Below are positions 1 through 64,000 of a stretch of 64,000 bases of DNA, piece after piece (within the stretch, counting starts at the first letter, position 1; each line of letters opens with the position of its first letter). Under the pieces are notes generated by a model. The model had not been told where the DNA came from, searched no databases, and was given only the letters and a program-made list of their open reading frames with translations. The stretch is from Methylococcaceae bacterium (GTDB taxonomy: Bacteria; Pseudomonadota; Gammaproteobacteria; Methylococcales; Methylococcaceae). The stretch is from contig CADDYU010000001.1 of assembly GCA_902810705.1 (NCBI GenBank), forward strand, positions 1 through 64,000, written 5' to 3'. A program made the position numbers and the translations under genes.

Positions 1-759
1 CATCCCCGGATATGCCAGGAAGTACCAGTTGCCGGTTGTCATGAATTCCTGCCTGGATAGGGACGGTCCCCGGTATAGCCAGTTCTTCAGCAGGGAAACG
101 CGTAATCCGCATTGCCCGACGAGCAGATCGTAAACGTCACCCGAAGAAAAGCCGAAGGGTTCCGATGACGACCCGCCATGCTCAAAAACGATATAAGGCC
201 TGTTTCGCCTTATGGTGTCGATCGCGCCTTCGATGACGAGCCCTTCGGCCCCCTCCACGTCGATTTTGATGAGATCGATCTTCATTTCCCGTGGAATGAC
301 GGCATCGAGCCGCTCGGTCGAAACCGCGATTTCCTGCCGCGTTTTATCCTTTTCCAGGAATTCGCGCTCGTTGAGACCGCTCAGCGCAGGCGCATCGGGA
401 ATCACATAAAAGGCCGCCTTCCCCGACCGGTTGCTTAATGCCTGGTCATAAACCTCGACCGCCGGAAATTCGGCCTTGAGCCTCGTTGCCAGATCCGGTA
501 TCGGCTCGAATACAAAATGGCGGCCTTGCGGCGCGTGCTTCAGAAACAATTCCAGGAACTGTCCCCTATGGCAGCCGATGTCTATGGCGTTGGAAGTGCC
601 GCTCAATACGCGCCCGATCACTTCGGCGACTTGCCGGTCGTAGATCTCGTTCTTCACAAGATTGAAAGGCATCCCGATACCGCGCGTTCTCTTTACCAGC
701 CACCGGACATAGGGCTCCATTCTGCTGTCCTTGATACTCCTTTTGATCAGTTTCCGCAT
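1..759 (-). CDS. FkbM family methyltransferase (C-terminus cut by window edge)
   Basis: 253 codons are visible and the frame runs off the left edge without a stop. The class I SAM-dependent methyltransferase fold is recognisable: the glycine motif AIDIGCHRGQF lies near residues 60-70, the acidic end of the second strand is FVFEP, and the FkbM hallmark LIKIDVEGAEG lies near residues 165-175. The family O-methylates sugars of polysaccharides, glycolipids and natural products; the acceptor here cannot be told. The start ATG at 759 follows a GGTGGA ribosome binding site. No neighbour explains its substrate; the polysaccharide locus of this window is 34 kb away. Confidence 0.85.
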   Translation of the reverse strand, partial: MRKLIKRSIKDSRMEPYVRWLVKRTRGIGMPFNLVKNEIYDRQVAEVIGRVLSGTSNAIDIGCHRGQFLELFLKHAPQGRHFVFEPIPDLATRLKAEFPAVEVYDQALSNRSGKAAFYVIPDAPALSGLNEREFLEKDKTRQEIAVSTERLDAVIPREMKIDLIKIDVEGAEGLVIEGAIDTIRRNRPYIVFEHGGSSSEPFGFSSGDVYDLLVGQCGLRVSLLKNWLYRGPSLSRQEFMTTGNWYFLAYPGM

Positions 760-1345
760 GGCTCCACCGGTGAAAAGATATCCCCTGAGGCAAAACGGAC
801 GGCAAAAATCCGTATGAGCCGGGACCTTACGTGCACCCGTTGGGATCGTCAAGCCGGAAAGCAGACCGGGAAGGCCGGGCACCCATGACCACGAAATCCA
901 CTCATCCGCCAAGAAACGTTTTAATGATTTTGGCGGAGCGGGCCTTGCGGGTGAATTCGGTCTGATTGTTCTCAGGCGATTTGTTAGGCGTTAAGGTAAA
1001 TTTCCAGAACCTATTCCACTAATGGGGCACTGGGAGCCTTTAAGAATGGGAGTTTTGAAAGCCCAGCCCTAGAGCGGCAAGCAGGCCATAGTCACATCCT
1101 GCTAGTTTCCTAACGAAAACCGCCTCCGTCCAGGGCTCTAGGCCGGTTGCGTATTGATATTATTACCTTCACTTCCGAAATCCCCCTCAAAGACTCGGCA
1201 GACCCTATCACCTAGTCACGCCCGGCAATTTCGTGTTTAATCGCCGGCGTTTCGCCCACCATCCTCATCAAAGGAACATTTGGCCGGGCGAATGATCCCA
1301 CGGTTGGCGCGGGCTTTGACTTTCCATAATAATAGAGTGCACGAC
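760..1345. other. Non-coding stretch between FkbM gene and small membrane ORF
   Basis: About 590 bases with no convincing reading frame, tRNA, repeat or transposase remnant. It must contain the promoter of the minus-strand FkbM gene. Nothing else was recognised. Confidence 0.5.
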
Positions 1346-1600
1346 ATGGTTTTCTTCGTACAGATTCTGGTAGTTCTATCCCCCGTGGTCTTTCTCATCG
1401 GTCTTATCCGGCCCAAATGGATCTTGTTCTGGATGAAGGAGCCGGATCGGCTTTGGGCCTCAAGCGTGGGGCTGCTCTTGTTTATGGCGTCGGTTACGGC
1501 GTATTCCGAGCTGAGACTAAGGCACAAGACGCCCGGCCAAGGAGAGCAGCATCAGCAGCGTTCCGCCGACCAGCAAAATGAACTCCAATTGGGACGTTAG
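1346..1600 (+). CDS. Small two-helix membrane protein, function unknown
   Basis: 84 residues from the ATG at 1346. There are two hydrophobic segments, about residues 2-20 (VQILVVLSPVVFLIGLI) and 33-53 (LWASSVGLLLFMASVTAY). They are separated by a short basic/aromatic loop with the motif RPKWILFWMKEPDR. This loop-helix pattern resembles small uncharacterised inner-membrane proteins of proteobacteria. The hydrophilic C-terminus after residue 60 may be unrelated extension. No clear ribosome binding site is visible; the same frame is open upstream to 1280. It sits alone between two minus-strand genes, so no role can be inferred. Confidence 0.45.
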   Translation: MVFFVQILVVLSPVVFLIGLIRPKWILFWMKEPDRLWASSVGLLLFMASVTAYSELRLRHKTPGQGEQHQQRSADQQNELQLGR

Positions 1601-1745
1601 AACCGCCTTGATTTTGAGCGCAAGCCCGCGTCCATAGCGTCATCCTGCCCATAGCCAGTGTTTTGCTGGCGCGGCAATGACGTGTTAGCGCCATCCTGCT
1701 CTCCACGCCGGGTCAGGACTCTAAAAATCAGGATAGACCCTGATC

Positions 1746-2615
1746 CTAATCCGCCAAACCCTTTCGCCCGCTCCAGTCCTTGGCGAACTGGAAGGCTACC
1801 CGCCCGCTTCTGGAACCGCGCAGCAAGGCATAGCGAAGGGCCTCGGTACGGGCGGTTTCCCAATCATTGAGGGAAGCGCCCAGCTTTTCCAGCCAATGGC
1901 GGACCACGTTCAGGTACTGGTCCTGGGTGAAGGGGTGGAAGGACAGCCATAGGCCGAAGCGCTCGGACAGGGAGATTTTTTCCTCCACCGCTTCGCCTTG
2001 ATGGAGTTCCCCCTCGACCCGGCGGGCTTGCTGATTGTCCTCGGGATATTCCGGCAAGAGGTGGCGGCGGTTGGAAGTGGCATAGATCAAGACATTGGCC
2101 GGCGGCGCGCTCAGCGAGCCTTCGAGCATGGCTTTGAGCGCCTTGTAGCCGGCATCGTCGGCTTCAAAGGACAGGTCGTCGCAGTACAGGATGAATTTTT
2201 CGAGCCGCGGATAAAGGAATTCCAGGATATCCGGCAGTTCGACCAAGTGCTGGCGGTCCACCTCGATAATGCGAAGGCCTTGGTCGGCGTACTCGGTAAG
2301 GAGGGCCTTGATCAGCGATGACTTGCCGGTGCCCTTGGAACCCCACAGCAAGGCATTGTTGGCCGGCAGCCCTTGCAGGAACTGGCGGGTGTTGCGGTCG
2401 AGCTCGCGCTTCTGCGCGTCCACGCACAAAAGATCGGCCAAGGCCAGCCGATGCGGTCGGCGAATCGGCTGCAAGGATTCTGGATGGGCGACGCCGCGCC
2501 AGCGGAAGGCGATAGCCCCGGGCCAGTCGGGTTCGATTGGAGCGGGCGGCAGGAGTTTTTCCAGCCGGCTCATCAATTCGGACGCTTGGGCAAGCAGCGC
2601 CTTGAGCGTAGCCAT
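1746..2615 (-). CDS. DUF815-family AAA+ ATPase
   Basis: 289 residues. It matches the bacterial DUF815 family of AAA+ ATPases, whose cellular role is unknown. Visible are the P-loop GSKGTGKSSL, a Walker B-like ILYCDDLSFE and a sensor-like IYATSNRRHLLPE, followed by the helical lid with RSGRVAFQFAKDW at the C-terminus. The chosen start (MATLKALLAQ) lies 10 bp after the deaD stop codon. The open frame extends upstream into deaD as far as 2732, but that part reads like a shadow of deaD. The close spacing suggests cotranscription with the helicase. Confidence 0.85.
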   Translation of the reverse strand: MATLKALLAQASELMSRLEKLLPPAPIEPDWPGAIAFRWRGVAHPESLQPIRRPHRLALADLLCVDAQKRELDRNTRQFLQGLPANNALLWGSKGTGKSSLIKALLTEYADQGLRIIEVDRQHLVELPDILEFLYPRLEKFILYCDDLSFEADDAGYKALKAMLEGSLSAPPANVLIYATSNRRHLLPEYPEDNQQARRVEGELHQGEAVEEKISLSERFGLWLSFHPFTQDQYLNVVRHWLEKLGASLNDWETARTEALRYALLRGSRSGRVAFQFAKDWSGRKGLAD

Positions 2616-2625
2616 AGCCGCGGTT

Positions 2626-4365
2626 TCAATCGGAGGATTCGTCCGATTTGTCCCGGCGCCTTGGGACCGGTCTCCCTTCGACATTTTTTCTGAAAGGCTT
2701 TCTGTCCTCGGCTCCGAAAGCCCGCGATTCACTTCGCGCCGGACCGCGAGGGTCCTCCGCTCGTTGCAGGTTGAGACGCTGATTGCGTACCCAGGTTTTT
2801 TTTAGCGATCGGAAGAAATCCTCCGGCAGATCGGCGGGCAGCTCGACCGTGCTGTAGGTGTCGAATAGCCTGATCTGCCCGATTTGGCGGGCCGAAATAC
2901 CCCCTTCGTTGGCGATCGCGCCGACGATGTCCTTGGGACTGACACCGTGCTGCCGGCCCACGTCAATGGTGTAGCGCAGCAGGTTGTCGTCCCGGCGGTA
3001 ATCCCGACGGCTGTCCCTTGGGTATTCGCGAAACCGCGGCTCGGGTTCTTCGGGTGCCGCCAAGGGACGCTCACGGTGCATCAGATGAGCGATAGCCGCA
3101 GCGATATCGGCGGGCTCGCCGATGTCCTCCGCCACCAGCTTGTCCACCAGGTCCCGGTAGAAGCCGATGTCCTGGCTGTCGAGGGTCTCCACCAGTTGCG
3201 CCTTGAACTGCTCGATACGGCGGTCGGCGATGTCGCGCAGGGTCGGCAGCCGCATTTGCTGAATGGGCTGCCGGGTCGCCTGCTCGATGGCCCTCAGCAT
3301 ACGTTTTTCCCGCGGCGCCACGAACAGGATGGCGGTACCCTTGCGGCCGGCGCGGCCGGTGCGGCCGATGCGATGGATATAAGCCTCGGTGTCGTAGGGA
3401 ATATCGTAGTTCACCACGTGGGTGATGCGTTCCACGTCCAGGCCGCGGGCCGCCACGTCGGTGGCGATGACGATGTCCAGGGCGCCTTTCTTCAGGCGAT
3501 CGATGACTTTCTCGCGCAGCACCTGACTCATGTCGCCGTTCAGCGCCGCCGCTTCATAGCCGCGCGCCTCGAGCTTCTCCGCCAGTTCCACCGTTTCGGT
3601 CTTGGTGCGCACGAAGATGATCATGGCGTCGATATCGTCCGCATCCAGGATGCGGGTCAGGGCATCCAGCTTCTGCATGCCGTCGGCGATCCAGTACTGC
3701 TGGTTGATGGCCTCGACCGTGGCGGTTTTGGCCTGGATTTTGACCTCCGCGGGGTCGCGAAGATAACGCTCGGCGATCTTACGGATGGCGGGTGGCATGG
3801 TGGCCGAGAACAAGGCCGTCTGGCGGGTTTCCGGGGTATGGTCGAGTATCCATTCCACATCCTCGATGAAGCCCATGCGCAGCATTTCGTCGGCCTCGTC
3901 CAGCACGAGCGTGGAGATCTGGCTTAGGTTCAAGGTTTCCCGCCGCAGGTGGTCCATGATTCGGCCCGGAGTGCCGACGATCACATGGACGCCTCGAGCC
4001 AACTGGCGGAGCTGCTGGCCCATGCCCTGGCCGCCGTATACCGGCAGGATGTGGAAGCCTTCGAGGTGGCGGGCATAGGTTTGAAAGGCTTCCGCGACCT
4101 GAATGGCGAGTTCGCGAGTGGGCGCCAGCACCAGCGCCTGCGGCACTCGCTTGGAAATATCGATCCCATTCAGAATGGGCAGCGCGAAGGCCGCGGTCTT
4201 GCCGGTGCCGGTCTGGGCTTGTCCCAGCAAGTCGCGCCCGGCGAGCAAGTGCGGAATGCTCGCGGCCTGAATGGGAGAGGGGGATTCGTAGCCGATTTCC
4301 CGGATGGTCTGGAGCAGGGCGGGGGAAATGGCTAGGTCCTCGAAGGATGTGGGTATGCCGGTCAT
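2626..4365 (-). CDS. deaD: ATP-dependent DEAD-box RNA helicase DeaD/CsdA
   Basis: 579 residues. All core helicase motifs are present in order: the Q-motif (SPIQAASIPHLL), AQTGTGKT (I), PTRELAIQ (Ia), VGTPGR, the DEAD box (VLDEADEML), FSATMP (III), IIFVRTKTE (IV), ATDVAARGLDV (V) and HRIGRTGR (VI). After a linker rich in Arg and Asp comes a DbpA-like RNA-binding domain, about residues 455-530 (VGRQHGVSPKDIVGAIANEG), and a basic tail. This is the CsdA/DeaD architecture used in cold-shock RNA remodelling and 50S assembly. The start ATG at 4365 follows CAGGATTTC; the frame is open to 4461, but those residues are not helicase-like. Confidence 0.95.
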   Translation of the reverse strand: MTGIPTSFEDLAISPALLQTIREIGYESPSPIQAASIPHLLAGRDLLGQAQTGTGKTAAFALPILNGIDISKRVPQALVLAPTRELAIQVAEAFQTYARHLEGFHILPVYGGQGMGQQLRQLARGVHVIVGTPGRIMDHLRRETLNLSQISTLVLDEADEMLRMGFIEDVEWILDHTPETRQTALFSATMPPAIRKIAERYLRDPAEVKIQAKTATVEAINQQYWIADGMQKLDALTRILDADDIDAMIIFVRTKTETVELAEKLEARGYEAAALNGDMSQVLREKVIDRLKKGALDIVIATDVAARGLDVERITHVVNYDIPYDTEAYIHRIGRTGRAGRKGTAILFVAPREKRMLRAIEQATRQPIQQMRLPTLRDIADRRIEQFKAQLVETLDSQDIGFYRDLVDKLVAEDIGEPADIAAAIAHLMHRERPLAAPEEPEPRFREYPRDSRRDYRRDDNLLRYTIDVGRQHGVSPKDIVGAIANEGGISARQIGQIRLFDTYSTVELPADLPEDFFRSLKKTWVRNQRLNLQRAEDPRGPARSESRAFGAEDRKPFRKNVEGRPVPRRRDKSDESSD

Positions 4366-4837
4366 GAAATCCTGGGTATGGGTAAAAAAGCTTCGGCGCG
4401 CCGGAGCGCGGTCATGAGTTGAGATGGCTGGCTTATCGCGGCATGGCGAGCGGCTAGCCAAAGGTCAACAATTCTAACCTATTTTTTCTGGGTCGAAGGC
4501 ATGATTCCGAGGTTTGCCGCTCTTCTGCGAAAAGGCCGGTAATGTGTTTCTAAAACCTTACGGGAGATTTTCCGGAAAGCGCCGGCAATCCATCGATTTC
4601 CATGGGAATTAGATTTTGGTGGATTGATGGATAAGGTATTTCGTTTGAAAACTCAATAATCAAGAAAGAGCCTATATATCGGTCGATATACTACTTGTAT
4701 CGATGAAAGCGAGGTTATGTAGAAAGGGTGTGATAATTTTCCCGTTCTGCTCAGGACAGACCGGGCGGAATTTTAGAGGGGGCCCGCGCCAAAGGCGGAA
4801 GGTGAGGCGGCCGAATAGTCTTTTACTAGCGTGAGCC
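4366..4837. other. Intergenic region and presumed deaD leader
   Basis: About 470 bases between deaD and ppk1, both on the minus strand. It is more AT-rich than its flanks and holds several imperfect inverted repeats around 4590-4640 and 4675-4700, none with a clear terminator tail. It must hold the deaD promoter and 5' leader. Long leaders are common for cold-shock helicases, but no specific element was recognised. Confidence 0.4.
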
Positions 4838-7174
4838 CTATTTTGTCCCAACCACTTTGCCAAATCGCTCGAGCAAGATCGTCTGTGCCTCTATGCCTTG
4901 AGGGCTTTGCCGGGTTGCTCGAGCATAGCTGCCGTCCGGGTTCAATATCCACGCCTGGGAATCGTCCTTCAGATAAAGCTCCAGATCGTCGCGGATCCGA
5001 TCGGCGAATTTCTTGTTTTCGATAGGAAAGCAGGCTTCCACCCGGCGAAACATGTTGCGGGGAAGGAAATCGGCGCTGGCGGCGTAGACTTCCGGATGTC
5101 CGCCATTTTCAAAGAAATAGATGCGGCTGTGCTCCAGGAATCGGCCGATGATGGAGCGCACTTCGATGTTTTCGGAAATGCCTGGAAGGCCGGGCCGGAG
5201 ACAGCAGATGCCGCGCACGATCAGCTTGATTTCGACGCCTGCCATGGAGGCTCGGTACAGGGCCTGGATCAACTGCGGCTCGGCCACGGAATTGACTTTA
5301 ATGATGATGCGGGCGGGACGACCGGCGGCCGCATGCTCGATTTCCCGCTGGATTTTCCGCAGGAGGGACTGGTGCAGCGAAAACGGCGCCTGCAATAGCT
5401 TGTTCAGCTTGCCGACCTTGCCCAGGCTGGTGAGCTGCACGAACACCTTGCGCACGTCTTCGCCCAAATCCCGATCCGCGGTCAGCAGGCCATAATCGGT
5501 GTACAGCCGAACGGTGCGGAGATGATAGTTGCCGGTGGAGAGATGGGTGTAATAACGCAAGTGCCGGCCTTCCCGGCGCAAGATCAGCAGCATTTTGCCG
5601 TGAGTCTTGTAACCCACGATGCCGTAGACCACCTGGACCCCGGCCTCCTGCAGACGGGTCGCGAGGGAGATGTTGGCCTTCTCGTCGAACCGCGCCCGCA
5701 GCTCCACCACCACCGTCACTTCCTTCCCGGCCCGCGCCGCTCTCAAGAGCGCATCGACTATGGGCGAGTTGGGACCGGTGCGGTACAGCGTCTGCTTGAT
5801 GGCGACCACCTGCGGGTCGTCCGCCGCTTGCCTTAGAAATTCGAGGACCGGGGTAAACGATTCATAAGGATGGTGCAGGAGGATGTCCTGCTTTCGGACG
5901 GCCTCGAACAGATCGCGGCCGCCGGCGAGTTGGGCGGGGCCGCCCGCCGTGAAGGGTGGATATTTGAGGTCGGGCCGGTCGATCAGATCGTAGACCTCCC
6001 GGGTGCGGCTGAGATTGACCGGCCCGTCCACCTTGTAGAGCCGATCGGGCGCCAATCCGAATTGGCTAAGCAGGTATTCGACGAGAGCGTCGGGACAGTT
6101 GTCCGCCACTTCGAGGCGCACCTCGTCGCCATAGTTGCGGCTGCTCAGCTCGCCTTCCAGCGCCCGCAGCAAATCGTCGATTTCCTCCTCGTCCAGATAC
6201 ATCTCGCTGTTCCGGGTCACCCGAAACTGATAAAGGTCGCGCACCTTCATGCCGTGGAACAGATCGTCCACGAAGGCGTGAATGATGGACGATAAGAACA
6301 CGAAGTCGTGCGGGCCGCTCTCGGTTTCGCCCTGAGGCAACTGGATGATGCGCGGCAGCGAACGGGGCGCCTGCAAAATGGCCAGATCGATGTCCCGCCC
6401 GAACGCGTCTTTTCCGGACAGGGAGATGATGAAGTTGAGGCTCTTGTTGACGATACGCGGGAACGGATGGGCGGGATCCAGCCCGATGGGGCTCAGGATG
6501 GGGAGCAGTTCCTCCTCGAAGTACTTCCTGAGCCAAGCCTGTTGCGAGGCATTCCACTCGTTGCGACGGACGAAGCGGATACCCTGTTCCTCCAACAGCG
6601 GTAGGATGACCTCGTTGAGCACCCGGTACTGCTCCGCCACAAGTTCATGGGCGCGGGCGCCGATGTGCGAAAGCGCTTCCTGGGGCGTTAGATTGTCCGG
6701 CTCGGTGCGGGTCGCCCCGAGATCCGCCCTTTGGATCAGGCCAGCCGCGCGAACCTCGAAGAACTCGTCGAGATTCGAGCAGGAGATGCAAAGAAAATTC
6801 AGCCGTTCGAGGAGCGGCGTCCGATCGTCCTTGGCCTGCTCCAGCACCCGTCGGTTGAATTCGAGAAGGCTCAGCTCCTGATTGATGTAAAGCTGACCAT
6901 TGCTAAGATCGACCGACTCCTCGGCCAGGGGGCTTCGTTCTCCAAAAGCCGCCGGCTTGTCCCGCAGCTCCAGGACATCGGCCTCCTTGGCCATGTCGCC
7001 GATCATGTACTTCGCCGCGCGAATCATGCGAGTCGCCTTCGACTTGGTGAAGCCGGGTATCTTGACCAACTGGGCCACGTCCGCGTTGGCCAGTTCTTCG
7101 ACCGAAAAAATGCCGTGCTCCGCGAGTATGGCCCGGGTGGACTTGCTAATGCCTTTAACGTGATTGATGATCAA
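4838..7174 (-). CDS. ppk1: Polyphosphate kinase 1 with N-terminal helix-hairpin-helix domain
   Basis: Makes polyphosphate from ATP. The canonical PPK1 begins near residue 94 (LYINQELSLLEFNRRV). It continues through ISCSNLDEFFEVR, the phospholipase D-like domain with the catalytic histidine in GYKTHGKMLLI, and the second histidine block ENGGHPEVYAASADFL. In front sits an extra domain of about 60 residues (VKGISKSTRAILAEHG, then VEELANADVAQLVKIPGF) with the pattern of a helix-hairpin-helix/DUF4332 nucleic-acid-binding fold. The start chosen is TTG at 7174, preceded by GGGAAG. The frame is open to another TTG at 7234, but the intervening residues do not look conserved. ppx follows immediately upstream on the same strand. 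Confidence 0.92.
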   Translation of the reverse strand: MIINHVKGISKSTRAILAEHGIFSVEELANADVAQLVKIPGFTKSKATRMIRAAKYMIGDMAKEADVLELRDKPAAFGERSPLAEESVDLSNGQLYINQELSLLEFNRRVLEQAKDDRTPLLERLNFLCISCSNLDEFFEVRAAGLIQRADLGATRTEPDNLTPQEALSHIGARAHELVAEQYRVLNEVILPLLEEQGIRFVRRNEWNASQQAWLRKYFEEELLPILSPIGLDPAHPFPRIVNKSLNFIISLSGKDAFGRDIDLAILQAPRSLPRIIQLPQGETESGPHDFVFLSSIIHAFVDDLFHGMKVRDLYQFRVTRNSEMYLDEEEIDDLLRALEGELSSRNYGDEVRLEVADNCPDALVEYLLSQFGLAPDRLYKVDGPVNLSRTREVYDLIDRPDLKYPPFTAGGPAQLAGGRDLFEAVRKQDILLHHPYESFTPVLEFLRQAADDPQVVAIKQTLYRTGPNSPIVDALLRAARAGKEVTVVVELRARFDEKANISLATRLQEAGVQVVYGIVGYKTHGKMLLILRREGRHLRYYTHLSTGNYHLRTVRLYTDYGLLTADRDLGEDVRKVFVQLTSLGKVGKLNKLLQAPFSLHQSLLRKIQREIEHAAAGRPARIIIKVNSVAEPQLIQALYRASMAGVEIKLIVRGICCLRPGLPGISENIEVRSIIGRFLEHSRIYFFENGGHPEVYAASADFLPRNMFRRVEACFPIENKKFADRIRDDLELYLKDDSQAWILNPDGSYARATRQSPQGIEAQTILLERFGKVVGTK

Positions 7175-7266
7175 GGTTCTTCCCGTCCGCTTGACTGACT
7201 GCCGCCATGATAACCCACGGCGATGCGAGGCCAATAGCGCGGCACTCTATTCCGAGTGAGCCGGTG

Positions 7267-8772
7267 CTACAGGAAGGTCAGTTCAATTCCCGCCGGTCCG
7301 AGATACCCCGCCTCTTGCTCCAGATCGGCCAGGGTCAGCGGATGCTCGTCCAGCCACCGGGGCGGAAACCGAAGATCGATCCGGGAGTCGCCCAGGGTAA
7401 GCCGGATATCGGGCAAAGTGCTGGCTTGCCGGCTGCGATGGAGCAGGATGGCGATCCGTAGCAGCAAGGCCAGGAGCTTGGCCTGCTCGTTCCAGGGTGG
7501 AGCCAGCTCCTTGAACAGTTTGGACGGAAATTTCCGCCGATGGGCACGCACCAAGAGCGCCAGCAAGCATTGATCCTGGCGGGAGAAGCCGGGAAGATCG
7601 GCATTTTCGAGAATATAGGCGCCGTGCTTGTGATAGCCGCTGTGGGCGATGTCCCGGCCGATTTCGTGCAAGTCGGCCGCCCAACCCAGCCATTGCGCAG
7701 CGGTGTCGTAGCTCAAGGGCAAACCGAGCGGCAAGCTTTCCAGAAATTTTCCCAAGGTTTCCCGAATGCGGGCCGCATGTTCGGAACCGACGTGATAGCG
7801 GGCCGCCAAGGCGGCGACGGTGCGGCTGCGAATGTCGTCATGATGGATGCGGCCGAGCAAATCATAAAGCAAGCCCTCGCGCAGGGCTTGCTCGGAGACC
7901 TGCATGTGCGAAACCCCTAAGGTCTTGAAAGTGGCGTGGAGGATCGCGAGGCCACCGGGAAAACTTAGATAACGATTGGGATTCAGGTCGGGAAACTGAA
8001 GCTTATCGAGCCGCCCGCTGGCGATCACCGTATCGACCAGCTGATCCAGGCTCTGGAGGCTAATGCCGTCCTTGCTCCAGTCTCGGCCGACGACGATCTT
8101 TTGCACGGCGCGAAGCGTGCCGGAGGCGCCGATCGCCTCGTGCCATTGGCTGCGGTGAAAGAGATGCTCGAAAGGCTCCAGTTCCTGCTGGGCGGCGATC
8201 ACCGCCCGCTTGAAGCGTTTCGCCGTGATCTTCCCGTCCGGGAAGTGGGCCAGGCTCATGGAGACGCACCCCATATGCAGGCTTTCCTTTTGCAGCGGCG
8301 TCTTGTTGAGACCGATGATGAACTCGGTGCTGCCGCCGCCGATATCCACGACCAGGCGCCGCCTGTCATCGTCGGGGAGTCCTTGAGCGACGCCCAGGTA
8401 AATCAGGCGCGCTTCCTCGATGCCGGAGATGATTTCGATGGGATGGCCCAAGGCGCGCTCGGCCTGGACGAGGAACTCGCCGGCGTTGCGCGCGGTGCGC
8501 AGGGTATTGGTGCCCACCGCGCGCACGGTGCCCGGCGGCAGACTGCGGAGCCGTTGACCGAAACGCTCCAGGCAGATCAGCGCACGCTCCTGGGATTCCA
8601 CGGTCAAACTACGTTGGGCGGTGAGCCCCGCTCCCAGCCGGACCATTTCCCGGAGGCGGTCGATCACCACCAATTCATGGGCTCTAGGCTCGGCGACGAT
8701 CATGTGGAAATTATTGGAGCCGAGATCCACGGCGGCGACTTGGCGAGGAAGGGCGTTGGCGTCAGAACTCAT
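7267..8772 (-). CDS. ppx: Exopolyphosphatase / pppGpp phosphohydrolase (Ppx/GppA)
   Basis: 501 residues, the usual length for Ppx. The ASKHA-type ATPase core shows DLGSNNFHMIV at residues 16-26, the catalytic region SGIEEARLIYLG, and the phosphate loop VVDIGGGSTEFI. The C-terminal HD-type helical domain contains ADLHEIGRDIAHSGYHKHG. It hydrolyses terminal phosphates of polyphosphate and possibly pppGpp. It is transcribed toward ppk1, with only about 90 bp to the ppk1 start, so synthesis and breakdown of polyphosphate are probably in one operon. The start ATG at 8772 has a weak ribosome binding site. Confidence 0.94.
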   Translation of the reverse strand: MSSDANALPRQVAAVDLGSNNFHMIVAEPRAHELVVIDRLREMVRLGAGLTAQRSLTVESQERALICLERFGQRLRSLPPGTVRAVGTNTLRTARNAGEFLVQAERALGHPIEIISGIEEARLIYLGVAQGLPDDDRRRLVVDIGGGSTEFIIGLNKTPLQKESLHMGCVSMSLAHFPDGKITAKRFKRAVIAAQQELEPFEHLFHRSQWHEAIGASGTLRAVQKIVVGRDWSKDGISLQSLDQLVDTVIASGRLDKLQFPDLNPNRYLSFPGGLAILHATFKTLGVSHMQVSEQALREGLLYDLLGRIHHDDIRSRTVAALAARYHVGSEHAARIRETLGKFLESLPLGLPLSYDTAAQWLGWAADLHEIGRDIAHSGYHKHGAYILENADLPGFSRQDQCLLALLVRAHRRKFPSKLFKELAPPWNEQAKLLALLLRIAILLHRSRQASTLPDIRLTLGDSRIDLRFPPRWLDEHPLTLADLEQEAGYLGPAGIELTFL

Positions 8773-8929
8773 GGATGAAACCGCACGAATTAAGGGAGGG
8801 CCGAGGCGTATCCGATTTGTTAAAATCCATAGATTTTCGAGCCGTTTTTTCCTTAACTTTTAAGGAGAATAGCCGGAGTTCGATTCGGCGCCTTTTCTAT
8901 TCTCACAAAAAAATCAGTCAAACACAGCC

Positions 8930-9871
8930 GTGACCCAGGCACTTTCCATTCGAGCCTTACGGAAGATCTACAAGAACGGTTTCGAGGCGCTGAGAGGCAT
9001 AGACCTCGATGTCCAGGCGGGGGATTTCTTCGCGCTCCTTGGGCCGAACGGGGCAGGTAAGTCCACGACCATCGGCATCATCAGCTCATTGGTGAACAAG
9101 ACCTCCGGCGTGGTCGAGGTGTTCGGCCACAGTCTGGACCGAGAGCGGGAAGCCGCCAAGCGGTGTATCGGCCTGGTGCCTCAAGAGATCAATTTCAACC
9201 AGTTCGAAACCGTCCTCAACATCGTCGTCAATCAGGCCGGGTTCTACGGCATCCGCCGCCGGGAAGCGCGGATTCGGGCCGAGGAATGCCTGCGCCAGCT
9301 GGCTCTGTGGGACAAGCGCAATACCGTCTCGCGCACCCTCTCCGGCGGCATGAAGCGGCGCTTGATGATCGCTCGGGCCTTGGCGCATTCGCCCCGGCTT
9401 TTGATCCTGGACGAGCCGACAGCCGGCGTGGACCTCGAAATTCGCCGTTCCATGTGGGACTTTCTCAGGAGAATCAATCGGGAAGGCACCACCATCATCC
9501 TGACCACCCACTATCTCGAGGAAGCGGAAAACCTCTGTCGTCATATCGCCATCATCAACCACGGGCGCATTGTCGAGCACAGCAGGATGGGCGACCTCTT
9601 GGCCCGGCTGCACACCAGCCGCTACATCTTGGAGATCGCGAATTCGGTGGATAGGGCGCCGGTGGTGGCCGGCTATCGGCTCGAGCGGCTGGACGAGCGC
9701 ACCTTGGCCGCCGAGGTGCCTGCGGAGCTGGGCATTCATCGGTTGTTCAAAGCCTTGGCCGAGCAGGGAATCGAGGTCATCGCCCTCCGCAATGCGGCCA
9801 ATCGCCTGGAGCAGCTGTTTGTTGATCTCGTGGAAAGCCAACGTCCCGTGCCGGTCCGAAAGTCCGCTTGA
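8930..9871 (+). CDS. ABC-2 exporter ATP-binding protein (YadG-like)
   Basis: 313 residues, GTG start at 8930. One nucleotide-binding domain: Walker A GPNGAGKST, Q-loop LVPQEINFN, signature LSGGMKRRLMIARAL, Walker B LLILDEPTAGVD and switch histidine TTHYLEEAENLC. A C-terminal regulatory extension of about 90 residues follows, as in YadG/CcmA-type exporters. It is followed 99 bp downstream by its membrane partner. The exported substrate is unknown. It is divergent from ppx, so the 157-bp gap carries both promoters; an imperfect palindrome (CCTTAA-CTT-TTAAGG) lies in it. Confidence 0.92.
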   Translation: MTQALSIRALRKIYKNGFEALRGIDLDVQAGDFFALLGPNGAGKSTTIGIISSLVNKTSGVVEVFGHSLDREREAAKRCIGLVPQEINFNQFETVLNIVVNQAGFYGIRRREARIRAEECLRQLALWDKRNTVSRTLSGGMKRRLMIARALAHSPRLLILDEPTAGVDLEIRRSMWDFLRRINREGTTIILTTHYLEEAENLCRHIAIINHGRIVEHSRMGDLLARLHTSRYILEIANSVDRAPVVAGYRLERLDERTLAAEVPAELGIHRLFKALAEQGIEVIALRNAANRLEQLFVDLVESQRPVPVRKSA

Positions 9872-9970
9872 TCCCACGAGCGCGCCCTGTGTCAGTGCTA
9901 GAGCGGCGTCGAGGCGTCGTGATCGGCGCGGCGGGCGGCTTTGTTTTCAATCCGTTGAACCGTTTTTTCC

Positions 9971-10735
9971 ATGCGCCACCTGATTCCCCTTCAAACCATA
10001 CTGTTCAAGGAAATCCATCGCTTCATCCGGATCTGGCCCCAGACGGTGCTGCCGGCGGCGATCACCACCTCTCTTTACTTCCTGATTTTCGGCGGCCTGA
10101 TCGGCCGCCAGATTGGGTCCATGGCCGGCATGCCTTACCTGGATTACATCGTGCCGGGCGTGGTGCTGATGTCGGTGATCACCAATGCCTACAGCAATGT
10201 GGTGTCCTCGTTCTATTCCACTAAATTCCAGCGTCATATCGAGGAGCTGCTGATCGCCCCGGTGCCGAACTGGGTGATCCTGGCCGGCTACGTGGGCGGC
10301 GGGATCGCCCGAGGCTTGGCGGTGGGCGTCGTGGTGGGAGGAATCGGTGTCCTGTTCACGCATGTTCACCCGTTCCATCCCTGGATAGTCGCCGCCATAT
10401 TGCTGCTCACCGCCACGTTGCTCTCCCTGGCGGGCTTTATCAACGCGATCTATGCCAACAGCTTCGACGATATCTCCATTGTTCCCAACTTCGTGCTGAC
10501 GCCTTTGGTCTATTTGGGAGGCGTGTTTTATTCGATCGATCTTTTGCCCGAATTCTGGCGTAAGATTTCGCTAGGCAATCCCATTCTTTACATGATCAAC
10601 GCTTTTCGCTACGGATTTCTCGGAATCTCCGACGTGAGGATTGACGTGGCGTTCGGGATCATCGGCGGGGCCATCCTGATGCTGCTGGTCTGGGCGCTGG
10701 TGCTGCTACGCCGGGGAACGGGATTGAAGAGCTAG
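9971..10735 (+). CDS. ABC-2 type transporter permease (YadH-like)
   Basis: 254 residues with six predicted hydrophobic segments. The ABC-2 signature region is visible near residues 165-190 (FDDISIVPNFVLTPLVYLGG), followed by FYSIDLLPEFWRKISLGNP. It forms an exporter with the ATPase encoded immediately upstream. YadH-type permeases are thought to export lipids, polysaccharide precursors or drugs; nothing here narrows this. It begins with ATG at 9971. Confidence 0.92.
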   Translation: MRHLIPLQTILFKEIHRFIRIWPQTVLPAAITTSLYFLIFGGLIGRQIGSMAGMPYLDYIVPGVVLMSVITNAYSNVVSSFYSTKFQRHIEELLIAPVPNWVILAGYVGGGIARGLAVGVVVGGIGVLFTHVHPFHPWIVAAILLLTATLLSLAGFINAIYANSFDDISIVPNFVLTPLVYLGGVFYSIDLLPEFWRKISLGNPILYMINAFRYGFLGISDVRIDVAFGIIGGAILMLLVWALVLLRRGTGLKS

Positions 10736-10873
10736 AGCCGGTTATGAACTTTTGGGAGAACGGTCGCGAGAATGGCGCTTTGTCGTGCCCGCTCGTCAGG
10801 ACGCCCCGCACTCCGAGCACGACCGGCGAGACGCGATTTCGGAATCGCTGGAACCTTAACCAGGAGCACCACC

Positions 10874-11926
10874 ATGAAAGCGCTTGTCTACCACGGGCCG
10901 GGTCAAAAAACCTGGGAAGAGAAACCCAAACCCCAACTGCTGGAGCCTACCGATGCCATCGTCCGAGTCCACAAGACCACCATCTGCGGAACCGATCTGC
11001 ATATTCTGAAAGGCGACGTGCCGACCGTCACACCCGGCCGAACCCTGGGGCACGAGGGTATCGGAATTGTGGACGAAGTCGGAAGCGCCGTCGCCAATTT
11101 TCGGCCGGGCGATAAAGCGCTCATTTCCTGCATCACCTCCTGCGGGCGTTGCGCCCCCTGCAAGGAGGGGATGTATTCCCACTGCATCAACGGCGGCTGG
11201 ATTCTGGGCAACCAAATCGATGGGACCCAGGCCGAGTACGTCCGGATTCCTTATGCCGACACCAGCCTCTATCATCTGCCCAAGGGCGTGGGCGAGGACG
11301 CGCTGGTCATGCTGAGCGACATTTTGCCGACCGGCTATGAGTGCGGCGTCCTGAAAGCCCAGATCCAGCCGGGCGACACCGTGGCGGTGGTCGGCTCGGG
11401 ACCGGTGGGGCTCGCGGCCTTGATCACCGCCCAGTTCTATGCCCCCGGCCAGCTTATCGTCCTGGATGTGGACGACAAGCGCCTTGAATTCGCCAGGAAA
11501 TTCGGCGCCACCCATACCGTGAACAGCGGAGACGGGGAGACCGCGGTGGCGAAAGTCATGGAGCTCACCGAGGGGGCCGGCGTCGATGCCGCCATCGAGG
11601 CGGTAGGCATACCGGCGACCTTCGAGCTGTGCCAGTCCATCATCGCTCCCGGGGGAACGATCGCCGTGCTGGGCGTGCACGGGAGCAGCGTGCCGTTGCA
11701 CCTGGAACGGCTCTGGGCCTTCAACATCGCCATCACAACCCGGCTGGTCGATACCGTTACCACCCCGCTGCTCCTCAAGACGGTCGTTTCCGGACGGCTC
11801 AAGCCGGAAGAATTGATCACCCATCGGTTCAGGCTGAACGACATCCTTCAGGCCTACGACACGTTCGCCAATGCCGGGCGGGAAGGGGCCTTGAAGGTGC
11901 TCATGACCCACGAGGCGGCGGGGTAA
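10874..11926 (+). CDS. Zinc-dependent medium-chain alcohol dehydrogenase
   Basis: 350 residues. Catalytic zinc ligands are visible in TTICGTD (Cys) and LGHEGIG (His-Glu). The structural zinc site is CGRCAPCKEGMYSHC, with all four cysteines. The Rossmann motif is VVGSGPVGLAA, followed by IVLDVDDKRLEFA; Asp at the end of the second strand favours NAD(H). The family oxidises primary/secondary alcohols or reduces aldehydes; a formaldehyde or short-chain alcohol role would fit a methanotroph but is inference. The start ATG at 10874 has AGGAG about 8 bp upstream; upstream codons in the same frame to 10772 have no such support. Confidence 0.9.
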   Translation: MKALVYHGPGQKTWEEKPKPQLLEPTDAIVRVHKTTICGTDLHILKGDVPTVTPGRTLGHEGIGIVDEVGSAVANFRPGDKALISCITSCGRCAPCKEGMYSHCINGGWILGNQIDGTQAEYVRIPYADTSLYHLPKGVGEDALVMLSDILPTGYECGVLKAQIQPGDTVAVVGSGPVGLAALITAQFYAPGQLIVLDVDDKRLEFARKFGATHTVNSGDGETAVAKVMELTEGAGVDAAIEAVGIPATFELCQSIIAPGGTIAVLGVHGSSVPLHLERLWAFNIAITTRLVDTVTTPLLLKTVVSGRLKPEELITHRFRLNDILQAYDTFANAGREGALKVLMTHEAAG

Positions 11927-12023
11927 GCACTGAAGATAGGAGGCGTGGCGAGGCTGATTGGTCGCATCGGCAGGCTTGAGAAGCGATCATTTGTCGCCTT
12001 CGTCTGGCTTATGACCGAGGGGT

Positions 12024-12048
12024 TCGCGGTGCCCGCGCGGCACCGCGA
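12024..12048. terminator. GC-rich perfect hairpin between converging genes
   Basis: A 10-bp perfect stem (TCGCGGTGCC / GGCACCGCGA) with a 5-nt loop, lying between the plus-strand dehydrogenase and the minus-strand DUF1269 gene. There is no T-run on either side, so it is not a textbook Rho-independent terminator. Position and symmetry suit a bidirectional terminator or a REP-like unit. Confidence 0.4.
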
Positions 12049-12202
12049 CATTAGGTATCGCCAAGAGCACCTTAAATATACCGGGATCAAACGTTGAATG
12101 GCCGGCGGAGTACTAAACCGCACCCATGAATTGGCAGCCGCTTGCCGCGACGCGGGAGCCGCCGAAGCCGCTCCCTGCGTTGGGCGAAAAAGACCCAACC
12201 GG

Positions 12203-12703
12203 TCAGGTCGCCGGTCTTTCAGCGGTGTTCAGAGCCGCCTGCAGCTTGGCTTCATCCTCGTGGGACAAGGAGGTTTGAATGATTTTGCCGCCGGTGCCCC
12301 GTAGCTCGTCGAGCACCTTGTCGGGCGTGACCTTCCGAACCAGAACGAATAACGCGGAGGTGCCCGGCTTGAAGGTCTCCGCGAGATTCTTCATGAAATC
12401 ATCATTGATGCCGACATCGGTCAGCGCGCCGGATATGGCGCCGGCGCCTGCCCCCACCGCCGCGCCCAAGAGCGGGTTGAGGAACAAAAGCCCAATCAAG
12501 GCACCCCAAAACCCTCCCGCGATCGCGCCCGCCTGGGTGAGCTTATAGACTTGATTCAGCTTGACCTTGCCGTCCGCGTCCCGGACGGCGACCACCGCGT
12601 CCTCCAGATCGATCAGGTAGTCCCGCTGCATCTTGAGTAGCTTGAGGCGGACTTCCTCGGCCTGGAAGGGATTGTCATAACCGATAACGATCAGCTCGCT
12701 CAT
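12203..12703 (-). CDS. DUF1269 glycine-zipper membrane protein
   Basis: 166 residues. The N-terminus MSELIVIGYDNPFQAEEV and the later LEDAVVAVRD are typical of DUF1269. A central hydrophobic glycine/alanine-rich stretch, about residues 65-95 (GGFWGALIGLLFLNPLLGAA), looks like a membrane-inserting glycine zipper. The C-terminal alpha/beta domain contains ALFVLVRKVTPDKVLDELR. Function is unknown; family members are often stress-associated. A strong ribosome binding site (AAAGGAG) precedes the ATG at 12703; the longer open frame to 12916 lacks support. Confidence 0.88.
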   Translation of the reverse strand: MSELIVIGYDNPFQAEEVRLKLLKMQRDYLIDLEDAVVAVRDADGKVKLNQVYKLTQAGAIAGGFWGALIGLLFLNPLLGAAVGAGAGAISGALTDVGINDDFMKNLAETFKPGTSALFVLVRKVTPDKVLDELRGTGGKIIQTSLSHEDEAKLQAALNTAERPAT

Positions 12704-12941
12704 ATAAAACTCCTTTTTCCTGAAACTAAGGAAGTGGACTCTGGGACTTGGGTTTATCCTCCTAAGGCAGGCAGGACACTTTCTGGCGGTGTATAAAAAA
12801 ACGTTCGTGAAATTGAGACAGACCCCAAGCGAGTCGGGTTCCGGCATTGAGCGCCGGCCACCGTCGCGGCGCTTTCCTTGAAAAGGACTGAAGGACCGGG
12901 CGGGTGAGGCGAGCAATCGGGCGAGCGCCTTCGACGAACCG

Positions 12942-13679
12942 CTACTTCGAGAGGAGGGTCAGCTCGTTCCGCGCGTCGTCGATGGTGACGCGGAAGCGTT
13001 GCAGAAAGCTCATGCCGAGGAGCTTGACGCCATGCAACGAGTCATCGGCGATGAAGCTCGCCTGCACGTCATGGGCGGTGACCGCGCCGACCCGGACCGA
13101 CCGCAAGATACCCGTCTTTACCGGGACCGTGCCATTGGCCGTCCGACTCATGCCGTCCCGCAGATCATCCGGGGCGAAGCCCAATTCCGGAATCAGCGAA
13201 GCGGGCAGAACCAAGGTCGATGCACCGGTGTCGACGATCAGCGGAAGAGTCTTGGCGACCGCGTTCGGCCCCGCAATGCTCGCTTGCACCTGGTGCTGCG
13301 CGCCAAGGCGAAGCGTTTCGACGTAAGCGCTACCGGCCGAGCCGTGGGATTCGGAGGCTTTCCGGCCAACGATCAGGACCTTTTCAAGGGCGCCGGGCCG
13401 TCCCTGAATAAGATAGTTATAGTCCCTCAACAGGCTTTTCAGCCGTTCCTCGGGAGTCCCCACAGCGGCTCCCGCCGATTCCGGGCCGATCCGGTCCAGC
13501 CCCTCGATGGCGAAGCCGGCTTGCGTCGCCAGCGCTTGAAGCTGGGTGCGCAAGGCGTCCGTTTCAGCACCTTGGAGCTCACGCCACGCTCCTCCCGTCG
13601 CAAGCAGCGTCGCCAATACCCAGGATAACGACCGCCGCGAAAAAGGCCGCCTGTTCAAATCTCGGCCGGGCGGCGCCAT
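12942..13679 (-). CDS. Retropepsin-like aspartyl protease, exported
   Basis: 245 residues. A basic N-terminus followed by a hydrophobic stretch (LSWVLATLLATGGAW) suggests a signal peptide or anchor. The C-terminal domain of about 120 residues carries the single aspartyl-protease motif IVDTGASTLVLP and the later hydrophobic-Gly motif GVKLLGMSFLQRF, as in bacterial TIGR02281-type retropepsins that work as dimers. Its start codon overlaps the glgA stop (TAATG), so translation is coupled to glycogen synthase. The region between anchor and protease (about residues 45-110) has no recognised domain. The substrate is unknown. Confidence 0.8.
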   Translation of the reverse strand: MAPPGRDLNRRPFSRRSLSWVLATLLATGGAWRELQGAETDALRTQLQALATQAGFAIEGLDRIGPESAGAAVGTPEERLKSLLRDYNYLIQGRPGALEKVLIVGRKASESHGSAGSAYVETLRLGAQHQVQASIAGPNAVAKTLPLIVDTGASTLVLPASLIPELGFAPDDLRDGMSRTANGTVPVKTGILRSVRVGAVTAHDVQASFIADDSLHGVKLLGMSFLQRFRVTIDDARNELTLLSK

Positions 13680-15841
13680 TATTTCGCCCGGATATAATCG
13701 TAGATGTTTAGATAATCCTGGCCCGGGTTCTTCCACGAGAAATCGCAGCGGATGCCGTTCTTCATGAGCTCGCGGAAGTGCTCGGGATAGTCGTAATAGC
13801 AGCTCAGGGCCCGGCCCAAGGCCGATTCCAGCCCGCTGTAGTCATAGTCCCGGAACACGTAGCCGTTGCGCTCGTGCAGGGGCTTGTGGGAATAGTCCTT
13901 GTCGAACACCGTATCCGCGAGGCCCCCGATTTCGCGGACGACGGGAACCGTGCCGTAGCGCAGGGCGATGAGCTGGGTCAGGCCGCACGGCTCGAAGCGG
14001 CTCGGGACCAGCATCAGGTCGGCGCCGGCGTAGATGAGGTGGGAGAGTTCCTCGTTGAAGCCGATTTCGATGTGGACATCCGGGTTGTCGTTCAGCTGAT
14101 GCTTGAGCCCCCAAAAGTAGTTGTTGATTTGTCCGTCGGGGCTCGAGCCCAGCAGGACGAACTGGCCGCGCCGGTACAGAGTGTAGAAGATGGCATGGCG
14201 AATCAGTTCCAGGCCCTTCTGCGGATCGAGCCGCCCGACGAAAGCGACGATCGGCTTTTCGTTGTCCGCGAGCATCAGCCGGTCGCGCAACGCTCTCTTG
14301 TTCTTGTACTTGTCCTCGAGATTGTCGAGCCCGTAGTGGTAGGGGATGTAACGGTCGATCTCGGGGTTCCAGACGTTGTAGTCGATGCCATTGACCACCC
14401 CGCCGTACTTGGCATGATGGATGTGCAAGGTGGGCTCGAGCCCGAATCCCTGGCCTTGGTCCTTGGCTTCGACCGCATGGCGCGGCGAGACCGTGGTGAC
14501 GAAGTTGGAGTAGACCACCCCGGCTTTCATCAGGTTGAGCGCGTGCGGGTTGAAATTGTCCCGCAGCCGGTCGTAGTGGAAGAAATACTCGGGCCGGTTG
14601 AGGCCGCTCGCGTAGAGAATCTGCGCTCCGGTGACCCCCTGATGCTTGAAGTTGTGAATGGTGTAGCACACCCTGGGATGGGTCATGCCGAGAAACTGAT
14701 AGATTTCGTACAGATATACCGGTACCAGGGCCGTTTGCCAGTCGTGGCAATGCAGGATGTCCGGATTTTTGCCTGATTTCCACAGGAACTCGATGGCGGC
14801 TCGGGAAAAAAAAGCATACCGCATCACATCGTCGCTGAAGCCATAGATGCCGCCGCGGTTGAAGAAGTTATCGCTGGAATGCGGCTCGATGAAAAAGCAC
14901 TTGCGGCCGTGGACGAAGCCGAAATAGACGGTGCAATGAATGGCGCCGTCGTACCAGGGAACCCAGAGATCGCTATAAACCTCGCTAAGGCCCCAAATAT
15001 GATCGTAGCGGAGACAGTCGTACTTGGGCAGGATGATTTCGACGTGGTTGCCCCGGATTTCCAGCTCGTTGCTCAAGCCGAACACCACGTCGGCCAAGCC
15101 GCCCACCTTCGCGACCGGAGCAAGTTCCGGGGTGATGTGCACGATGAACAGGGACGGAATCGACGACACGTAAGGCTGGACCTGAGCCTCGGGTTCCGGG
15201 CCTAGAGCCGGGGGCTGCTCGGGTTCTGGCTCCAGCGGGGGCGGCTCCGGTTCCGTAATGGGGGGCTCGGGCTCGATGGCCGGATAAGGGGCAAGCGCGG
15301 ATGCGTCCTCGGGCTCGGCCACCTCGACCGGCTCCCAGGCGGGTGCCGCCGCGGAGTCGGCCGGGGCGGGTTCGAGGATGGCCGCCGTTCCGGTGGAGGA
15401 GGGCGGAATTGGCTGGGCTTCCGAATTCGGTGCCGGCGCCGAGTCGGGGGTTTCAGCCTTGGAAGAAGGCTCAGGGCAAGGTGGCGGGGCGATCTCGGCG
15501 ATCGGACGTTCGTTTAACCCGGTATTCTGCGGATCCGGCTTGGGCTTGCCGGCGCCGGCTCCCGCCGCGGGCTCCTTCGAGGCTGCTGGTTTTTCCGCCG
15601 TGCCTGATTTCAGTTGACTATCGTAGGGCTGATTGGGGGTTTGCGCTGGTAGATCGCGCTTGTCGGGCGCGGGCTGCGGCTCCGGCGACTTTTCCGAAAG
15701 CGAGGGCTCGGCAGCGGCTTGGGGTTGGGCCGCGTTCGCCGAAGCTTTGGCGGCTTTGGATTCGGAAGTGGAAATTGCGGGCTTGGCGGAGGATTTCTTG
15801 ACCGCCGGCCGAGGTTCGTGAGGGGGATTTTTTTTTGCCAT
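13679..15841 (-). CDS. glgA: Glycogen (starch) synthase with long Pro/Ala/Glu-rich N-terminal extension
   Basis: 720 residues, about 225 longer than usual. The GT5 catalytic part starts near residue 226 with VHITPELAPVAKVGGLADV and includes LHCHDWQTALVP, NFKHQGVTGAQIL, AFVGRLDPQKGLELI and PSRFEPCGLTQLIALRYGT. It transfers glucose from ADP-glucose to alpha-1,4-glucan. The first 225 residues are low complexity: Lys/Ala/Ser-rich to about residue 60, then Pro/Glu/Ala-rich with EPEPP-type repeats, and no hydrophobic anchor. Codons 2-5 contain a run of nine A, a possible slippage site. A retropepsin gene is coupled downstream, and a second glgA lies at the right edge of the window. Confidence 0.93.
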   Translation of the reverse strand: MAKKNPPHEPRPAVKKSSAKPAISTSESKAAKASANAAQPQAAAEPSLSEKSPEPQPAPDKRDLPAQTPNQPYDSQLKSGTAEKPAASKEPAAGAGAGKPKPDPQNTGLNERPIAEIAPPPCPEPSSKAETPDSAPAPNSEAQPIPPSSTGTAAILEPAPADSAAAPAWEPVEVAEPEDASALAPYPAIEPEPPITEPEPPPLEPEPEQPPALGPEPEAQVQPYVSSIPSLFIVHITPELAPVAKVGGLADVVFGLSNELEIRGNHVEIILPKYDCLRYDHIWGLSEVYSDLWVPWYDGAIHCTVYFGFVHGRKCFFIEPHSSDNFFNRGGIYGFSDDVMRYAFFSRAAIEFLWKSGKNPDILHCHDWQTALVPVYLYEIYQFLGMTHPRVCYTIHNFKHQGVTGAQILYASGLNRPEYFFHYDRLRDNFNPHALNLMKAGVVYSNFVTTVSPRHAVEAKDQGQGFGLEPTLHIHHAKYGGVVNGIDYNVWNPEIDRYIPYHYGLDNLEDKYKNKRALRDRLMLADNEKPIVAFVGRLDPQKGLELIRHAIFYTLYRRGQFVLLGSSPDGQINNYFWGLKHQLNDNPDVHIEIGFNEELSHLIYAGADLMLVPSRFEPCGLTQLIALRYGTVPVVREIGGLADTVFDKDYSHKPLHERNGYVFRDYDYSGLESALGRALSCYYDYPEHFRELMKNGIRCDFSWKNPGQDYLNIYDYIRAK

Positions 15842-16169
15842 GAGATGAAATCCGTTACCTAGGTGCCGAAGATGCTAAGGTCTATGCCGCGGAATGAGGC
15901 TTGGTTCGGGGATAGGCTGAAAATCAGTCGAAATGTCGGCAAGAGTTCCTGCCGGTAATTCCTTAACGCTTCCGCCGGCCGTCAAAAATAATGGATTTCG
16001 GGACTTTGGCGGAACGTCCGAGGTTCAACTCCTCCAATCCGTCAGGCCGATCCATTAGCGCTTCTAGTTTAAGTCATCCTTTCATGCTAACAAATCTAGG
16101 GGCGGTATCGCGCTTGACGGGCGGAGGACTTGAAAAATCTTGCCCAGGGTGAGCGGACGCGAGGATTCC
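15842..16169. other. Intergenic region upstream of glgA
   Basis: About 330 bases between the GH13 gene and glgA, both on the minus strand. It should hold the glgA promoter. Only a weak 5-bp inverted repeat (CGGCA/TGCCG near 15940) was seen; no coding signal or riboswitch was recognised. Confidence 0.4.
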
Positions 16170-17435
16170 TCAAGGCGTGACGAGGACCCGCCCCATGCCG
16201 GGCCCCAGTTCGAACTCGAAGGGTGTCGGCAGATAATCCATGGGCCACTCCGGAGAAACGTCGATCAAGGGGGGCGGGCTTTGGACGAAACGGTACAGGT
16301 TCTCGGTCCGAAAGAGCTGACGGTTCCGGGCATCCTTGTTCAGGATCAAGAGGGCCTGGCCATGATTGCGGGTCGCCGCCTTCCACATCACCATGATCGC
16401 GGGATTGGAGTCGTGTCCCAGCACCTCGGTGATGCTCTCTTCCCGGAACACCGGGTATCTTTCTTTGATCTGATTGACCTGCTTGATGAATCCGGTGAGA
16501 TCGACGCCGGTGGTCTCCCAGTCGGTCGGCCGGGTCTCGACCACGTGCAGCGGCTTTTCGAAGCCGAACTCAAAACCGATGGGCATCATGACTCCGGCCG
16601 AGAAGAGGGCTGTGAAAAGATAGCGCTGCCTCACGGCGTCCACGTTCCGGTCGGTTTCGGCATAGAGCCGAGGCGTATCGTGGCTTTCGGGAAAGCTGAT
16701 GGAGGGCACGGTGTCCCGAGTGAGCTGGTATTGCTCCAGCAGCCAGGGGCCCTCGAAGTCCCACCATTTGGAGCTGTTGAAGATGAAATCGAACCCGGCG
16801 CGGGCGGTTTCCTTGATCTGGTCCGGACTGCAACCCAAAGTCTCGGCCGCGAACACGAGGTCGGGATGGGTCCGTCGAGTGTCCTCGATCAGCCGCTTCC
16901 AGAATGCGCCGGGAATTTGATAGGCCGCATCGCAACGCAGTCCCTTGAAACCTAAACCGACGAGATACTCGACAACTTTCCGGCAATGCTGGAAAAGCCC
17001 TTCGGGGTCGCGGGTGTTCAGATAATCGAACCGGGCTAGGTCACGCCAGACGACTTTTTCTCCATCATGCAGGCAGAACGGATGAGCGATGCGCCGCCCC
17101 TCTTTGGCGAACCACCCGGGGTGCTCCTTGAGCAGGGGCGAATCGTAGGCGCAATGATTGATGACCAGATCGACCATTAACCGAAGGCCGAGCTTTTCCG
17201 CCGTCTTCACCATTTCCCGGACTTGATCCTCCGGCGGCGCGGGCGAACGGGGCGCAATCAGCGCCGGATTGATTTGAAAATAGTCCTTGATCGAGTAAAG
17301 GCTTCCGGAACGGCCGGTCCTCTGGATGGGATTGACGAAAATCCAGTCGAACCCCATATCCGCCGCCCGCTCCAGATGGGGTGTCCACTGAGGCATGGGG
17401 CCGGCCAGCAAGGGGAATAGGTTGTAGATCTTCAT
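16170..17435 (-). CDS. GH13 alpha-amylase-family enzyme (GlgE/amylase-like)
   Basis: 421 residues, compact for the family. The four GH13 motifs are present: LMVDLVINH (region I), GLRCDAAYQ with the nucleophile Asp (region II), FAAETLG with the acid/base Glu (region III) and FPESHDTPR (region IV). N-terminal strands (MKIYNLFPLLAG) start the barrel directly, with no added carbohydrate-binding domain. The layout recalls maltosyltransferase GlgE-type or small amylase-type enzymes acting on alpha-1,4-glucans. The neighbouring glgA supports a role in storage-glucan metabolism. Whether it hydrolyses or transfers cannot be told. Confidence 0.85.
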   Translation of the reverse strand: MKIYNLFPLLAGPMPQWTPHLERAADMGFDWIFVNPIQRTGRSGSLYSIKDYFQINPALIAPRSPAPPEDQVREMVKTAEKLGLRLMVDLVINHCAYDSPLLKEHPGWFAKEGRRIAHPFCLHDGEKVVWRDLARFDYLNTRDPEGLFQHCRKVVEYLVGLGFKGLRCDAAYQIPGAFWKRLIEDTRRTHPDLVFAAETLGCSPDQIKETARAGFDFIFNSSKWWDFEGPWLLEQYQLTRDTVPSISFPESHDTPRLYAETDRNVDAVRQRYLFTALFSAGVMMPIGFEFGFEKPLHVVETRPTDWETTGVDLTGFIKQVNQIKERYPVFREESITEVLGHDSNPAIMVMWKAATRNHGQALLILNKDARNRQLFRTENLYRFVQSPPPLIDVSPEWPMDYLPTPFEFELGPGMGRVLVTP

Positions 17436-17650
17436 GATTTTTGGTTTGCGCCTTTGTTCGATTGGTCGAGATTCTGGTCGGATTTTAAAGGGACCCGCGC
17501 CGATATGTTGGCCATCCGAGCCAATGGACTGTTTCCAGGGAAAAAGTTTGAGGCTTTATGGATGCTGACGGGCGACGGGACGACTCGCCTCGGCGAATCG
17601 TCCAAGGGCAAGGTTCCGATGAGGCGGGATATCGAAAAGTTCGGAAAGAA

Positions 17651-18571
17651 TTAAATCAAATTAAGTCCCCGCGCCCGCTCGAAGGCTTCCCGGAAATCCA
17701 GAAACACCGGTTTCTCCGCCGTGAGGAGATAAGCGAGCAGCGCGTTTTGCAGTTTGTATTTCACGTCACCCACGGCGAGAGCGCCGATACCCACGGCACC
17801 GGGGGCATTGATGGCATGGATTAGGGGATCGCCGTTGTGGAGCCGTTTGACGCCTTCGATGCCCAAAGGCGGCACAGCGTTGACGTCGCCCGCCACTTTC
17901 AACTGCTTGGCATCGCCCAACACGTCCGAATTCAATACCTGCACGCCCGCCTTGGCGGTGCAGAACACGAGATCGGCGTGGGCGATCAGGCGGGCCTTGT
18001 CGGCGTCGGAGCTGGCATAGGTTCCGATGAGCTTCGAGCCGCAGCGCGCGTTGTATTCCTTGGCCTTTTCCAGAGCGGTATCGATGTTGAAGGGATCGAC
18101 GATGGTCACCTCGGCCCCGGCCAGGGAGGCGATGATGCCGGTGGCGAGGCCCACCGGGCCCGTGCCGCCGTAGACGACCGCATGGGCGCCCTTCAATTCT
18201 CCGCCGTGCTTGTCCTTCAGCTGCCTTTCCACGCAAGCCACCAAAGCGGCGGCGGTCGTGAAGGCGCCGCTCGGATCGGCCAGCACCGAGACCTCGAAGG
18301 GCGGCACCATGGCGTTCTTGGCGGCCTCCAGCATATTCAGCGCCAGTCCCAAATCGCGTCCGCCGATGAAGATGCCGGTACGCTTCACGCCGGCGGGGCC
18401 GCGGGAGAAGATGGTGTCCTGCACCAGCCCGTTCACCTGTTCGAGCTTGACGTTGTCGTAGGGAAAAATCGCCTCGAAGCCCGCGTCCACCGCCATGTTG
18501 ATGTCGAAGGGGCTGGTGTGTGGCATGGGATCGAACATGTGCAGCACGGTGCGTTTTTCCGTTTTTTCCAT
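17651..18571 (-). CDS. mtdB: Methylene-H4MPT dehydrogenase (MtdB-like), paralogue A with acidic cofactor loop
   Basis: 306 residues. It matches the MtdA/MtdB/MtdC family, which oxidises methylene-tetrahydromethanopterin to methenyl-H4MPT in formaldehyde oxidation. Family landmarks are SPFDINMAVDAGF, VQDTIFSRGP, TGIFIGGRDLGLA, the Rossmann motif YGGTGPVGLATG and AGDVNAVPPLGIEG. The second Rossmann strand ends in TIVDPFNID, with an Asp where NADP-binding members have Arg, suggesting NAD preference (inference). Start ATG 18571 with AGAGGT upstream. A paralogue follows 124 bp upstream on the same strand; roughly half of the residues match by eye. The symbol is by family and may apply better to the other copy. 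Confidence 0.85.
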   Translation of the reverse strand: MEKTEKRTVLHMFDPMPHTSPFDINMAVDAGFEAIFPYDNVKLEQVNGLVQDTIFSRGPAGVKRTGIFIGGRDLGLALNMLEAAKNAMVPPFEVSVLADPSGAFTTAAALVACVERQLKDKHGGELKGAHAVVYGGTGPVGLATGIIASLAGAEVTIVDPFNIDTALEKAKEYNARCGSKLIGTYASSDADKARLIAHADLVFCTAKAGVQVLNSDVLGDAKQLKVAGDVNAVPPLGIEGVKRLHNGDPLIHAINAPGAVGIGALAVGDVKYKLQNALLAYLLTAEKPVFLDFREAFERARGLNLI

Positions 18572-18695
18572 CGGTGGGACCTCTTTGGGGACGCAGAAAC
18601 TTTTAAAACGGTTGCCTGAACATCTTAAAGCATGGAGGGCCGAGGCACAGGCGCTGGCCCTGGAACTCGGCGGAAAATAGGAAAATAGGCGCGGA

Positions 18696-19601
18696 TCAAA
18701 GCTTCTGCGCGAATTCCCGAGCCAGCGCAAAAGCCTCGTCGAAACTCAAGTAAATCGGCTTGTCGGCCTGACGCATGCGGGCGAGGAGATCGCTCTGGGT
18801 CTTGTACTTGATGTTGCCGATGGCCAAGGCGCCGATGCCCACCGCGCCGCTGTTGGAGCCGGGAATCGGCGTGCCCTGATGATGAGCGTCCAGGCCCGCG
18901 ATTCCCGAGGGCGGCACTGCATTCACGTCCGCCGCAACTTTCAGTTGCGGAGCCGCTGCCACTAGCTCGGCGCTCAGCACCTGAACGCCGGCGGCGGCGG
19001 TCGCGAACACCACGTCGGCGGTCTTGATGAGTTCACCCTTGTTGGCGTCCGCGTCGCCCTCGATGCGGGTTTCATCGCCGCCGAACTCGGAATTGACCAG
19101 GCTGGCGATGTTCCGAGCCTTTTCCAACTGCCTGCCGACGATCTTGACCTGGGCACCGGCCTTGGCGGCCAGCACCGCCGCGATTTGCCCGACCGGACCG
19201 GTGCCGCCGAGGGCCAATACGGATTTGCCCTTGAGTTCGGTGTTGAACTTGGCTTGCAACTCGCGCTCGACCAGGGCGACCATGGCCGCGGCCGTGGTGA
19301 AGGCTCCGCTCGGATCAGCGAACACGGAGACCTGGAAAGGAGGCACCATGGATTGCTTCGCGGTTCTGAGCATGTCAACGGCCAGCTTTGCATCCCGGCC
19401 GCCGACGAAAATGCCGGTGCGTTTTAGTCCCTTTGGGCTCCGGGAGAAGATCGCATCCTGCACCAAGGCCCGAACCTCATTCGCCTCGACGTGGAGGTAC
19501 GGGATTGCCGAGGTCCAGCCGGCGTCCAAGGCCATGTTGACGTCGAACGGACTCAGATTCTTTTCGGGCGTGAACATGTGCAGGATATAGGGCTTTTCCA
19601 T
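18696..19601 (-). CDS. mtdB: Methylene-H4MPT dehydrogenase (MtdB-like), paralogue B with basic cofactor loop
   Basis: 301 residues, the same family and layout as its neighbour: SPFDVNMALDAGW, VQDAIFSRSPKGLKRTG, FVGGRDAKLAVDML, LGGTGPVGQIAAV and AADVNAVPPSGIAGLD. Here the second strand of the Rossmann fold ends in KIVGRQLEKARN, with an Arg as in known NADP-capable MtdB (compare CGRKLDKAQ of Methylobacterium). The strong ribosome binding site GAGGAG precedes the ATG at 19601. As first gene of the pair it is probably cotranscribed with paralogue A. The H4MPT pathway is characteristic of aerobic methylotrophs and supports the methanotroph assignment. Confidence 0.88.
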   Translation of the reverse strand: MEKPYILHMFTPEKNLSPFDVNMALDAGWTSAIPYLHVEANEVRALVQDAIFSRSPKGLKRTGIFVGGRDAKLAVDMLRTAKQSMVPPFQVSVFADPSGAFTTAAAMVALVERELQAKFNTELKGKSVLALGGTGPVGQIAAVLAAKAGAQVKIVGRQLEKARNIASLVNSEFGGDETRIEGDADANKGELIKTADVVFATAAAGVQVLSAELVAAAPQLKVAADVNAVPPSGIAGLDAHHQGTPIPGSNSGAVGIGALAIGNIKYKTQSDLLARMRQADKPIYLSFDEAFALAREFAQKL

Positions 19602-20005
19602 GGGATCTCCTCTCTGTCGTAGCGTATCTGATTGGTTTGCAAGAAATTGGATGCAGTCGCGGGAATTGAAACTCGGGGCGGATTGACCGCGCAGCATAGC
19701 ATAGTTCGGCCGTTCGGTGCGGCCGAACCAGTCTGCCAGCGGCTAGAATACGCCCCGCTTTTGCGCGAACTCCGAAGCGCGGTGTCGACGAGATGCCCCA
19801 GGAGCAAGGCTCGTTTCCAGGAGTCTGAAAGAACGGGGTTCCAGAATTCATCCACCTCGGAGGCGGGTCTTGGTGGACGGCATTCCCGTTCCTCTGCCGC
19901 CGAAAAATTTCCATGAACTGGTCGTCGATGCCGAAACCATCCGGGCTCCGAGCCCCTGCAGAAATGAGCGCAGTCAAACCGATGATGGAGCGCACAGGAG
20001 CGCTA
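19602..20005. other. Divergent promoter region between mtdB pair and rsbT-like gene
   Basis: About 400 bases separating minus-strand mtdB from the plus-strand anti-sigma kinase. The frame of the kinase is open from 19913, but the sequence before 20006 lacks family resemblance. It should contain both promoters; no clear -35/-10 pair was identified. Confidence 0.4.
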
Positions 20006-20407
20006 ATGACCGACGGAATACGTGTACCCATCGACTCGGAGGCACACATTCTGACCGCACGCCAGCAGGGGCGATCATTGGCTGCGGACCTGGGCTTTTG
20101 GTCCGTCGAGCAGACCTTCATCGCCATGGCCATCTCGGAAGTCGCGCTCAACATCCTCCAGTATGCCGGCAAGGGCGAGATCATTCTGAGCACGGCCCAA
20201 AAGGATGGAACCCGGGGCATCGTCATCGTGGCCAGCGACCAGGGACCGGGCATTCCCAACGTGGAGCTCGCCATGCAGGAGGGCTATTCAACGAGCGGGG
20301 GAGCGGGCCTGGGCCTGTCGGGCGCCAAACGGCTGATGGATGAATTCGACATTGTTTCCGAGGTCGGGAAGGGAACGACGGTGACGATGAAAAAATGGGT
20401 GCGATGA
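20006..20407 (+). CDS. RsbT-like anti-sigma-type serine/threonine kinase
   Basis: 133 residues, the usual length of RsbT. The GHKL ATPase motifs are present: N-box SEVALNILQYA, G1 box SDQGPGIPN and G2 box SGGAGLGLSGAKRLMDEF. In the stressosome/partner-switch pathway RsbT phosphorylates STAS proteins and, when released, activates the RsbU phosphatase. The ATG at 20006 has AGGAGC 7 bp upstream and gives the family length; a longer reading from 19913 is less likely. The RsbU-like phosphatase lies 169 bp downstream, which fits that pairing. No STAS partner or sigma factor gene is in the window. Confidence 0.85.
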   Translation: MTDGIRVPIDSEAHILTARQQGRSLAADLGFWSVEQTFIAMAISEVALNILQYAGKGEIILSTAQKDGTRGIVIVASDQGPGIPNVELAMQEGYSTSGGAGLGLSGAKRLMDEFDIVSEVGKGTTVTMKKWVR

Positions 20408-20576
20408 GCGCTTCCTATCGGTCGATTTAACAGGTGAGATCGATCGAATCGGAAGAGAGCCCGCTAGTCAAATAAGTCAGATATCCAAACGGCCATGAAC
20501 CATTCCATTAATGATGCTTTCCGTTGAATTTTCCCTCACCCGCTCATTCACCGGTCACTCATCCTGGAGATAGGCC

Positions 20577-22985
20577 ATGAATGAAATTGTCGAGCGGGCG
20601 GAAGCCGATCTCGCGGTGGAATACGGGGCGGCCTTGCGGGACCATGGGGCCCGGGACGGGGAAGTCTCCCTGCAGCGGGCCCATGCACTGGGACACAAGG
20701 CCCTCGCGGAGAAAATAAGCCTCTCGGCCTTGGCTACGATCCATCACCAGGCCCTGACCGAGCTTTTAAGTCAAGCCACCACGCCCGAGCAATGCGTCGG
20801 CATCGAAACCCGGGCGCAGGCGTTCTTTCGGGAGGTTCTCGCGCCCTTCGAGGGTGTAATCCGCGGCTACGATGACGCCGAGGCCAAACTGCGCCTCCTC
20901 AACGAGAGCTTGGAGCGGACGAATAAGCGCCTGACCGAGATCCTTTTCGAGAAGGATCGGGTTATCGCGGAACTGAAGCGAAACGAAGAGGAGCTGCGCA
21001 GATCGCACGCCGAGGTGGCGCAGGCGAAGACCCTGGAACTCGCCGCCGCCGCCACGACCCTGCAGGCGGAAATCAGCGAGCGCAAGCTGACGGAAATCGC
21101 GTTGCGGGAAAGCGAATCGAGGTTCCGGGCCATTTTTGAAAGAACCGGCATCGGCATTGCCCTCTTGGACCGACTTGGAAAAGTCCGCGAGTGCAATCTC
21201 GCCCTGCAAGAGATGCTGGGCTATAGCAGCGCAGAGTTGCACAACCAAGTGATTTTCGAATTGAGCCATCCTGACGATGTCGAAATCAGCGCTCGATCTT
21301 TCAAAGGCTTGGTCGAGGGAAAATACAAGCATTACAACTTGGACAAACGATTCATCCGGAAAGATGGCTCATTGCTGTGGGTGCGCAAGATCGTTTCCGG
21401 AGTTTATGGATTCAGGGGCGAATTGCAGTTCGCCATCGATATGATCGAGGACATTACCGACAGCAAGTTCGCCGAGGAGGCGTTGCGGGAAAGTGAGGCC
21501 CGGTTTCGTCAGATCGTCGATATGACCTGCGAATGGATTTGGGAGCAGGATGCGGAAGGCCGCTATATCTATTCGAGCGCCGCGGTGAAGAACATTCTGG
21601 GATTTAGCGCCGAGGAGATTATCGGAAAACACTATTACGAGTTGTTTTATCCGGAAGACAAGGAACGCCTCACGGTCGTAATCCCGGAAACGGCCGCGCG
21701 CAAGGAAACCTTCCATCGCCTCATCAATCGCTATCGGCATAAGAACGGCCGCGAGGTCTTTACCGAATCCACCGGAACGCCGATCTCCGATCGCCAAGGC
21801 CGCTTGCTGAAGTGGCGCGGCGTGGATCACGACGTCACCGAGCGCAAGCGCTTCGAGGATGCCCTTCGGCTTCGGGACCGCGCCATCGAGGCGTCCAGCG
21901 TGGGCATCATCATCACCGATCCCCATCAGCCGGGCAATCCCATCATCTATGCCAATCCCGCGTTCATCCAGATGACCGGCTGCAGCCGGGACGAGGTGAT
22001 TGGGCACAATCCCCGCCTGTTGCAAGGCCCCGATACCGATGCCAAGGCGATCGCGGAGATTCGAACGGCCTTGCGCGAAGGCCGCGACTGTCATCTGACG
22101 CTCAAGAACTACCGCAAGGACGGGACCCCCTTTTGGAACGAGCTGTTCATCTCTCCGGTGAGGGACGATCAGGGCCGGGTGACCCATTTCATCGGCACGC
22201 AGACGGATGTTACGGCATTGCGACGCATCGAGGAGGAACGCCATGAGCTGGAAATCGCTCGGCAAATTCAGATGTCCCTCTTGCCGAGCGCGCCGTTGCG
22301 GGTGGACGGCGCTCTGGTGGCGGGCTATTGCCTGCCGGCGGCTCATGTCGGAGGCGATTATTTCGATTATTTCGGCGCGGACAACACCCTGGATATCGTG
22401 ATCGCCGATGTATCCGGCCACTCGGTAGGCGCGGCCATGCTCATGGCCGAAACCCGCAGTACCTTGAAGATGGAAACTCACTGGATGACGAAAGGAGAGC
22501 TCAAGCTTGACCACGGGGCGGAAAGAACCTTGTCGATCCTGAACGATCTCCTGTTCGAGGATTTGAGCCGGGCGGATTTTTTTATTTCCATGTTCTATGT
22601 GAAATATCATGGGGAAACCGGCGAGATGGTCTATGCCAACGCCGGGCACAATCGCCCATTGCTGCTGCGCCGAGATGAAAAGGAGTGCGTCGAGCTGGAT
22701 GCCGAGGGACTCATTCTGGGGATTCGAAAAGGCGTGATTTTCGAAGAGAAAAAACTCTCTCTGCGAAAAGGGGACATGCTGCTGCTTTATACGGATGGAG
22801 TGACCGAGGCTCGCAATAAACAGGGCGAGTTTTTCGGCGTGCCTCGCCTGCGCGATCTGCTCATCGTCCATGCCCAGCTCCCGCCTCAAGAGCTCATCGA
22901 AATGGTCGTCGACGAACTCAGGAGCTTTTGCCAAAGCCGATCCTTCGAGGACGATATTTCCCTCGTGGTGCTGAAAGTGCTTTAG
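20577..22985 (+). CDS. RsbU-like PP2C phosphatase with three PAS domains
   Basis: 802 residues. In order: an N-terminal RsbU-type helical domain (about 1-90), a coiled coil (about 95-175), PAS1 (180-300), PAS2 (300-420), a LOV-like PAS3 (430-545) and a SpoIIE/PP2C phosphatase (551-802). Metal-binding acidic residues are in GGDYFDYF, VIADVSGHSVGAAMLM, LLYTDGVTEA and FEDDISLVVL. PAS3 has the LOV layout (DEVIGHNPRLLQGPDTD), but Pro479 replaces the photoactive Cys of GRNCRFLQG, so blue-light adduct chemistry is not expected. It probably dephosphorylates an anti-anti-sigma STAS protein in response to PAS-sensed cues and is activated by the RsbT-like kinase upstream. pmoC follows 68 bp downstream. 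Confidence 0.9.
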   Translation: MNEIVERAEADLAVEYGAALRDHGARDGEVSLQRAHALGHKALAEKISLSALATIHHQALTELLSQATTPEQCVGIETRAQAFFREVLAPFEGVIRGYDDAEAKLRLLNESLERTNKRLTEILFEKDRVIAELKRNEEELRRSHAEVAQAKTLELAAAATTLQAEISERKLTEIALRESESRFRAIFERTGIGIALLDRLGKVRECNLALQEMLGYSSAELHNQVIFELSHPDDVEISARSFKGLVEGKYKHYNLDKRFIRKDGSLLWVRKIVSGVYGFRGELQFAIDMIEDITDSKFAEEALRESEARFRQIVDMTCEWIWEQDAEGRYIYSSAAVKNILGFSAEEIIGKHYYELFYPEDKERLTVVIPETAARKETFHRLINRYRHKNGREVFTESTGTPISDRQGRLLKWRGVDHDVTERKRFEDALRLRDRAIEASSVGIIITDPHQPGNPIIYANPAFIQMTGCSRDEVIGHNPRLLQGPDTDAKAIAEIRTALREGRDCHLTLKNYRKDGTPFWNELFISPVRDDQGRVTHFIGTQTDVTALRRIEEERHELEIARQIQMSLLPSAPLRVDGALVAGYCLPAAHVGGDYFDYFGADNTLDIVIADVSGHSVGAAMLMAETRSTLKMETHWMTKGELKLDHGAERTLSILNDLLFEDLSRADFFISMFYVKYHGETGEMVYANAGHNRPLLLRRDEKECVELDAEGLILGIRKGVIFEEKKLSLRKGDMLLLYTDGVTEARNKQGEFFGVPRLRDLLIVHAQLPPQELIEMVVDELRSFCQSRSFEDDISLVVLKVL

Positions 22986-23053
22986 AGATCGGGAGTGTTT
23001 TTCCAAGGCTCCAGTCCAATCGGAGTACTTTGGCCTTATCGAGGAGGTGACCT

Positions 23054-23923
23054 GTGTCTGCGTCGACTCGAACCGCGCTAGCCGGTGAAATCACGAAACA
23101 GCAGCCATTGCTCAATCGGAGGCATCTGGTTCTTGTAATCGTGGGCTATGCGGCTCTGTACCTATCGCTTCGCTGGTATGAGGGGAGATACGCCTGGTCG
23201 GCCGGGCTGGATGCCTTTGCGCCGGAATTCGAGACCTATTGGATGAGCCTCCTTTACGCGGAAATCGTGCTGGAAGTCATCACGGGCGCTCTCTTGTGGG
23301 GATGGTTGTGGCGAACTCGAGATCTCAATTTAGAGAGGTATTGGGGACGCTTCATGGATACGGAGACGGTACTGACCCGAAAGAGGGGCGCCGCCTTGTG
23401 GGAATTGCTATGGAAAACCCGGGATCAGAGCGTCGTGGTGTTGACCCCGCGCGAGGAGCTGCGCCGCAACATGACGCATCTGATCTGGCTGGCGGCCTAT
23501 GCCTGGGCTTTCTATTGGGGAGTGAGTTTCTTCACCGAGCAGGATGCGACCTGGCATCAAACGGTCGTGCGCGATACCGACTTCACGCCCAGCCACATCA
23601 TCGTGTTCTATCTATGCTATCCCGTTTACATCATTACGGGTTGGGGGGCTTTCCTGTATGCGAAGACGCGCCTGCCTTTTTTCGCCAAGGGTTTGTCCGT
23701 GCCCTATCTCTTGTCGGTGGTCGGCCCGTTCACGATTTTGCCGAATGTCAGCTATAACGAATGGGGCCACACGTTCTGGTTCATGGAAGAAATTTTCGTG
23801 GCGCCCCTGCACTATGGCTTCGTCGTCTTCGCGTGGTTTGCGTTGTCCATCGGAGGCGTGCTGCTGCAGGCGTTTGCCAGCATTTTATATTTGATCAAGA
23901 AAGAGCTCTGCGCCGAGTCGTAG
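23054..23923 (+). CDS. pmoC: Solitary PmoC, particulate methane monooxygenase subunit C, with internal duplication
   Basis: 289 residues; GTG start with strong GAGGAGGTGA. It matches PmoC through WYEGRYAWSAGLDAFAPEFE, LTPREELRRN and LPNVSYNEWGHTFWFMEE. All copper ligands are kept: Asp164, His168 and His181 (TEQDATWHQ...TPSH), and Asn235, His239 and His253 (NEWGH...PLHYGF). In standard PmoC a single LWKTRD leads directly to LTPREE. Here LWRTRD (85-90) and LWKTRD (119-124) are separated by 34 extra residues, a degenerate copy of residues 52-85. No pmoA or pmoB is nearby, so this is an orphan copy. It may be cotranscribed with the phosphatase gene upstream. Confidence 0.93.
   Translation: MSASTRTALAGEITKQQPLLNRRHLVLVIVGYAALYLSLRWYEGRYAWSAGLDAFAPEFETYWMSLLYAEIVLEVITGALLWGWLWRTRDLNLERYWGRFMDTETVLTRKRGAALWELLWKTRDQSVVVLTPREELRRNMTHLIWLAAYAWAFYWGVSFFTEQDATWHQTVVRDTDFTPSHIIVFYLCYPVYIITGWGAFLYAKTRLPFFAKGLSVPYLLSVVGPFTILPNVSYNEWGHTFWFMEEIFVAPLHYGFVVFAWFALSIGGVLLQAFASILYLIKKELCAES
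23207..23410 (+). repeat. Diverged 102-bp tandem duplication inside pmoC
   Basis: Two adjacent 102-bp units, 23207-23308 and 23309-23410, encode residues 52-85 and 86-119. Aligned without gaps they share E-x-Y-W, E-x-V-L, G-A-x-L-W-x-x-L and the following W-[RK]-T-R-D. Unit 1 is the normal transmembrane helix of PmoC; unit 2 has gained charged residues (TRKRG) and is no longer clearly hydrophobic. Confidence 0.75.
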
Positions 23924-24026
23924 GATTGCCTTCCATCATCCCATCACGCCGCATGGGCTGGCGATGACGGCGCTCGCGTATAATGAGCCCCGCTATCTGC
24001 AAGTCCTGGTTGCCTGACGAGAGATT

Positions 24027-26216
24027 ATGCCCGCGCCTTCTTTCCCCTGGCCCCCTGTTCGGGCATCGCTCCCGTGGCTAGGTTTTTGTTTCTGGCTCTT
24101 TCTGCTCGCCGCGTGCGGCGATCCGCCGAACAATCCCTATCCGGCGGAAGATAACGGCAAGAACATTCTTTATACCTCATTCGAGGAGCGGCCCAAGCAC
24201 CTGGATCCGGCGCGGGCTTACAGCGCCAACGAATACGAAATCATCGCCCAAATCTATGAGCCCCCGCTGCAATACGCTTACCTGAAGCGGCCCTACCAAT
24301 TGGAGCCCTTGGCGGCGGCGGAACTGCCGGCGGTGAGCTATCTGGACAGGAACGGCCAGCCGTTGCCGGCCAACGCGCCGGAGGAACACATCGGCTATAG
24401 CGTGTACGACATCCATCTTCGATCCGACGTGCGGTTTCAGCCTCATCCCGCCTTCGCGAAGGACGAGGCGGGACATTACCGCTATCATGCGCTGAGCCCG
24501 GAGCAACTGGCCCAGGTCCAAACGCTCGCCGATTTGCCCGAAACCGGCAGCCGCGCTCTGACCGCCGAGGATTATCTTTATCAGATCAAGCGCCTGGCGC
24601 ATCCCCAAATTCATTCGCCCATCGCCGAGATGATGGCGGGCTACATCGTGGGGCTCAAGGACTTGAGCGAGCGCCTGGCTAAGGACTTCGGCAGCCGAGC
24701 GGACAAAAGCGTCTGGTTCGATCTCCGCCCCTATGCGCTGGAAGGTGTCGAAATCGTCGATCCGCACCGCCTCAAAATCCGCCTGCACGGCAAGTATCCG
24801 CAATTCCGCTTCTGGCTCGCGATGCCGTTTTTCGCTCCCCTGCCCTGGGAGGCGGACGCCTTCTACGCCCAGCCGGGCTTGGCCACGAAGAACATCACCC
24901 TGGACTGGTACCCGGTCGGCACCGGCGCCTACATGATGACGGAGAACAATCCCAACCGGCGCATGATGCTGGTGAAGAATCCCCACTACCACGAGGAACG
25001 TTACCCCGCCGAGGGCGAGCCGGAGGATGCCGCGCGAGGGTATCTGCGGGACGCCGGGCGGAAACTGCCCTTCATCGACCGGGTGGTGTTCGTGCTGGAA
25101 AAGGAAACCATCCCCTACTGGAACAAGTTTCTGCAGGGCTATTACGACGCCTCGAGCCTCGCTTCGGACAACTTCGACCAGGCCATTCAGTTCAGCGGGC
25201 AGGGCAACGCCGAGCTGACGCCCGACATGAAGTCCAGGGACATCCGCCTGCAAACCGCGGTGGCGACCACCTCCATGTACATGGGCTTCAATATGCTCGA
25301 CCCGGTGGTGGGCGGCCTGGGCGAGGCCAGGGCCAAGCTGCGCCGGGCCATCAGCATCGCGGTCGACGAGGAAGAGTTCATCGCCATCTTCATGAACGGG
25401 CGCGGCATCCCGGCCCAGGGCGTGCTGCCGCCGGGGCTGTTCGGCTTTGTGAAGGGCAAGGACGGCATCAATCCTTACATCTACGATTGGGCGGGCGGGG
25501 AGCCTCGACGGAAGAGTATCGCTGAGGCGAAGCAGCTATTAGCCGAGGCCGGCTATCCTAGCGGCATGGATGCCAGAACCGGCAAACCCTTGGTCTTGTA
25601 CCTGGACACCGTGGCCTCCGGACCCGACGACAAGTCGGTGCTGAACTGGTACCGCAAGCAGTTCGGGAAATTGGGCATCCAGCTGGTGCTCAGGACCACC
25701 GATTACAACCAGTTCCAGCAAAAGATGCTGAACGGCAACGCTCAGATCTTCCGCTGGGGCTGGAATGCCGATTATCCCGACCCCGAGAACTTCTTCTTTC
25801 TGCTTTACGGGCAGAACGCCAAGGTGGGGAAGGGCGGCGAGAACGCGGCCAACTACCAGAACCCCGAGTTCGACCGGCTGTTCGAGCGCATGCGCAACCT
25901 GGAGGATGGCCCCGAGCGCTTTCGGCTGATCCAGGAAATGCAGGCCGTCTTGCGCCGGGACGCGCCCTGGGTGTTCGGCCTCCATCCCAAGACTTTCAGT
26001 CTGAGCCATGCCTGGTACCAGAACCGCAAGCCCAATCTGATGGCGAACAACGGGCTCAAGTATCTTCGCATCGACGGGAAGGAGCGGGAGGAAAAGCGGG
26101 CCGAGTGGAACCGGCCGGTGTATTGGCCCTTGCCGTTCCTGGCGCTGTTGGCGGTCGGCGCCGTGACGCCCGCTTGGCGGGTTTATCGGCGCAGGATGAG
26201 GAGCACCGCTTTATGA
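24027..26216 (+). CDS. Family 5 extracellular solute-binding lipoprotein with C-terminal membrane helix
   Basis: 729 residues. The N-terminus has a type II signal peptide with lipobox LLAAC. The body has the DppA/OppA/NikA (SBP_bac_5) features: HLDPARAYSANEYEI, YPVGTGAYMM, RRAISIAVDEEEF and WGWNADYPDPENFFFLLYG. Unusually, a second hydrophobic segment (YWPLPFLALLAVGAV) followed by a basic tail lies at the extreme C-terminus, so the protein may be anchored at both ends. It is larger than typical binding proteins (about 530). The stop overlaps the start of the permease gene (ATGA), which places it first in the importer operon. The substrate is probably a peptide or similar, unproven. Confidence 0.9.
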   Translation: MPAPSFPWPPVRASLPWLGFCFWLFLLAACGDPPNNPYPAEDNGKNILYTSFEERPKHLDPARAYSANEYEIIAQIYEPPLQYAYLKRPYQLEPLAAAELPAVSYLDRNGQPLPANAPEEHIGYSVYDIHLRSDVRFQPHPAFAKDEAGHYRYHALSPEQLAQVQTLADLPETGSRALTAEDYLYQIKRLAHPQIHSPIAEMMAGYIVGLKDLSERLAKDFGSRADKSVWFDLRPYALEGVEIVDPHRLKIRLHGKYPQFRFWLAMPFFAPLPWEADAFYAQPGLATKNITLDWYPVGTGAYMMTENNPNRRMMLVKNPHYHEERYPAEGEPEDAARGYLRDAGRKLPFIDRVVFVLEKETIPYWNKFLQGYYDASSLASDNFDQAIQFSGQGNAELTPDMKSRDIRLQTAVATTSMYMGFNMLDPVVGGLGEARAKLRRAISIAVDEEEFIAIFMNGRGIPAQGVLPPGLFGFVKGKDGINPYIYDWAGGEPRRKSIAEAKQLLAEAGYPSGMDARTGKPLVLYLDTVASGPDDKSVLNWYRKQFGKLGIQLVLRTTDYNQFQQKMLNGNAQIFRWGWNADYPDPENFFFLLYGQNAKVGKGGENAANYQNPEFDRLFERMRNLEDGPERFRLIQEMQAVLRRDAPWVFGLHPKTFSLSHAWYQNRKPNLMANNGLKYLRIDGKEREEKRAEWNRPVYWPLPFLALLAVGAVTPAWRVYRRRMRSTAL

Positions 26217-27190
26217 TCGGATACCTCCTCCGCCGCCTCCTCTATGCTTTCCCCCTGCTGCTCGGGATCAATGTTCTGACCTTCATCCTGTTCTTCGTCG
26301 TCAACACGCCCGATGACATGGCGCGCATGCATCTTGGGCAGAAGCACGTGACGCCCGAATCGGTGGAGAAGTGGAAGCGCGAGCGCGGCTACGACCTGCC
26401 GCTGTTCTGGAACGCCAAGGCCGGAGGCACGGAGAAGGTGACCGGGACTATCTTCTACCAGAAGTCCCTGGGGCTGTTCCTGTTCCGGTTCGGGCGCTCC
26501 GACGACGGCCGCGACATCGGCGCCGACATCGGCCAGCGCATGTGGCCCTCGCTCGCCATTGCCGTGCCCTCGCTGCTCGTGGGGCTCCTGGTGGACATCA
26601 GCGTGGCGTTGCTCCTGGTGTTCTTCCGGCTCACCTATCTGGAGTTCTGGGGCGTGGCCCTGTGCGTCGCGGCCATGTCGGTCTCGACCCTGTTCTATAT
26701 CATCGGCGGGCAGTATCTGGTGGGAAAACTCCTGCAGCTCACTCCCATTTCCGGCTACGACACCGGGCTCAACGCCTGGCGTTTCGTGGCCCTGCCGGTT
26801 CTGATCGGGATCGTGGCCGGGGTGGGTTCCGGAGCGCGCTGGTATAGGACTCTGTTCCTCGAGGAAGTGGAAAAGGATTATGTCCGCACCGCGCGGGCCA
26901 AGGGTCTGCCCGAGCCGCGGGTGTTGTTCGCCCACGTGCTCAGGAACGCCCTGATCCCCATCCTGACCGGCGTGGTGGTGGTCCTGCCGCTGCTCTTCAC
27001 CGGCAGTCTCATCACCGAATCCTTCTTCGCCATCCCAGGGCTAGGCAGCTACACCATCGACGCCATCAACCAGCAGGATTTCGCGATCGTGAGGTCCATG
27101 GTGTTCCTGGGGTCAGTGCTGTACATCCTGGGGCTGTTGCTGACCGACATTTCCTATACTCTGGTCGATCCCAGGGTGCGGTTGGGGTGA
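26213..27190 (+). CDS. Peptide/nickel-type ABC importer permease (OppB/DppB-like)
   Basis: 325 residues, starting at the ATG that overlaps the stop of the binding-protein gene. N-terminal MIGYLLRRLLYAFPLLLGIN is typical of DppB-type permeases. The inner-membrane component motif appears as DYVRTARAKGLPEPRVLFAHVLRNALIPI, the EAA loop that docks on the ATPase. A loop of about 100 residues after the first helix is longer than usual. It pairs with the second permease at 27641. Confidence 0.92.
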   Translation: MIGYLLRRLLYAFPLLLGINVLTFILFFVVNTPDDMARMHLGQKHVTPESVEKWKRERGYDLPLFWNAKAGGTEKVTGTIFYQKSLGLFLFRFGRSDDGRDIGADIGQRMWPSLAIAVPSLLVGLLVDISVALLLVFFRLTYLEFWGVALCVAAMSVSTLFYIIGGQYLVGKLLQLTPISGYDTGLNAWRFVALPVLIGIVAGVGSGARWYRTLFLEEVEKDYVRTARAKGLPEPRVLFAHVLRNALIPILTGVVVVLPLLFTGSLITESFFAIPGLGSYTIDAINQQDFAIVRSMVFLGSVLYILGLLLTDISYTLVDPRVRLG

Positions 27191-27232
27191 TGGAATCCGC
27201 CGTATCCGCCACGAATCCATGAGGACCATACG

Positions 27233-27418
27233 ATGAGAGAATATACGGCCATTACCCAGCAAGTCGGCGATTGGTGGGCGGGCTGGATCGAGGAAATTCC
27301 CGGCGTGAATTGCCAGGAACAAACCCACGAGGAACTGTTGGAGAGTCTTCGGATTATCCTGACGGAGGCTTTGGAATTTAATCGGGAAGAAGCCCTGAAT
27401 GCGGCCGGCGATCACTAG
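27233..27418 (+). CDS. hicB: HicB-type antitoxin
   Basis: 61 residues with the partial RNase H-like HicB fold: strands YTAITQQVGDWWAGWIEEIP followed by GVNCQEQTHEELLESLRIIL. It lacks the C-terminal DNA-binding extension of longer HicB proteins, so it belongs to the short class usually encoded before hicA. GAGGA lies upstream. It neutralises the HicA toxin encoded 20 bp downstream. The pair sits between two permease genes of one importer operon. Confidence 0.82.
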   Translation: MREYTAITQQVGDWWAGWIEEIPGVNCQEQTHEELLESLRIILTEALEFNREEALNAAGDH

Positions 27419-27438
27419 CGCGAAGAAAAGATCGCGGT

Positions 27439-27627
27439 ATGAAGCGGAGTGAGTCGTTGCGTTACCTGCGGGGGCAGGGTTGTGAGCTTCTTCGTGAAGC
27501 TGGACGGCATTCCTGGTGGCACGATCCCTTGCAAAACAGGCGCTCGGCTGTTCCGCGCCATACCGAAATCCAGGACGTTCTCGCCCTCAGGATAGGTCGG
27601 GATTTGGACCCGCCTCCCCTGAAATAA
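27439..27627 (+). CDS. hicA: HicA-type mRNA interferase toxin
   Basis: 62 residues with a double-stranded-RNA-binding-like fold: MKRSESLRYLRGQGCELLREAG, the catalytic histidine in GRHSWWHDP, then RRSAVPRHTEI and the C-terminal helix QDVLALRIGRDL. HicA cleaves mRNA. All key residues are present, so the toxin looks active. hicB directly precedes it. It ends 13 bp before the start of the second permease gene, so the pair shares the importer transcript or has its own promoter after 27190. Confidence 0.85.
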   Translation: MKRSESLRYLRGQGCELLREAGRHSWWHDPLQNRRSAVPRHTEIQDVLALRIGRDLDPPPLK

Positions 27628-27640
27628 CCGAAGTCGAGTC

Positions 27641-29038
27641 ATGCCGACCTTCTTCTCCACCGACATCCTCTTCTTCCTGCTCCTCCTTGGCCTCGCCGGG
27701 CTCATCTTCCATATGAGCCGGCGGGAGCATTTGCGGCGGCCCTGGCGCAAGGTGGCGCGGAGCCCAAGCGCCATGGTCTCGCTGGTGATCCTGCTTGTCT
27801 TCTTGGGTATCGCGGTTTTGGATTCGATCCGCTTCCATCCGGCGGAAAACGGCGGTGGGAACGGCGGGGCGCGGTACCGGAGCGAGCCGGTGACTTTGCT
27901 CGACGCCTGGCTCGGCCCCATCCGGGCGCGGGTGGAAAAGACCTATTCGGCGCCGTTGTCCGCCTACTCCTACGCCAAGGAAATGATCCGCCAGCCGGAC
28001 GGCGGCGAGGTCTGGGACTATCCTCGGCTGAAATACGGCGGTGCTCACCTGGCCGATCCGGCGCGCGAGAGGCCCGGCGATGTCGTGCGGATCGGCGCCC
28101 AGGGCCTGGGCGAGGGATTATTGGCATGGCTGGTGCCGGTAACGGCGTGGCTGGCCTGGCTGGGTTGGCAGGAGCGGTCCGGCTTCGCGGCGCGCTTCGG
28201 GAGCATCGTCCGCGGCGAAAGCGACGTGCCCTGGCGGACCATCGGGCTCACCCTGCTCATCATCTGCCTGGCCGGCGGGATGGTGGGCGAACTGGGACCG
28301 AAATACCACGTGCTGGGCACCGACAAGGTCGGCGAGGACGTGTTCTATCAAAGCCTCAAGAGCGTCCGCACCGGCCTTCTCATCGGCACCCTGACCACCT
28401 TCGCGACCCTGCCTTTGGCCTTGGTGTTCGGCATCCTGGCCGGTTACTTCCGCGGCTGGGTGGACGATGGCATCCAGTATCTCTACACCACACTGAACTC
28501 CGTCCCCGGCGTGCTCCTCATCGCCGCGGCCATGCTGGTGATGCAATCGTACATGGCCCGGCACGAGAACGAATTCGCGAGCCTTGCCCTTCGGGCCGAT
28601 TTTCGCCTCTTGGCCCTGTGCCTGATCCTGGGATTGACCTCCTGGACCGGGCTCTGCCGGCTATTGCGAGCCGAAACCTTGAAACTGCGCGAGCTGGAAT
28701 ACGTGCAGGCGGCGAAGGCCTTGGGGGTGCGGGAAGGCATGATTCTGCTGCGGCATATTCTTCCCAATCTATTCCACCTGGTGCTGATCTCGGTGGCCTT
28801 GGATTTCAGCTCCCTGGTGCTGGCCGAGGCGGTGCTGTCCTACATCAACATCGGCGTGGACCCGACCATGGAATCCTGGGGCAACATGATCAACAGCGCG
28901 CGCCTCGAAATGGCCCGCGACCCGGTGGTATGGTGGTCCCTGGCGGCGGCCTTCCTGTTCATGTTCGCGCTAGTCTTGCCGGCGAATCTGTTCGCCGACG
29001 CGGTCAGGGATGCCTTCGATCCGAGAAGGGGGGAATGA
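27641..29038 (+). CDS. Peptide/nickel-type ABC importer permease (OppC/DppC-like), enlarged
   Basis: 465 residues, well above the usual 300. The standard DppC part is the C-terminal 260 residues (VLGTDKVGEDVFYQSLKSVR, then YVQAAKALGVREGMILLRHI as EAA loop, then ESWGNMINSARLEMARDP). In front are an additional N-terminal helix (ILFFLLLLGLAGLIF), the usual first helix with LVILLVFLGIAVLD, and a periplasmic insert of roughly 150 residues ending in another helix (LLAWLVPVTAWLAWLGW). It works with the permease at 26213 and the fused ATPase downstream; the toxin-antitoxin pair separates the two permeases. Confidence 0.9.
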   Translation: MPTFFSTDILFFLLLLGLAGLIFHMSRREHLRRPWRKVARSPSAMVSLVILLVFLGIAVLDSIRFHPAENGGGNGGARYRSEPVTLLDAWLGPIRARVEKTYSAPLSAYSYAKEMIRQPDGGEVWDYPRLKYGGAHLADPARERPGDVVRIGAQGLGEGLLAWLVPVTAWLAWLGWQERSGFAARFGSIVRGESDVPWRTIGLTLLIICLAGGMVGELGPKYHVLGTDKVGEDVFYQSLKSVRTGLLIGTLTTFATLPLALVFGILAGYFRGWVDDGIQYLYTTLNSVPGVLLIAAAMLVMQSYMARHENEFASLALRADFRLLALCLILGLTSWTGLCRLLRAETLKLRELEYVQAAKALGVREGMILLRHILPNLFHLVLISVALDFSSLVLAEAVLSYINIGVDPTMESWGNMINSARLEMARDPVVWWSLAAAFLFMFALVLPANLFADAVRDAFDPRRGE

Positions 29039-29039
29039 G

Positions 29040-30902
29040 GTGATAGTCCCCGAGCCCTCTCGGACGAAGACGGAACCGGCCCGTGCGCTCCTCGCCGTCG
29101 CCGATCTCCGCGTCGCTTTCAGACAGGACGCCAACTGGGTGCCGGCGGTGGACGGCGTTTCCTTCCACATCGGAAAAGGCGAGAGCTTCGCCCTGGTGGG
29201 CGAATCGGGCTCGGGGAAGTCGGTGACCGCCCTGTCGGTCCTGCGCCTTCTGCCGCAGTCCGGCCGTATCCTGGGCGGCAGGGCCATGCTTGGCGATCGG
29301 GACTTGTTCGCGCTGCCGGAATTCGCCATGAGCGGCATCCGGGGCAAGCGTATCGGCATCATCTTCCAGGATCCCATGAGTTCGCTCAACCCGGTTCTGA
29401 CCGTGGGCCGCCAGATCGGCGAGGCGCTGAGCTTGCAGCGCGGGCTGAAGGGCAGGGCGCTGAAAGCCCGAGCCTTGGAGCTCCTGGATCACGTCGGCCT
29501 GCCCGATCCGGCCCGGCATTTCAACGAGTATCCGCACCAGCTGTCGGGCGGCATGCGGCAGCGGGCGATGATCGCCATCGCCTTGGCGGGCGAACCGGAC
29601 CTGCTCATCGCCGATGAGCCCACCACCGCGCTCGACGTGACCTTGCAGGCGCAAATCCTGGATCTTCTCAAGCGCTTGCAGCGGGACACCGGCATGGCCC
29701 TCTGGCTCATCACTCACGATTTCGGAGTGGTCGCGGAATTGTGCACCCGGGTCGCGGTGATGCGAGCCGGGAAAATCATCGAGCAGAACGGGCGGGGGTT
29801 TTTCGAGGGGCCGGAGCATCCGTATAGCCGGGAGTTGCTGGCGGCGATGCCGCGCCTGGATGCTCGGCTGAGGGACAGCGAAGTTGATTTCGACGATAAG
29901 GCCGTGGATGCAAGAAACCCCTTCTTGCGAGCGAGCGGAGGCGGAACCGTCGACCTTACGGAAGGCGGGGAGAGGTTGGCTTCCGCGATGAGCCGCGATG
30001 GGATCAAGAAATCCCCTTTGGATCTTCCTCGCCTCGCTCCATCTTCGGTAGGGTCGAGGATGGAGCGTCCGGAGCGGGAGGGAATCAAAGCTCCGCTCCT
30101 TGAGGTGCGGGATTTCAAGGTTCATTACCCCATCAAGAAAGGGATTTTCCAGCGCACCGTGGACACCGTCCGGGCGGTGGACGGGGTCTCCTTCAGCCTG
30201 GAGCGGGGCGAGACCCTGGCCTTGGTGGGTGAATCGGGCTGCGGCAAGACCACCCTGGGCAAGGGCCTTCTCAACCTCATCAAACCTTCCGGCGGACGGG
30301 TCCGATTCGACGGCGAGGATATCGCCGGCCTCAAGGGCGAGGCGCGGCGGAAACGCTGCGCCGAGATGCAGATCATCTTCCAGGACCCGTACTCGTCCAT
30401 GAATCCTCGCATGATCGTGGGCGATATCGTGGAGGAGGGTTTGCGCGCCCAGCATCCTGGCATCGCGGCGGAGGAGCGGCGCGAGCGGGTGGAGGATTTG
30501 CTGCGTGCGGTGGGCTTGCCTCCGGAAGCGCGCCTTCGCTATCCGCATGAGTTCTCCGGCGGGCAAAGGCAGCGCATCTGCATCGCCCGGGCCTTGGCGG
30601 TCGAGCCCAAGCTCATCGTGTGCGACGAGCCCACCAGCGCCCTGGATGTCTCCGTGCAGGCGCAAATTCTCCGGCTGTTGCGGGAGCTGAGGGAACGGCG
30701 GGGCCTCAGCTATCTTTTCATCACCCACGATTTGGCCGTGGTGGCCGCCCTGGCCGATCGCGTGGCGGTGATGCGGCGGGGCAGGATCGTCGAGATGGGC
30801 GAGACCCGCCAGGTACTTTTCGAGCCGACCCATGCCTACACCCGAGGCCTCCTCGCGGCGGTTCCCAAGCTGCGACGGACGGGGCCGTCGGGCGCGCCCT
30901 GA
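29040..30902 (+). CDS. Fused double ABC ATPase of peptide-type importer (DppD-DppF-like)
   Basis: About 620 residues. NBD1 has [22 protein letters not shown] and [14 protein letters not shown]2 has [23 protein letters not shown] and [11 protein letters not shown]. It therefore combines both ATPase subunits of the importer in one chain, an arrangement known for YejF/GsiA-type transporters. Between them is a linker of about 75 residues with poor similarity to anything. The GTG at 29040 lies 1 bp after the permease stop with a G-rich site in front; an ATG at 29010 inside the permease gene is the alternative. It is the last gene of the operon. Confidence 0.92.
30035..30067. repeat. Inverted repeat inside the ATPase linker
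   Basis: CGCTCCATC and GATGGAGCG form a perfect 9-bp stem around a 15-nt loop. A second pair (GGAGCGG ... CCGCTCC) lies within the next 35 bp. Both fall in the poorly conserved linker between the two nucleotide-binding domains, suggesting that a small palindromic element contributed to the linker. Confidence 0.45.
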
Positions 30903-30948
30903 ATTACGTCCTGGCTTGTAATCCTGAAGATCCGAAGCCCTGCGCGTG

Positions 30949-31635
30949 TTACTGGGTCGGATTGGCCTGATCTTGCAACACGTCGTTGATGGCTTCGCGC
31001 GTTTCCTCCGGAATGGTCTGTGAAGCGGCCCTCGACTGAAGCTCCGTGAGAAGTTTCGTGTAGCGCTTCGAGCCTTCCTCGCTGCCGAGGAGAAAATCCT
31101 CCAAAGTCGACAACGCGCTCAAGCGTACCTCCTCGTTTTGATCCTCCAGAGAATTCAGCAAGACGCCGAGCGTGGTATCGGAGGGTCTTTCGACATAACC
31201 CAGGTTTTGCGCGGCGGTGCTGCGAACCTCGGGGTCGGAATCGCTACTGAGAAGCTGCGTCAGGGCCGTCTCCGCTTCCTTGGTGGGGTAAGCGCCCAGT
31301 TGCTCGGCTCCCTCGATGCGTTGGGCCGGATCATTGCTGCTGATCTGAGCCAGGGCGGCATCGACCTGCTCCTTTTCGCTCTGCGCGTCGCTTTCTTCCA
31401 CCCCCGGATCAGGAAACACGGGAATGGTCTCGGCGGCCGGCGGCGCGACCGTAGGCGGCGGAGCCGGTTTGGGACCGCCGGATTCTGACGGCCTGGAATC
31501 CAGCCCATTCGAGGGGCTCTCGACGGCCGAAACCTCGGGTTTGGGAGAGTCCTGATTTCCACCCATGAAAGAGAAGAGCATGCTCGCGCCGGCTACGAGC
31601 AAGAGAGCAAGGACAAGAATTCGTTTGATCGACAT
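30949..31635 (-). CDS. Membrane-anchored HEAT-repeat protein
   Basis: 228 residues. An N-terminal hydrophobic anchor or signal (ILVLALLLVAGASMLFSF) is followed by a Pro/Ser/Glu-rich linker to about residue 85 and then HEAT-type helical repeats (IEGAEQLGAYP, PEVRSTAAQNLGYVE, EEVRLSALSTLEDFLLG). The repeats are an interaction scaffold; the partner is unknown. A close relative with the same repeat order and ending lies at 32753-33394, on the opposite strand, across a pseudogene. Confidence 0.75.
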   Translation of the reverse strand: MSIKRILVLALLLVAGASMLFSFMGGNQDSPKPEVSAVESPSNGLDSRPSESGGPKPAPPPTVAPPAAETIPVFPDPGVEESDAQSEKEQVDAALAQISSNDPAQRIEGAEQLGAYPTKEAETALTQLLSSDSDPEVRSTAAQNLGYVERPSDTTLGVLLNSLEDQNEEVRLSALSTLEDFLLGSEEGSKRYTKLLTELQSRAASQTIPEETREAINDVLQDQANPTQ

Positions 31636-31883
31636 AGGCGATGACGTTGAAGAGCCGATACCTTGGAGTAAAGCAAACTAGTTTATCAACTAATGGACCA
31701 TTTTTTAGAACCTCTGATCGTTGCCTTGGTCGCTCGCGCTCGATCAGGTCGAATTATTTTTCGTTGAAAGTGGTCGGCTCTTTCCAAGATGAAGACGTAT
31801 CGGGATAATGGCTGTGTCCTTTGGATGGACTGGCTATATATACTTCAAATACATGTATAAAAATTAAACGATGGGGACCAATA

Positions 31884-32691
31884 ATGAATAAGAAGATTCT
31901 TGAAAGTGCGGTTACCATGATTTTGGTGATTTCAGCCACTGGCGCATGGGCCCGTTGCGGGGACGTGCCACGTGCCATCCTCGACCAAGCCATTGGCTCA
32001 GCGGAGGGAGCGGGCGCGGCCACTGGTGGCTACGGCTTGGAAATGTGGGTGACGGTGGTCGACGAGACCGGCAAGATCTGTCATGTCGCCACTAGCGGCG
32101 ATTCCGGGCTGTTCGCCGGCAATAAGGAATGCTGGGCAGCCGCTTGATCTCGGCTCAGAAGGCTAATACCGCCAACGCCTTCAGCCTGGATGGTTATGCC
32201 ATTTCCACGGCGAATCTGTACAGCGTGACGCAGCCAGGCGGCAGCCTGTACGGCTTGCAGCACAGCAATCCGGTGGACGCTAGCGTCGCCTATCTCGGCA
32301 GTCCCAGGCTTTACGGCACTCCGAACGATCCCTTGAGGGGCAAGCGCATCGGCGGAATCAACGTGTTTGGCGGAGGGCTCGCCCTCTACAAAAACGGCAA
32401 GAAGATCGGTGCCATTGGCGTCTCTGGGGACACCTCCTGCCGCGACCATGCGTATGCCTGGCGGATTCGCGAGGCGCTGCAAGCTCATCCCTTGGCGCCC
32501 GCCACGGTCGGCATCACCACCTCCAACAAGGATGCCACAGGTGCCGTGCAGGCGCCGCTCGCCGGCGCGGCCAAGGCGACGAGCTCATTCTCACCGGTAC
32601 GGGCGGTTATTGGGATGTCTGGTCGCAGCCCGTCTGCCCGAATTCCACGCCGGCCGTCGGCCCGGCGAATGGCACCCTGCAAGCGCCCTGA
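31884..32691 (+). pseudogene. GlcG/HbpS-type heme-binding protein gene broken by two frameshifts
   Basis: The gene reads in three successive frames. Frame 1 (31884 to about 32131) gives a signal peptide (TMILVISATGAWA) and MWVTVVDETGKICHVATSG. Frame 2 (about 32131 to 32570) gives GSRLISAQKANTANAFSLDG and RIGGINVFGGGLALY. Frame 3 (about 32570 to 32691) gives DELILTGTGGYWDVWSQPVC and a natural stop. Joined, they form one secreted DUF336/GlcG-like protein of about 268 residues. Both shifts behave like single-base deletions. Either the gene is dead or the assembly has two errors here. Confidence 0.8.
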
Positions 32692-32752
32692 ACTCTCCCA
32701 GCCACTCGAGCGGGCAGCTCTGCTTGCTTTCCTGAGCCGCCAGGGAGTGCCC

Positions 32753-33394
32753 ATGACGAGGGAAGAGTCCTGGATCGCCGCCACTTTGGCGGCGATCGCA
32801 GCACTAGGATCCATGCCGTTGGCGGCGGCCGGACCCACCGCCGCCTTGCCAGAACCGGTGAAATCCGGGCGGACGGAGCCCCGGTTTATCGCTCCTCCCG
32901 ATCTTCGGGAACTCGCCGCCCGTCTCGGCGGCGGGATTTCCCCTACCCCGGAGCAGCGTGCCGAGCAGCGGCGCATCGAGCGTGAACAGGTGGCTCATGC
33001 CCTGCAATGGCTGCGGAGCGCCTCGGCCGAAGAGCGGATAGCGGCCGTCGAACAGCTATCCGCCTATCCTGCCCGCCAGTCGGAACGGGTTCTCGTCGGC
33101 GTTCTGGCCGAAGACCAGTCTCCGGAAGTCCGGAGTGCCGCGGCTCAAGCGCTGAGCCAGGTCCAAGAGCCCGCGCGGGAAACTTTCCAGGCTCTGCTCA
33201 GAGCGATGCGACATCCGGATGAGGAAGTCCGTCGCGGCGCTCTGGGGACCCTGGAACTCCATCTTTCCCGCAGCGATAAAGGCGCGGCCCGATTCAAGCA
33301 GATCATCCTAGCGGACCTTCGAAAGCTGGCGGCCTCGCCGAATACGGATCGGCAAACCCGGGAAGCGATAAGGGCATTGCTTGCCGAGGACTGA
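32753..33394 (+). CDS. Exported HEAT-repeat protein
   Basis: 213 residues. The signal peptide IAATLAAIAALGSMPLAAA is followed by a short linker, a charged helix (EQRAEQRRIEREQVAHAL) and HEAT repeats (RIAAVEQLSAYP, PEVRSAAAQALSQVQE, EEVRRGALGTLELHL). The order and wording of the repeats closely follow the protein at 30949-31635, so the two are paralogues. The same frame is open upstream to 32129, but that part belongs to the broken heme-binding gene; the ATG at 32753 has GGGAG upstream. Function unknown. Confidence 0.72.
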   Translation: MTREESWIAATLAAIAALGSMPLAAAGPTAALPEPVKSGRTEPRFIAPPDLRELAARLGGGISPTPEQRAEQRRIEREQVAHALQWLRSASAEERIAAVEQLSAYPARQSERVLVGVLAEDQSPEVRSAAAQALSQVQEPARETFQALLRAMRHPDEEVRRGALGTLELHLSRSDKGAARFKQIILADLRKLAASPNTDRQTREAIRALLAED

Positions 33395-33426
33395 GACTGG
33401 CTTTTCCGGATGGCCCGAGCGGGGGC

Positions 33427-34404
33427 TTAAAATGAGCCGCTGGCAGGCCAAAACACCCCCTTCGGAAGAGTGGCGGATTGGACGGAGGCCCGTCCGCCCG
33501 TGGCGGTTTGAAGCAGGGAAAAAATCTTTTCCGCGGCTTTCTTCTCCTTCTCGCTGAATTGGATGACTCGTCCCGCGCAATAATGCCGCCGCAATAGGGC
33601 TTGCACTTTTTCATCGGACTCTTGGGTCAGCGGCGCCACCTTGCGCCATACCGCCTCGGATTCGCAAATCGCCCGCTTCGCCTGATCTGCGGCCCGGAAA
33701 AAGCCGGAGAGCAGGGGGCCGTTCGCTTTGGCCCAGCTCTCCCGGAAGATGTAGCCCAAGGCCGGCACATCGGCGTCTATCCCCAGGCCCTGCATGATGG
33801 TGCGGCCGTCCAGGACTTGGCGATAGCCTGAAGCCTCCAGCTTGGCGGCGTAGTTCCAGTAGTTCAGCACCGCGTCGAGCTTGCCCTGCAGGAGCTGCTG
33901 ATTGAGAAGCGGCGGCGCGCCGAAAGTCTTGTCCACCGCTTGATCCAGGTCGAGCTGATGCAGCTTCTCCGCCAGAGCGCGCAGCAGCAGCCAGTTTTTG
34001 TCCAGGCCGCCGCCGGCGATGCCCAACCGCTTGCCCTTGAGATCGGCGACTCCGCGAACGGATGAATCGGCCGGCACCATCAGGGCCCCAGAGTTGGTTG
34101 AATAGGGCGCAAAGGTGAAATCAAGGCCCTGCGCCCGCTGCTGGGCGACCCAGATCCAATCGCCCACGATGAGGTCCACGCTGCCCCCTTGCAGGGCGAT
34201 TCTCCCCGCCTCGGCACCGGCAAGGGGCATCGTCTCGATCGTGAGGTCTTGGGCTTTGTCCAGACCCTCGTCGCGGAGAACCGCCAATTCCCAGCCCAAG
34301 GTGCCGAACGCCAGCATTCCGACTCTGATGGCGCGGGCCTCCGCCCAAGCCGGGCCGGACAGGATCAGGAAAACGAGCAGCAAAACCGGAATTCGTATGC
34401 GCAT
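33427..34404 (-). CDS. NitT/TauA-type ABC substrate-binding protein
   Basis: 325 residues. The signal peptide VLLLVFLILSGPAWA is cleaved after AEA. The mature part resembles the NMT1/SsuA/TauA periplasmic binding family: IRVGMLAFGTLGWELAVLRD, GGSVDLIVGDWIWVAQQR, LKGKRLGIAGGGLDKNWLL and LLQGKLDAVLNYWNYAAKL. These proteins bind small organic anions, sulfonates or thiamine precursors. No permease or ATPase gene is adjacent, so it is an orphan in this window; the ligand is unknown. Confidence 0.82.
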   Translation of the reverse strand: MRIRIPVLLLVFLILSGPAWAEARAIRVGMLAFGTLGWELAVLRDEGLDKAQDLTIETMPLAGAEAGRIALQGGSVDLIVGDWIWVAQQRAQGLDFTFAPYSTNSGALMVPADSSVRGVADLKGKRLGIAGGGLDKNWLLLRALAEKLHQLDLDQAVDKTFGAPPLLNQQLLQGKLDAVLNYWNYAAKLEASGYRQVLDGRTIMQGLGIDADVPALGYIFRESWAKANGPLLSGFFRAADQAKRAICESEAVWRKVAPLTQESDEKVQALLRRHYCAGRVIQFSEKEKKAAEKIFSLLQTATGGRASVQSATLPKGVFWPASGSF

Positions 34405-34833
34405 GGAAGTAAGCTTGAGGCTTGGAAGTGTTAAAGTGGGTTCGAGTTTGAAAAAGAGGAATCAGGTGGGCGTCACCGGGTGGCGAGTAGGATTAGGTTT
34501 GTCGAAAGCGCTGTTGGCTCGAAGCTTCTCTTGAGCGAGCTGGCATTTTAAGAATGGAGAAGCAATCAAGCCCCTGGCACGAGCTTCGCTATAGCTCTTT
34601 GGACCTCAACGATCAGGAGGCTGGCGTGAGTTCCGAGCACGCTGGAGAGGAACAATTGTCCCTCGCATGAACTCTCGGCACTGACGTTTTCCCGGTCTTT
34701 CAGCGCGCCCAAGGCGGGTAGATTGCCCTGAAAGGCTTAGTCCAGGTGCGGTCGTGCTTGCTCTGGATGTCCTTGAAATGCTCCCGGAGCCCACGGCTAC
34801 AATACTGTGGTTCTGACCATATAACACATTCTT
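34405..34833. other. Intergenic region before the polysaccharide locus
   Basis: About 430 bases between two divergent transcription units. No convincing frame, tRNA or insertion-sequence end was seen. It should contain the promoter for cysC and the polysaccharide genes. Confidence 0.4.
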
Positions 34834-35427
34834 ATGAGCAAGAATATCCATTGGCATCGCCCCTTGGTGACGCGAGATCGACGCGAACAGCTGAACGGCC
34901 ACAGAAGCTTTATTTTGTGGTTTACTGGACTTTCTGGCGCGGGGAAATCGACTTTGGCGCACCGAGTCGAGGAAACCCTCTACGAGCGCGGACACCATAC
35001 CTTTGTTTTTGACGGTGATAATGTCAGACATGGACTTTGCGCGGATTTAGGCTTCAGCGCGGTGGATCGGCGGGAAAATATCCGCCGCATCGGAGAGATG
35101 AGCAAGCTGTTTATCAATGCGGGCGTCATCGTGCTGACGGCTTTCATCTCGCCGTTCCGTCAGGATCGCCAGATGGTTCGGTCCATGGTCGATACGGACG
35201 ACTTCATTGAGGTATTTTGCGATACTCCCTTGGAGATTTGCGAGGAGCGTGATGTTAAAGGTCTCTACAAAAAGGCGCGTCGAGGGGAGATTCAGGAATT
35301 TACCGGGATCTCTTCACCGTACGAGCGGCCGATGAATCCCGAAATCACGGTCAACTCGGGGTACGAGGATCTTGAGACATGCGCGCGAAAGATCATCGCT
35401 TATCTGGAAGAGCGGCGAAAAATTTAG
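34834..35427 (+). CDS. cysC: Adenylylsulfate (APS) kinase
   Basis: 197 residues. The P-loop is [14 protein letters not shown]. The remaining CysC signatures are [27 protein letters not shown] and ISPFRQDR, with [21 protein letters not shown] and YERPMNPEI for substrate binding. It phosphorylates APS to PAPS, the universal sulfate donor. It is not next to cysDN or reductase genes but heads a polysaccharide cluster with a sulfotransferase 3.6 kb downstream, so its PAPS is plausibly used for glycan sulfation. Confidence 0.95.
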
Positions 35428-35469
35428 CCGTGGTCGATCGGAATCAATTGAGAGAATGAAGTTTCGAAG

Positions 35470-36870
35470 GTGATCAAGTTTTTTTCCACGATGGTTGAAA
35501 TCGAAGAGGCGGCGGGCGAACCAAAATCAGAAAGGGCCAGCGGAGTATCCTTCATGCCCATCCGTTTGGCGAAGATCGCCGAGGGGATTGGTCTCCTGGG
35601 TTTGGTTGGATTCGCCCTCACGGTCTGGCTCATACCGGCGGGCTACCAGATCGCCCTGGGGGTAAGTGCGGCGGCGTGCTTGCTGTCTGCTCCGGCCCGA
35701 TCCGTCTTGACCCGGGATCGGATGTTCGGCTTATTTTTGATATTCGCCGTGTTTATTCTGGCGGAGGCTTGGCGCGGGGCGACGCATTTTCCTGCGGCGC
35801 TACAGCGTCAATGGACGGATGCCGGCAAGTGGTTGCTGCTGTTCGGGTTTTTAATCATCGGCTGGTGGCTGAACGCCGATCTTCGGCGCATCAACGCGGT
35901 TTTGCTGACAGCCCTCCTCGGCTTTCTGATCGGCATGCTGCATGGCGCCCGTTGGGAGGAAGTGATTCATTTTCATACCGACTGGCAGACTGGTTTTCAG
36001 ATGGCCGCTTCCACGAGCGGACTGATTTCGGTCACGGCAATTTTGGGGCTTTTGCTCTTTATTCCCCGAATCTTCGGGGCCGCCGAGCCAGGCTGGCGGT
36101 TCGCCTTAAAGGCGGCGGTTTGGTTGGTGCTCCTATACCTATGCGCTTTTGCGCTCGTGGCAAGCCAGTCTCGTGCCACTTGGCTAGCTGCCGCGATCGT
36201 ATTTCCTCCCGTGCTTGGTTACCGCTATTTTCAGGTTTGGCGCGCCTCCGAGACCTCGGTCCGCCATCTGCCTGTTCTGGCCCTCCTGGCGCTCTTTTTG
36301 CTGGCGGGCGGCGTCTTCATCAACGCGGACTCCCTAAGCCGCCGCACCGGCGCGGATCTCGAGGTGGTCGCCTCCCTCCTTAGAGGCAGGACCGCCGATC
36401 TGCCGGAGTCTTCATTCGCCTATCGCTATCAGGTCCAGAGGTTCGGGCTTGAGAAATGGCTGGAACGGCCCTGGCTGGGTTGGGGCGCCGGCGCCAGCCG
36501 TCCTTTGATCGCGGCGAGCGGCCGGCCCGAGCTTTATAATCATCAATTCGGGCAATGGATGGCGAGCATGCATAATGCTTACCTCGAAATCCTGGTGCGG
36601 TTCGGATTGGCCGGCGCGGCATTTTTCGCGGCGATCGCTTGGTATTTGATAAGGTCGCTGGCGGAGGCGCGGCGGCTGGGCCGACTGCCGGAAGATTATT
36701 GGCTGTTTCTGGCCGCGTCCTTGGCGATCACCGGCATTTGGGGCTTCGGATCCCATTTTCTGGTGGAAGCTTGGCGTGGTTATTGGCTGTTGTTGGCTGG
36801 AATGATATACACCTTTACCCTGCAGTCCCGGCAATCCAGCGAGTCTCGGCGTCGAGCCTCCTGGTTTTGA
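35470..36870 (+). CDS. O-antigen ligase/polymerase family membrane protein
   Basis: 466 residues with about ten or more hydrophobic segments. The Wzy_C/WaaL hallmark is near residues 325-385: RPWLGWGAGASRPLI followed by SMHNAYLEILVRFGLAGAAFF. Such proteins join polysaccharide to lipid A-core or polymerise repeat units. With a Wzm/Wzt exporter next to it, the ligase role is more likely than Wzy polymerase. The GTG start at 35470 has GAAGG upstream; an ATG at 35554 would drop 28 hydrophilic residues. Confidence 0.85.
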   Translation: MIKFFSTMVEIEEAAGEPKSERASGVSFMPIRLAKIAEGIGLLGLVGFALTVWLIPAGYQIALGVSAAACLLSAPARSVLTRDRMFGLFLIFAVFILAEAWRGATHFPAALQRQWTDAGKWLLLFGFLIIGWWLNADLRRINAVLLTALLGFLIGMLHGARWEEVIHFHTDWQTGFQMAASTSGLISVTAILGLLLFIPRIFGAAEPGWRFALKAAVWLVLLYLCAFALVASQSRATWLAAAIVFPPVLGYRYFQVWRASETSVRHLPVLALLALFLLAGGVFINADSLSRRTGADLEVVASLLRGRTADLPESSFAYRYQVQRFGLEKWLERPWLGWGAGASRPLIAASGRPELYNHQFGQWMASMHNAYLEILVRFGLAGAAFFAAIAWYLIRSLAEARRLGRLPEDYWLFLAASLAITGIWGFGSHFLVEAWRGYWLLLAGMIYTFTLQSRQSSESRRRASWF

Positions 36871-36946
36871 AGCTTCCCTTGCAATCCCCTTCGCCGACCC
36901 CGCCATCCGCCTTTCGGAGCGAAGGGCCGGCTCCAATGAGAGTCCC

Positions 36947-37774
36947 ATGTTCGCGGCTAAAACCATCGTGATCGAGCCCGGTCGCAGCGTTCGCCACTAC
37001 TGGCGGGACCTGTGGCGCTATCGGGAATTGTTCTACTTCATGGCCTGGCGGGATCTGCTCCTGCGCTATAAGCGGATGACCATTGGGTTCGCTTGGGCCA
37101 TACTCCGCCCCTTGTTGACCATGCTGGTGTTCACACTGGTATTCGGCAAGCTTGCCAAGCTCCCCTCTGGCGGCATTCCCTACGCCATCCTGGTCTATGC
37201 GGGACTCCTTCCCTGGCAGTTCTTCGCCACGGCCTTCGCGGACGCCGGCAACAGCCTGACCAACAAGGAGACCATCATCACCAAAATCTATTTTCCCCGC
37301 CTCATCATCCCAGCCAGCGCCGTCATCGTCAGCTTCGTGGACTTCCTCGCCGCAAGCAGCATCCTAGTGGGACTCATGGTCTGGTACGGCTTTCTTCCCG
37401 ATGGGCGGATTTTCGCGCTACCCTTGTTTGTTTTTATCCTTTTTGTCCTGACCCTTGGAGCGGGACTTTGGATTTCCGCCTTAAGCGCCAAGTACAAGGA
37501 CTTCCGCTATGTGATTCCCTTCATCGTGCAAATCGGGCTCTATCTCTCCCCGGTAGGGTTCAAGAGCACCCTGGTGCCTGAAATGTGGCGGATGGTCTAT
37601 GCGCTTAACCCCATGGTCGGGATCATCGAGGGTTTTCGATGGTCAATCCTCGGCGCGGAAAGCGGAGGGCTAGAAACCAGCGTAGCCATTTCCGCTGCCC
37701 TCAGCTTACTCCTGTTATTGACCGGCATGGCCTATTTCCGCAGAATGGAAAGTTCGCTCGCGGAGTTGCTGTAA
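36947..37774 (+). CDS. wzm: Polysaccharide ABC exporter permease (Wzm-type)
   Basis: 275 residues with six hydrophobic segments and the ABC-2 layout: YRELFYFMAWRDLLLRYKR at the N-terminus, then FAWAILRPLLTMLVFTLVFG, and a C-terminal ALNPMVGIIEGFRW typical of lipopolysaccharide/teichoic acid export permeases. It forms the export channel for an undecaprenyl-linked glycan. Its stop codon overlaps the start of the ATPase gene (TAATG). Confidence 0.92.
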   Translation: MFAAKTIVIEPGRSVRHYWRDLWRYRELFYFMAWRDLLLRYKRMTIGFAWAILRPLLTMLVFTLVFGKLAKLPSGGIPYAILVYAGLLPWQFFATAFADAGNSLTNKETIITKIYFPRLIIPASAVIVSFVDFLAASSILVGLMVWYGFLPDGRIFALPLFVFILFVLTLGAGLWISALSAKYKDFRYVIPFIVQIGLYLSPVGFKSTLVPEMWRMVYALNPMVGIIEGFRWSILGAESGGLETSVAISAALSLLLLLTGMAYFRRMESSLAELL

Positions 37775-39012
37775 TGACGGTGGCTATCTCGGTTAAAGGA
37801 CTTTCGAAGAAATTCCGCTTGAAACATCAAGCAGGGGGCGCGGCCTACACCACCTTTCGCGATGGCTTGACCGACAGCGTGAAACGCCTCGGTTTACGCC
37901 TGATCGGCCATGCATCAAGGTCCAGCGCCTCGGTTACCGACGAGGAGTTCTGGGCGCTCAGAGACGTCAGCTTCGACATTCAGCAAGGCGAAAAAGTCGG
38001 CGTCATCGGACGTAATGGCGCTGGCAAATCGACCTTGCTCAAACTCATTTCGCGCATCTTCGAGCCAACTTCCGGACGAATCCAAATTCAGGGTCGAGTC
38101 GCCAGTCTTTTGGAGGTAGGTACCGGATTTCACCCCGAGCTCACCGGTCGGGAAAACATTTTTTTCAACGGCGCGATACTCGGCATGACCCGCGCCGAAA
38201 TTACCCGGCGGTTCGACGAGATCGTGGCGTTTGCCGAGGTTGAGAAGTTCCTGGATACCCCGGTCAAGTATTTTTCCTCGGGGATGTATGTTCGCCTGGG
38301 ATTCGCGGTCGCGGCGCATCTCGAACCGGAAATCCTCATAGTCGATGAAATACTGGCCGTCGGGGATGCGCGTTTTCAGAATAAGTGTCTTGGCAAGCTC
38401 CAGGACATCGGGCGAAGCGGACGAACAGTCATGTTCGTCAGCCACAATATGAGCTCGATCCTGCAATTCACCAACCGCACGATCTTATTGCAGGCTGGGC
38501 AGGTATTACTGGATGGAAATAGTGAAATCGGCGTCAGGGAATATTTGCGGATCAATGAGGATGCAGCCAAAGCCAGCAATCTCGAGACCAGGGTTCCTTG
38601 GTTCAAAATCAATTCGCTGATTTTTGATCAAAAGAACACGGAGATCGGTTTTAACAAGCCCTTGCGGTTGAAACTGGACGTGCGGCTTGAGAGGGGCTTG
38701 GACAACGTAGTGCTGATGATGGGAATAGTTAATAGCATCGGCGCGCGAATCATTACCGCGAAAACCTCCATACCGAATCTGGCCTCGGGTGAACACACGA
38801 TCAATCTGGAAATTCCAGAGCATCGGCTGATTCCAGGTTGTTATTTCGTTTCCCTTACCATTTCAGTGCGGCAAGAGGTCCTTTTCGCCAAGGATCAGGT
38901 GATCCTGATTGAGCTCTTGGTTGATAATATTGACGATCCGCTATTAATGCCGCATGTGGAGAGAGGCAAGGACCGCTTGGGCTCCTATTGTTCGATTCGG
39001 GCGAGTTGGTGA
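37774..39012 (+). CDS. wzt: Polysaccharide ABC exporter ATPase with glycan-recognition domain (Wzt-type)
   Basis: 412 residues. The nucleotide-binding domain spans about 1-250: GRNGAGKSTLLKLIS, the long Wzt-type loop GRVASLLEVGTGFHPELTG, signature FSSGMYVRLGFAVA and Walker B ILIVDEILAVGD. Residues about 265-412 form a Wzt_C-like beta-sandwich (PWFKINSLIFDQKNTEIGF...SGEHTINLEIPEHRLIPGCY). In O-antigen systems this domain reads the non-reducing end modification of the glycan before export. The start ATG at 37774 overlaps the wzm stop. Confidence 0.92.
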   Translation: MTVAISVKGLSKKFRLKHQAGGAAYTTFRDGLTDSVKRLGLRLIGHASRSSASVTDEEFWALRDVSFDIQQGEKVGVIGRNGAGKSTLLKLISRIFEPTSGRIQIQGRVASLLEVGTGFHPELTGRENIFFNGAILGMTRAEITRRFDEIVAFAEVEKFLDTPVKYFSSGMYVRLGFAVAAHLEPEILIVDEILAVGDARFQNKCLGKLQDIGRSGRTVMFVSHNMSSILQFTNRTILLQAGQVLLDGNSEIGVREYLRINEDAAKASNLETRVPWFKINSLIFDQKNTEIGFNKPLRLKLDVRLERGLDNVVLMMGIVNSIGARIITAKTSIPNLASGEHTINLEIPEHRLIPGCYFVSLTISVRQEVLFAKDQVILIELLVDNIDDPLLMPHVERGKDRLGSYCSIRASW

Positions 39013-39047
39013 CTGGACTCTAATACATGTAATAGATCGGATATTTC

Positions 39048-39914
39048 ATGGAAAGATCTGACTTGAACGAAATGAAAATCTTGGCTAAAAAAATAAAATC
39101 AAAAGTAGGGAGCTCTATAGCCGCTACAGTGGAAGCCCTGAAATGGAATGTCTATAGGTTAAAGTGCCCGTTGACTCGATCTGCGTTAACGCTCATGCCG
39201 GCCGAACATCTCGATTACATTATGAATATTTCGCCACGGTATAAGTATATTTACGTAGACAATCCAAAAACCGGATGCTCATCATTGAAATCTGCCTTGG
39301 TGGAATTTGAGCTGCAAGGCGCCCAAACAGATTTAGATTGCTATGATTGGAAGGTTTTTCATGACCCCACGGCTTCGCCGCTGAAGCGCGTTACTCGCTT
39401 AAACACCTGGAAGCCTTTAAGCTTCCTGGTGGCAGACGGGTACCAATTCATTACTTTCGTAAGAAATCCATATACTCGGCTACTCTCCTGCTATAGAGAC
39501 AAAATTTTAAAAAATAGACCTCAGAAGCTTCAGGTGCTGCGCCTATTGAAGCACCCGACCAAAGATATTGAAAGGATGATTTCATTCGATGAATTTGTGA
39601 AAGCAGTAGTTAAACAGAGCGACTCAGAAATGAATCCACATTGGCGTGTTCAAACCACCCAAATACTATATCGTATTTTTAATTACTCTTTCATTGGGCG
39701 GTTTGAGTCTTATGAGAATGACTTCGTGAGATTGTTTGAAAGCATTTCAAATTCGGGAGCCGCGATACCCGCGCAGAGGCATTTGAACAGGACTCGAGAG
39801 GGCAAACGGGAAGGATGTCGGGATTATTATACCAAGGAGCTTCAAGACTTGGTTTATGACCGCTATAAAGAAGATTTCAGTAATTTTGGATATAAATACA
39901 AACTTCCGGAATAG
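39048..39914 (+). CDS. PAPS-dependent carbohydrate sulfotransferase (Sulfotransfer_2 type)
   Basis: 288 residues. The 5'-phosphosulfate loop is YVDNPKTGCSSLKSAL (near residues 70-85) and the 3'-phosphate-binding region is ITFVRNPYTRLLSCYRDK (near 140-157), both as in carbohydrate sulfotransferases. No membrane segment is evident, so it should act in the cytoplasm before export. Base composition is clearly more AT-rich than the neighbours, suggesting recent acquisition. With cysC at the head of the cluster it predicts a sulfated glycan. The ATG at 39048 is chosen; an ATG at 39072 is possible. Confidence 0.85.
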   Translation: MERSDLNEMKILAKKIKSKVGSSIAATVEALKWNVYRLKCPLTRSALTLMPAEHLDYIMNISPRYKYIYVDNPKTGCSSLKSALVEFELQGAQTDLDCYDWKVFHDPTASPLKRVTRLNTWKPLSFLVADGYQFITFVRNPYTRLLSCYRDKILKNRPQKLQVLRLLKHPTKDIERMISFDEFVKAVVKQSDSEMNPHWRVQTTQILYRIFNYSFIGRFESYENDFVRLFESISNSGAAIPAQRHLNRTREGKREGCRDYYTKELQDLVYDRYKEDFSNFGYKYKLPE

Positions 39915-40031
39915 ATTTATTAATAGATAGATTGCTCTATTAAATTGGATGCTAAGCTCTTGAGCATTTAAAATTAGATCAGAGTTGAAATTCCATATTG
40001 GACTCGCAATTGTTCACACAGCAGCTTTGAC

Positions 40032-41300
40032 ATGAAAAGAGTCGTTTTTGCCAGGATGCCTGGAGATTCCCGCTTTCGCTATTCGGGCCAACTGCCATTT
40101 TCGGATGGGATTCCCACATCGGCCGATGTAAGATTCAAACAGCTTCAACAGCAGTTTTGGCTTAGCGGAAACAAGGGGAATATTATCATTGGCGAATCGG
40201 TGGGCCGATTATTCGAGATCGACCGTTCACGTTCCTGTTATCTCAATATTCTCGATCTCTTCAAGGCCGGCTGGAGCGCCGGTCAAATCGCCTCGGAATT
40301 TAATGAAAGCTTCGATTACGTCGTATTCGCCATGGCGAACTCGATCCGTCCCCACATGGGGGCGGCTCATGAAAGGATCGCCGCGGTTATAGAGCTTCTG
40401 AAGACCAATCTCATCGTCCTTGGCATGGGGATGCAGGAGCCACTTACCTATAATTATCAGGCGGTGGATGCCGGCACGCTGCGCCTCCTTCGTAAATTCA
40501 ACGAAAAGGCCAAAATATTCGGGGTACGCGGCCTGGATACCGAGGCCTGGCTGCATGCCATGAAAATCGATCGGGCCCGCGCCCTGGGCTGCCCCAGCCT
40601 GTACGTCTACCCCAAACATACTTGCCGGATTACCGTCCCGGATTCTTTTTCGGCCGCCAGCTCGATTCTTACGGCGGGCCACCTGCATATCAGATCCAAG
40701 CGAACGCAGGCGCTTCTATCCTTGTTTCAACATAGTAAGGTCAGCTATGTCATGCAGGACGAGGTATTCCAAGCCTGCCTGGGCAAGGCTTTCGCGCCGG
40801 ATCAGGAGTTTTACAATGACGTCACCGGGGAATTCGACAAGGCCGCCGTGAACAAGGTGTTCGAGAAACGCCAAAGGGCCAGACTCCCCTTTCAAGGGTA
40901 TTGGTACTTTCAAAGCCCGGATACCTGGCGAGCCTTTTGCGCAAGGCATGATCTTTATATTGGAGACCGTTTTCACGGCGGGGTCGCTGCCATGCAGGCG
41001 GGAATTCCGGCGCTGATTATCTGGAACGATCTCAGGGTCAAGGAACTCACCGGCTTTTTCGGGATCCCGAATATTCCCATTGCCGACTTGCCCGGTAAGT
41101 CGGTGGATGATCTCGTGGCCGAGCGGTTATCGAAAGATAATATTGAAACCTTTCAAGCCGTTTACAGGCAACGATTCGAGGATTTTAAGCAAGCATTGGA
41201 GCAGGCGGGATTGCCCCTGGCGGTGAGCATAGAAAACCCGGGGAGCAAATTCCAAGCAGAGGGATGGTGGGGGCGCTTTTCGAAGAGAGCCAGCAGCTAG
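40032..41300 (+). CDS. Polysaccharide pyruvyl transferase family protein
   Basis: 422 residues. The C-terminal CsaB/WcaK-like motif DLYIGDRFHGGVAAMQAG followed by PALIIWND is diagnostic of the PS_pyruv_trans family. The N-terminal half has the GT-B-like layout, with KGNIIIGESVGRLFEI and VFAMANSIRPHMG. Members transfer pyruvate from PEP as a ketal to sugars, adding negative charge. It lies 117 bp after the sulfotransferase gene, so two acidic decorations are encoded side by side. Start ATG 40032. Confidence 0.85.
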   Translation: MKRVVFARMPGDSRFRYSGQLPFSDGIPTSADVRFKQLQQQFWLSGNKGNIIIGESVGRLFEIDRSRSCYLNILDLFKAGWSAGQIASEFNESFDYVVFAMANSIRPHMGAAHERIAAVIELLKTNLIVLGMGMQEPLTYNYQAVDAGTLRLLRKFNEKAKIFGVRGLDTEAWLHAMKIDRARALGCPSLYVYPKHTCRITVPDSFSAASSILTAGHLHIRSKRTQALLSLFQHSKVSYVMQDEVFQACLGKAFAPDQEFYNDVTGEFDKAAVNKVFEKRQRARLPFQGYWYFQSPDTWRAFCARHDLYIGDRFHGGVAAMQAGIPALIIWNDLRVKELTGFFGIPNIPIADLPGKSVDDLVAERLSKDNIETFQAVYRQRFEDFKQALEQAGLPLAVSIENPGSKFQAEGWWGRFSKRASS

Positions 41301-41410
41301 TTCGAGCAGATTTAAAAGAACCTCGATTTTTCAGATTTGCCTCGATGGGTTTGCCTTCTCAAGGCAATCGTTCCGCGACGATTTACCCACGCCAAATTAG
41401 AAGAATACCG

Positions 41411-42421
41411 ATGCCAGAACCCCGCATAACCGTGTTGATGCCGGTATTCAACGGGGGCGAATATGTCGGGGCGGCTATCGAAAGCATTCTTGGCCAGACT
41501 TTCGGCGATTTCGAGTTTCTCATCATCGACGACGGCTCCACCGACGCCAGCCCGGCTATCTGCCGGTCCTATCGGGATCCCCGGATTAGGTGGATCGGAA
41601 ACGGCGAGAATCTGGGATTGATCGCCACGCTCAACAAGGGATTGGATCTTGCCCGCGGCGAATACGTTGCACGAATGGATTGTGACGATATCAGCTTTCC
41701 CGAGCGATTCGCGCGGCAGATCGAATTCATGGACCGACATCCTGAGATAGGTCTTTGCGGAACTTGGTACGAGCGAGATTCTAATGGCGGAAAGACCATC
41801 ATGAAACCTGCCGCCGAGGATCACCTCATCCGGTTCTATCTTATTTTCGACACGGTCTTCGCCCATAACACGATTTTTTTCAGGCGCGATATTCTGGAAC
41901 GCTATCGATTGCGTTACGACCCTCATTATAAGTACGCGGAAGATTATGAGTTTTGGGTGCGTTGCTCGCGGCATACCCGGCTCGCCAATATTCCGGAAGT
42001 TTTATTGCGTTACCATTATCATTCGGGAAACACCAGCAACCAGTTCAAAAGCGAGCAGGTTCGCACAGCGGATCGAATCAGGGGCCTTTACTTGCCGCTT
42101 GTAGGGCTTACGGTGAAGGAAGTGGAGCAGCGCCTTCATAACGATTTGGTTCAGTTCCGGTTTAAGGGAGATTTGGAGCGGCTCAAGACCGCAGGGGCCT
42201 GGCTGGTGGCCCTGGGATCGGCTGCCCGGAGAAACCTTGAAGTTCCTTGGCCAGTAATTAACCAAGAGCTCGGACGCTATTGGTATGGCGCCTGCGCTAA
42301 ACGCGCGGATTTGGGTTTGGAAGCCTGGCGCGTGTTCAATGCCTATCCGGTCGGAGCTCGGGCGGATTGGACATGGAAAGTGAAGCTGCTGGCCCGCAGT
42401 ATTCTCCGACGAAAAACTTAA
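41411..42421 (+). CDS. GT2-family glycosyltransferase, tandem copy 1
   Basis: 336 residues. GT-A fold motifs: ITVLMPVFNGGEYVGAAIES, IIDDGSTD, and the DxD-containing ARMDCDDISFPERFARQIEF. A later ED motif is KYAEDYEFWVRC. The C-terminal 100 residues (RYWYGACAKRADLGLEAWRV) are shared with the next gene. It transfers a sugar to the growing repeat unit. The ATG at 41411 is chosen although the frame is open from 41264, because that part overlaps the preceding gene and has no GT2 similarity. Confidence 0.9.
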   Translation: MPEPRITVLMPVFNGGEYVGAAIESILGQTFGDFEFLIIDDGSTDASPAICRSYRDPRIRWIGNGENLGLIATLNKGLDLARGEYVARMDCDDISFPERFARQIEFMDRHPEIGLCGTWYERDSNGGKTIMKPAAEDHLIRFYLIFDTVFAHNTIFFRRDILERYRLRYDPHYKYAEDYEFWVRCSRHTRLANIPEVLLRYHYHSGNTSNQFKSEQVRTADRIRGLYLPLVGLTVKEVEQRLHNDLVQFRFKGDLERLKTAGAWLVALGSAARRNLEVPWPVINQELGRYWYGACAKRADLGLEAWRVFNAYPVGARADWTWKVKLLARSILRRKT

Positions 42422-42466
42422 AGCGCCGACAGGTGGACGCGTCACAGTTTTCATTAGGGAAATCCC

Positions 42467-43504
42467 ATGCCGCAACCCCGTATAACCGTCCTAATGCCCG
42501 TATATAACGGTGAGAAATACTTGCGCGAGGCGATCGGCAGTGTATTGAGCCAGACTTTCAGGGATTTCGAGCTGTTGATCATCGACGACGGCTCGACCGA
42601 TGGCACCCAAGAGATTGCCTCCTGGTTTGGAGATCCCAGAATTCGCCTGGAGAAAAATGATATAAATCTCGGCTTGATCGCGACCCTCAATCGAGGACTG
42701 GATCTCGCTCAAGGAGAATTCATCGCCCGCATGGATTGCGACGACATCAGCTTTCCCGAGCGATTCGCGAGGCAGGTCGAGTTCCTGGACCGGCATCCCG
42801 ATATAGGTATCTGCGGGACCTGGTACAAAAAAATATCCAGCCATAAAACGGTAACGATACGGGCTCCGGTCGGACATGGCGCGATCCGGTTCTTGCTGTT
42901 GTTCGATAATCCATTCTTGCACAGCACCATGGTGATGAGGCGATCGGTATTGGAAAACAGGGGGCTGCGCTTCGATCCGCGGTATCGGCATGCGGAAGAT
43001 TACGACTTCTGGGCCCGTGTTTCTGAATCTACCCGAACCGCTAACATACCCGAGGTGCTGTTGAGTTACCGCTCCCATTCGGACAGTATCAGCCATCGCT
43101 TCAAGAACGATCAAGGCGCTGCCGCCGATCGGGTACGCTATCGGCAGTTGATCAATCTGGGATTGGCGGCCACTAAGGCCGAAATCGAATTGCACAATGC
43201 TCTTGCGAAATTCGAATTTTCCGCCGGCCGGAGGGGTTTGGAGCACGCCAAAGCCTGGCTGGAAAGGCTCATCGAGCTGGGCTGCCGCCGATATGGCATA
43301 CCTAAAAAATCCATTTATCAATATCTTGCCCGATACTGGTATGGCGCCTGTGGCAAGTACTCCGAGGAAGGATTGGGTATTTGGCGGGTGTTCCGTTCGT
43401 CCCCGGTTGGACGAGCGGCGGAATGGGAGTGGCAGTGGAAGCTTTTTCTCCGCTGCGCGCTGCGTAAGAGCATCGTGGAGCCGGCGGCGGCCGCCCAGCC
43501 ATGA
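42467..43504 (+). CDS. GT2-family glycosyltransferase, tandem copy 2
   Basis: 345 residues, a clear paralogue of the preceding gene. The N-terminal ITVLMPVYNGEKYLREAIGS, IIDDGSTDGT, the shared block RMDCDDISFPERFAR, and the C-terminal ARYWYGACGKYSEEGLGIWR all recur in the same order. The pair arose by tandem duplication and probably adds two similar linkages. The gene ends in an ATGA overlap with the following GT4 gene. Confidence 0.9.
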   Translation: MPQPRITVLMPVYNGEKYLREAIGSVLSQTFRDFELLIIDDGSTDGTQEIASWFGDPRIRLEKNDINLGLIATLNRGLDLAQGEFIARMDCDDISFPERFARQVEFLDRHPDIGICGTWYKKISSHKTVTIRAPVGHGAIRFLLLFDNPFLHSTMVMRRSVLENRGLRFDPRYRHAEDYDFWARVSESTRTANIPEVLLSYRSHSDSISHRFKNDQGAAADRVRYRQLINLGLAATKAEIELHNALAKFEFSAGRRGLEHAKAWLERLIELGCRRYGIPKKSIYQYLARYWYGACGKYSEEGLGIWRVFRSSPVGRAAEWEWQWKLFLRCALRKSIVEPAAAAQP

Positions 43505-44652
43505 AACTGGCTTTGGTGATTCCGTCCCTCACCGCCGGCGGGGCCGAGCGCGTGATGTCGATCATGGCCAACCATTGGGCCGCGAAAGGCTGGGGCATTT
43601 GCCTCCTGAGTCTCGACGATGGAGCGGCGCCGCCTTTTTTTCCGCTGGACGGTCGGGTTCGGCATCGGACTTTGGCCTTGTTGGCCGACTCGGCCAATCC
43701 CCTGACGGCGGTACGCAACAATCTGAAGCGTCTTCGCGTCTTGCGGCGGGTGATTCGGGAGGAGAATCCCGATGCCGTCATCAGCTTTCTAGACAGTACC
43801 AATGTCCTGACGCTGCTGGCGACGCGGGGCCTCGGCAGGCCCGTGATCGTATCGGAACACATCGACCCCGGACGGTACCGAATCAAGCCGATGTGGAATC
43901 TCCTGCGCCGCTGGGTTTACCCTTTCGCGGATCGCGTGGTGGTGCTCACCGAGCGGGTGCTGGAATTTTTCCCAGCCTCGCTGCGGCCGCGGCTTGAGGT
44001 GATTCCCAATCCGGTTCTAAAACCCGCAAGCGGCGACGCTCCTGGCCTTGAGCTTCCACCCGGACCCCGAGTGGTGGCCATGGGCCGATTGGCCGAGCAG
44101 AAGGGGTTCGATATTTTGCTGAAAGCGTTCGCCCAACTGAAGGATCGCCATCCGGATTGGAGCCTGGTCCTTCTGGGGGAGGGAGAGCTCCGGCGGCCGC
44201 TTGAGCTGTTGCGCGACAGCCTGGGCTTGACGGATCGGGTGCGGTTGGCGGGGCGGGTCGAGGGTCCCGAGGCGGTTTTGGCCCGCTCGGACCTCTTCGT
44301 GCTATCGTCCCGCTTCGAGGGTTTCCCGATGGCTTTGTGCGAGGCGATGGCGGCGGGCCTTCCGGTGATTTCGACCGATTGTCCCACCGGCCCCCGGGAA
44401 ATCGTTCGGCCGGGGCTGGATGGTATTCTGGTGCCGCCCGAAGACCCGGCGGCACTCGCGGCGGCCATGGATCGTCTCATGACCGATTCAGGCGAGCGCC
44501 GCCGACTGGCTTCCCGGGCGCCGGAAATCATCGAGCGGTTCGATTTAAAGAAGATCATGGATTCATGGGAGAAGGTCCTTCTGGCAGTTGGTGCTGCGAA
44601 TCGGTTCCGGCTGGCCGGCCCGGCCCAATCCAACAATCCATCAGAGCTTTAA
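43501..44652 (+). CDS. GT4-family glycosyltransferase
   Basis: 383 residues with the GT-B fold. The N-terminal glycine loop is IPSLTAGGAERVMSIMANHW. The nucleotide-sugar-binding C-terminal domain includes VVAMGRLAEQKGFDILLKAF, the E-x7-E region SSRFEGFPMALCEAMAAGLP and GILVPPEDPAALA. It resembles PglJ/PglH-type N-acetylhexosaminyl transferases in layout; the sugar is unknown. Its start overlaps the end of the preceding gene by 4 bp. Confidence 0.9.
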   Translation: MKLALVIPSLTAGGAERVMSIMANHWAAKGWGICLLSLDDGAAPPFFPLDGRVRHRTLALLADSANPLTAVRNNLKRLRVLRRVIREENPDAVISFLDSTNVLTLLATRGLGRPVIVSEHIDPGRYRIKPMWNLLRRWVYPFADRVVVLTERVLEFFPASLRPRLEVIPNPVLKPASGDAPGLELPPGPRVVAMGRLAEQKGFDILLKAFAQLKDRHPDWSLVLLGEGELRRPLELLRDSLGLTDRVRLAGRVEGPEAVLARSDLFVLSSRFEGFPMALCEAMAAGLPVISTDCPTGPREIVRPGLDGILVPPEDPAALAAAMDRLMTDSGERRRLASRAPEIIERFDLKKIMDSWEKVLLAVGAANRFRLAGPAQSNNPSEL

Positions 44653-44665
44653 TCGGGCAAGGCGA

Positions 44666-45790
44666 GTGAAAATCCTGATTCTCATTCGGGCACTGACCGC
44701 GGGAGGCGCCGAGCGGCAAGTGGCCGTGTTGGCGAGAGGCTTGCGCCGGCAGGGTCATGACGTCAAAGTCGCGGTGTTTTACGGGGGCGGCGTTTTGGAA
44801 GCCGATCTCGATCACGCCGATGTGCCCTTGATCGATCTCGGCAAGAAAGGACGATGGGATACCTTGGGCTTCATATGGCGCCTGGTCCGGATGATTCGAC
44901 GGGAACGGCCCGACGTGATTTATTCCTGGTTACCGGTGGCGAACATTCTGACGGTCCTGCTGAAACCGCTGTTCCCGCGGGTGAAAGTGGTCTGGGCGCT
45001 GTGTGCCTCGAACATGGATCTCGATCGCTACGATTGGCTGCTGCGCTTGACCACCCGCATCGAGGCCCGGTTGGCGGCGGCGGCCCGGGTCATCATTTCC
45101 AACTCTTACTCAGGCCGAGACTACGCGATCGAAGACGGTTTCCCGGAAGCAAAGCTCAAGGTCGTGCCGAACGGGATCGATACCCTCCGGTTTCGCCCCG
45201 ATCGCGAGGCCGGAGCGAGGGTTAGGGCGGAGTGGGGGATTGGCGACGACGAGTCGCTCATCGGCTTGGTCGGCCGGCTCGATCCCATGAAAGGGCATGC
45301 TTGCTTTCTGCAGGCGGCGGCCTTGCTTCGCGCGCGGCGCTCCGGTATGCGCTTCGTCTGCGTCGGAGATGGCCCCGAGCATTACAGAGAGTCGTTGCGA
45401 ACCCTGGCGGGCCAGCTTGGATTGGGTGACCGTCTCATCTGGGCCGGAACCCGAACGGACATGCCGGCGGTGTACAACGCGCTCGACATGGCCGTTTCTG
45501 CCTCCGCCTACGGGGAAGGCTTGCCCAACATGCTCGGCGAAGCCATGGCCTGCGGCACCCCTTGCGTGGTCACCCGAGTGGGCGATTCGGCCTGGGTGGT
45601 CGGCGAGACGGGTGTGGTGGTGCCGCCCGAGGATCCGGCGGCGTTGGCGGACGCCTGGGCTACGATGCTGCGTCGCATCGAGGAAGAGCGCGCGGGGCTT
45701 TCCCGCGCGGCGCGCTTGCGCATCGAGCAGAATCTCAGCGTCGAGGCCTTGGTGAGAAACACGCTGGCCGAACTCGCGGCGCTTTCTTGA
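44666..45790 (+). CDS. GT4-family glycosyltransferase
   Basis: 374 residues. GT-B motifs are ILIRALTAGGAERQVAVLA, VVPNGIDTLRFRPD, LVGRLDPMKGHACFLQAA and SASAYGEGLPNMLGEAMACG. The GTG start at 44666 is preceded by AAGGCGA and places the family motif at residue 10; the frame is open upstream to 44588, but that part overlaps the previous gene. It ends in a TTGA overlap with the next gene. Confidence 0.88.
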   Translation: MKILILIRALTAGGAERQVAVLARGLRRQGHDVKVAVFYGGGVLEADLDHADVPLIDLGKKGRWDTLGFIWRLVRMIRRERPDVIYSWLPVANILTVLLKPLFPRVKVVWALCASNMDLDRYDWLLRLTTRIEARLAAAARVIISNSYSGRDYAIEDGFPEAKLKVVPNGIDTLRFRPDREAGARVRAEWGIGDDESLIGLVGRLDPMKGHACFLQAAALLRARRSGMRFVCVGDGPEHYRESLRTLAGQLGLGDRLIWAGTRTDMPAVYNALDMAVSASAYGEGLPNMLGEAMACGTPCVVTRVGDSAWVVGETGVVVPPEDPAALADAWATMLRRIEEERAGLSRAARLRIEQNLSVEALVRNTLAELAALS

Positions 45791-46926
45791 CCAAAATAGG
45801 CCACATCATTACCGGCCTTTATCTCGGCGGCGCCGAGATGATGCTGTACCGATTGCTAGGCGGAATGGACCGGAGCCGGTTCGAGCCCATGGTCATCTCG
45901 CTGCGAGACAAAGGTGCCTTAGGCGAGCGGATTGAAGCCTTGGGCATCCCGCTGTACACGCTCGATATGCCGCCGGGCCGGCCCTCGACATCGGCGTTGC
46001 TCCGATTGCGCCGCAGGGTTCGGGAATTTCGGCCGGACGTGGTACAGGGCTGGATGTATCATGGCAATTTGGCGGCCTCGCTCGCCGGGCTTCTGGCGGG
46101 GCCCCATGTGCCCGTCGCCTGGGGAATCCATTACTCGCTGTACGATCTCGCCACGGAACGTCCGGCGACTCGGGCCATTATTCGGGCCAGCCGTCTGTTG
46201 TCGCGCTGGCCCGCGGCGACGGTATACGTCAGCCGGGTGAGCGCGGCGCAGCATGAGTCCTTGGGCTTCGCCGGCGCGCGCAAGCGGATCATTCCGAACG
46301 GGTTCGACGGCGCGGCTTTTCGCCCGAACATGGAGCTTCGCCGCGTGTTTCGCGCCGGAATGGAAGCCGGCCAAAAACAGGTCTTGATTGGTCTGATTGC
46401 CCGCTACCATCCGATGAAGGATCATGGCAATCTGCTCCGAGCCGCTCGGATATTAATTCAACGCGGTTACGACGCGCGCCTGGTGCTGGCGGGCCCCGGT
46501 GTCGAAGCCACCCATCAAGAGCTGGTGGACAGGATCGAATGCCTGGGTCTGTTTGATCGGGTGATCCTGCTGGGCGAGCGCCGGAACGTGGCCGAAATTA
46601 TGGCGGGGCTGGATATTTTGTGCATGAGCTCCTCCCATGGCGAGGCCTTTCCCATGATCGTCGGCGAGGCCATGGCCTCCGGGGTGCCTTGCGTGGTCAC
46701 CGATGTGGGCGACACCGCTTGGCTGGTCGGCGATACGGGGCGGGTCGTGGCGCCGGGCAATCCCGAGGCGCTCGCCGGAGCTCTGGCGGAACTGATCGAT
46801 GCGGGGCCGGAAATCCGCCGCCGGATGGGGATAGCGGCGAGGCAACGAATACTGGACCGGTTCTCCCTGGCCTCCACGGTCGAGGCGTACCAGTCGCTTT
46901 ATGAGGAATTGCTCGAGGCTCGCTAA
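45787..46926 (+). CDS. GT4-family glycosyltransferase (TTG start)
   Basis: 379 residues from the TTG at 45787, which overlaps the preceding stop codon (TTGA) and puts the glycine loop IITGLYLGGAEMMLYRLLGG near residue 5, as in relatives. The C-terminal domain shows LIARYHPMKDHGNLLRAARI and SSSHGEAFPMIVGEAMASGV. The frame is open to 45562 inside the previous gene, without similarity. It is followed by a possible terminator and then asnB. Confidence 0.86.
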   Translation: MTKIGHIITGLYLGGAEMMLYRLLGGMDRSRFEPMVISLRDKGALGERIEALGIPLYTLDMPPGRPSTSALLRLRRRVREFRPDVVQGWMYHGNLAASLAGLLAGPHVPVAWGIHYSLYDLATERPATRAIIRASRLLSRWPAATVYVSRVSAAQHESLGFAGARKRIIPNGFDGAAFRPNMELRRVFRAGMEAGQKQVLIGLIARYHPMKDHGNLLRAARILIQRGYDARLVLAGPGVEATHQELVDRIECLGLFDRVILLGERRNVAEIMAGLDILCMSSSHGEAFPMIVGEAMASGVPCVVTDVGDTAWLVGDTGRVVAPGNPEALAGALAELIDAGPEIRRRMGIAARQRILDRFSLASTVEAYQSLYEELLEAR

Positions 46927-46967
46927 AGTCGGCGGCGAGCGGCTCCCGCCCCATTTCAATCTAGCCG

Positions 46968-47004
46968 CCCCGTGTTTCACGGCCGATCCGACGGGGTGTT
47001 TTTG
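46968..47004 (+). terminator. Candidate Rho-independent terminator before asnB
   Basis: CCCCGT at 46968-46973 and ACGGGG at 46991-46996 form a 6-bp stem with a 17-nt loop, followed by TGTTTTTG. It lies in the 110-bp gap between the GT4 gene and asnB and may separate two transcripts of the locus or act as an attenuator. Confidence 0.42.
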
Positions 47005-47036
47005 ATCAACGTGCAACCTTAGGAAAACTTCATTAC

Positions 47037-49094
<2,058 letters not shown>

Positions 49095-49098
49095 GACC

Positions 49099-50292
49099 AT
49101 GTCCCAGCCCGATGCCTTATATGGCTCCATTACGGAAGAAAACGACGCCGCTGGGGGAGCCGTGACTCGGAAGAAAATCCTCTACTTCGTCACCGAGGAT
49201 TGGTATTTCTGCTCGCACCGCCTGCCTTTGGCCATGGCCGCCAAAGGGGCGGGCTATGAGGTGGCCGTGGCGACCCGCGTGCGCGAGCACGGCGAACCCA
49301 TCGTGTCCGCGGGCCTGCGCCTGATTCCCTTGAAACTTTCCCGCGGCGGCCGAAATCCACTGGTCGAGTGGCTGGCCATCTGGCGGCTGTATCGGGTTTT
49401 TCGAGCCGAGCGTCCGGACCTGGTCCACAACGTCGCCTTGAAGCCCGTGCTTTACGGCACGATCGCCGCCCGGTTGGCGGGCGTGCCTCGGATCGTGAAC
49501 GCCCTGGCCGGATTGGGCCATATCTTCGCCGATGTCGGCCGATCGAAGCGGATGCTGAGCTCGGTCGTGACGATCGCCTTCCGCTGGTTGCTGAATTGGG
49601 GAAAGGGCCGGGTGATCGTCCAGAATCCGGACGATTTCCGCCGGTTGGTCTCGCTGGGCGCCTTGAATGCGAAAGAGGGCGTTTTGATTCGGGGTTCCGG
49701 CGTCGATCTGGAGCAGTTCCGGCCCCGCGCCGAACCGGACGGAGCCGTCATGGTGATCTTGGCGGCGCGGATGCTGTGGGAGAAGGGCGTCCGCGAATTC
49801 GTCGCCGCCGCCGAGCGGCTGCGAAACGAGGGCGTCAAGGCCCGCTTCGTCTTGGTGGGCGATGCCGATGCGGAGAACCATTCCGCCATTCCCACCCGGC
49901 AGTTGGAAGCCTGGAAAGCGTCCGGCGCGGTCGAATGGTGGGGGAAGCGCAGCGACATGCCGGACGTACTCGCTCGCTGTCATGTGGTTTGCCTGCCCTC
50001 CTATTATGGCGAGGGAGTGCCCAAGGTTCTGCTGGAAGCCGCGGCGGCCGGCAAACCCATCGTCACCACCGATATGCCCGGCTGCCGGGAGGTGGTGCGC
50101 GACGGCGACAATGGGCTCTTGGTACCGCCGCAAGATGTCGAAGCCTTGGTCGAGGCGCTCCGATGTCTGTTGACGGACTCGGCGCTTCGCAAGCGGATGG
50201 GCCGGCGCGGGCGGGAAATCGCCGAGGCCGAGTTCGGGGTGGCTCGGGTGGTGAGGGAGACGCTGGCGGTTTACAGGGCACTGCTGGCGTGA
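49099..50292 (+). CDS. GT4-family glycosyltransferase (WbpY/PglA-like)
   Basis: 397 residues. N-terminal motif KKILYFVTEDWYFCSHRLPL, then VHNVALKPVLYGTIAARLAG and NALAGLGHIFADV, are typical of GT4 enzymes such as PglA/TuaC/CapM that work on undecaprenyl-linked sugars. The C-terminal domain has ILAARMLWEKGVREFVAAA and LPSYYGEGVPKVLLEAAAAG. Two starts are possible: ATG 49099, with little ribosome-binding sequence, and GTG 49162, with GGGGGAG upstream and closer to the conserved part. It is the last gene of the polysaccharide locus and converges on pmbA. Confidence 0.88.
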   Translation: MSQPDALYGSITEENDAAGGAVTRKKILYFVTEDWYFCSHRLPLAMAAKGAGYEVAVATRVREHGEPIVSAGLRLIPLKLSRGGRNPLVEWLAIWRLYRVFRAERPDLVHNVALKPVLYGTIAARLAGVPRIVNALAGLGHIFADVGRSKRMLSSVVTIAFRWLLNWGKGRVIVQNPDDFRRLVSLGALNAKEGVLIRGSGVDLEQFRPRAEPDGAVMVILAARMLWEKGVREFVAAAERLRNEGVKARFVLVGDADAENHSAIPTRQLEAWKASGAVEWWGKRSDMPDVLARCHVVCLPSYYGEGVPKVLLEAAAAGKPIVTTDMPGCREVVRDGDNGLLVPPQDVEALVEALRCLLTDSALRKRMGRRGREIAEAEFGVARVVRETLAVYRALLA

Positions 50293-50382
50293 CGATGGGC
50301 GCGTCGCCACGCTGCGCGAGCGGTCATCCGGTCCCAACCGAGTCCTCGAGCCGCTACGCCGAGGCCGGCGCTTTCACGCGGG

Positions 50383-51735
50383 TCAATTGCCAGCCACGGT
50401 CATCTTTTCGATCAAGATCGATCCAGTCCGGGTGTTGCCCCGCAAGTCCACGTCGTTGCCCACAGCCAAAATTCCCTTGAACATGTCGCGGAGATTGCCG
50501 GCGATGGTGATTTCCTCGACCGGGTACTGGATAAATCCATTCTCCACCCAGAAACCGGCGGCGCCGCGGGAATAGTCACCGGTTACCAGGTTCACGCCTT
50601 GGCCCATCAGGTCCGTGACCAGCAATCCGGTATCCATACGCCGCAACAGCCCCGGCAGGTCCAGCTCGCCCGGCTCGATGATGAGATTATGCACGCCTCC
50701 GGCATTGCCCGTGGATTTGAGACCCAGCTTTCGGGCCGAGTAGGTGCTCAGCACATAGGACTCCAGCACCCCGTTCCGCGCCAGATAGTGAGGCGCCGTG
50801 CGGACGCCCTCGGCATCGTAGGGCACGCTGCCCAAGGCTTTCCTCAAATGCGGCTGCTCGTGGATTTGCACGAATTCCGGGAAAACCGGCTTGCCCAGAT
50901 GGTCGAGCAGAAAAGACGACTTCCGGTACAGGTTGCCGCCCCGGATGGCGCCGACGAAATGGCCCAAGAGGCTGCCGGCGATGTCCGCGGCGTAAATAAC
51001 CGGGCACTGGCGGGTGCTCAAGGTCCTGGCGCCCAGCCGGCGGATGGCGCGTTCCGCTGCCTTGCGGCCTACCTCCTCGGGCACTTCCAGGTCGGCGGCA
51101 TCGCGAGCCACGGTCCACCAGTCGTCCCGCTGCATCTCGCCGTCCCGCTCGCCGATGACCGAGACGCTCAGGCTGTGGCGACTGGAAGCGTAACCGTGCA
51201 GAAAGCCCAAGCTGTTGCCCATGACCCGAAAGCCCTGGAAGGTGTTCAGGCTCGCGCCCTCGGAGTTGGCGATGTCGGGGTGGTAATTTCGCGCTGCATC
51301 CTCGCAGGCGATGGCGATGCCGATGGCGGTATCGGCCTCCGGTTCCCACGGGTGATAGACATCGAGATCCGGGAATTCAGTGGCGAGCAGATCCGGATCG
51401 GGGAGTCCCGCGTACTCGTCCTCGGCGGCATGGCGGGCGATGCGGCAGGCGGCCGCCACCGTCTCGCGCATGGCCGCGCGGCTGAGATCCGAGGTGCTGG
51501 CCGAGCCCTTGCGCCGGCCGATGTAGACCGTGAGCCCAAGACCCCGGCTGCGATGGTGCTCGACGGTTTCCACCTCGCCGAGGCGGGCGGTGACGGAAAG
51601 GCCGGATTCGACGCTCACGCCGGCCTCCGCTCCCGTCGCGCCCTGCCGCGAAGCTTCTTCAAGGCAGTCGGCGACCAGGGATTCGAGTTGGCTGAGCTGG
51701 GTTTGTTCGGTGGGGGGTAGGGTGGATTGAGACAC
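50383..51735 (-). CDS. pmbA: TldE/PmbA-type metallopeptidase-family subunit
   Basis: 450 residues, the standard length. Family features are VESGLSVTARLGEVETVEHH, GLTVYIGRRKGSASTSD, LIIEPGE...LLVTDLMGQGVNLVTGDYS, and the C-terminal GNDVDLRGNTRTGSILIEKM. No HExxxH zinc motif is present, as expected for PmbA. With TldD it forms a heteromeric protease that processes small peptides (CcdA, microcin B17) and modified peptides. tldD lies 1.5 kb away on the same strand, separated by three inserted or decayed genes. Confidence 0.94.
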   Translation of the reverse strand: MSQSTLPPTEQTQLSQLESLVADCLEEASRQGATGAEAGVSVESGLSVTARLGEVETVEHHRSRGLGLTVYIGRRKGSASTSDLSRAAMRETVAAACRIARHAAEDEYAGLPDPDLLATEFPDLDVYHPWEPEADTAIGIAIACEDAARNYHPDIANSEGASLNTFQGFRVMGNSLGFLHGYASSRHSLSVSVIGERDGEMQRDDWWTVARDAADLEVPEEVGRKAAERAIRRLGARTLSTRQCPVIYAADIAGSLLGHFVGAIRGGNLYRKSSFLLDHLGKPVFPEFVQIHEQPHLRKALGSVPYDAEGVRTAPHYLARNGVLESYVLSTYSARKLGLKSTGNAGGVHNLIIEPGELDLPGLLRRMDTGLLVTDLMGQGVNLVTGDYSRGAAGFWVENGFIQYPVEEITIAGNLRDMFKGILAVGNDVDLRGNTRTGSILIEKMTVAGN

Positions 51736-51777
51736 GGGAGGAGCCCTTAATTTTGAACTTAGTTATCTGGCCGAAAT

Positions 51778-52698
51778 TTAAGAAGCGAGAAGATCAGTAT
51801 ATTCGCTTTCGAGAAGCTGTTTGGCCGATTCTTCAGCCTCTTGGTAACGGCTTGGGTCGGATAGCAGAATATGCCCGCTTCTTTCCGGGACGCTCCAGGC
51901 ATGAGTACAATAATCGGCGATGTCGATGTGGCGAACCGTTTCTCCTTCCTGATGGATGCCGTAAAACCACTCGGTTCCAATATCCAGGTACATCGCTCCA
52001 AAAGGTGGAATTTTTCCAAAAGGTATGGTAAGTGGCCTGGCGCGCTTAATATTTATCATGCATGCCCATTCGTTAAGCCGGCATTCCGGCAGCGGCCATA
52101 TATTATTACGAGGGAAGCGTCGATAGAGTTTTGTTCTGGCTGGGTTGGCCGAGGATAACTCTGAATATTCCGTGGGGGATGGGCGATACGCAAGATACTT
52201 GTCGCTAGAGCATTTTTCTGCAAGATGCGCCGAACAATTCCAACACTGGCCAACTTGGCCGATGCCAGCATGACTTCCTATATTGTCTAGGAATGAGCCA
52301 ATAATGTCGTCTTTGTAAAGAACGTCATTATGAGTTATGAAGAGGAAGTCCTTATCCGTCATTTCCCACGCGAGTTGGTATCTAATGGAGTGCCGAAAGC
52401 TTTTTAAGCCAAATAGTGGTCGAAAATACTTGACTGGAAATACCCCAAGAAAGAATCTTGGGGTAAATAGGGTAATGTGAGGCTTTAGCAAAGTCATCAA
52501 GAAGGAAAAATCCGTGCCTGCCGGTTGTTTCCGCTCAGTGACGAAATAAATATTATCTATCCATTTTCCTGAGTGTTTTAGAAGCGACAGTATTGTCACC
52601 GCTGTCTGGTAGGGTTTTCCATACACTTGGACTGCAACATCGACCTTGCCGCAAGTGTGCATTTTGCCTTCCCGGTTCAAGAAAATGCCCGATAGCAA
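51778..52698 (-). CDS. Putative GT-A-type glycosyltransferase, lower-GC insert
   Basis: Up to 306 residues; ATG at 52662 (MHTCGKVDVAVQVYGKPYQT) is a likelier start than 52698 because the beta-strand resembling a glycosyltransferase nucleotide-binding strand begins there. A possible DxD-like acidic motif is FITHNDVLYKDD. Otherwise it is unrecognised: Cys-rich spots (GQCWNCSAHL) and no signal peptide or helix. Base composition and codon use are more AT-rich than pmbA and tldD on both sides, so it was probably acquired. It follows tldD and precedes pmbA on the same strand. Confidence 0.6.
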   Translation of the reverse strand: MLSGIFLNREGKMHTCGKVDVAVQVYGKPYQTAVTILSLLKHSGKWIDNIYFVTERKQPAGTDFSFLMTLLKPHITLFTPRFFLGVFPVKYFRPLFGLKSFRHSIRYQLAWEMTDKDFLFITHNDVLYKDDIIGSFLDNIGSHAGIGQVGQCWNCSAHLAEKCSSDKYLAYRPSPTEYSELSSANPARTKLYRRFPRNNIWPLPECRLNEWACMINIKRARPLTIPFGKIPPFGAMYLDIGTEWFYGIHQEGETVRHIDIADYCTHAWSVPERSGHILLSDPSRYQEAEESAKQLLESEYTDLLAS

Positions 52699-52798
52699 AT
52701 GCGAATAATTTGCTGTATCAAGTCCTTCTTGGAACTATGGCAGATTGCCGCTTTGAATGTGAATGAGCTTGTAGGATAGGTGAGCGATGGGAACAAGA

Positions 52799-53023
52799 TC
52801 AACCTGGATTGCTTGGTGCGCTATCCAGATAGCCTTGCTCCGATTTCAATAGTTCCCGCAAGACCTTCTTCCCCGGAATTAGGAAAGCCCCGGCGACACC
52901 GGGGTCGAGCGCTACGATATTCGAGCTTTGTCGATACTGCTGATAATATTTTCCACGCACTGCTTTCGAGAAATCAAAATCGTATTTCGGCCGCAGTTCA
53001 TCGGTATCAGTTTCGTAATTCAT
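52799..53023 (-). CDS. Antitoxin-like protein, partner of BrnT remnant
   Basis: 74 residues from the ATG at 53023. The segment RPKYDFDFSKAVRGKYYQQY followed by NIVALDPGVAGAF matches a common small antitoxin-type family encoded next to BrnT-like toxins (pattern YDFS-x-GVRGKY and VVLDPDVA-x-VF). The C-terminus after GAF is atypical and may be frameshifted: in an alternative frame PNSG follows as in relatives. The start codon lies inside the end of the toxin remnant. It is possibly also decayed. Confidence 0.6.
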   Translation of the reverse strand: MNYETDTDELRPKYDFDFSKAVRGKYYQQYRQSSNIVALDPGVAGAFLIPGKKVLRELLKSEQGYLDSAPSNPG

Positions 53024-53176
53024 ACGCTTTCCTCTTATGAGTAGTTGCGGGTCGGGCGCTGATAATACGGAAGATTCCGGCAAGCGGATCGCCGAAAATC
53101 GTGGCGGCTCGTCGAAGGATACTCCATGTTTTCGGCGATTGGTTTCGGCTTTGGCGGGGTCCCGAACGAATTTCAT
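53007..53176 (-). pseudogene. Truncated, frameshifted BrnT-like toxin remnant
   Basis: The first 22 codons read MKFVRDPAKAETNRRKHGVS-FDE, the BrnT start. Continuing in the next frame (one base lost near 53108) gives AATIFGDPLA, the next BrnT segment, followed directly by RIISARPATTHKRKAYE, the conserved BrnT C-terminus, and a stop at 53007. The central part of roughly 35-40 residues is missing. The toxin is therefore broken by one single-base deletion and one internal deletion, while its neighbour antitoxin frame stays open. Confidence 0.75.
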
Positions 53177-53200
53177 GGGAGAACCGCAGCCGCTCTCGAT

Positions 53201-54646
53201 TTACACCCTCGTACCCCCTACCGTCAATCCATCCACCTTCAAGGTCGGCTGTCCCACGCCCACCGGCACGCTTTGCCCGTCCTTGCCGCAGGTGCCGACG
53301 CCGGTGTCGAGTTCGAGGTCGTTGCCCACCATGCTGACGCGGGTCAAGACGTCCGGGCCGTTGCCGATCAGGGTGGCGCCCTTGACCGGGCGGGTGATCC
53401 TGCCGTCCTCGATCAGGTACGCCTCGCTCGCCGAGAACACGAACTTGCCGGAGGTGATGTCCACCTGACCGCCGCCGAAGTTCTTGGCGTATAGACCCTT
53501 TTTCACCGAGCGGATGATTTCTTCCGGATCGTGGGGGCCGGCCAGCATGTAGGTGTTGGTCATGCGCGGCATGGGGAGGTGCTGGTAGGACTCGCGCCGG
53601 CCGTTGCCGGTCGGGGCGACGCCCATGAGTCTTGCGTTGAGCTTGTCCTGCATGTAGCCCTTGAGGATGCCGTTCTCGATCAGGGTGGTGCAGGAGGTCG
53701 GCGTGCCTTCGTCGTCGATGGTGAGGGAGCCGCGGCGGCCCGGCAGCGTGCCGTCGTCCACCACGGTGCAGAGCGGCGAGGCGACCCGCTCGCCAACCCG
53801 GCCGGAGAAAGCCGAGGTGCCCTTGCGGTTGAAGTCGCCTTCCAGACCATGGCCAATGGCTTCGTGCAGCAGGATGCCGGGCCAGCCGGAGCCGAGCACC
53901 ACGGTCATGGTGCCCGCCGGGGCTTCCTCGGCTTCGAGGTTGACCAGGGCTTGACGCACCGCTTCGCGGGCGTAGCTGCTGGCGCGGCCTTCTTCGAGGA
54001 AATAGCGGTAATCGGTGCGTCCGCCGCCGCCGGAACTGCCTTGCTCGCGCCGGCCGTTTTCTTCGACGATCACGCTGACATTGAGCCGCACCAAAGGCCG
54101 CACGTCGCCGTGTACTGCCCCGTCCTGGCCGATGACCAGCACGACTTCATGGCTGCCGGAGAGACTCACGCACACCTGTTCGACCCGCGGGTCGATTTGT
54201 CGACACTCCTCGTCGAGACGTTTGAGGAGGGCGATCTTGTCTTCCTCGGAAAGCGATTGCAAGGGATCGATGGGCAGGTAAAGCGCCGGCGGACGGTCTG
54301 CTCCAGCAATTTCCTGCCTGCCCGGGGCGCCCTGCCTCGCGATGGCGCGGGCGTTCTTAGCGGCCTCGAGGAGCGTCGGCAGGGCGATTTCGTCGCTGTA
54401 GGCAAAGCCGGTCTTCTCGCCGGAGACGGCGCGCACCCCGGCGCCCTGCTCGATGCTGTGGCTGCCTTCCTTGACGATCCCGTCCTCCAGCATCCAAGCT
54501 TCGTAGCGGGTGGCCTGAAGGTATACATCGGCGGCGTCCACGGCGGCGCCGAGCAACTGGCCCATGACACGGTCGAGGTCGCCCCCGGCGAGGCCGGCGG
54601 GGTCCAACAGGGTTCGATGGGCGATGGCGAGAGTATCGTGGTTCAT
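53201..54646 (-). CDS. tldD: TldD zinc metalloprotease subunit
   Basis: 481 residues, the family length. The zinc-binding HExxxH is in [15 protein letters not shown] near residue 260. Other signatures are [59 protein letters not shown] and the C-terminal [17 protein letters not shown]. The ATG at 54646 gives [10 protein letters not shown]; the frame stays open into nit. It works with PmbA. The gene is 28 bp from nit and belongs to the rng-yhdP-nit-tldD row found in many gammaproteobacteria. Confidence 0.95.
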
Positions 54647-54674
54647 GAGTGGCTCTTCATGGCTAAACAATGTT

Positions 54675-55496
54675 CTATCGGCAGCGGAGCTTCGTGTGCT
54701 CCAGGGCCGGAAAGGCGGTGCGGACTTTTTCCAGACGGTCGTGGTCGAACTCGGCGGTGACCACGCCGGCGCCTTGGGCAAGACTCCCGAGCACCACGCC
54801 CCAAGGGTCCACGATCATGCTGTGGCCATAGGTTTCCCGCCCATTGAGATGAAATCCACCCTGATTGGCGGCAATGGTGTAGCAGAGATTCTCGATGGAT
54901 CTCGCGCGGACCAGGATTTCCCAGTGAGCCGCGCCGGTGCGGGCAGTGAAGGCGGCGGGCACCGCCAGAATATCCATCCCGGTGGCGGCCATTTGCCGGT
55001 ACAGTTCGGGAAAGCGAATGTCGTAGCATACCGTAAGGCCCAGCCGCCCGAAGGGCGTGGTCAGCACCACGGCCTGCTCGCCGGCTTCGATGGTTGCGGA
55101 TTCCTGATAGCGCTCCTCGCTGCCCGGCACGCTGACGTCGAAGAGGTGGATCTTGTCATAGCGTCCGGCCCGTTGGCCCTGATCGTCGTACACCACGCAG
55201 GCGGCGCGGACCTTGCCTTGGGCGCCCCGAAGGGGCAGGGTACCGCCGACCAGCCAAACCTTGTACCGTCCCGCCGCCTTGGCGAGAAAGTCCTGAATCG
55301 GCCCCGCGCCGTCATCCTCGGCCACTTCAAGCTTATCGGTCTCGCTTTTTCCCATCATCGCGAAATTTTCTGGCAGCACCACCAAGCGGGCGCCTTCGGC
55401 CGCGGCCTTTTCAATCAGCCGCTCGGCTTCGATCAGGTTAGCGCTGACGTTGGGACTGGAAGCCATCTGGATGGCCGCAAGTACCGTTTTACTCAT
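54675..55496 (-). CDS. Nitrilase-superfamily amidase (Nit1 / deaminated glutathione amidase type)
   Basis: 273 residues. The Glu-Lys-Cys triad is visible: VLPENFAMM (Glu), YDKIHLFDV (Lys) and [14 protein letters not shown] (Cys). [18 protein letters not shown] and the later [13 protein letters not shown] match the Nit branch, which repairs deaminated glutathione; omega-amidase activity is the alternative. Its start overlaps the yhdP stop by 4 bp (ATGA), so it is translationally coupled. Confidence 0.9.
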
Positions 55497-58400
55497 TCCT
55501 GGTTTTCCTCCTGCTTGGGGCCGAAGCCGGATAAATCCTTGACGCCGCGCCAGGCGCGGTCGAGCACGTCGAGCGGCAGGTTACCGTGGATACGGGTAAT
55601 CGAGGGATTGTCCCAGCCGCCTTGCACGGCATAGTGGGTGGCGGTAATGCTGTCGACTTTCTCGCCGATCAGCTGCTGTGCCACATACACGGCCGCTCCG
55701 ACAACGGGGCCGCCGGCCAAGGCGCCGGCAATCGGCAGGGCGGCGGTGGTATGCGGGATCACGGTCACGATCTGGTCCAAATCCCTGGCAACCAGTCCGA
55801 TCCGGCCGCTGACCAGAATCTTGGCAGAAACCGCATTGATCAGAAAGCCCTCCGTAAAGGCTTGACCGTCGCCGATCCGGAAGGTTCCGGCGACATCGTC
55901 ATAGGCCAGTCCCTTGCCGAACAAGTCGCTGAAGTCGAAGGTCAATCGGCGCCACAGGGAATTCAAGTTTAGCATACCAATCACGCGGCCCAGACCGGGC
56001 TCGATGTTGAGCAAGCCGCCCTTGCCTAGACTCAGCTTGACGGTTCCGGCGATCGTAGCGGCGGAAAAGCGGTACGGGGCGCCTGGCCAGTCGAGCGTGA
56101 AATTTAGATCCGCGGGCGTGCCTCTGACTTCTCCGCTGCGTCCCTGGGCCGCGAGGAACTCGCCCAGGCTGTCAATCTGCACTTTTCCCTCCAGGTGGGT
56201 GCTCGCCGGTCGGCTCGGGGTGCGCGTCCAGTTGCCATGGAGTTCGAGCCTATGGTTCTTGGCGGTCACGGTAAGTGTTTTGACGATCATGCCATGAGCG
56301 CGGCGCTCGGTATCGAGCTCAAGAGTCCCCAAGTCGGCATTCTTTCGGAATAACCGTTTGACTTGAAGTTGCAAGTTCGGAATGACGGCGGGGTCAAGTT
56401 CGTTTTCGCGGGTCGGGGGAGCCGTTCCGGACGCGCTCACCAGCCTGTGCCAGGTATCCGGAAGTTCGAGAGAGTCAAGATCAAAGCGGATGAGGTCGGG
56501 CGCTGCCGAAACCCGGCCTTCCGTATAGGCACCGCGGATCCGGCCCTGCCACAGGCCATTGTCTCCTCCAAGGTCCAGTGCGAAAGGTCCCAAATCCGCT
56601 TCGTTCCACGCTAGTTTTCCGACTTGCAAATGTAATTCCCGAAGCTGTCCTTCGCCGAAGCCGTTCGTCGGACGGTCTCTCCACCAACGCCACCAAGCGC
56701 TCGCGTCGAACTCGTTAAGCCGAGCGGTTATTCTGAATCCATCGGATAACGGCGCCTGGTTCGTTCCGCTCTTTGGAGGCGTACCGGAATGAAGGAAGCC
56801 GGATGGCCCCAGCGCTCGAGCTTTGACTACCGTCGGCGCGACTTGGCCGAGGACGATGTCGCCCCCTTCCAGGCGAAGGTTCCGATTGGGGCTGGAAAAT
56901 CGGAGCTGCGCCAGGAAATCCTGGCCATAAGCCAGCTGCATCGGGATTTTGCCGCCGATTTGGAAGCTCGTTTCAATCGCCAAGGGCCGAACGATGCTTT
57001 CAGGTTTACTGAAAGGGGGGGGCAACTCCAATGCGATGCCGGCGAGATCGGAACTCAGAGCAACTCGCACCGGTCCGCTTTGGGCTTCCAGGGTGTCCGG
57101 CAGCCGAAGCTCCAAGCGGTAATCCGCCGCGCCCCGGGCGTAACGCCAGAAATCCGCCGGAAATGACTTTTGCAGGGCGGCGATACTGGCCTTGCCGTGC
57201 ATCTCGATTCCAACTTCATCGCCCTCCTGCCTCACGCCGACGACCGCCGGCTGGCCCAGAAAGCGAGCCTCAAGACCGTCGGCGCTAAATCCGGCGCGGC
57301 TGAAATGCAATGGGCCTTGCAGATTCTCGATGGCGAGGTCCAGGGCGTCGACCCGCAGCGCGGCCTCGCGAAAACTTGCCACGCCATCGACGGCGGTTTC
57401 GCCGGGTTTGCCACCCAGAGGCGCCGTGAGATTCAGGGCGATGTCCAGGTCCCCGGACGCGCTGACGAACTTTCCGAGCCGTTCGGGAATCCTGCGAAGC
57501 GGTGAGTGCGCCAGGTAGTCCAAGGTGTCTGTCACCTCGGCGTGTATCCGGCTCGTGAGTATCAACCGAGGATCTCGGTACAGATCCTCGATAGCGGCAT
57601 GAGCTTCGACAATCTCGCCCTTGCCTATTCGTCCCCGCTGCATATCGATCGTCGCGCCCAAACCCCGGAACTCGAGATGGGCGTCGGTCTGAATCACAGG
57701 TGGCCAAGCCGGATGGAAGCGCGCGGCGACACCCTCGGCATCGATCTCGGCCTCGAACACCCCCTCGCTCCGATAGAACGGAAAATCGGCGGTGTAGCCG
57801 TGAAGGAGGATGTCCAAGCGGGATAGATGGCCGCCGACCAGGGCTTGCTCCGCCCATTCTGCCATGTTCGGGATGAGCCCCGAGGGAAGATAATGCCGGA
57901 TCGCGGTCACCTCCACGTCGGTGAGCCGGGCCTTGAGGTCGATGAAAGGCGAAGCCTCGGGTTGCTTCGGGAGAATGATCCGGATCCGGCCCTGTGAGGC
58001 GAGTTCGCTATTTCGGACCGAAAGGGAAGGGGCTTCCAGTACCCAATCAGTATCGGTCTGCCGCCAATTCAAGGTGGCGTGCAGGTTCGTCAGGGGGATC
58101 GGCCGCGTCAATCCCCAGGTGGCCAGATTCAGGCTGCCCGGCGCGGCGGACAGCGAGGCGAGTCCCGCGCCGTCGGTGCCGCAGATTTCTCCTTCCAAGC
58201 CGGAAAATCCGGGCGTCCCGCGCCAGCCTGCCGCGGCCAGGTCTTGAACTCGGCCGCAGAGCGCTAGCCGGTTACCCCTGGGTGCCGCCGGGGCATAGAA
58301 AAACCGCGCTTCCGTTAGCGTCCCTTTTGGCGCCAGCGCTCGAAGCGCCGAGCCAAGCTCGCCCGCTCTCACCGGTAAGACGTCCAAGGCCGATCCAAGA

Positions 58401-59461
58401 TCGCCGAGATCGAGGTGCGACGCAGCGGCGCTCAAGGTGGATAAAGTGCCGTCCGGCTGTCGATGGACCCGAACGGCCAGGCGGGTGTCGGGCCAGGGGT
58501 GATGCAGCGTGGGTCGAAAGTGGCCGAGATCGAGGCGCCAGCCGTCCGACTGATGCCTCCAAGAAAATCTACCGCCAATCGTTTTCAGCGCCAGGCGATG
58601 TTCGGTATGGCCATCCGGTTGATACGCGAAGATCGGCCCCATGAACGCGACTTCCCCGGCCGCCGACTGCGGCGCGCCTTGCCGCCAGCGGATCCAGATT
58701 TTGGCGTCGGCGGCGCCAGCCTGGAACCCGAAAGGGGAGGGAGGCAGAGCTCTCGTCAGCAAGGCCAGATTGATCGCGTGGCCCTCAAGGTAGAGGCTTG
58801 CCTGGCGGGTAGCGGCCTCGAACGGATTGCCTTCTCCATCCACGATCAGTCGCAGCGAGCGTCCGAGGCCCTGGGGCAAGCTGAAGTCCGCGCTGAGTCG
58901 GTGCCGACCGGACGTATTGCGCAGGTGCAGATCGACCCGGCCCAAAGGCAGAGGCGGCCCTGACGAACGCAAATCCTGCCAATCGATCTCCGCGTCTAGA
59001 AGATCGATACGGCCGTCAGCCAACAACCAGGCCGGTGGTCGATCGGTCGCCGTGAGGCCGACGATTGCGATGGCGCCATCTTCCTTGCGCCGAAGCGAGA
59101 ACTTGGATCCGATCACTTCCACCCGGCTGAACATCGGTTCGCCGGAGACTAGGGTGCGGAATGGATCGAGGCTCAGCCGGATCGAGGCGAAGTGGATTAC
59201 GGAACGGCCTTCCGGGTCGAGAATATGAAAGCCGCTGATCGAGATTTCGGGATGAAAACCCTGGAGACGAGCTGTTAGCGTGTCAATTTGTACTCTTTCG
59301 CCGATCAGAGCGCTGATCCGGTCTTGAAGGGATTGGCGGAACGCTGGCGCCTTGGGCAGTAGCCAAAGGCGCAAGGCGCTGAGAAACAGCGCCAGAGCGA
59401 CTAGGGAAAAGAGAAGAAAACGCAGTGTCGCTCGATGGGTGAAGCAATAAAGCCTTTTCAA
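55493..59461 (-). CDS. yhdP: YhdP-family AsmA-like envelope lipid-transport protein
   Basis: 1322 residues, typical for YhdP. A single N-terminal membrane helix (LLFSLVALALFLSALRLWLL) is followed by a very long, periplasmic, beta-rich repeat region of DUF3971/AsmA type. The C-terminal AsmA2 part has LGRVIGMLNLNSLWRRLTFD and GLVARDLDQIVTVIPHTTAA. In enterobacteria YhdP bridges the periplasm and moves phospholipids to the outer membrane together with TamB and YdbH. Start ATG 59461, directly after rng. The conserved order rng-yhdP-nit-tldD is kept. Confidence 0.93.
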   Translation of the reverse strand: MKRLYCFTHRATLRFLLFSLVALALFLSALRLWLLPKAPAFRQSLQDRISALIGERVQIDTLTARLQGFHPEISISGFHILDPEGRSVIHFASIRLSLDPFRTLVSGEPMFSRVEVIGSKFSLRRKEDGAIAIVGLTATDRPPAWLLADGRIDLLDAEIDWQDLRSSGPPLPLGRVDLHLRNTSGRHRLSADFSLPQGLGRSLRLIVDGEGNPFEAATRQASLYLEGHAINLALLTRALPPSPFGFQAGAADAKIWIRWRQGAPQSAAGEVAFMGPIFAYQPDGHTEHRLALKTIGGRFSWRHQSDGWRLDLGHFRPTLHHPWPDTRLAVRVHRQPDGTLSTLSAAASHLDLGDLGSALDVLPVRAGELGSALRALAPKGTLTEARFFYAPAAPRGNRLALCGRVQDLAAAGWRGTPGFSGLEGEICGTDGAGLASLSAAPGSLNLATWGLTRPIPLTNLHATLNWRQTDTDWVLEAPSLSVRNSELASQGRIRIILPKQPEASPFIDLKARLTDVEVTAIRHYLPSGLIPNMAEWAEQALVGGHLSRLDILLHGYTADFPFYRSEGVFEAEIDAEGVAARFHPAWPPVIQTDAHLEFRGLGATIDMQRGRIGKGEIVEAHAAIEDLYRDPRLILTSRIHAEVTDTLDYLAHSPLRRIPERLGKFVSASGDLDIALNLTAPLGGKPGETAVDGVASFREAALRVDALDLAIENLQGPLHFSRAGFSADGLEARFLGQPAVVGVRQEGDEVGIEMHGKASIAALQKSFPADFWRYARGAADYRLELRLPDTLEAQSGPVRVALSSDLAGIALELPPPFSKPESIVRPLAIETSFQIGGKIPMQLAYGQDFLAQLRFSSPNRNLRLEGGDIVLGQVAPTVVKARALGPSGFLHSGTPPKSGTNQAPLSDGFRITARLNEFDASAWWRWWRDRPTNGFGEGQLRELHLQVGKLAWNEADLGPFALDLGGDNGLWQGRIRGAYTEGRVSAAPDLIRFDLDSLELPDTWHRLVSASGTAPPTRENELDPAVIPNLQLQVKRLFRKNADLGTLELDTERRAHGMIVKTLTVTAKNHRLELHGNWTRTPSRPASTHLEGKVQIDSLGEFLAAQGRSGEVRGTPADLNFTLDWPGAPYRFSAATIAGTVKLSLGKGGLLNIEPGLGRVIGMLNLNSLWRRLTFDFSDLFGKGLAYDDVAGTFRIGDGQAFTEGFLINAVSAKILVSGRIGLVARDLDQIVTVIPHTTAALPIAGALAGGPVVGAAVYVAQQLIGEKVDSITATHYAVQGGWDNPSITRIHGNLPLDVLDRAWRGVKDLSGFGPKQEENQE

Positions 59462-59470
59462 GAATGCGGG

Positions 59471-60925
59471 CTACAGCAGGACGACATCGTATTGTTCCTG
59501 GGTGTACTGGGCTTCGGCGCGAAACTTGATGCGCACCCCGACGAAAGCTTCCAATTCCGAAAGGGTGTCGGCTTCCTCGTCCAGTAGGCGTTCCACCACT
59601 TCGTTGGAAGCCAGCACCAAAAGTTCCTGCACGTTATATTGCCGCACTTCTCGGAGGATTTCCCGGAAAATCTCAAGACATACGGTCTCCGCAGTTTTCA
59701 AGACGCCGCGCCCGCCGCAGGCGGGACAGGGCTCGCACAGCACGTGCTCCAGGCTTTCGCGGGTGCGCTTGCGGGTCATCTCCACGAGGCCCAGAGCGGA
59801 TACTTCGCTGATGGCGTTCTTGGCGTGGTCTTTTTCCAGGCTCTTGTGCAGCGCGTGCAGCACTTGATGGCGATGGTCCTCGTCCCGCATGTCGATGAAG
59901 TCGATAATGATGATGCCGCCGAGATTGCGGAGCCGAAGTTGCCGCGCGATGGCCTGGGCCGCTTCCAAATTGGTCTTGAAGATGGTTTCCTCCAGGTTCC
60001 GCCCGCCCACGAAGGCTCCCGTGTTCACGTCGATGGTGGTCATCGCCTCGGTTTGGTCGAAAATCAGGTAGCCGCCGGATTTGAGCATTACCCGGCGTTC
60101 CAGGGCTTTCTGGATTTCGTCCTCCACGCCATAGAGATCGAACAATGGCCGCTCGCCGGTATAGTGTTCGATGAGGGGAGCCAGCTCCGGTACGAACTCC
60201 TTGGCGAATTTGGTCATGCGCGTGTAGGTTTCTCGTGAGTCGACCCGGATCTTTTCCACCTTGGCGCGGTGCAGGTCCCTCAGCACCCGCATGCTGAGCG
60301 GGAGGTCCTCGTGCAGCAAGGTCTTGGGTTTGGCGGTCCGATTGCGCTGGGCGATGGAATTCCAGAGCTTGAGCAGGAATAGCATGTCAGCGCGCAACGC
60401 GGATTCATCCACGCCTTCGGCGGCGGTGCGGGCGATGAAGCCGCCGGTGCCATGTTCCTTCTGAAAGGTGTCCACGCAATGGCGAAGGCGGGCCCGCTCC
60501 GAATCGCACTCGATGCGCTGGGATACGCCGCAGGTGCGGGAATAGGGCATATAAACCTGGTACACGGAAGGAATGGAGATTTCCGTGCTGAGCCGTGCGC
60601 CCTTGGTGCCGATCGGGTCCTTGACCACCTGCACGACGAGCTCCTGGCCGTCATGGAAAATCATCTCGATCTGGTCGGTGGCGGTCTTTTCCCGGTCTCT
60701 GCTGGAAAGGTCCGAGATATGGAGAAAAGCCGCCCGCTCCAGCCCGATATCCACGAACGCCGCCTGCATGCCCGGCAAAATGCGGCAGATTTTGCCCTTG
60801 TATATGTTGCCGACCAGCCCGCGGCGCCGGGTTCGCTCGATCAGGACCTCCTGCAATACGCCATTCTCGACGATGGCAACTCGGGTTTCCGGTGGAGTGA
60901 CATTGATGAGGATTTCGTCGCTCAT
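59471..60925 (-). CDS. rng: Ribonuclease G
   Basis: 484 residues. The S1-like RNA-binding domain includes GNIYKGKICRILPGMQAAFV. The catalytic domain has the acidic metal-binding residues in TTIDVNTGAFVG and GGIIIIDFIDM. The zinc-link is CEPCPACGGRG. The length and lack of the long C-terminal scaffold distinguish it from RNase E. It processes 16S rRNA 5' ends and mRNAs. MSDEILINV at 60925 is chosen; an ATG three codons upstream is also possible. maf lies 65 bp upstream. Confidence 0.95.
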   Translation of the reverse strand: MSDEILINVTPPETRVAIVENGVLQEVLIERTRRRGLVGNIYKGKICRILPGMQAAFVDIGLERAAFLHISDLSSRDREKTATDQIEMIFHDGQELVVQVVKDPIGTKGARLSTEISIPSVYQVYMPYSRTCGVSQRIECDSERARLRHCVDTFQKEHGTGGFIARTAAEGVDESALRADMLFLLKLWNSIAQRNRTAKPKTLLHEDLPLSMRVLRDLHRAKVEKIRVDSRETYTRMTKFAKEFVPELAPLIEHYTGERPLFDLYGVEDEIQKALERRVMLKSGGYLIFDQTEAMTTIDVNTGAFVGGRNLEETIFKTNLEAAQAIARQLRLRNLGGIIIIDFIDMRDEDHRHQVLHALHKSLEKDHAKNAISEVSALGLVEMTRKRTRESLEHVLCEPCPACGGRGVLKTAETVCLEIFREILREVRQYNVQELLVLASNEVVERLLDEEADTLSELEAFVGVRIKFRAEAQYTQEQYDVVLL

Positions 60926-60989
60926 GGATTCCAACGTCTCTTTCCCACCAGGAAAGGGTCCGGATGAGGTGAACTTAAACGAGATTTGG

Positions 60990-61577
60990 TCATTGGAGGA
61001 TCACAAGTCCAATATTCTTCAACAGGGTCGCGGTCTCGAACAGCGGCAAGCCCATGACCCCCGAATAGCTGCCGGAGATCTGCCGGACAAAGACGGCTCC
61101 CTTGCCCTGGATGGCATAGGCGCCGGCTTTGTCTTGAGGCTCGCCTGAGGCCCAGTAAGCTTTGATTTCTTCTGGCGCGATGGCGCGGAACGCGACGGTG
61201 CTTGCATTGAGCGCCTCCCAATGCTTGTTTTCCGCGCGCAAGGAAACGGCGCTCAATACATGGTGCTCACGACCCGAAAGTCGGGCCAGCATTTCGGCGG
61301 CATGCTCAAAATCCCTCGGCTTCCCCAGAATCTCCCCATCCAGCACGACCTCGGTATCCGCTGCGAGCACGGGCAACCTGCCTCTGTTTTGGCGCTGCGC
61401 GGCGAGCGATTTTTCCGCGGCAAGCCGGCGAACATAGGCTTCGGGCCGCTCCCCCGGCGCGGGAGATTCGTGGATGTCCGCCGGCAGCACCTCGTATCGA
61501 ACGCCAATTTGATCCAGGAGCTCGCGGCGCCGGGGCGAGGCGGAAGCGAGGAGGAGGCGGCTAGGTAAAGCGCTCAT
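60990..61577 (-). CDS. maf: Maf-type nucleoside triphosphate pyrophosphatase
   Basis: 195 residues. The Maf signature LLASASPRRRELLDQIGV is at the N-terminus, followed by VLAADTEVVLDGEILGKPRD and GAYAIQGKGAVFVRQISGSY, which bear the catalytic Asp and the substrate loops. It hydrolyses dTTP/UTP or modified nucleotides to the monophosphates. The AIQGKGA form suggests the YhdE (dTTP/UTP) branch. It is followed by rng, as in Escherichia coli. Confidence 0.94.
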   Translation of the reverse strand: MSALPSRLLLASASPRRRELLDQIGVRYEVLPADIHESPAPGERPEAYVRRLAAEKSLAAQRQNRGRLPVLAADTEVVLDGEILGKPRDFEHAAEMLARLSGREHHVLSAVSLRAENKHWEALNASTVAFRAIAPEEIKAYWASGEPQDKAGAYAIQGKGAVFVRQISGSYSGVMGLPLFETATLLKNIGLVILQ

Positions 61578-61671
61578 AGGCAATGATGGCGAATCTTGGA
61601 TGGGGACAGGCGCGCATTGTACCGGGCTTTCGGTGCCCACAGGGCGCGATGCTCTCCCCGCGACCCCTCGA

Positions 61672-62139
61672 TTAGCGATGATAGGGATGATTCTGGAGGA
61701 TGCTCCAGGCGCGATAGATCTGCTCGGCCACCACGATCCGCACGAGAGAATGGGGAAGCGTCAAGCGGGATAGGCTCCAAAGCTGGTTCGCCCGCATCCG
61801 GCAGGCTTCGGAGAGACCGTCGGCCCCTCCGATCACCAGGGACACGTGACGGCCATTTTCCAGCCAGTGGCCAAGATTTTCTGCAAGCTCCGAGGTACTC
61901 CAGGATTTACCACCCACTTCCAAGGCCACCACGTGATCGTTTCGGGACAGAGAAGCGAGAATACGCTCGCCCTCGTCTTCCCGGAGTCGAGCCAAATCCG
62001 CATTCTTGCCGCGTTTGGCTGGGGCAATTTCCCGGAGTATTAATTCGCATTCCCTGGGCAGGCGTTTTGCGTACTCCTCATAGCCTTCCGCCACCCAGCC
62101 AGGCATGCGGGTGCCTACGGCCACGAGGTGGATTCGCAT
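61672..62139 (-). CDS. rlmH: 23S rRNA pseudouridine-1915 N3-methyltransferase RlmH
   Basis: 155 residues, exactly the family length. SPOUT-fold features are HLVAVGTRMPGWVAEGYEEY, RGKNADLARL, VALEVGGKSW, the SAM-binding knot LVIGGADGLSEAC and the C-terminal YRAWSILQNHPYHR. It methylates pseudouridine 1915 of 23S rRNA in the 70S ribosome. It lies between nadA and maf on the same strand. Confidence 0.96.
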   Translation of the reverse strand: MRIHLVAVGTRMPGWVAEGYEEYAKRLPRECELILREIAPAKRGKNADLARLREDEGERILASLSRNDHVVALEVGGKSWSTSELAENLGHWLENGRHVSLVIGGADGLSEACRMRANQLWSLSRLTLPHSLVRIVVAEQIYRAWSILQNHPYHR

Positions 62140-62207
62140 ATTGGGGTTCAGGCGAAAAAAGATTTGTGCTGGATTATAGCGGGAATGAAGGCCAAGGAAT
62201 CCAGCCC

Positions 62208-62246
62208 GTCAGGGGAAAGCCTTGGAGAGAGGAATCATCCCCTGAC
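62208..62246. other. Inverted repeat between nadA and rlmH
   Basis: GTCAGGGGA (62208-62216) and TCCCCTGAC (62238-62246) form a perfect 9-bp stem around a 21-nt loop just downstream of the nadA stop. No T-run follows. It may act as a weak terminator or mRNA 3'-end stabiliser. Confidence 0.35.
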
Positions 62247-62261
62247 AAGGGCAGTTGAGGA

Positions 62262-63359
62262 TTAGGCCACTTGCAGCATGCGGTTCAAGGCGAGCCTTGC
62301 AAGGCGGGCGTCGCTCTCGGGCACCTTGATGCGGTTGACCACCTGGCCTTCCGCCAAATTCTCCAGCACCCACAAGAGGTGCTGCGGATCAGTGCGGAAC
62401 ATGGTGGAACACATGCACACCGTCGGGGACATAAAATGGATTTCCTTGCCTTCCGGCTTGACCTCCTGGGCCAAGCGGTTGACGAGATTGAGTTCCGTGC
62501 CCACCAGCCAGCGGGTATTGGGCTCGGCTTCGCGGATGGTCTTCAGGATGTACTCGGTCGAACCGATGTACTGGGCTTTCTGGCAAACCTCGAAGGAGCA
62601 TTCGGGGTGGGCGATGACCCGCGTGTCGGGATGGCGCTCCAGGAAGCGGTCGATATGTTCGGGCCGGAACATCTGGTGCACCGAGCAGAAACCTTTCCAA
62701 AGGATGATCCTGGCCTTGCGGATTTGCTCCTTGGTCAGTCCGCCCAAAGGCTTCGTGAAATCCCAGGTGACCATTTCGTCCAAGGGAATATCCATGCGAT
62801 AGCCCGTATTGCGGCCCAAGTGTTGGTCCGGGAAGAACAACACCTTTTCCCGCTGGGCGAAGCTCCACTCCAGGATCTTGCGGGCGTTACTGGAGGTGCA
62901 GACGATCCCGTTGTGCTTACCGCAGAAGGCTTTGAGGTCGGCGGCGGAATTGATGTAGGTGACCGGCGTGACCGTCTGCTCGGGATCGAGCACCTGGGTC
63001 AGTTCCCGCCAACAGCGCTCCACGGCTTGTCGGTTGGCCATATCGGCCATGGAACAGCCGGCGGCGAGATCGGGCAGGATCGACACCTGCTCCGGTCGCG
63101 ACAAGATGTCCGCGACCTCGGCCATGAAATGCACACCGCAGAACACGATGTACTGGGCGTCGGACTTCGCGGCCTCGCGGGAAAGGCGCAGCGAATCGCC
63201 GGTAAAATCCGCATGGCGGAACACCTCGTCCCGCTGGTAATGGTGGCCGAGAATCACGCAGCGGCTGCCGAGCTTGCGCTTCGCGGCAACAATGCGCTCC
63301 TCGCACTCGGTATCATCCAGTAGAGCGAAATCTTGTAAGGCAAGAGCGGGTGCGGACAT
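62262..63359 (-). CDS. nadA: Quinolinate synthase A
   Basis: 365 residues. It condenses iminoaspartate with dihydroxyacetone phosphate to quinolinate in NAD synthesis. The three [4Fe-4S] cysteines are in IVFCGVHFMAEVADIL, GIVCTSSNARKILEW and SPTVCMCSTMFR. Other landmarks are LGHHYQRDEV and FFPDQHLGRNTGYRM. Length and start (MSAPALALQD) are normal. A TATAAT element lies about 35 bp upstream. Confidence 0.96.
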   Translation of the reverse strand: MSAPALALQDFALLDDTECEERIVAAKRKLGSRCVILGHHYQRDEVFRHADFTGDSLRLSREAAKSDAQYIVFCGVHFMAEVADILSRPEQVSILPDLAAGCSMADMANRQAVERCWRELTQVLDPEQTVTPVTYINSAADLKAFCGKHNGIVCTSSNARKILEWSFAQREKVLFFPDQHLGRNTGYRMDIPLDEMVTWDFTKPLGGLTKEQIRKARIILWKGFCSVHQMFRPEHIDRFLERHPDTRVIAHPECSFEVCQKAQYIGSTEYILKTIREAEPNTRWLVGTELNLVNRLAQEVKPEGKEIHFMSPTVCMCSTMFRTDPQHLLWVLENLAEGQVVNRIKVPESDARLARLALNRMLQVA

Positions 63360-63393
63360 AGGTTTTGAAGATGAAGATTAAGAACCAAACTTA

Positions 63394-63399
63394 ATTATA
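63394..63399 (-). promoter_or_regulatory. Candidate -10 box of nadA promoter
   Basis: On the minus strand a perfect TATAAT lies in an AT-rich stretch about 35 bp before the nadA start. No good -35 hexamer at 16-18 bp was found, so this is a weak prediction. Confidence 0.35.
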
Positions 63400-63524
63400 A
63401 TAACATAGTAAAAAGCTCTGGAATAACAAAACTCTTGTGATTCAAGTGGCTAATCGCTGGGCTAAGGCGTCGAATAGCGCCCTCCTTTTTCCGCTCGTCC
63501 GTTTTCCCGAGCAAGCCAAAACGC

Positions 63525-64000
63525 CTAGCTGACCGCCGCTCTCCGGAGCAGGCTTTCGGCCTTGGCGCGGTCGTTCAGAGCCAAATCGTACAGGGTAAGA
63601 TAATGCTGGGCGCTAAACTCCCAAGAGAAGTCCTTGCTCATGCCAGCCTGCTGAATCTTGCGCCAGACCATGGGGTTTTGATAGAGAGCGAATCCGCGAC
63701 CGATGGCCTGGTACAGGGCGTCCGCCGTGGCTTCGTCGAAAACGATGCCCGTCGCGGTACCGGCGCCGAGGTGAATCGGGTTCGCGTCCGCCACCGTATC
63801 CGCCAAGCCGCCCACTCGGCGCACCAACGGCACCGCGCCATAACGTTGACTATACATCTGGTTGAGGCCGCAAGGCTCAAAGCGGGAAGGCATCAAAAAT
63901 AGGTCAGTGCCAGCCTCGACCAGGTGGGCACTAGCCTCATCATAACCCAACTTGATGGCGATGCGGTCCGGATAGAGCCTGGCCCACTGCCTCAGTGTTT
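63525..64000 (-). CDS. glgA: Second glycogen synthase GlgA (C-terminal part, cut by window edge)
   Basis: About 158 C-terminal residues; the frame is open to the window end. GT5 signatures are FLMPSRFEPCGLNQMYSQRY followed by GAVPLVRRVGGLADTV, and the terminal helix KDFSWEFSAQHYLTLYDLAL. It differs from the copy at 13679 (for example NQMYSQRYG against TQLIALRYG), so the genome carries two distinct glycogen synthases. Confidence 0.88.
   Translation of the reverse strand, partial: TLRQWARLYPDRIAIKLGYDEASAHLVEAGTDLFLMPSRFEPCGLNQMYSQRYGAVPLVRRVGGLADTVADANPIHLGAGTATGIVFDEATADALYQAIGRGFALYQNPMVWRKIQQAGMSKDFSWEFSAQHYLTLYDLALNDRAKAESLLRRAAVS

Follow-up and report, generated by a model that had tools for sequence, protein, structure and literature searches.

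A stand-alone PmoC with a tandemly duplicated transmembrane helix 2 is encoded in a conserved RsbT/RsbU gene cassette of Methylococcales

In the analysed stretch of Methylococcaceae DNA (contig CADDYU010000001.1, positions 1 to 64,000; referred to as the window), we distinguished a stand-alone pmoC gene (23054..23923, + strand; GTG start, 289 aa) of a clade in whose history the DNA encoding transmembrane helix 2 (TM2), 34 residues or 102 bp long, underwent a single tandem duplication; the event predates the split between its members in Methylococcaceae and Methylothermaceae. Placed between TM2 and TM3, the second copy is no longer hydrophobic but charged, and is predicted to form a helical extension. 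We encountered PmoC proteins of this clade nowhere but in a conserved cassette, which has an RsbT kinase of its own and a phosphatase with the architecture RsbU_N-PAS-PP2C, and this clade-wide adjacency suggests that they act in regulation rather than as ordinary enzyme subunits. Methanotrophs often carry extra stand-alone pmoC genes; the copy described here, a member of the same clade as the Type 5 pmoC of Methylocaldum, combines a defined structural change, a defined pair of signalling partners and strict co-occurrence, which make its function testable.

The insert-bearing PmoC and the origin of its repeat

The whole protein matches the PmoC/AmoC family PF04896 (E=1.3e-113; 378.8 bits vs. 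a cut-off of 26.7) and far exceeds the cut-offs of TIGR03078 and NF041641. Its alignment to family models and to solved pMMO chains is split in two pieces, of which, in the solved chains, the first stops at about residue 93 and the second starts at residue 119. An AlphaFold2 model built from 64 sequences (mean pLDDT 73.1; 57.6 in a first model with a shallower alignment) matches pMMO C chains with a TM-score of about 0.8 by target length. Full-length relatives include L001-L006 and L032, of which L001, from Methylocaldum sp. 14B, is 79% identical. A strong Shine-Dalgarno sequence, AGGAGGTGA (23042..23050, +), lies 5' of the GTG start. The gene is flanked by rsbT, rsbU and a gene for a peptide-binding protein, with no pmoA or pmoB adjoining, so that it is not part of a canonical pmoCAB operon. 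Nor were pmoA or pmoB family matches found in the whole draft assembly, where further pmoC sequence is confined to two fragments (contigs C64 and C167), of which one lies at the end of its contig; gaps in the assembly probably account for the missing main pMMO operons. A PxmC identity was rejected, as there is no pxmABC operon and no gene for an A or B subunit nearby.

The top internal repeat of the whole protein pairs residues 60-90 (copy 1, TM2; 23231..23323, +) with residues 94-124 (copy 2; 23333..23425, +) at an offset of 34, with 15/31 identical residues and a BLOSUM62 score of 74, whereas 200 shuffled proteins, searched at all offsets, reached a maximum of 57 (99% scored at most 51). The tandem duplication of 34 residues proposed in the earlier note is thus confirmed in its register. 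The frame given there (residues 52-85 and 86-119; 11/34 identities, p = 5e-5) has the correct offset, and the homologous core starts some 8 residues downstream of it. At the DNA level this frame retains only 53/102 identical bases, and the duplication must therefore be old. Compared with ordinary PmoC, the insert (approximately 23324-23425, +) is exactly 34 residues long and placed between ...WKTRD and LTPREE, so that, as had been noticed from the sequence, it is the second LWKTRD that runs into LTPREE. The equality of insert length and repeat period agrees with the requirement of a 102-bp tandem duplication.

A copy-2 profile of the 11 insert-bearing proteins, compared at every position with a profile built from 94 ordinary PmoCs, picked residues 60-90 (TM2) with a score of 48.4, vs. 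-6.3 for the next-best position (z = 9.0). TM2 is the sole good match within PmoC, which rules out an insert of unrelated sequence, the outcome that would have spoken against the duplication. Each of the 11 proteins on its own shows the repeat, exceeding 2000 permutations. Two Methylothermaceae proteins retain its first half (e.g., E-x-YW--LL--E-VLE) and most Methylococcaceae members its WKTRD end; this retention of different parts by different members argues against chance convergence.

In the predicted structure, the TM2 helix (residues 57-87, pLDDT about 87-93) is followed by a helix at 91-109, a short helix at 115-120 and TM3 from residue 132; along the insert the pLDDT drops from about 67 to 55, and confidence in its helices is moderate to low. 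Copy 2 has lost hydrophobicity (mean hydropathy in the window protein about 0.0, vs. 1.6 for copy 1) and carries 4-8 charges per 20 residues, which bears out the earlier expectation of a charged second unit, likely beside the membrane. Following PMC11931723 and the positive-inside rule, the insert is presumed to face the cytoplasm.

Insert length is exactly 34 in all aligned members, and the starting L-E-x-Y-W is invariant. The dN/dS of the insert, which had been suggested as a check, is 0.05-0.23 in the computable Methylococcaceae pairs (Nei-Gojobori), vs. 0.05-0.13 for the rest of PmoC, and 0.58-0.68 in two comparisons involving Methylothermaceae, all figures being rough because several pairs approach saturation at synonymous sites. 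The insert is under purifying selection within Methylococcaceae; it is also the fastest-evolving part of the protein, with its distal half poorly kept in two Methylothermaceae members. A conserved Ser/Thr of the insert as a kinase target was considered and rejected, as T-[ED]-T is kept in Methylococcaceae and not in Methylothermaceae.

The six copper ligands of CuC and CuD (D164, H168, H181, N235, H239 and H253 in the window protein), already described as intact, are invariant in 105/105 PmoCs. The insert clade further retains 99 of the 128 columns conserved in ordinary PmoC, which leaves the idea of a block to normal assembly unsupported. Thirteen positions nearly fixed among ordinary PmoC are altered, and among the most striking is residue 184 (23603-23605), three residues past ligand H181, which is Val in 11/11 clade members and Glu in 91/94 ordinary PmoCs. 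We take this Glu to be Glu176 in M. capsulatus numbering; our literature searches found no role for it. Also among the most striking changes are those at 159, where F has replaced Y (11/11), and at 227, where T has replaced M (10/11). Leu or Val also replaces the Glu in three divergent PmoC-like sequences (L111-L113) outside the main PmoC group.

The RsbT/RsbU cassette and its distribution

Upstream of pmoC and on the same strand lie genes for (i) an RsbT-like switch kinase of 133 aa (20006..20407, +; HATPase_c and HATPase_c_2), whose start was placed at M32 of the open reading frame 19913-20407, with support from relatives whose alignments begin at residue 1 of the 133-aa protein, and (ii) an RsbU-like protein of 802 aa (20577..22985, +) with RsbU_N, three PAS domains and a SpoIIE/PP2C phosphatase domain (Pfam). 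The kinase has ATP-binding motifs, and the parts of an RsbT/RsbU partner switch are thus present. The rsbU gene adjoins the insert-bearing pmoC in 11/11 genomes, and rsbT belongs to the cassette in all 10 genomes with enough contig, the contig of the remaining one (G022) ending inside rsbU. In one genome (G308; L005, L185) pmoC is inverted and convergent, yet still adjacent. The flanking genes otherwise differ, no further neighbour being common to distant genera. RsbTs with at least 68% identity occur only in cassette genomes, the next best matches having 53-56%, and in the tree the RsbTs of the cassettes group as a single clade (support 95) that falls within the remaining RsbTs. All 10 share the motif LGFWSVE, which is absent from the other RsbTs compared and is possibly a partner-specific surface.

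No RsbR or RsbS adjoins the cassette, which is therefore not an RsbRST stressosome module. At a threshold of 1e-5, no RsbS match was obtained in 10/11 cassette genomes, which vary in completeness and were searched with one query (the RsbS of G002); the sole exception, G001, has RsbS at a separate locus. Ordinary RsbTs of the order, in contrast, are preceded by RsbR-RsbS. RsbS is encoded upstream of the RsbTs with 53-56% identity (G002, G225, G081, G169 and G168) and 46-48% identity (G019, G064 and G065). In G002 (L150, 4484-8559) an operon encodes a protoglobin-RsbR, RsbS, RsbT, an RsbX-like PP2C and an RsbU_N-PAS-SpoIIE protein, and is a complete stressosome-type operon in a methanotroph. The window's genome contains one RsbV-RsbW pair, on another contig, a possible downstream target of the cassette.

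The pmoC leader carries a conserved non-coding element, GGAGTGTTTTTC-N10-GTCCAA (22992..23019, +), aligned in five genomes and a candidate pmoC promoter or operator. It occurs in exactly one copy per genome in these five genomes of two genera (reversed control pattern, 0; expected count in the window, 0), and its distance to the pmoC start is similar across them, even where the rsbU gap is longer. Within it, GGAGTG-N16-GTCCAA presumably has ECF-type promoter spacing, albeit as a weak indication. The rsbU-pmoC gap gave no RNA fold (z 0.74) and no sigma-70 promoters or terminators above chance.

A search of other methanotrophs, as the earlier note had proposed, detected the insert with an insert-region profile in 11/311 Methylococcales genomes of four genera and two families, i.e., the window's genus, a Methylocaldum-like, a Methylotetracoccus-like and one Methylothermaceae genus. 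When 84,980 species genomes were scanned and the best 80 PmoC relatives retained, the insert was seen only in the top-scoring ones (L001-L006 and L032), and all of these belong to Methylococcales, L002 by way of a contig also placed there by the order search. Even after the insert columns had been taken out of the alignment, the 11 proteins form one clade in a quick tree (support 89), separate from every other PmoC sampled, whether ordinary or stand-alone. The insert was not seen among 43 viral-contig PmoC sequences, three of which are too short at this stretch to judge. The record of L002, which carries the cassette, is titled Methyloversatilis universalis; its contig is apparently the same as C14 of G057, which groups with Methylocaldum-like genomes, and the title is probably a misassignment.

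Relation to known systems

Four stand-alone pmoC types have been named in Methylocaldum (PMC11931723; ISME J 2025). One of them, Type 5, which also appears in PMC10974252, is described in PMC11931723 as lying beside rsbU, keeping the CuD ligands and having an extension of about 40 residues in the largest cytoplasmic domain. The window pmoC likewise clusters with rsbU, has its 34-residue insert between TM2 and TM3, and shares a clade with the Methylocaldum protein L001. The Methylocaldum members of the clade are thus already known as Type 5 (PMC11931723), and the insert, taken in the earlier note for a novelty of this sequence, is old, clade-wide and a feature of a known PmoC clade. The main text on Type 5 covers Methylocaldum only, whereas the window comes from a different genus and the clade extends to Methylothermaceae. 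In the texts consulted (PMC11931723; PMC10974252) we found neither the origin from TM2 nor RsbT, the lack of RsbR/RsbS, the occurrence in Methylothermaceae or the change from Glu to Val.

Location outside the pmoCAB operon is shared with pmoC3 of Methylococcus capsulatus and other stand-alone pmoC genes (PMC517821; PMC4463540; PMC10950024). The Methylococcus-like copies (L139 and L140) differ in sequence, in the lack of the 34-aa insert and in their neighbours, and such an identity was rejected. AmoC3 and the other extra AmoC of ammonia oxidisers differ by their regulator, and we know of no insert of this kind in them. They are similar in being divergent extra C subunits tied to stress response, and PMC11561398, citing Berube and Stahl (2012), reports that extra amoC genes aid AMO stability under stress. 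Stressosome modules comprising RsbR, RsbS, RsbT and RsbX, together with RsbU, share with the cassette the RsbT kinase and an RsbU_N-bearing PP2C phosphatase (PMC9237108), whereas the cassette has no adjoining RsbR, RsbS or RsbX and contains PmoC instead. In Bacillus subtilis, RsbR-RsbS hold RsbT, and freed RsbT binds the N-terminal domain and linker of RsbU and activates the phosphatase, RsbU_N being the RsbT-binding domain (PMC12143880; PMC9237108).

Putative function of the cassette PmoC

Judged from sequence, the best explanation, to which we give a probability of about 0.4, is that PmoC is the partner of RsbT/RsbU in the membrane, as a sensor or tether, and makes the cytoplasmic contact through its insert; since RsbT and RsbU are kept without RsbR/RsbS, no simpler reading accounts for every part. 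The extension would face the cytoplasm and touch RsbT or RsbU, and PmoC, copper-binding but altered beside one ligand, would take over the control of RsbT from RsbR-RsbS. When the state of copper, oxygen, methane or pMMO changes, RsbT might then be freed, leading to activation of RsbU, which would dephosphorylate an RsbV-type protein. A docking surface, as the earlier note had put it, is accordingly plausible, and the neighbourhood names RsbT and RsbU as candidate partners. The fuller version, in which a methane monooxygenase subunit was recruited as the membrane receptor of a stress switch, replacing RsbR-RsbS, with the duplicated TM2 contacting RsbT/RsbU and the PmoC fold reading copper, oxygen, methane or pMMO state, is less likely than not; if true, an enzyme subunit central to methane oxidation would have turned into a stress sensor linking methane or copper state to a partner-switching cascade. 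The PAS domains of RsbU could also be the sensors instead of PmoC.

A role of PmoC as membrane partner is favoured by the 34-residue offset, the TM2 source, the single clade and its strict linkage to rsbU/rsbT, which persists while the flanks differ, as well as by the insert dN/dS of 0.05-0.23, the loss of the Glu at 184, the presence of RsbV and RsbW in the genome and the mostly missing RsbS. It is weakened by the fast evolution of the insert and its decayed distal half in two Methylothermaceae members, by the moderate to low confidence of the helix prediction, and by the reliance of the RsbS result on one query in drafts, with RsbS present in G001. The retained copper ligands and most conserved positions fit a catalytic role as well, and the element conserved in the leader of five genomes would suit a pmoC that is itself a regulated output. 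Both observations, like the strong Shine-Dalgarno sequence and the AmoC3 precedent (PMC11561398), favour a reading in which RsbT/RsbU would govern the production of a stress-induced replacement subunit, a reading nearly as likely as the preferred one. Such a PmoC would swap into pMMO, alongside PmoA/PmoB from the main operons, and keep the enzyme stable under stress, a role presumed for monocistronic AmoC copies in ammonia oxidisers, and the insert would tune assembly or membrane packing. Against this stand the replacement of the near-universal Glu beside a copper ligand in 11/11 members (with the further exchanges at 159 and 227), the missing RsbR/RsbS, which would leave the switch with no known input, and the long-kept three-gene unit, needless for mere transcriptional control.

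The cassette could also be one regulatory unit linked through the rest of PmoC, with the insert as a tolerated relic of duplication that has no specific role. The nearly free evolution of the insert in the two Methylothermaceae comparisons and the distal LWKTRD lost in two members point that way, but its constant length, invariant start and low dN/dS within Methylococcaceae make this improbable. An error of sequencing or assembly, or else a mutation confined to the window's genome, might be suspected in a draft of 375 contigs; with the same insert in 10 other genomes, single-contig and two-contig assemblies included, this explanation was rejected as having next to no likelihood.

Two other regions of the window may be mentioned. 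At 17651-19697 (- strand), two tandem divergent genes encode proteins with a methylene-tetrahydromethanopterin dehydrogenase N-terminal domain (Mpt_N). Genes at 39048-39911 and 51781-53176 have a third-position GC content of about 0.45-0.51, vs. 0.7-0.8 around many others, and were perhaps acquired; one of them encodes a sulfotransferase and lies near an O-antigen ligase gene.
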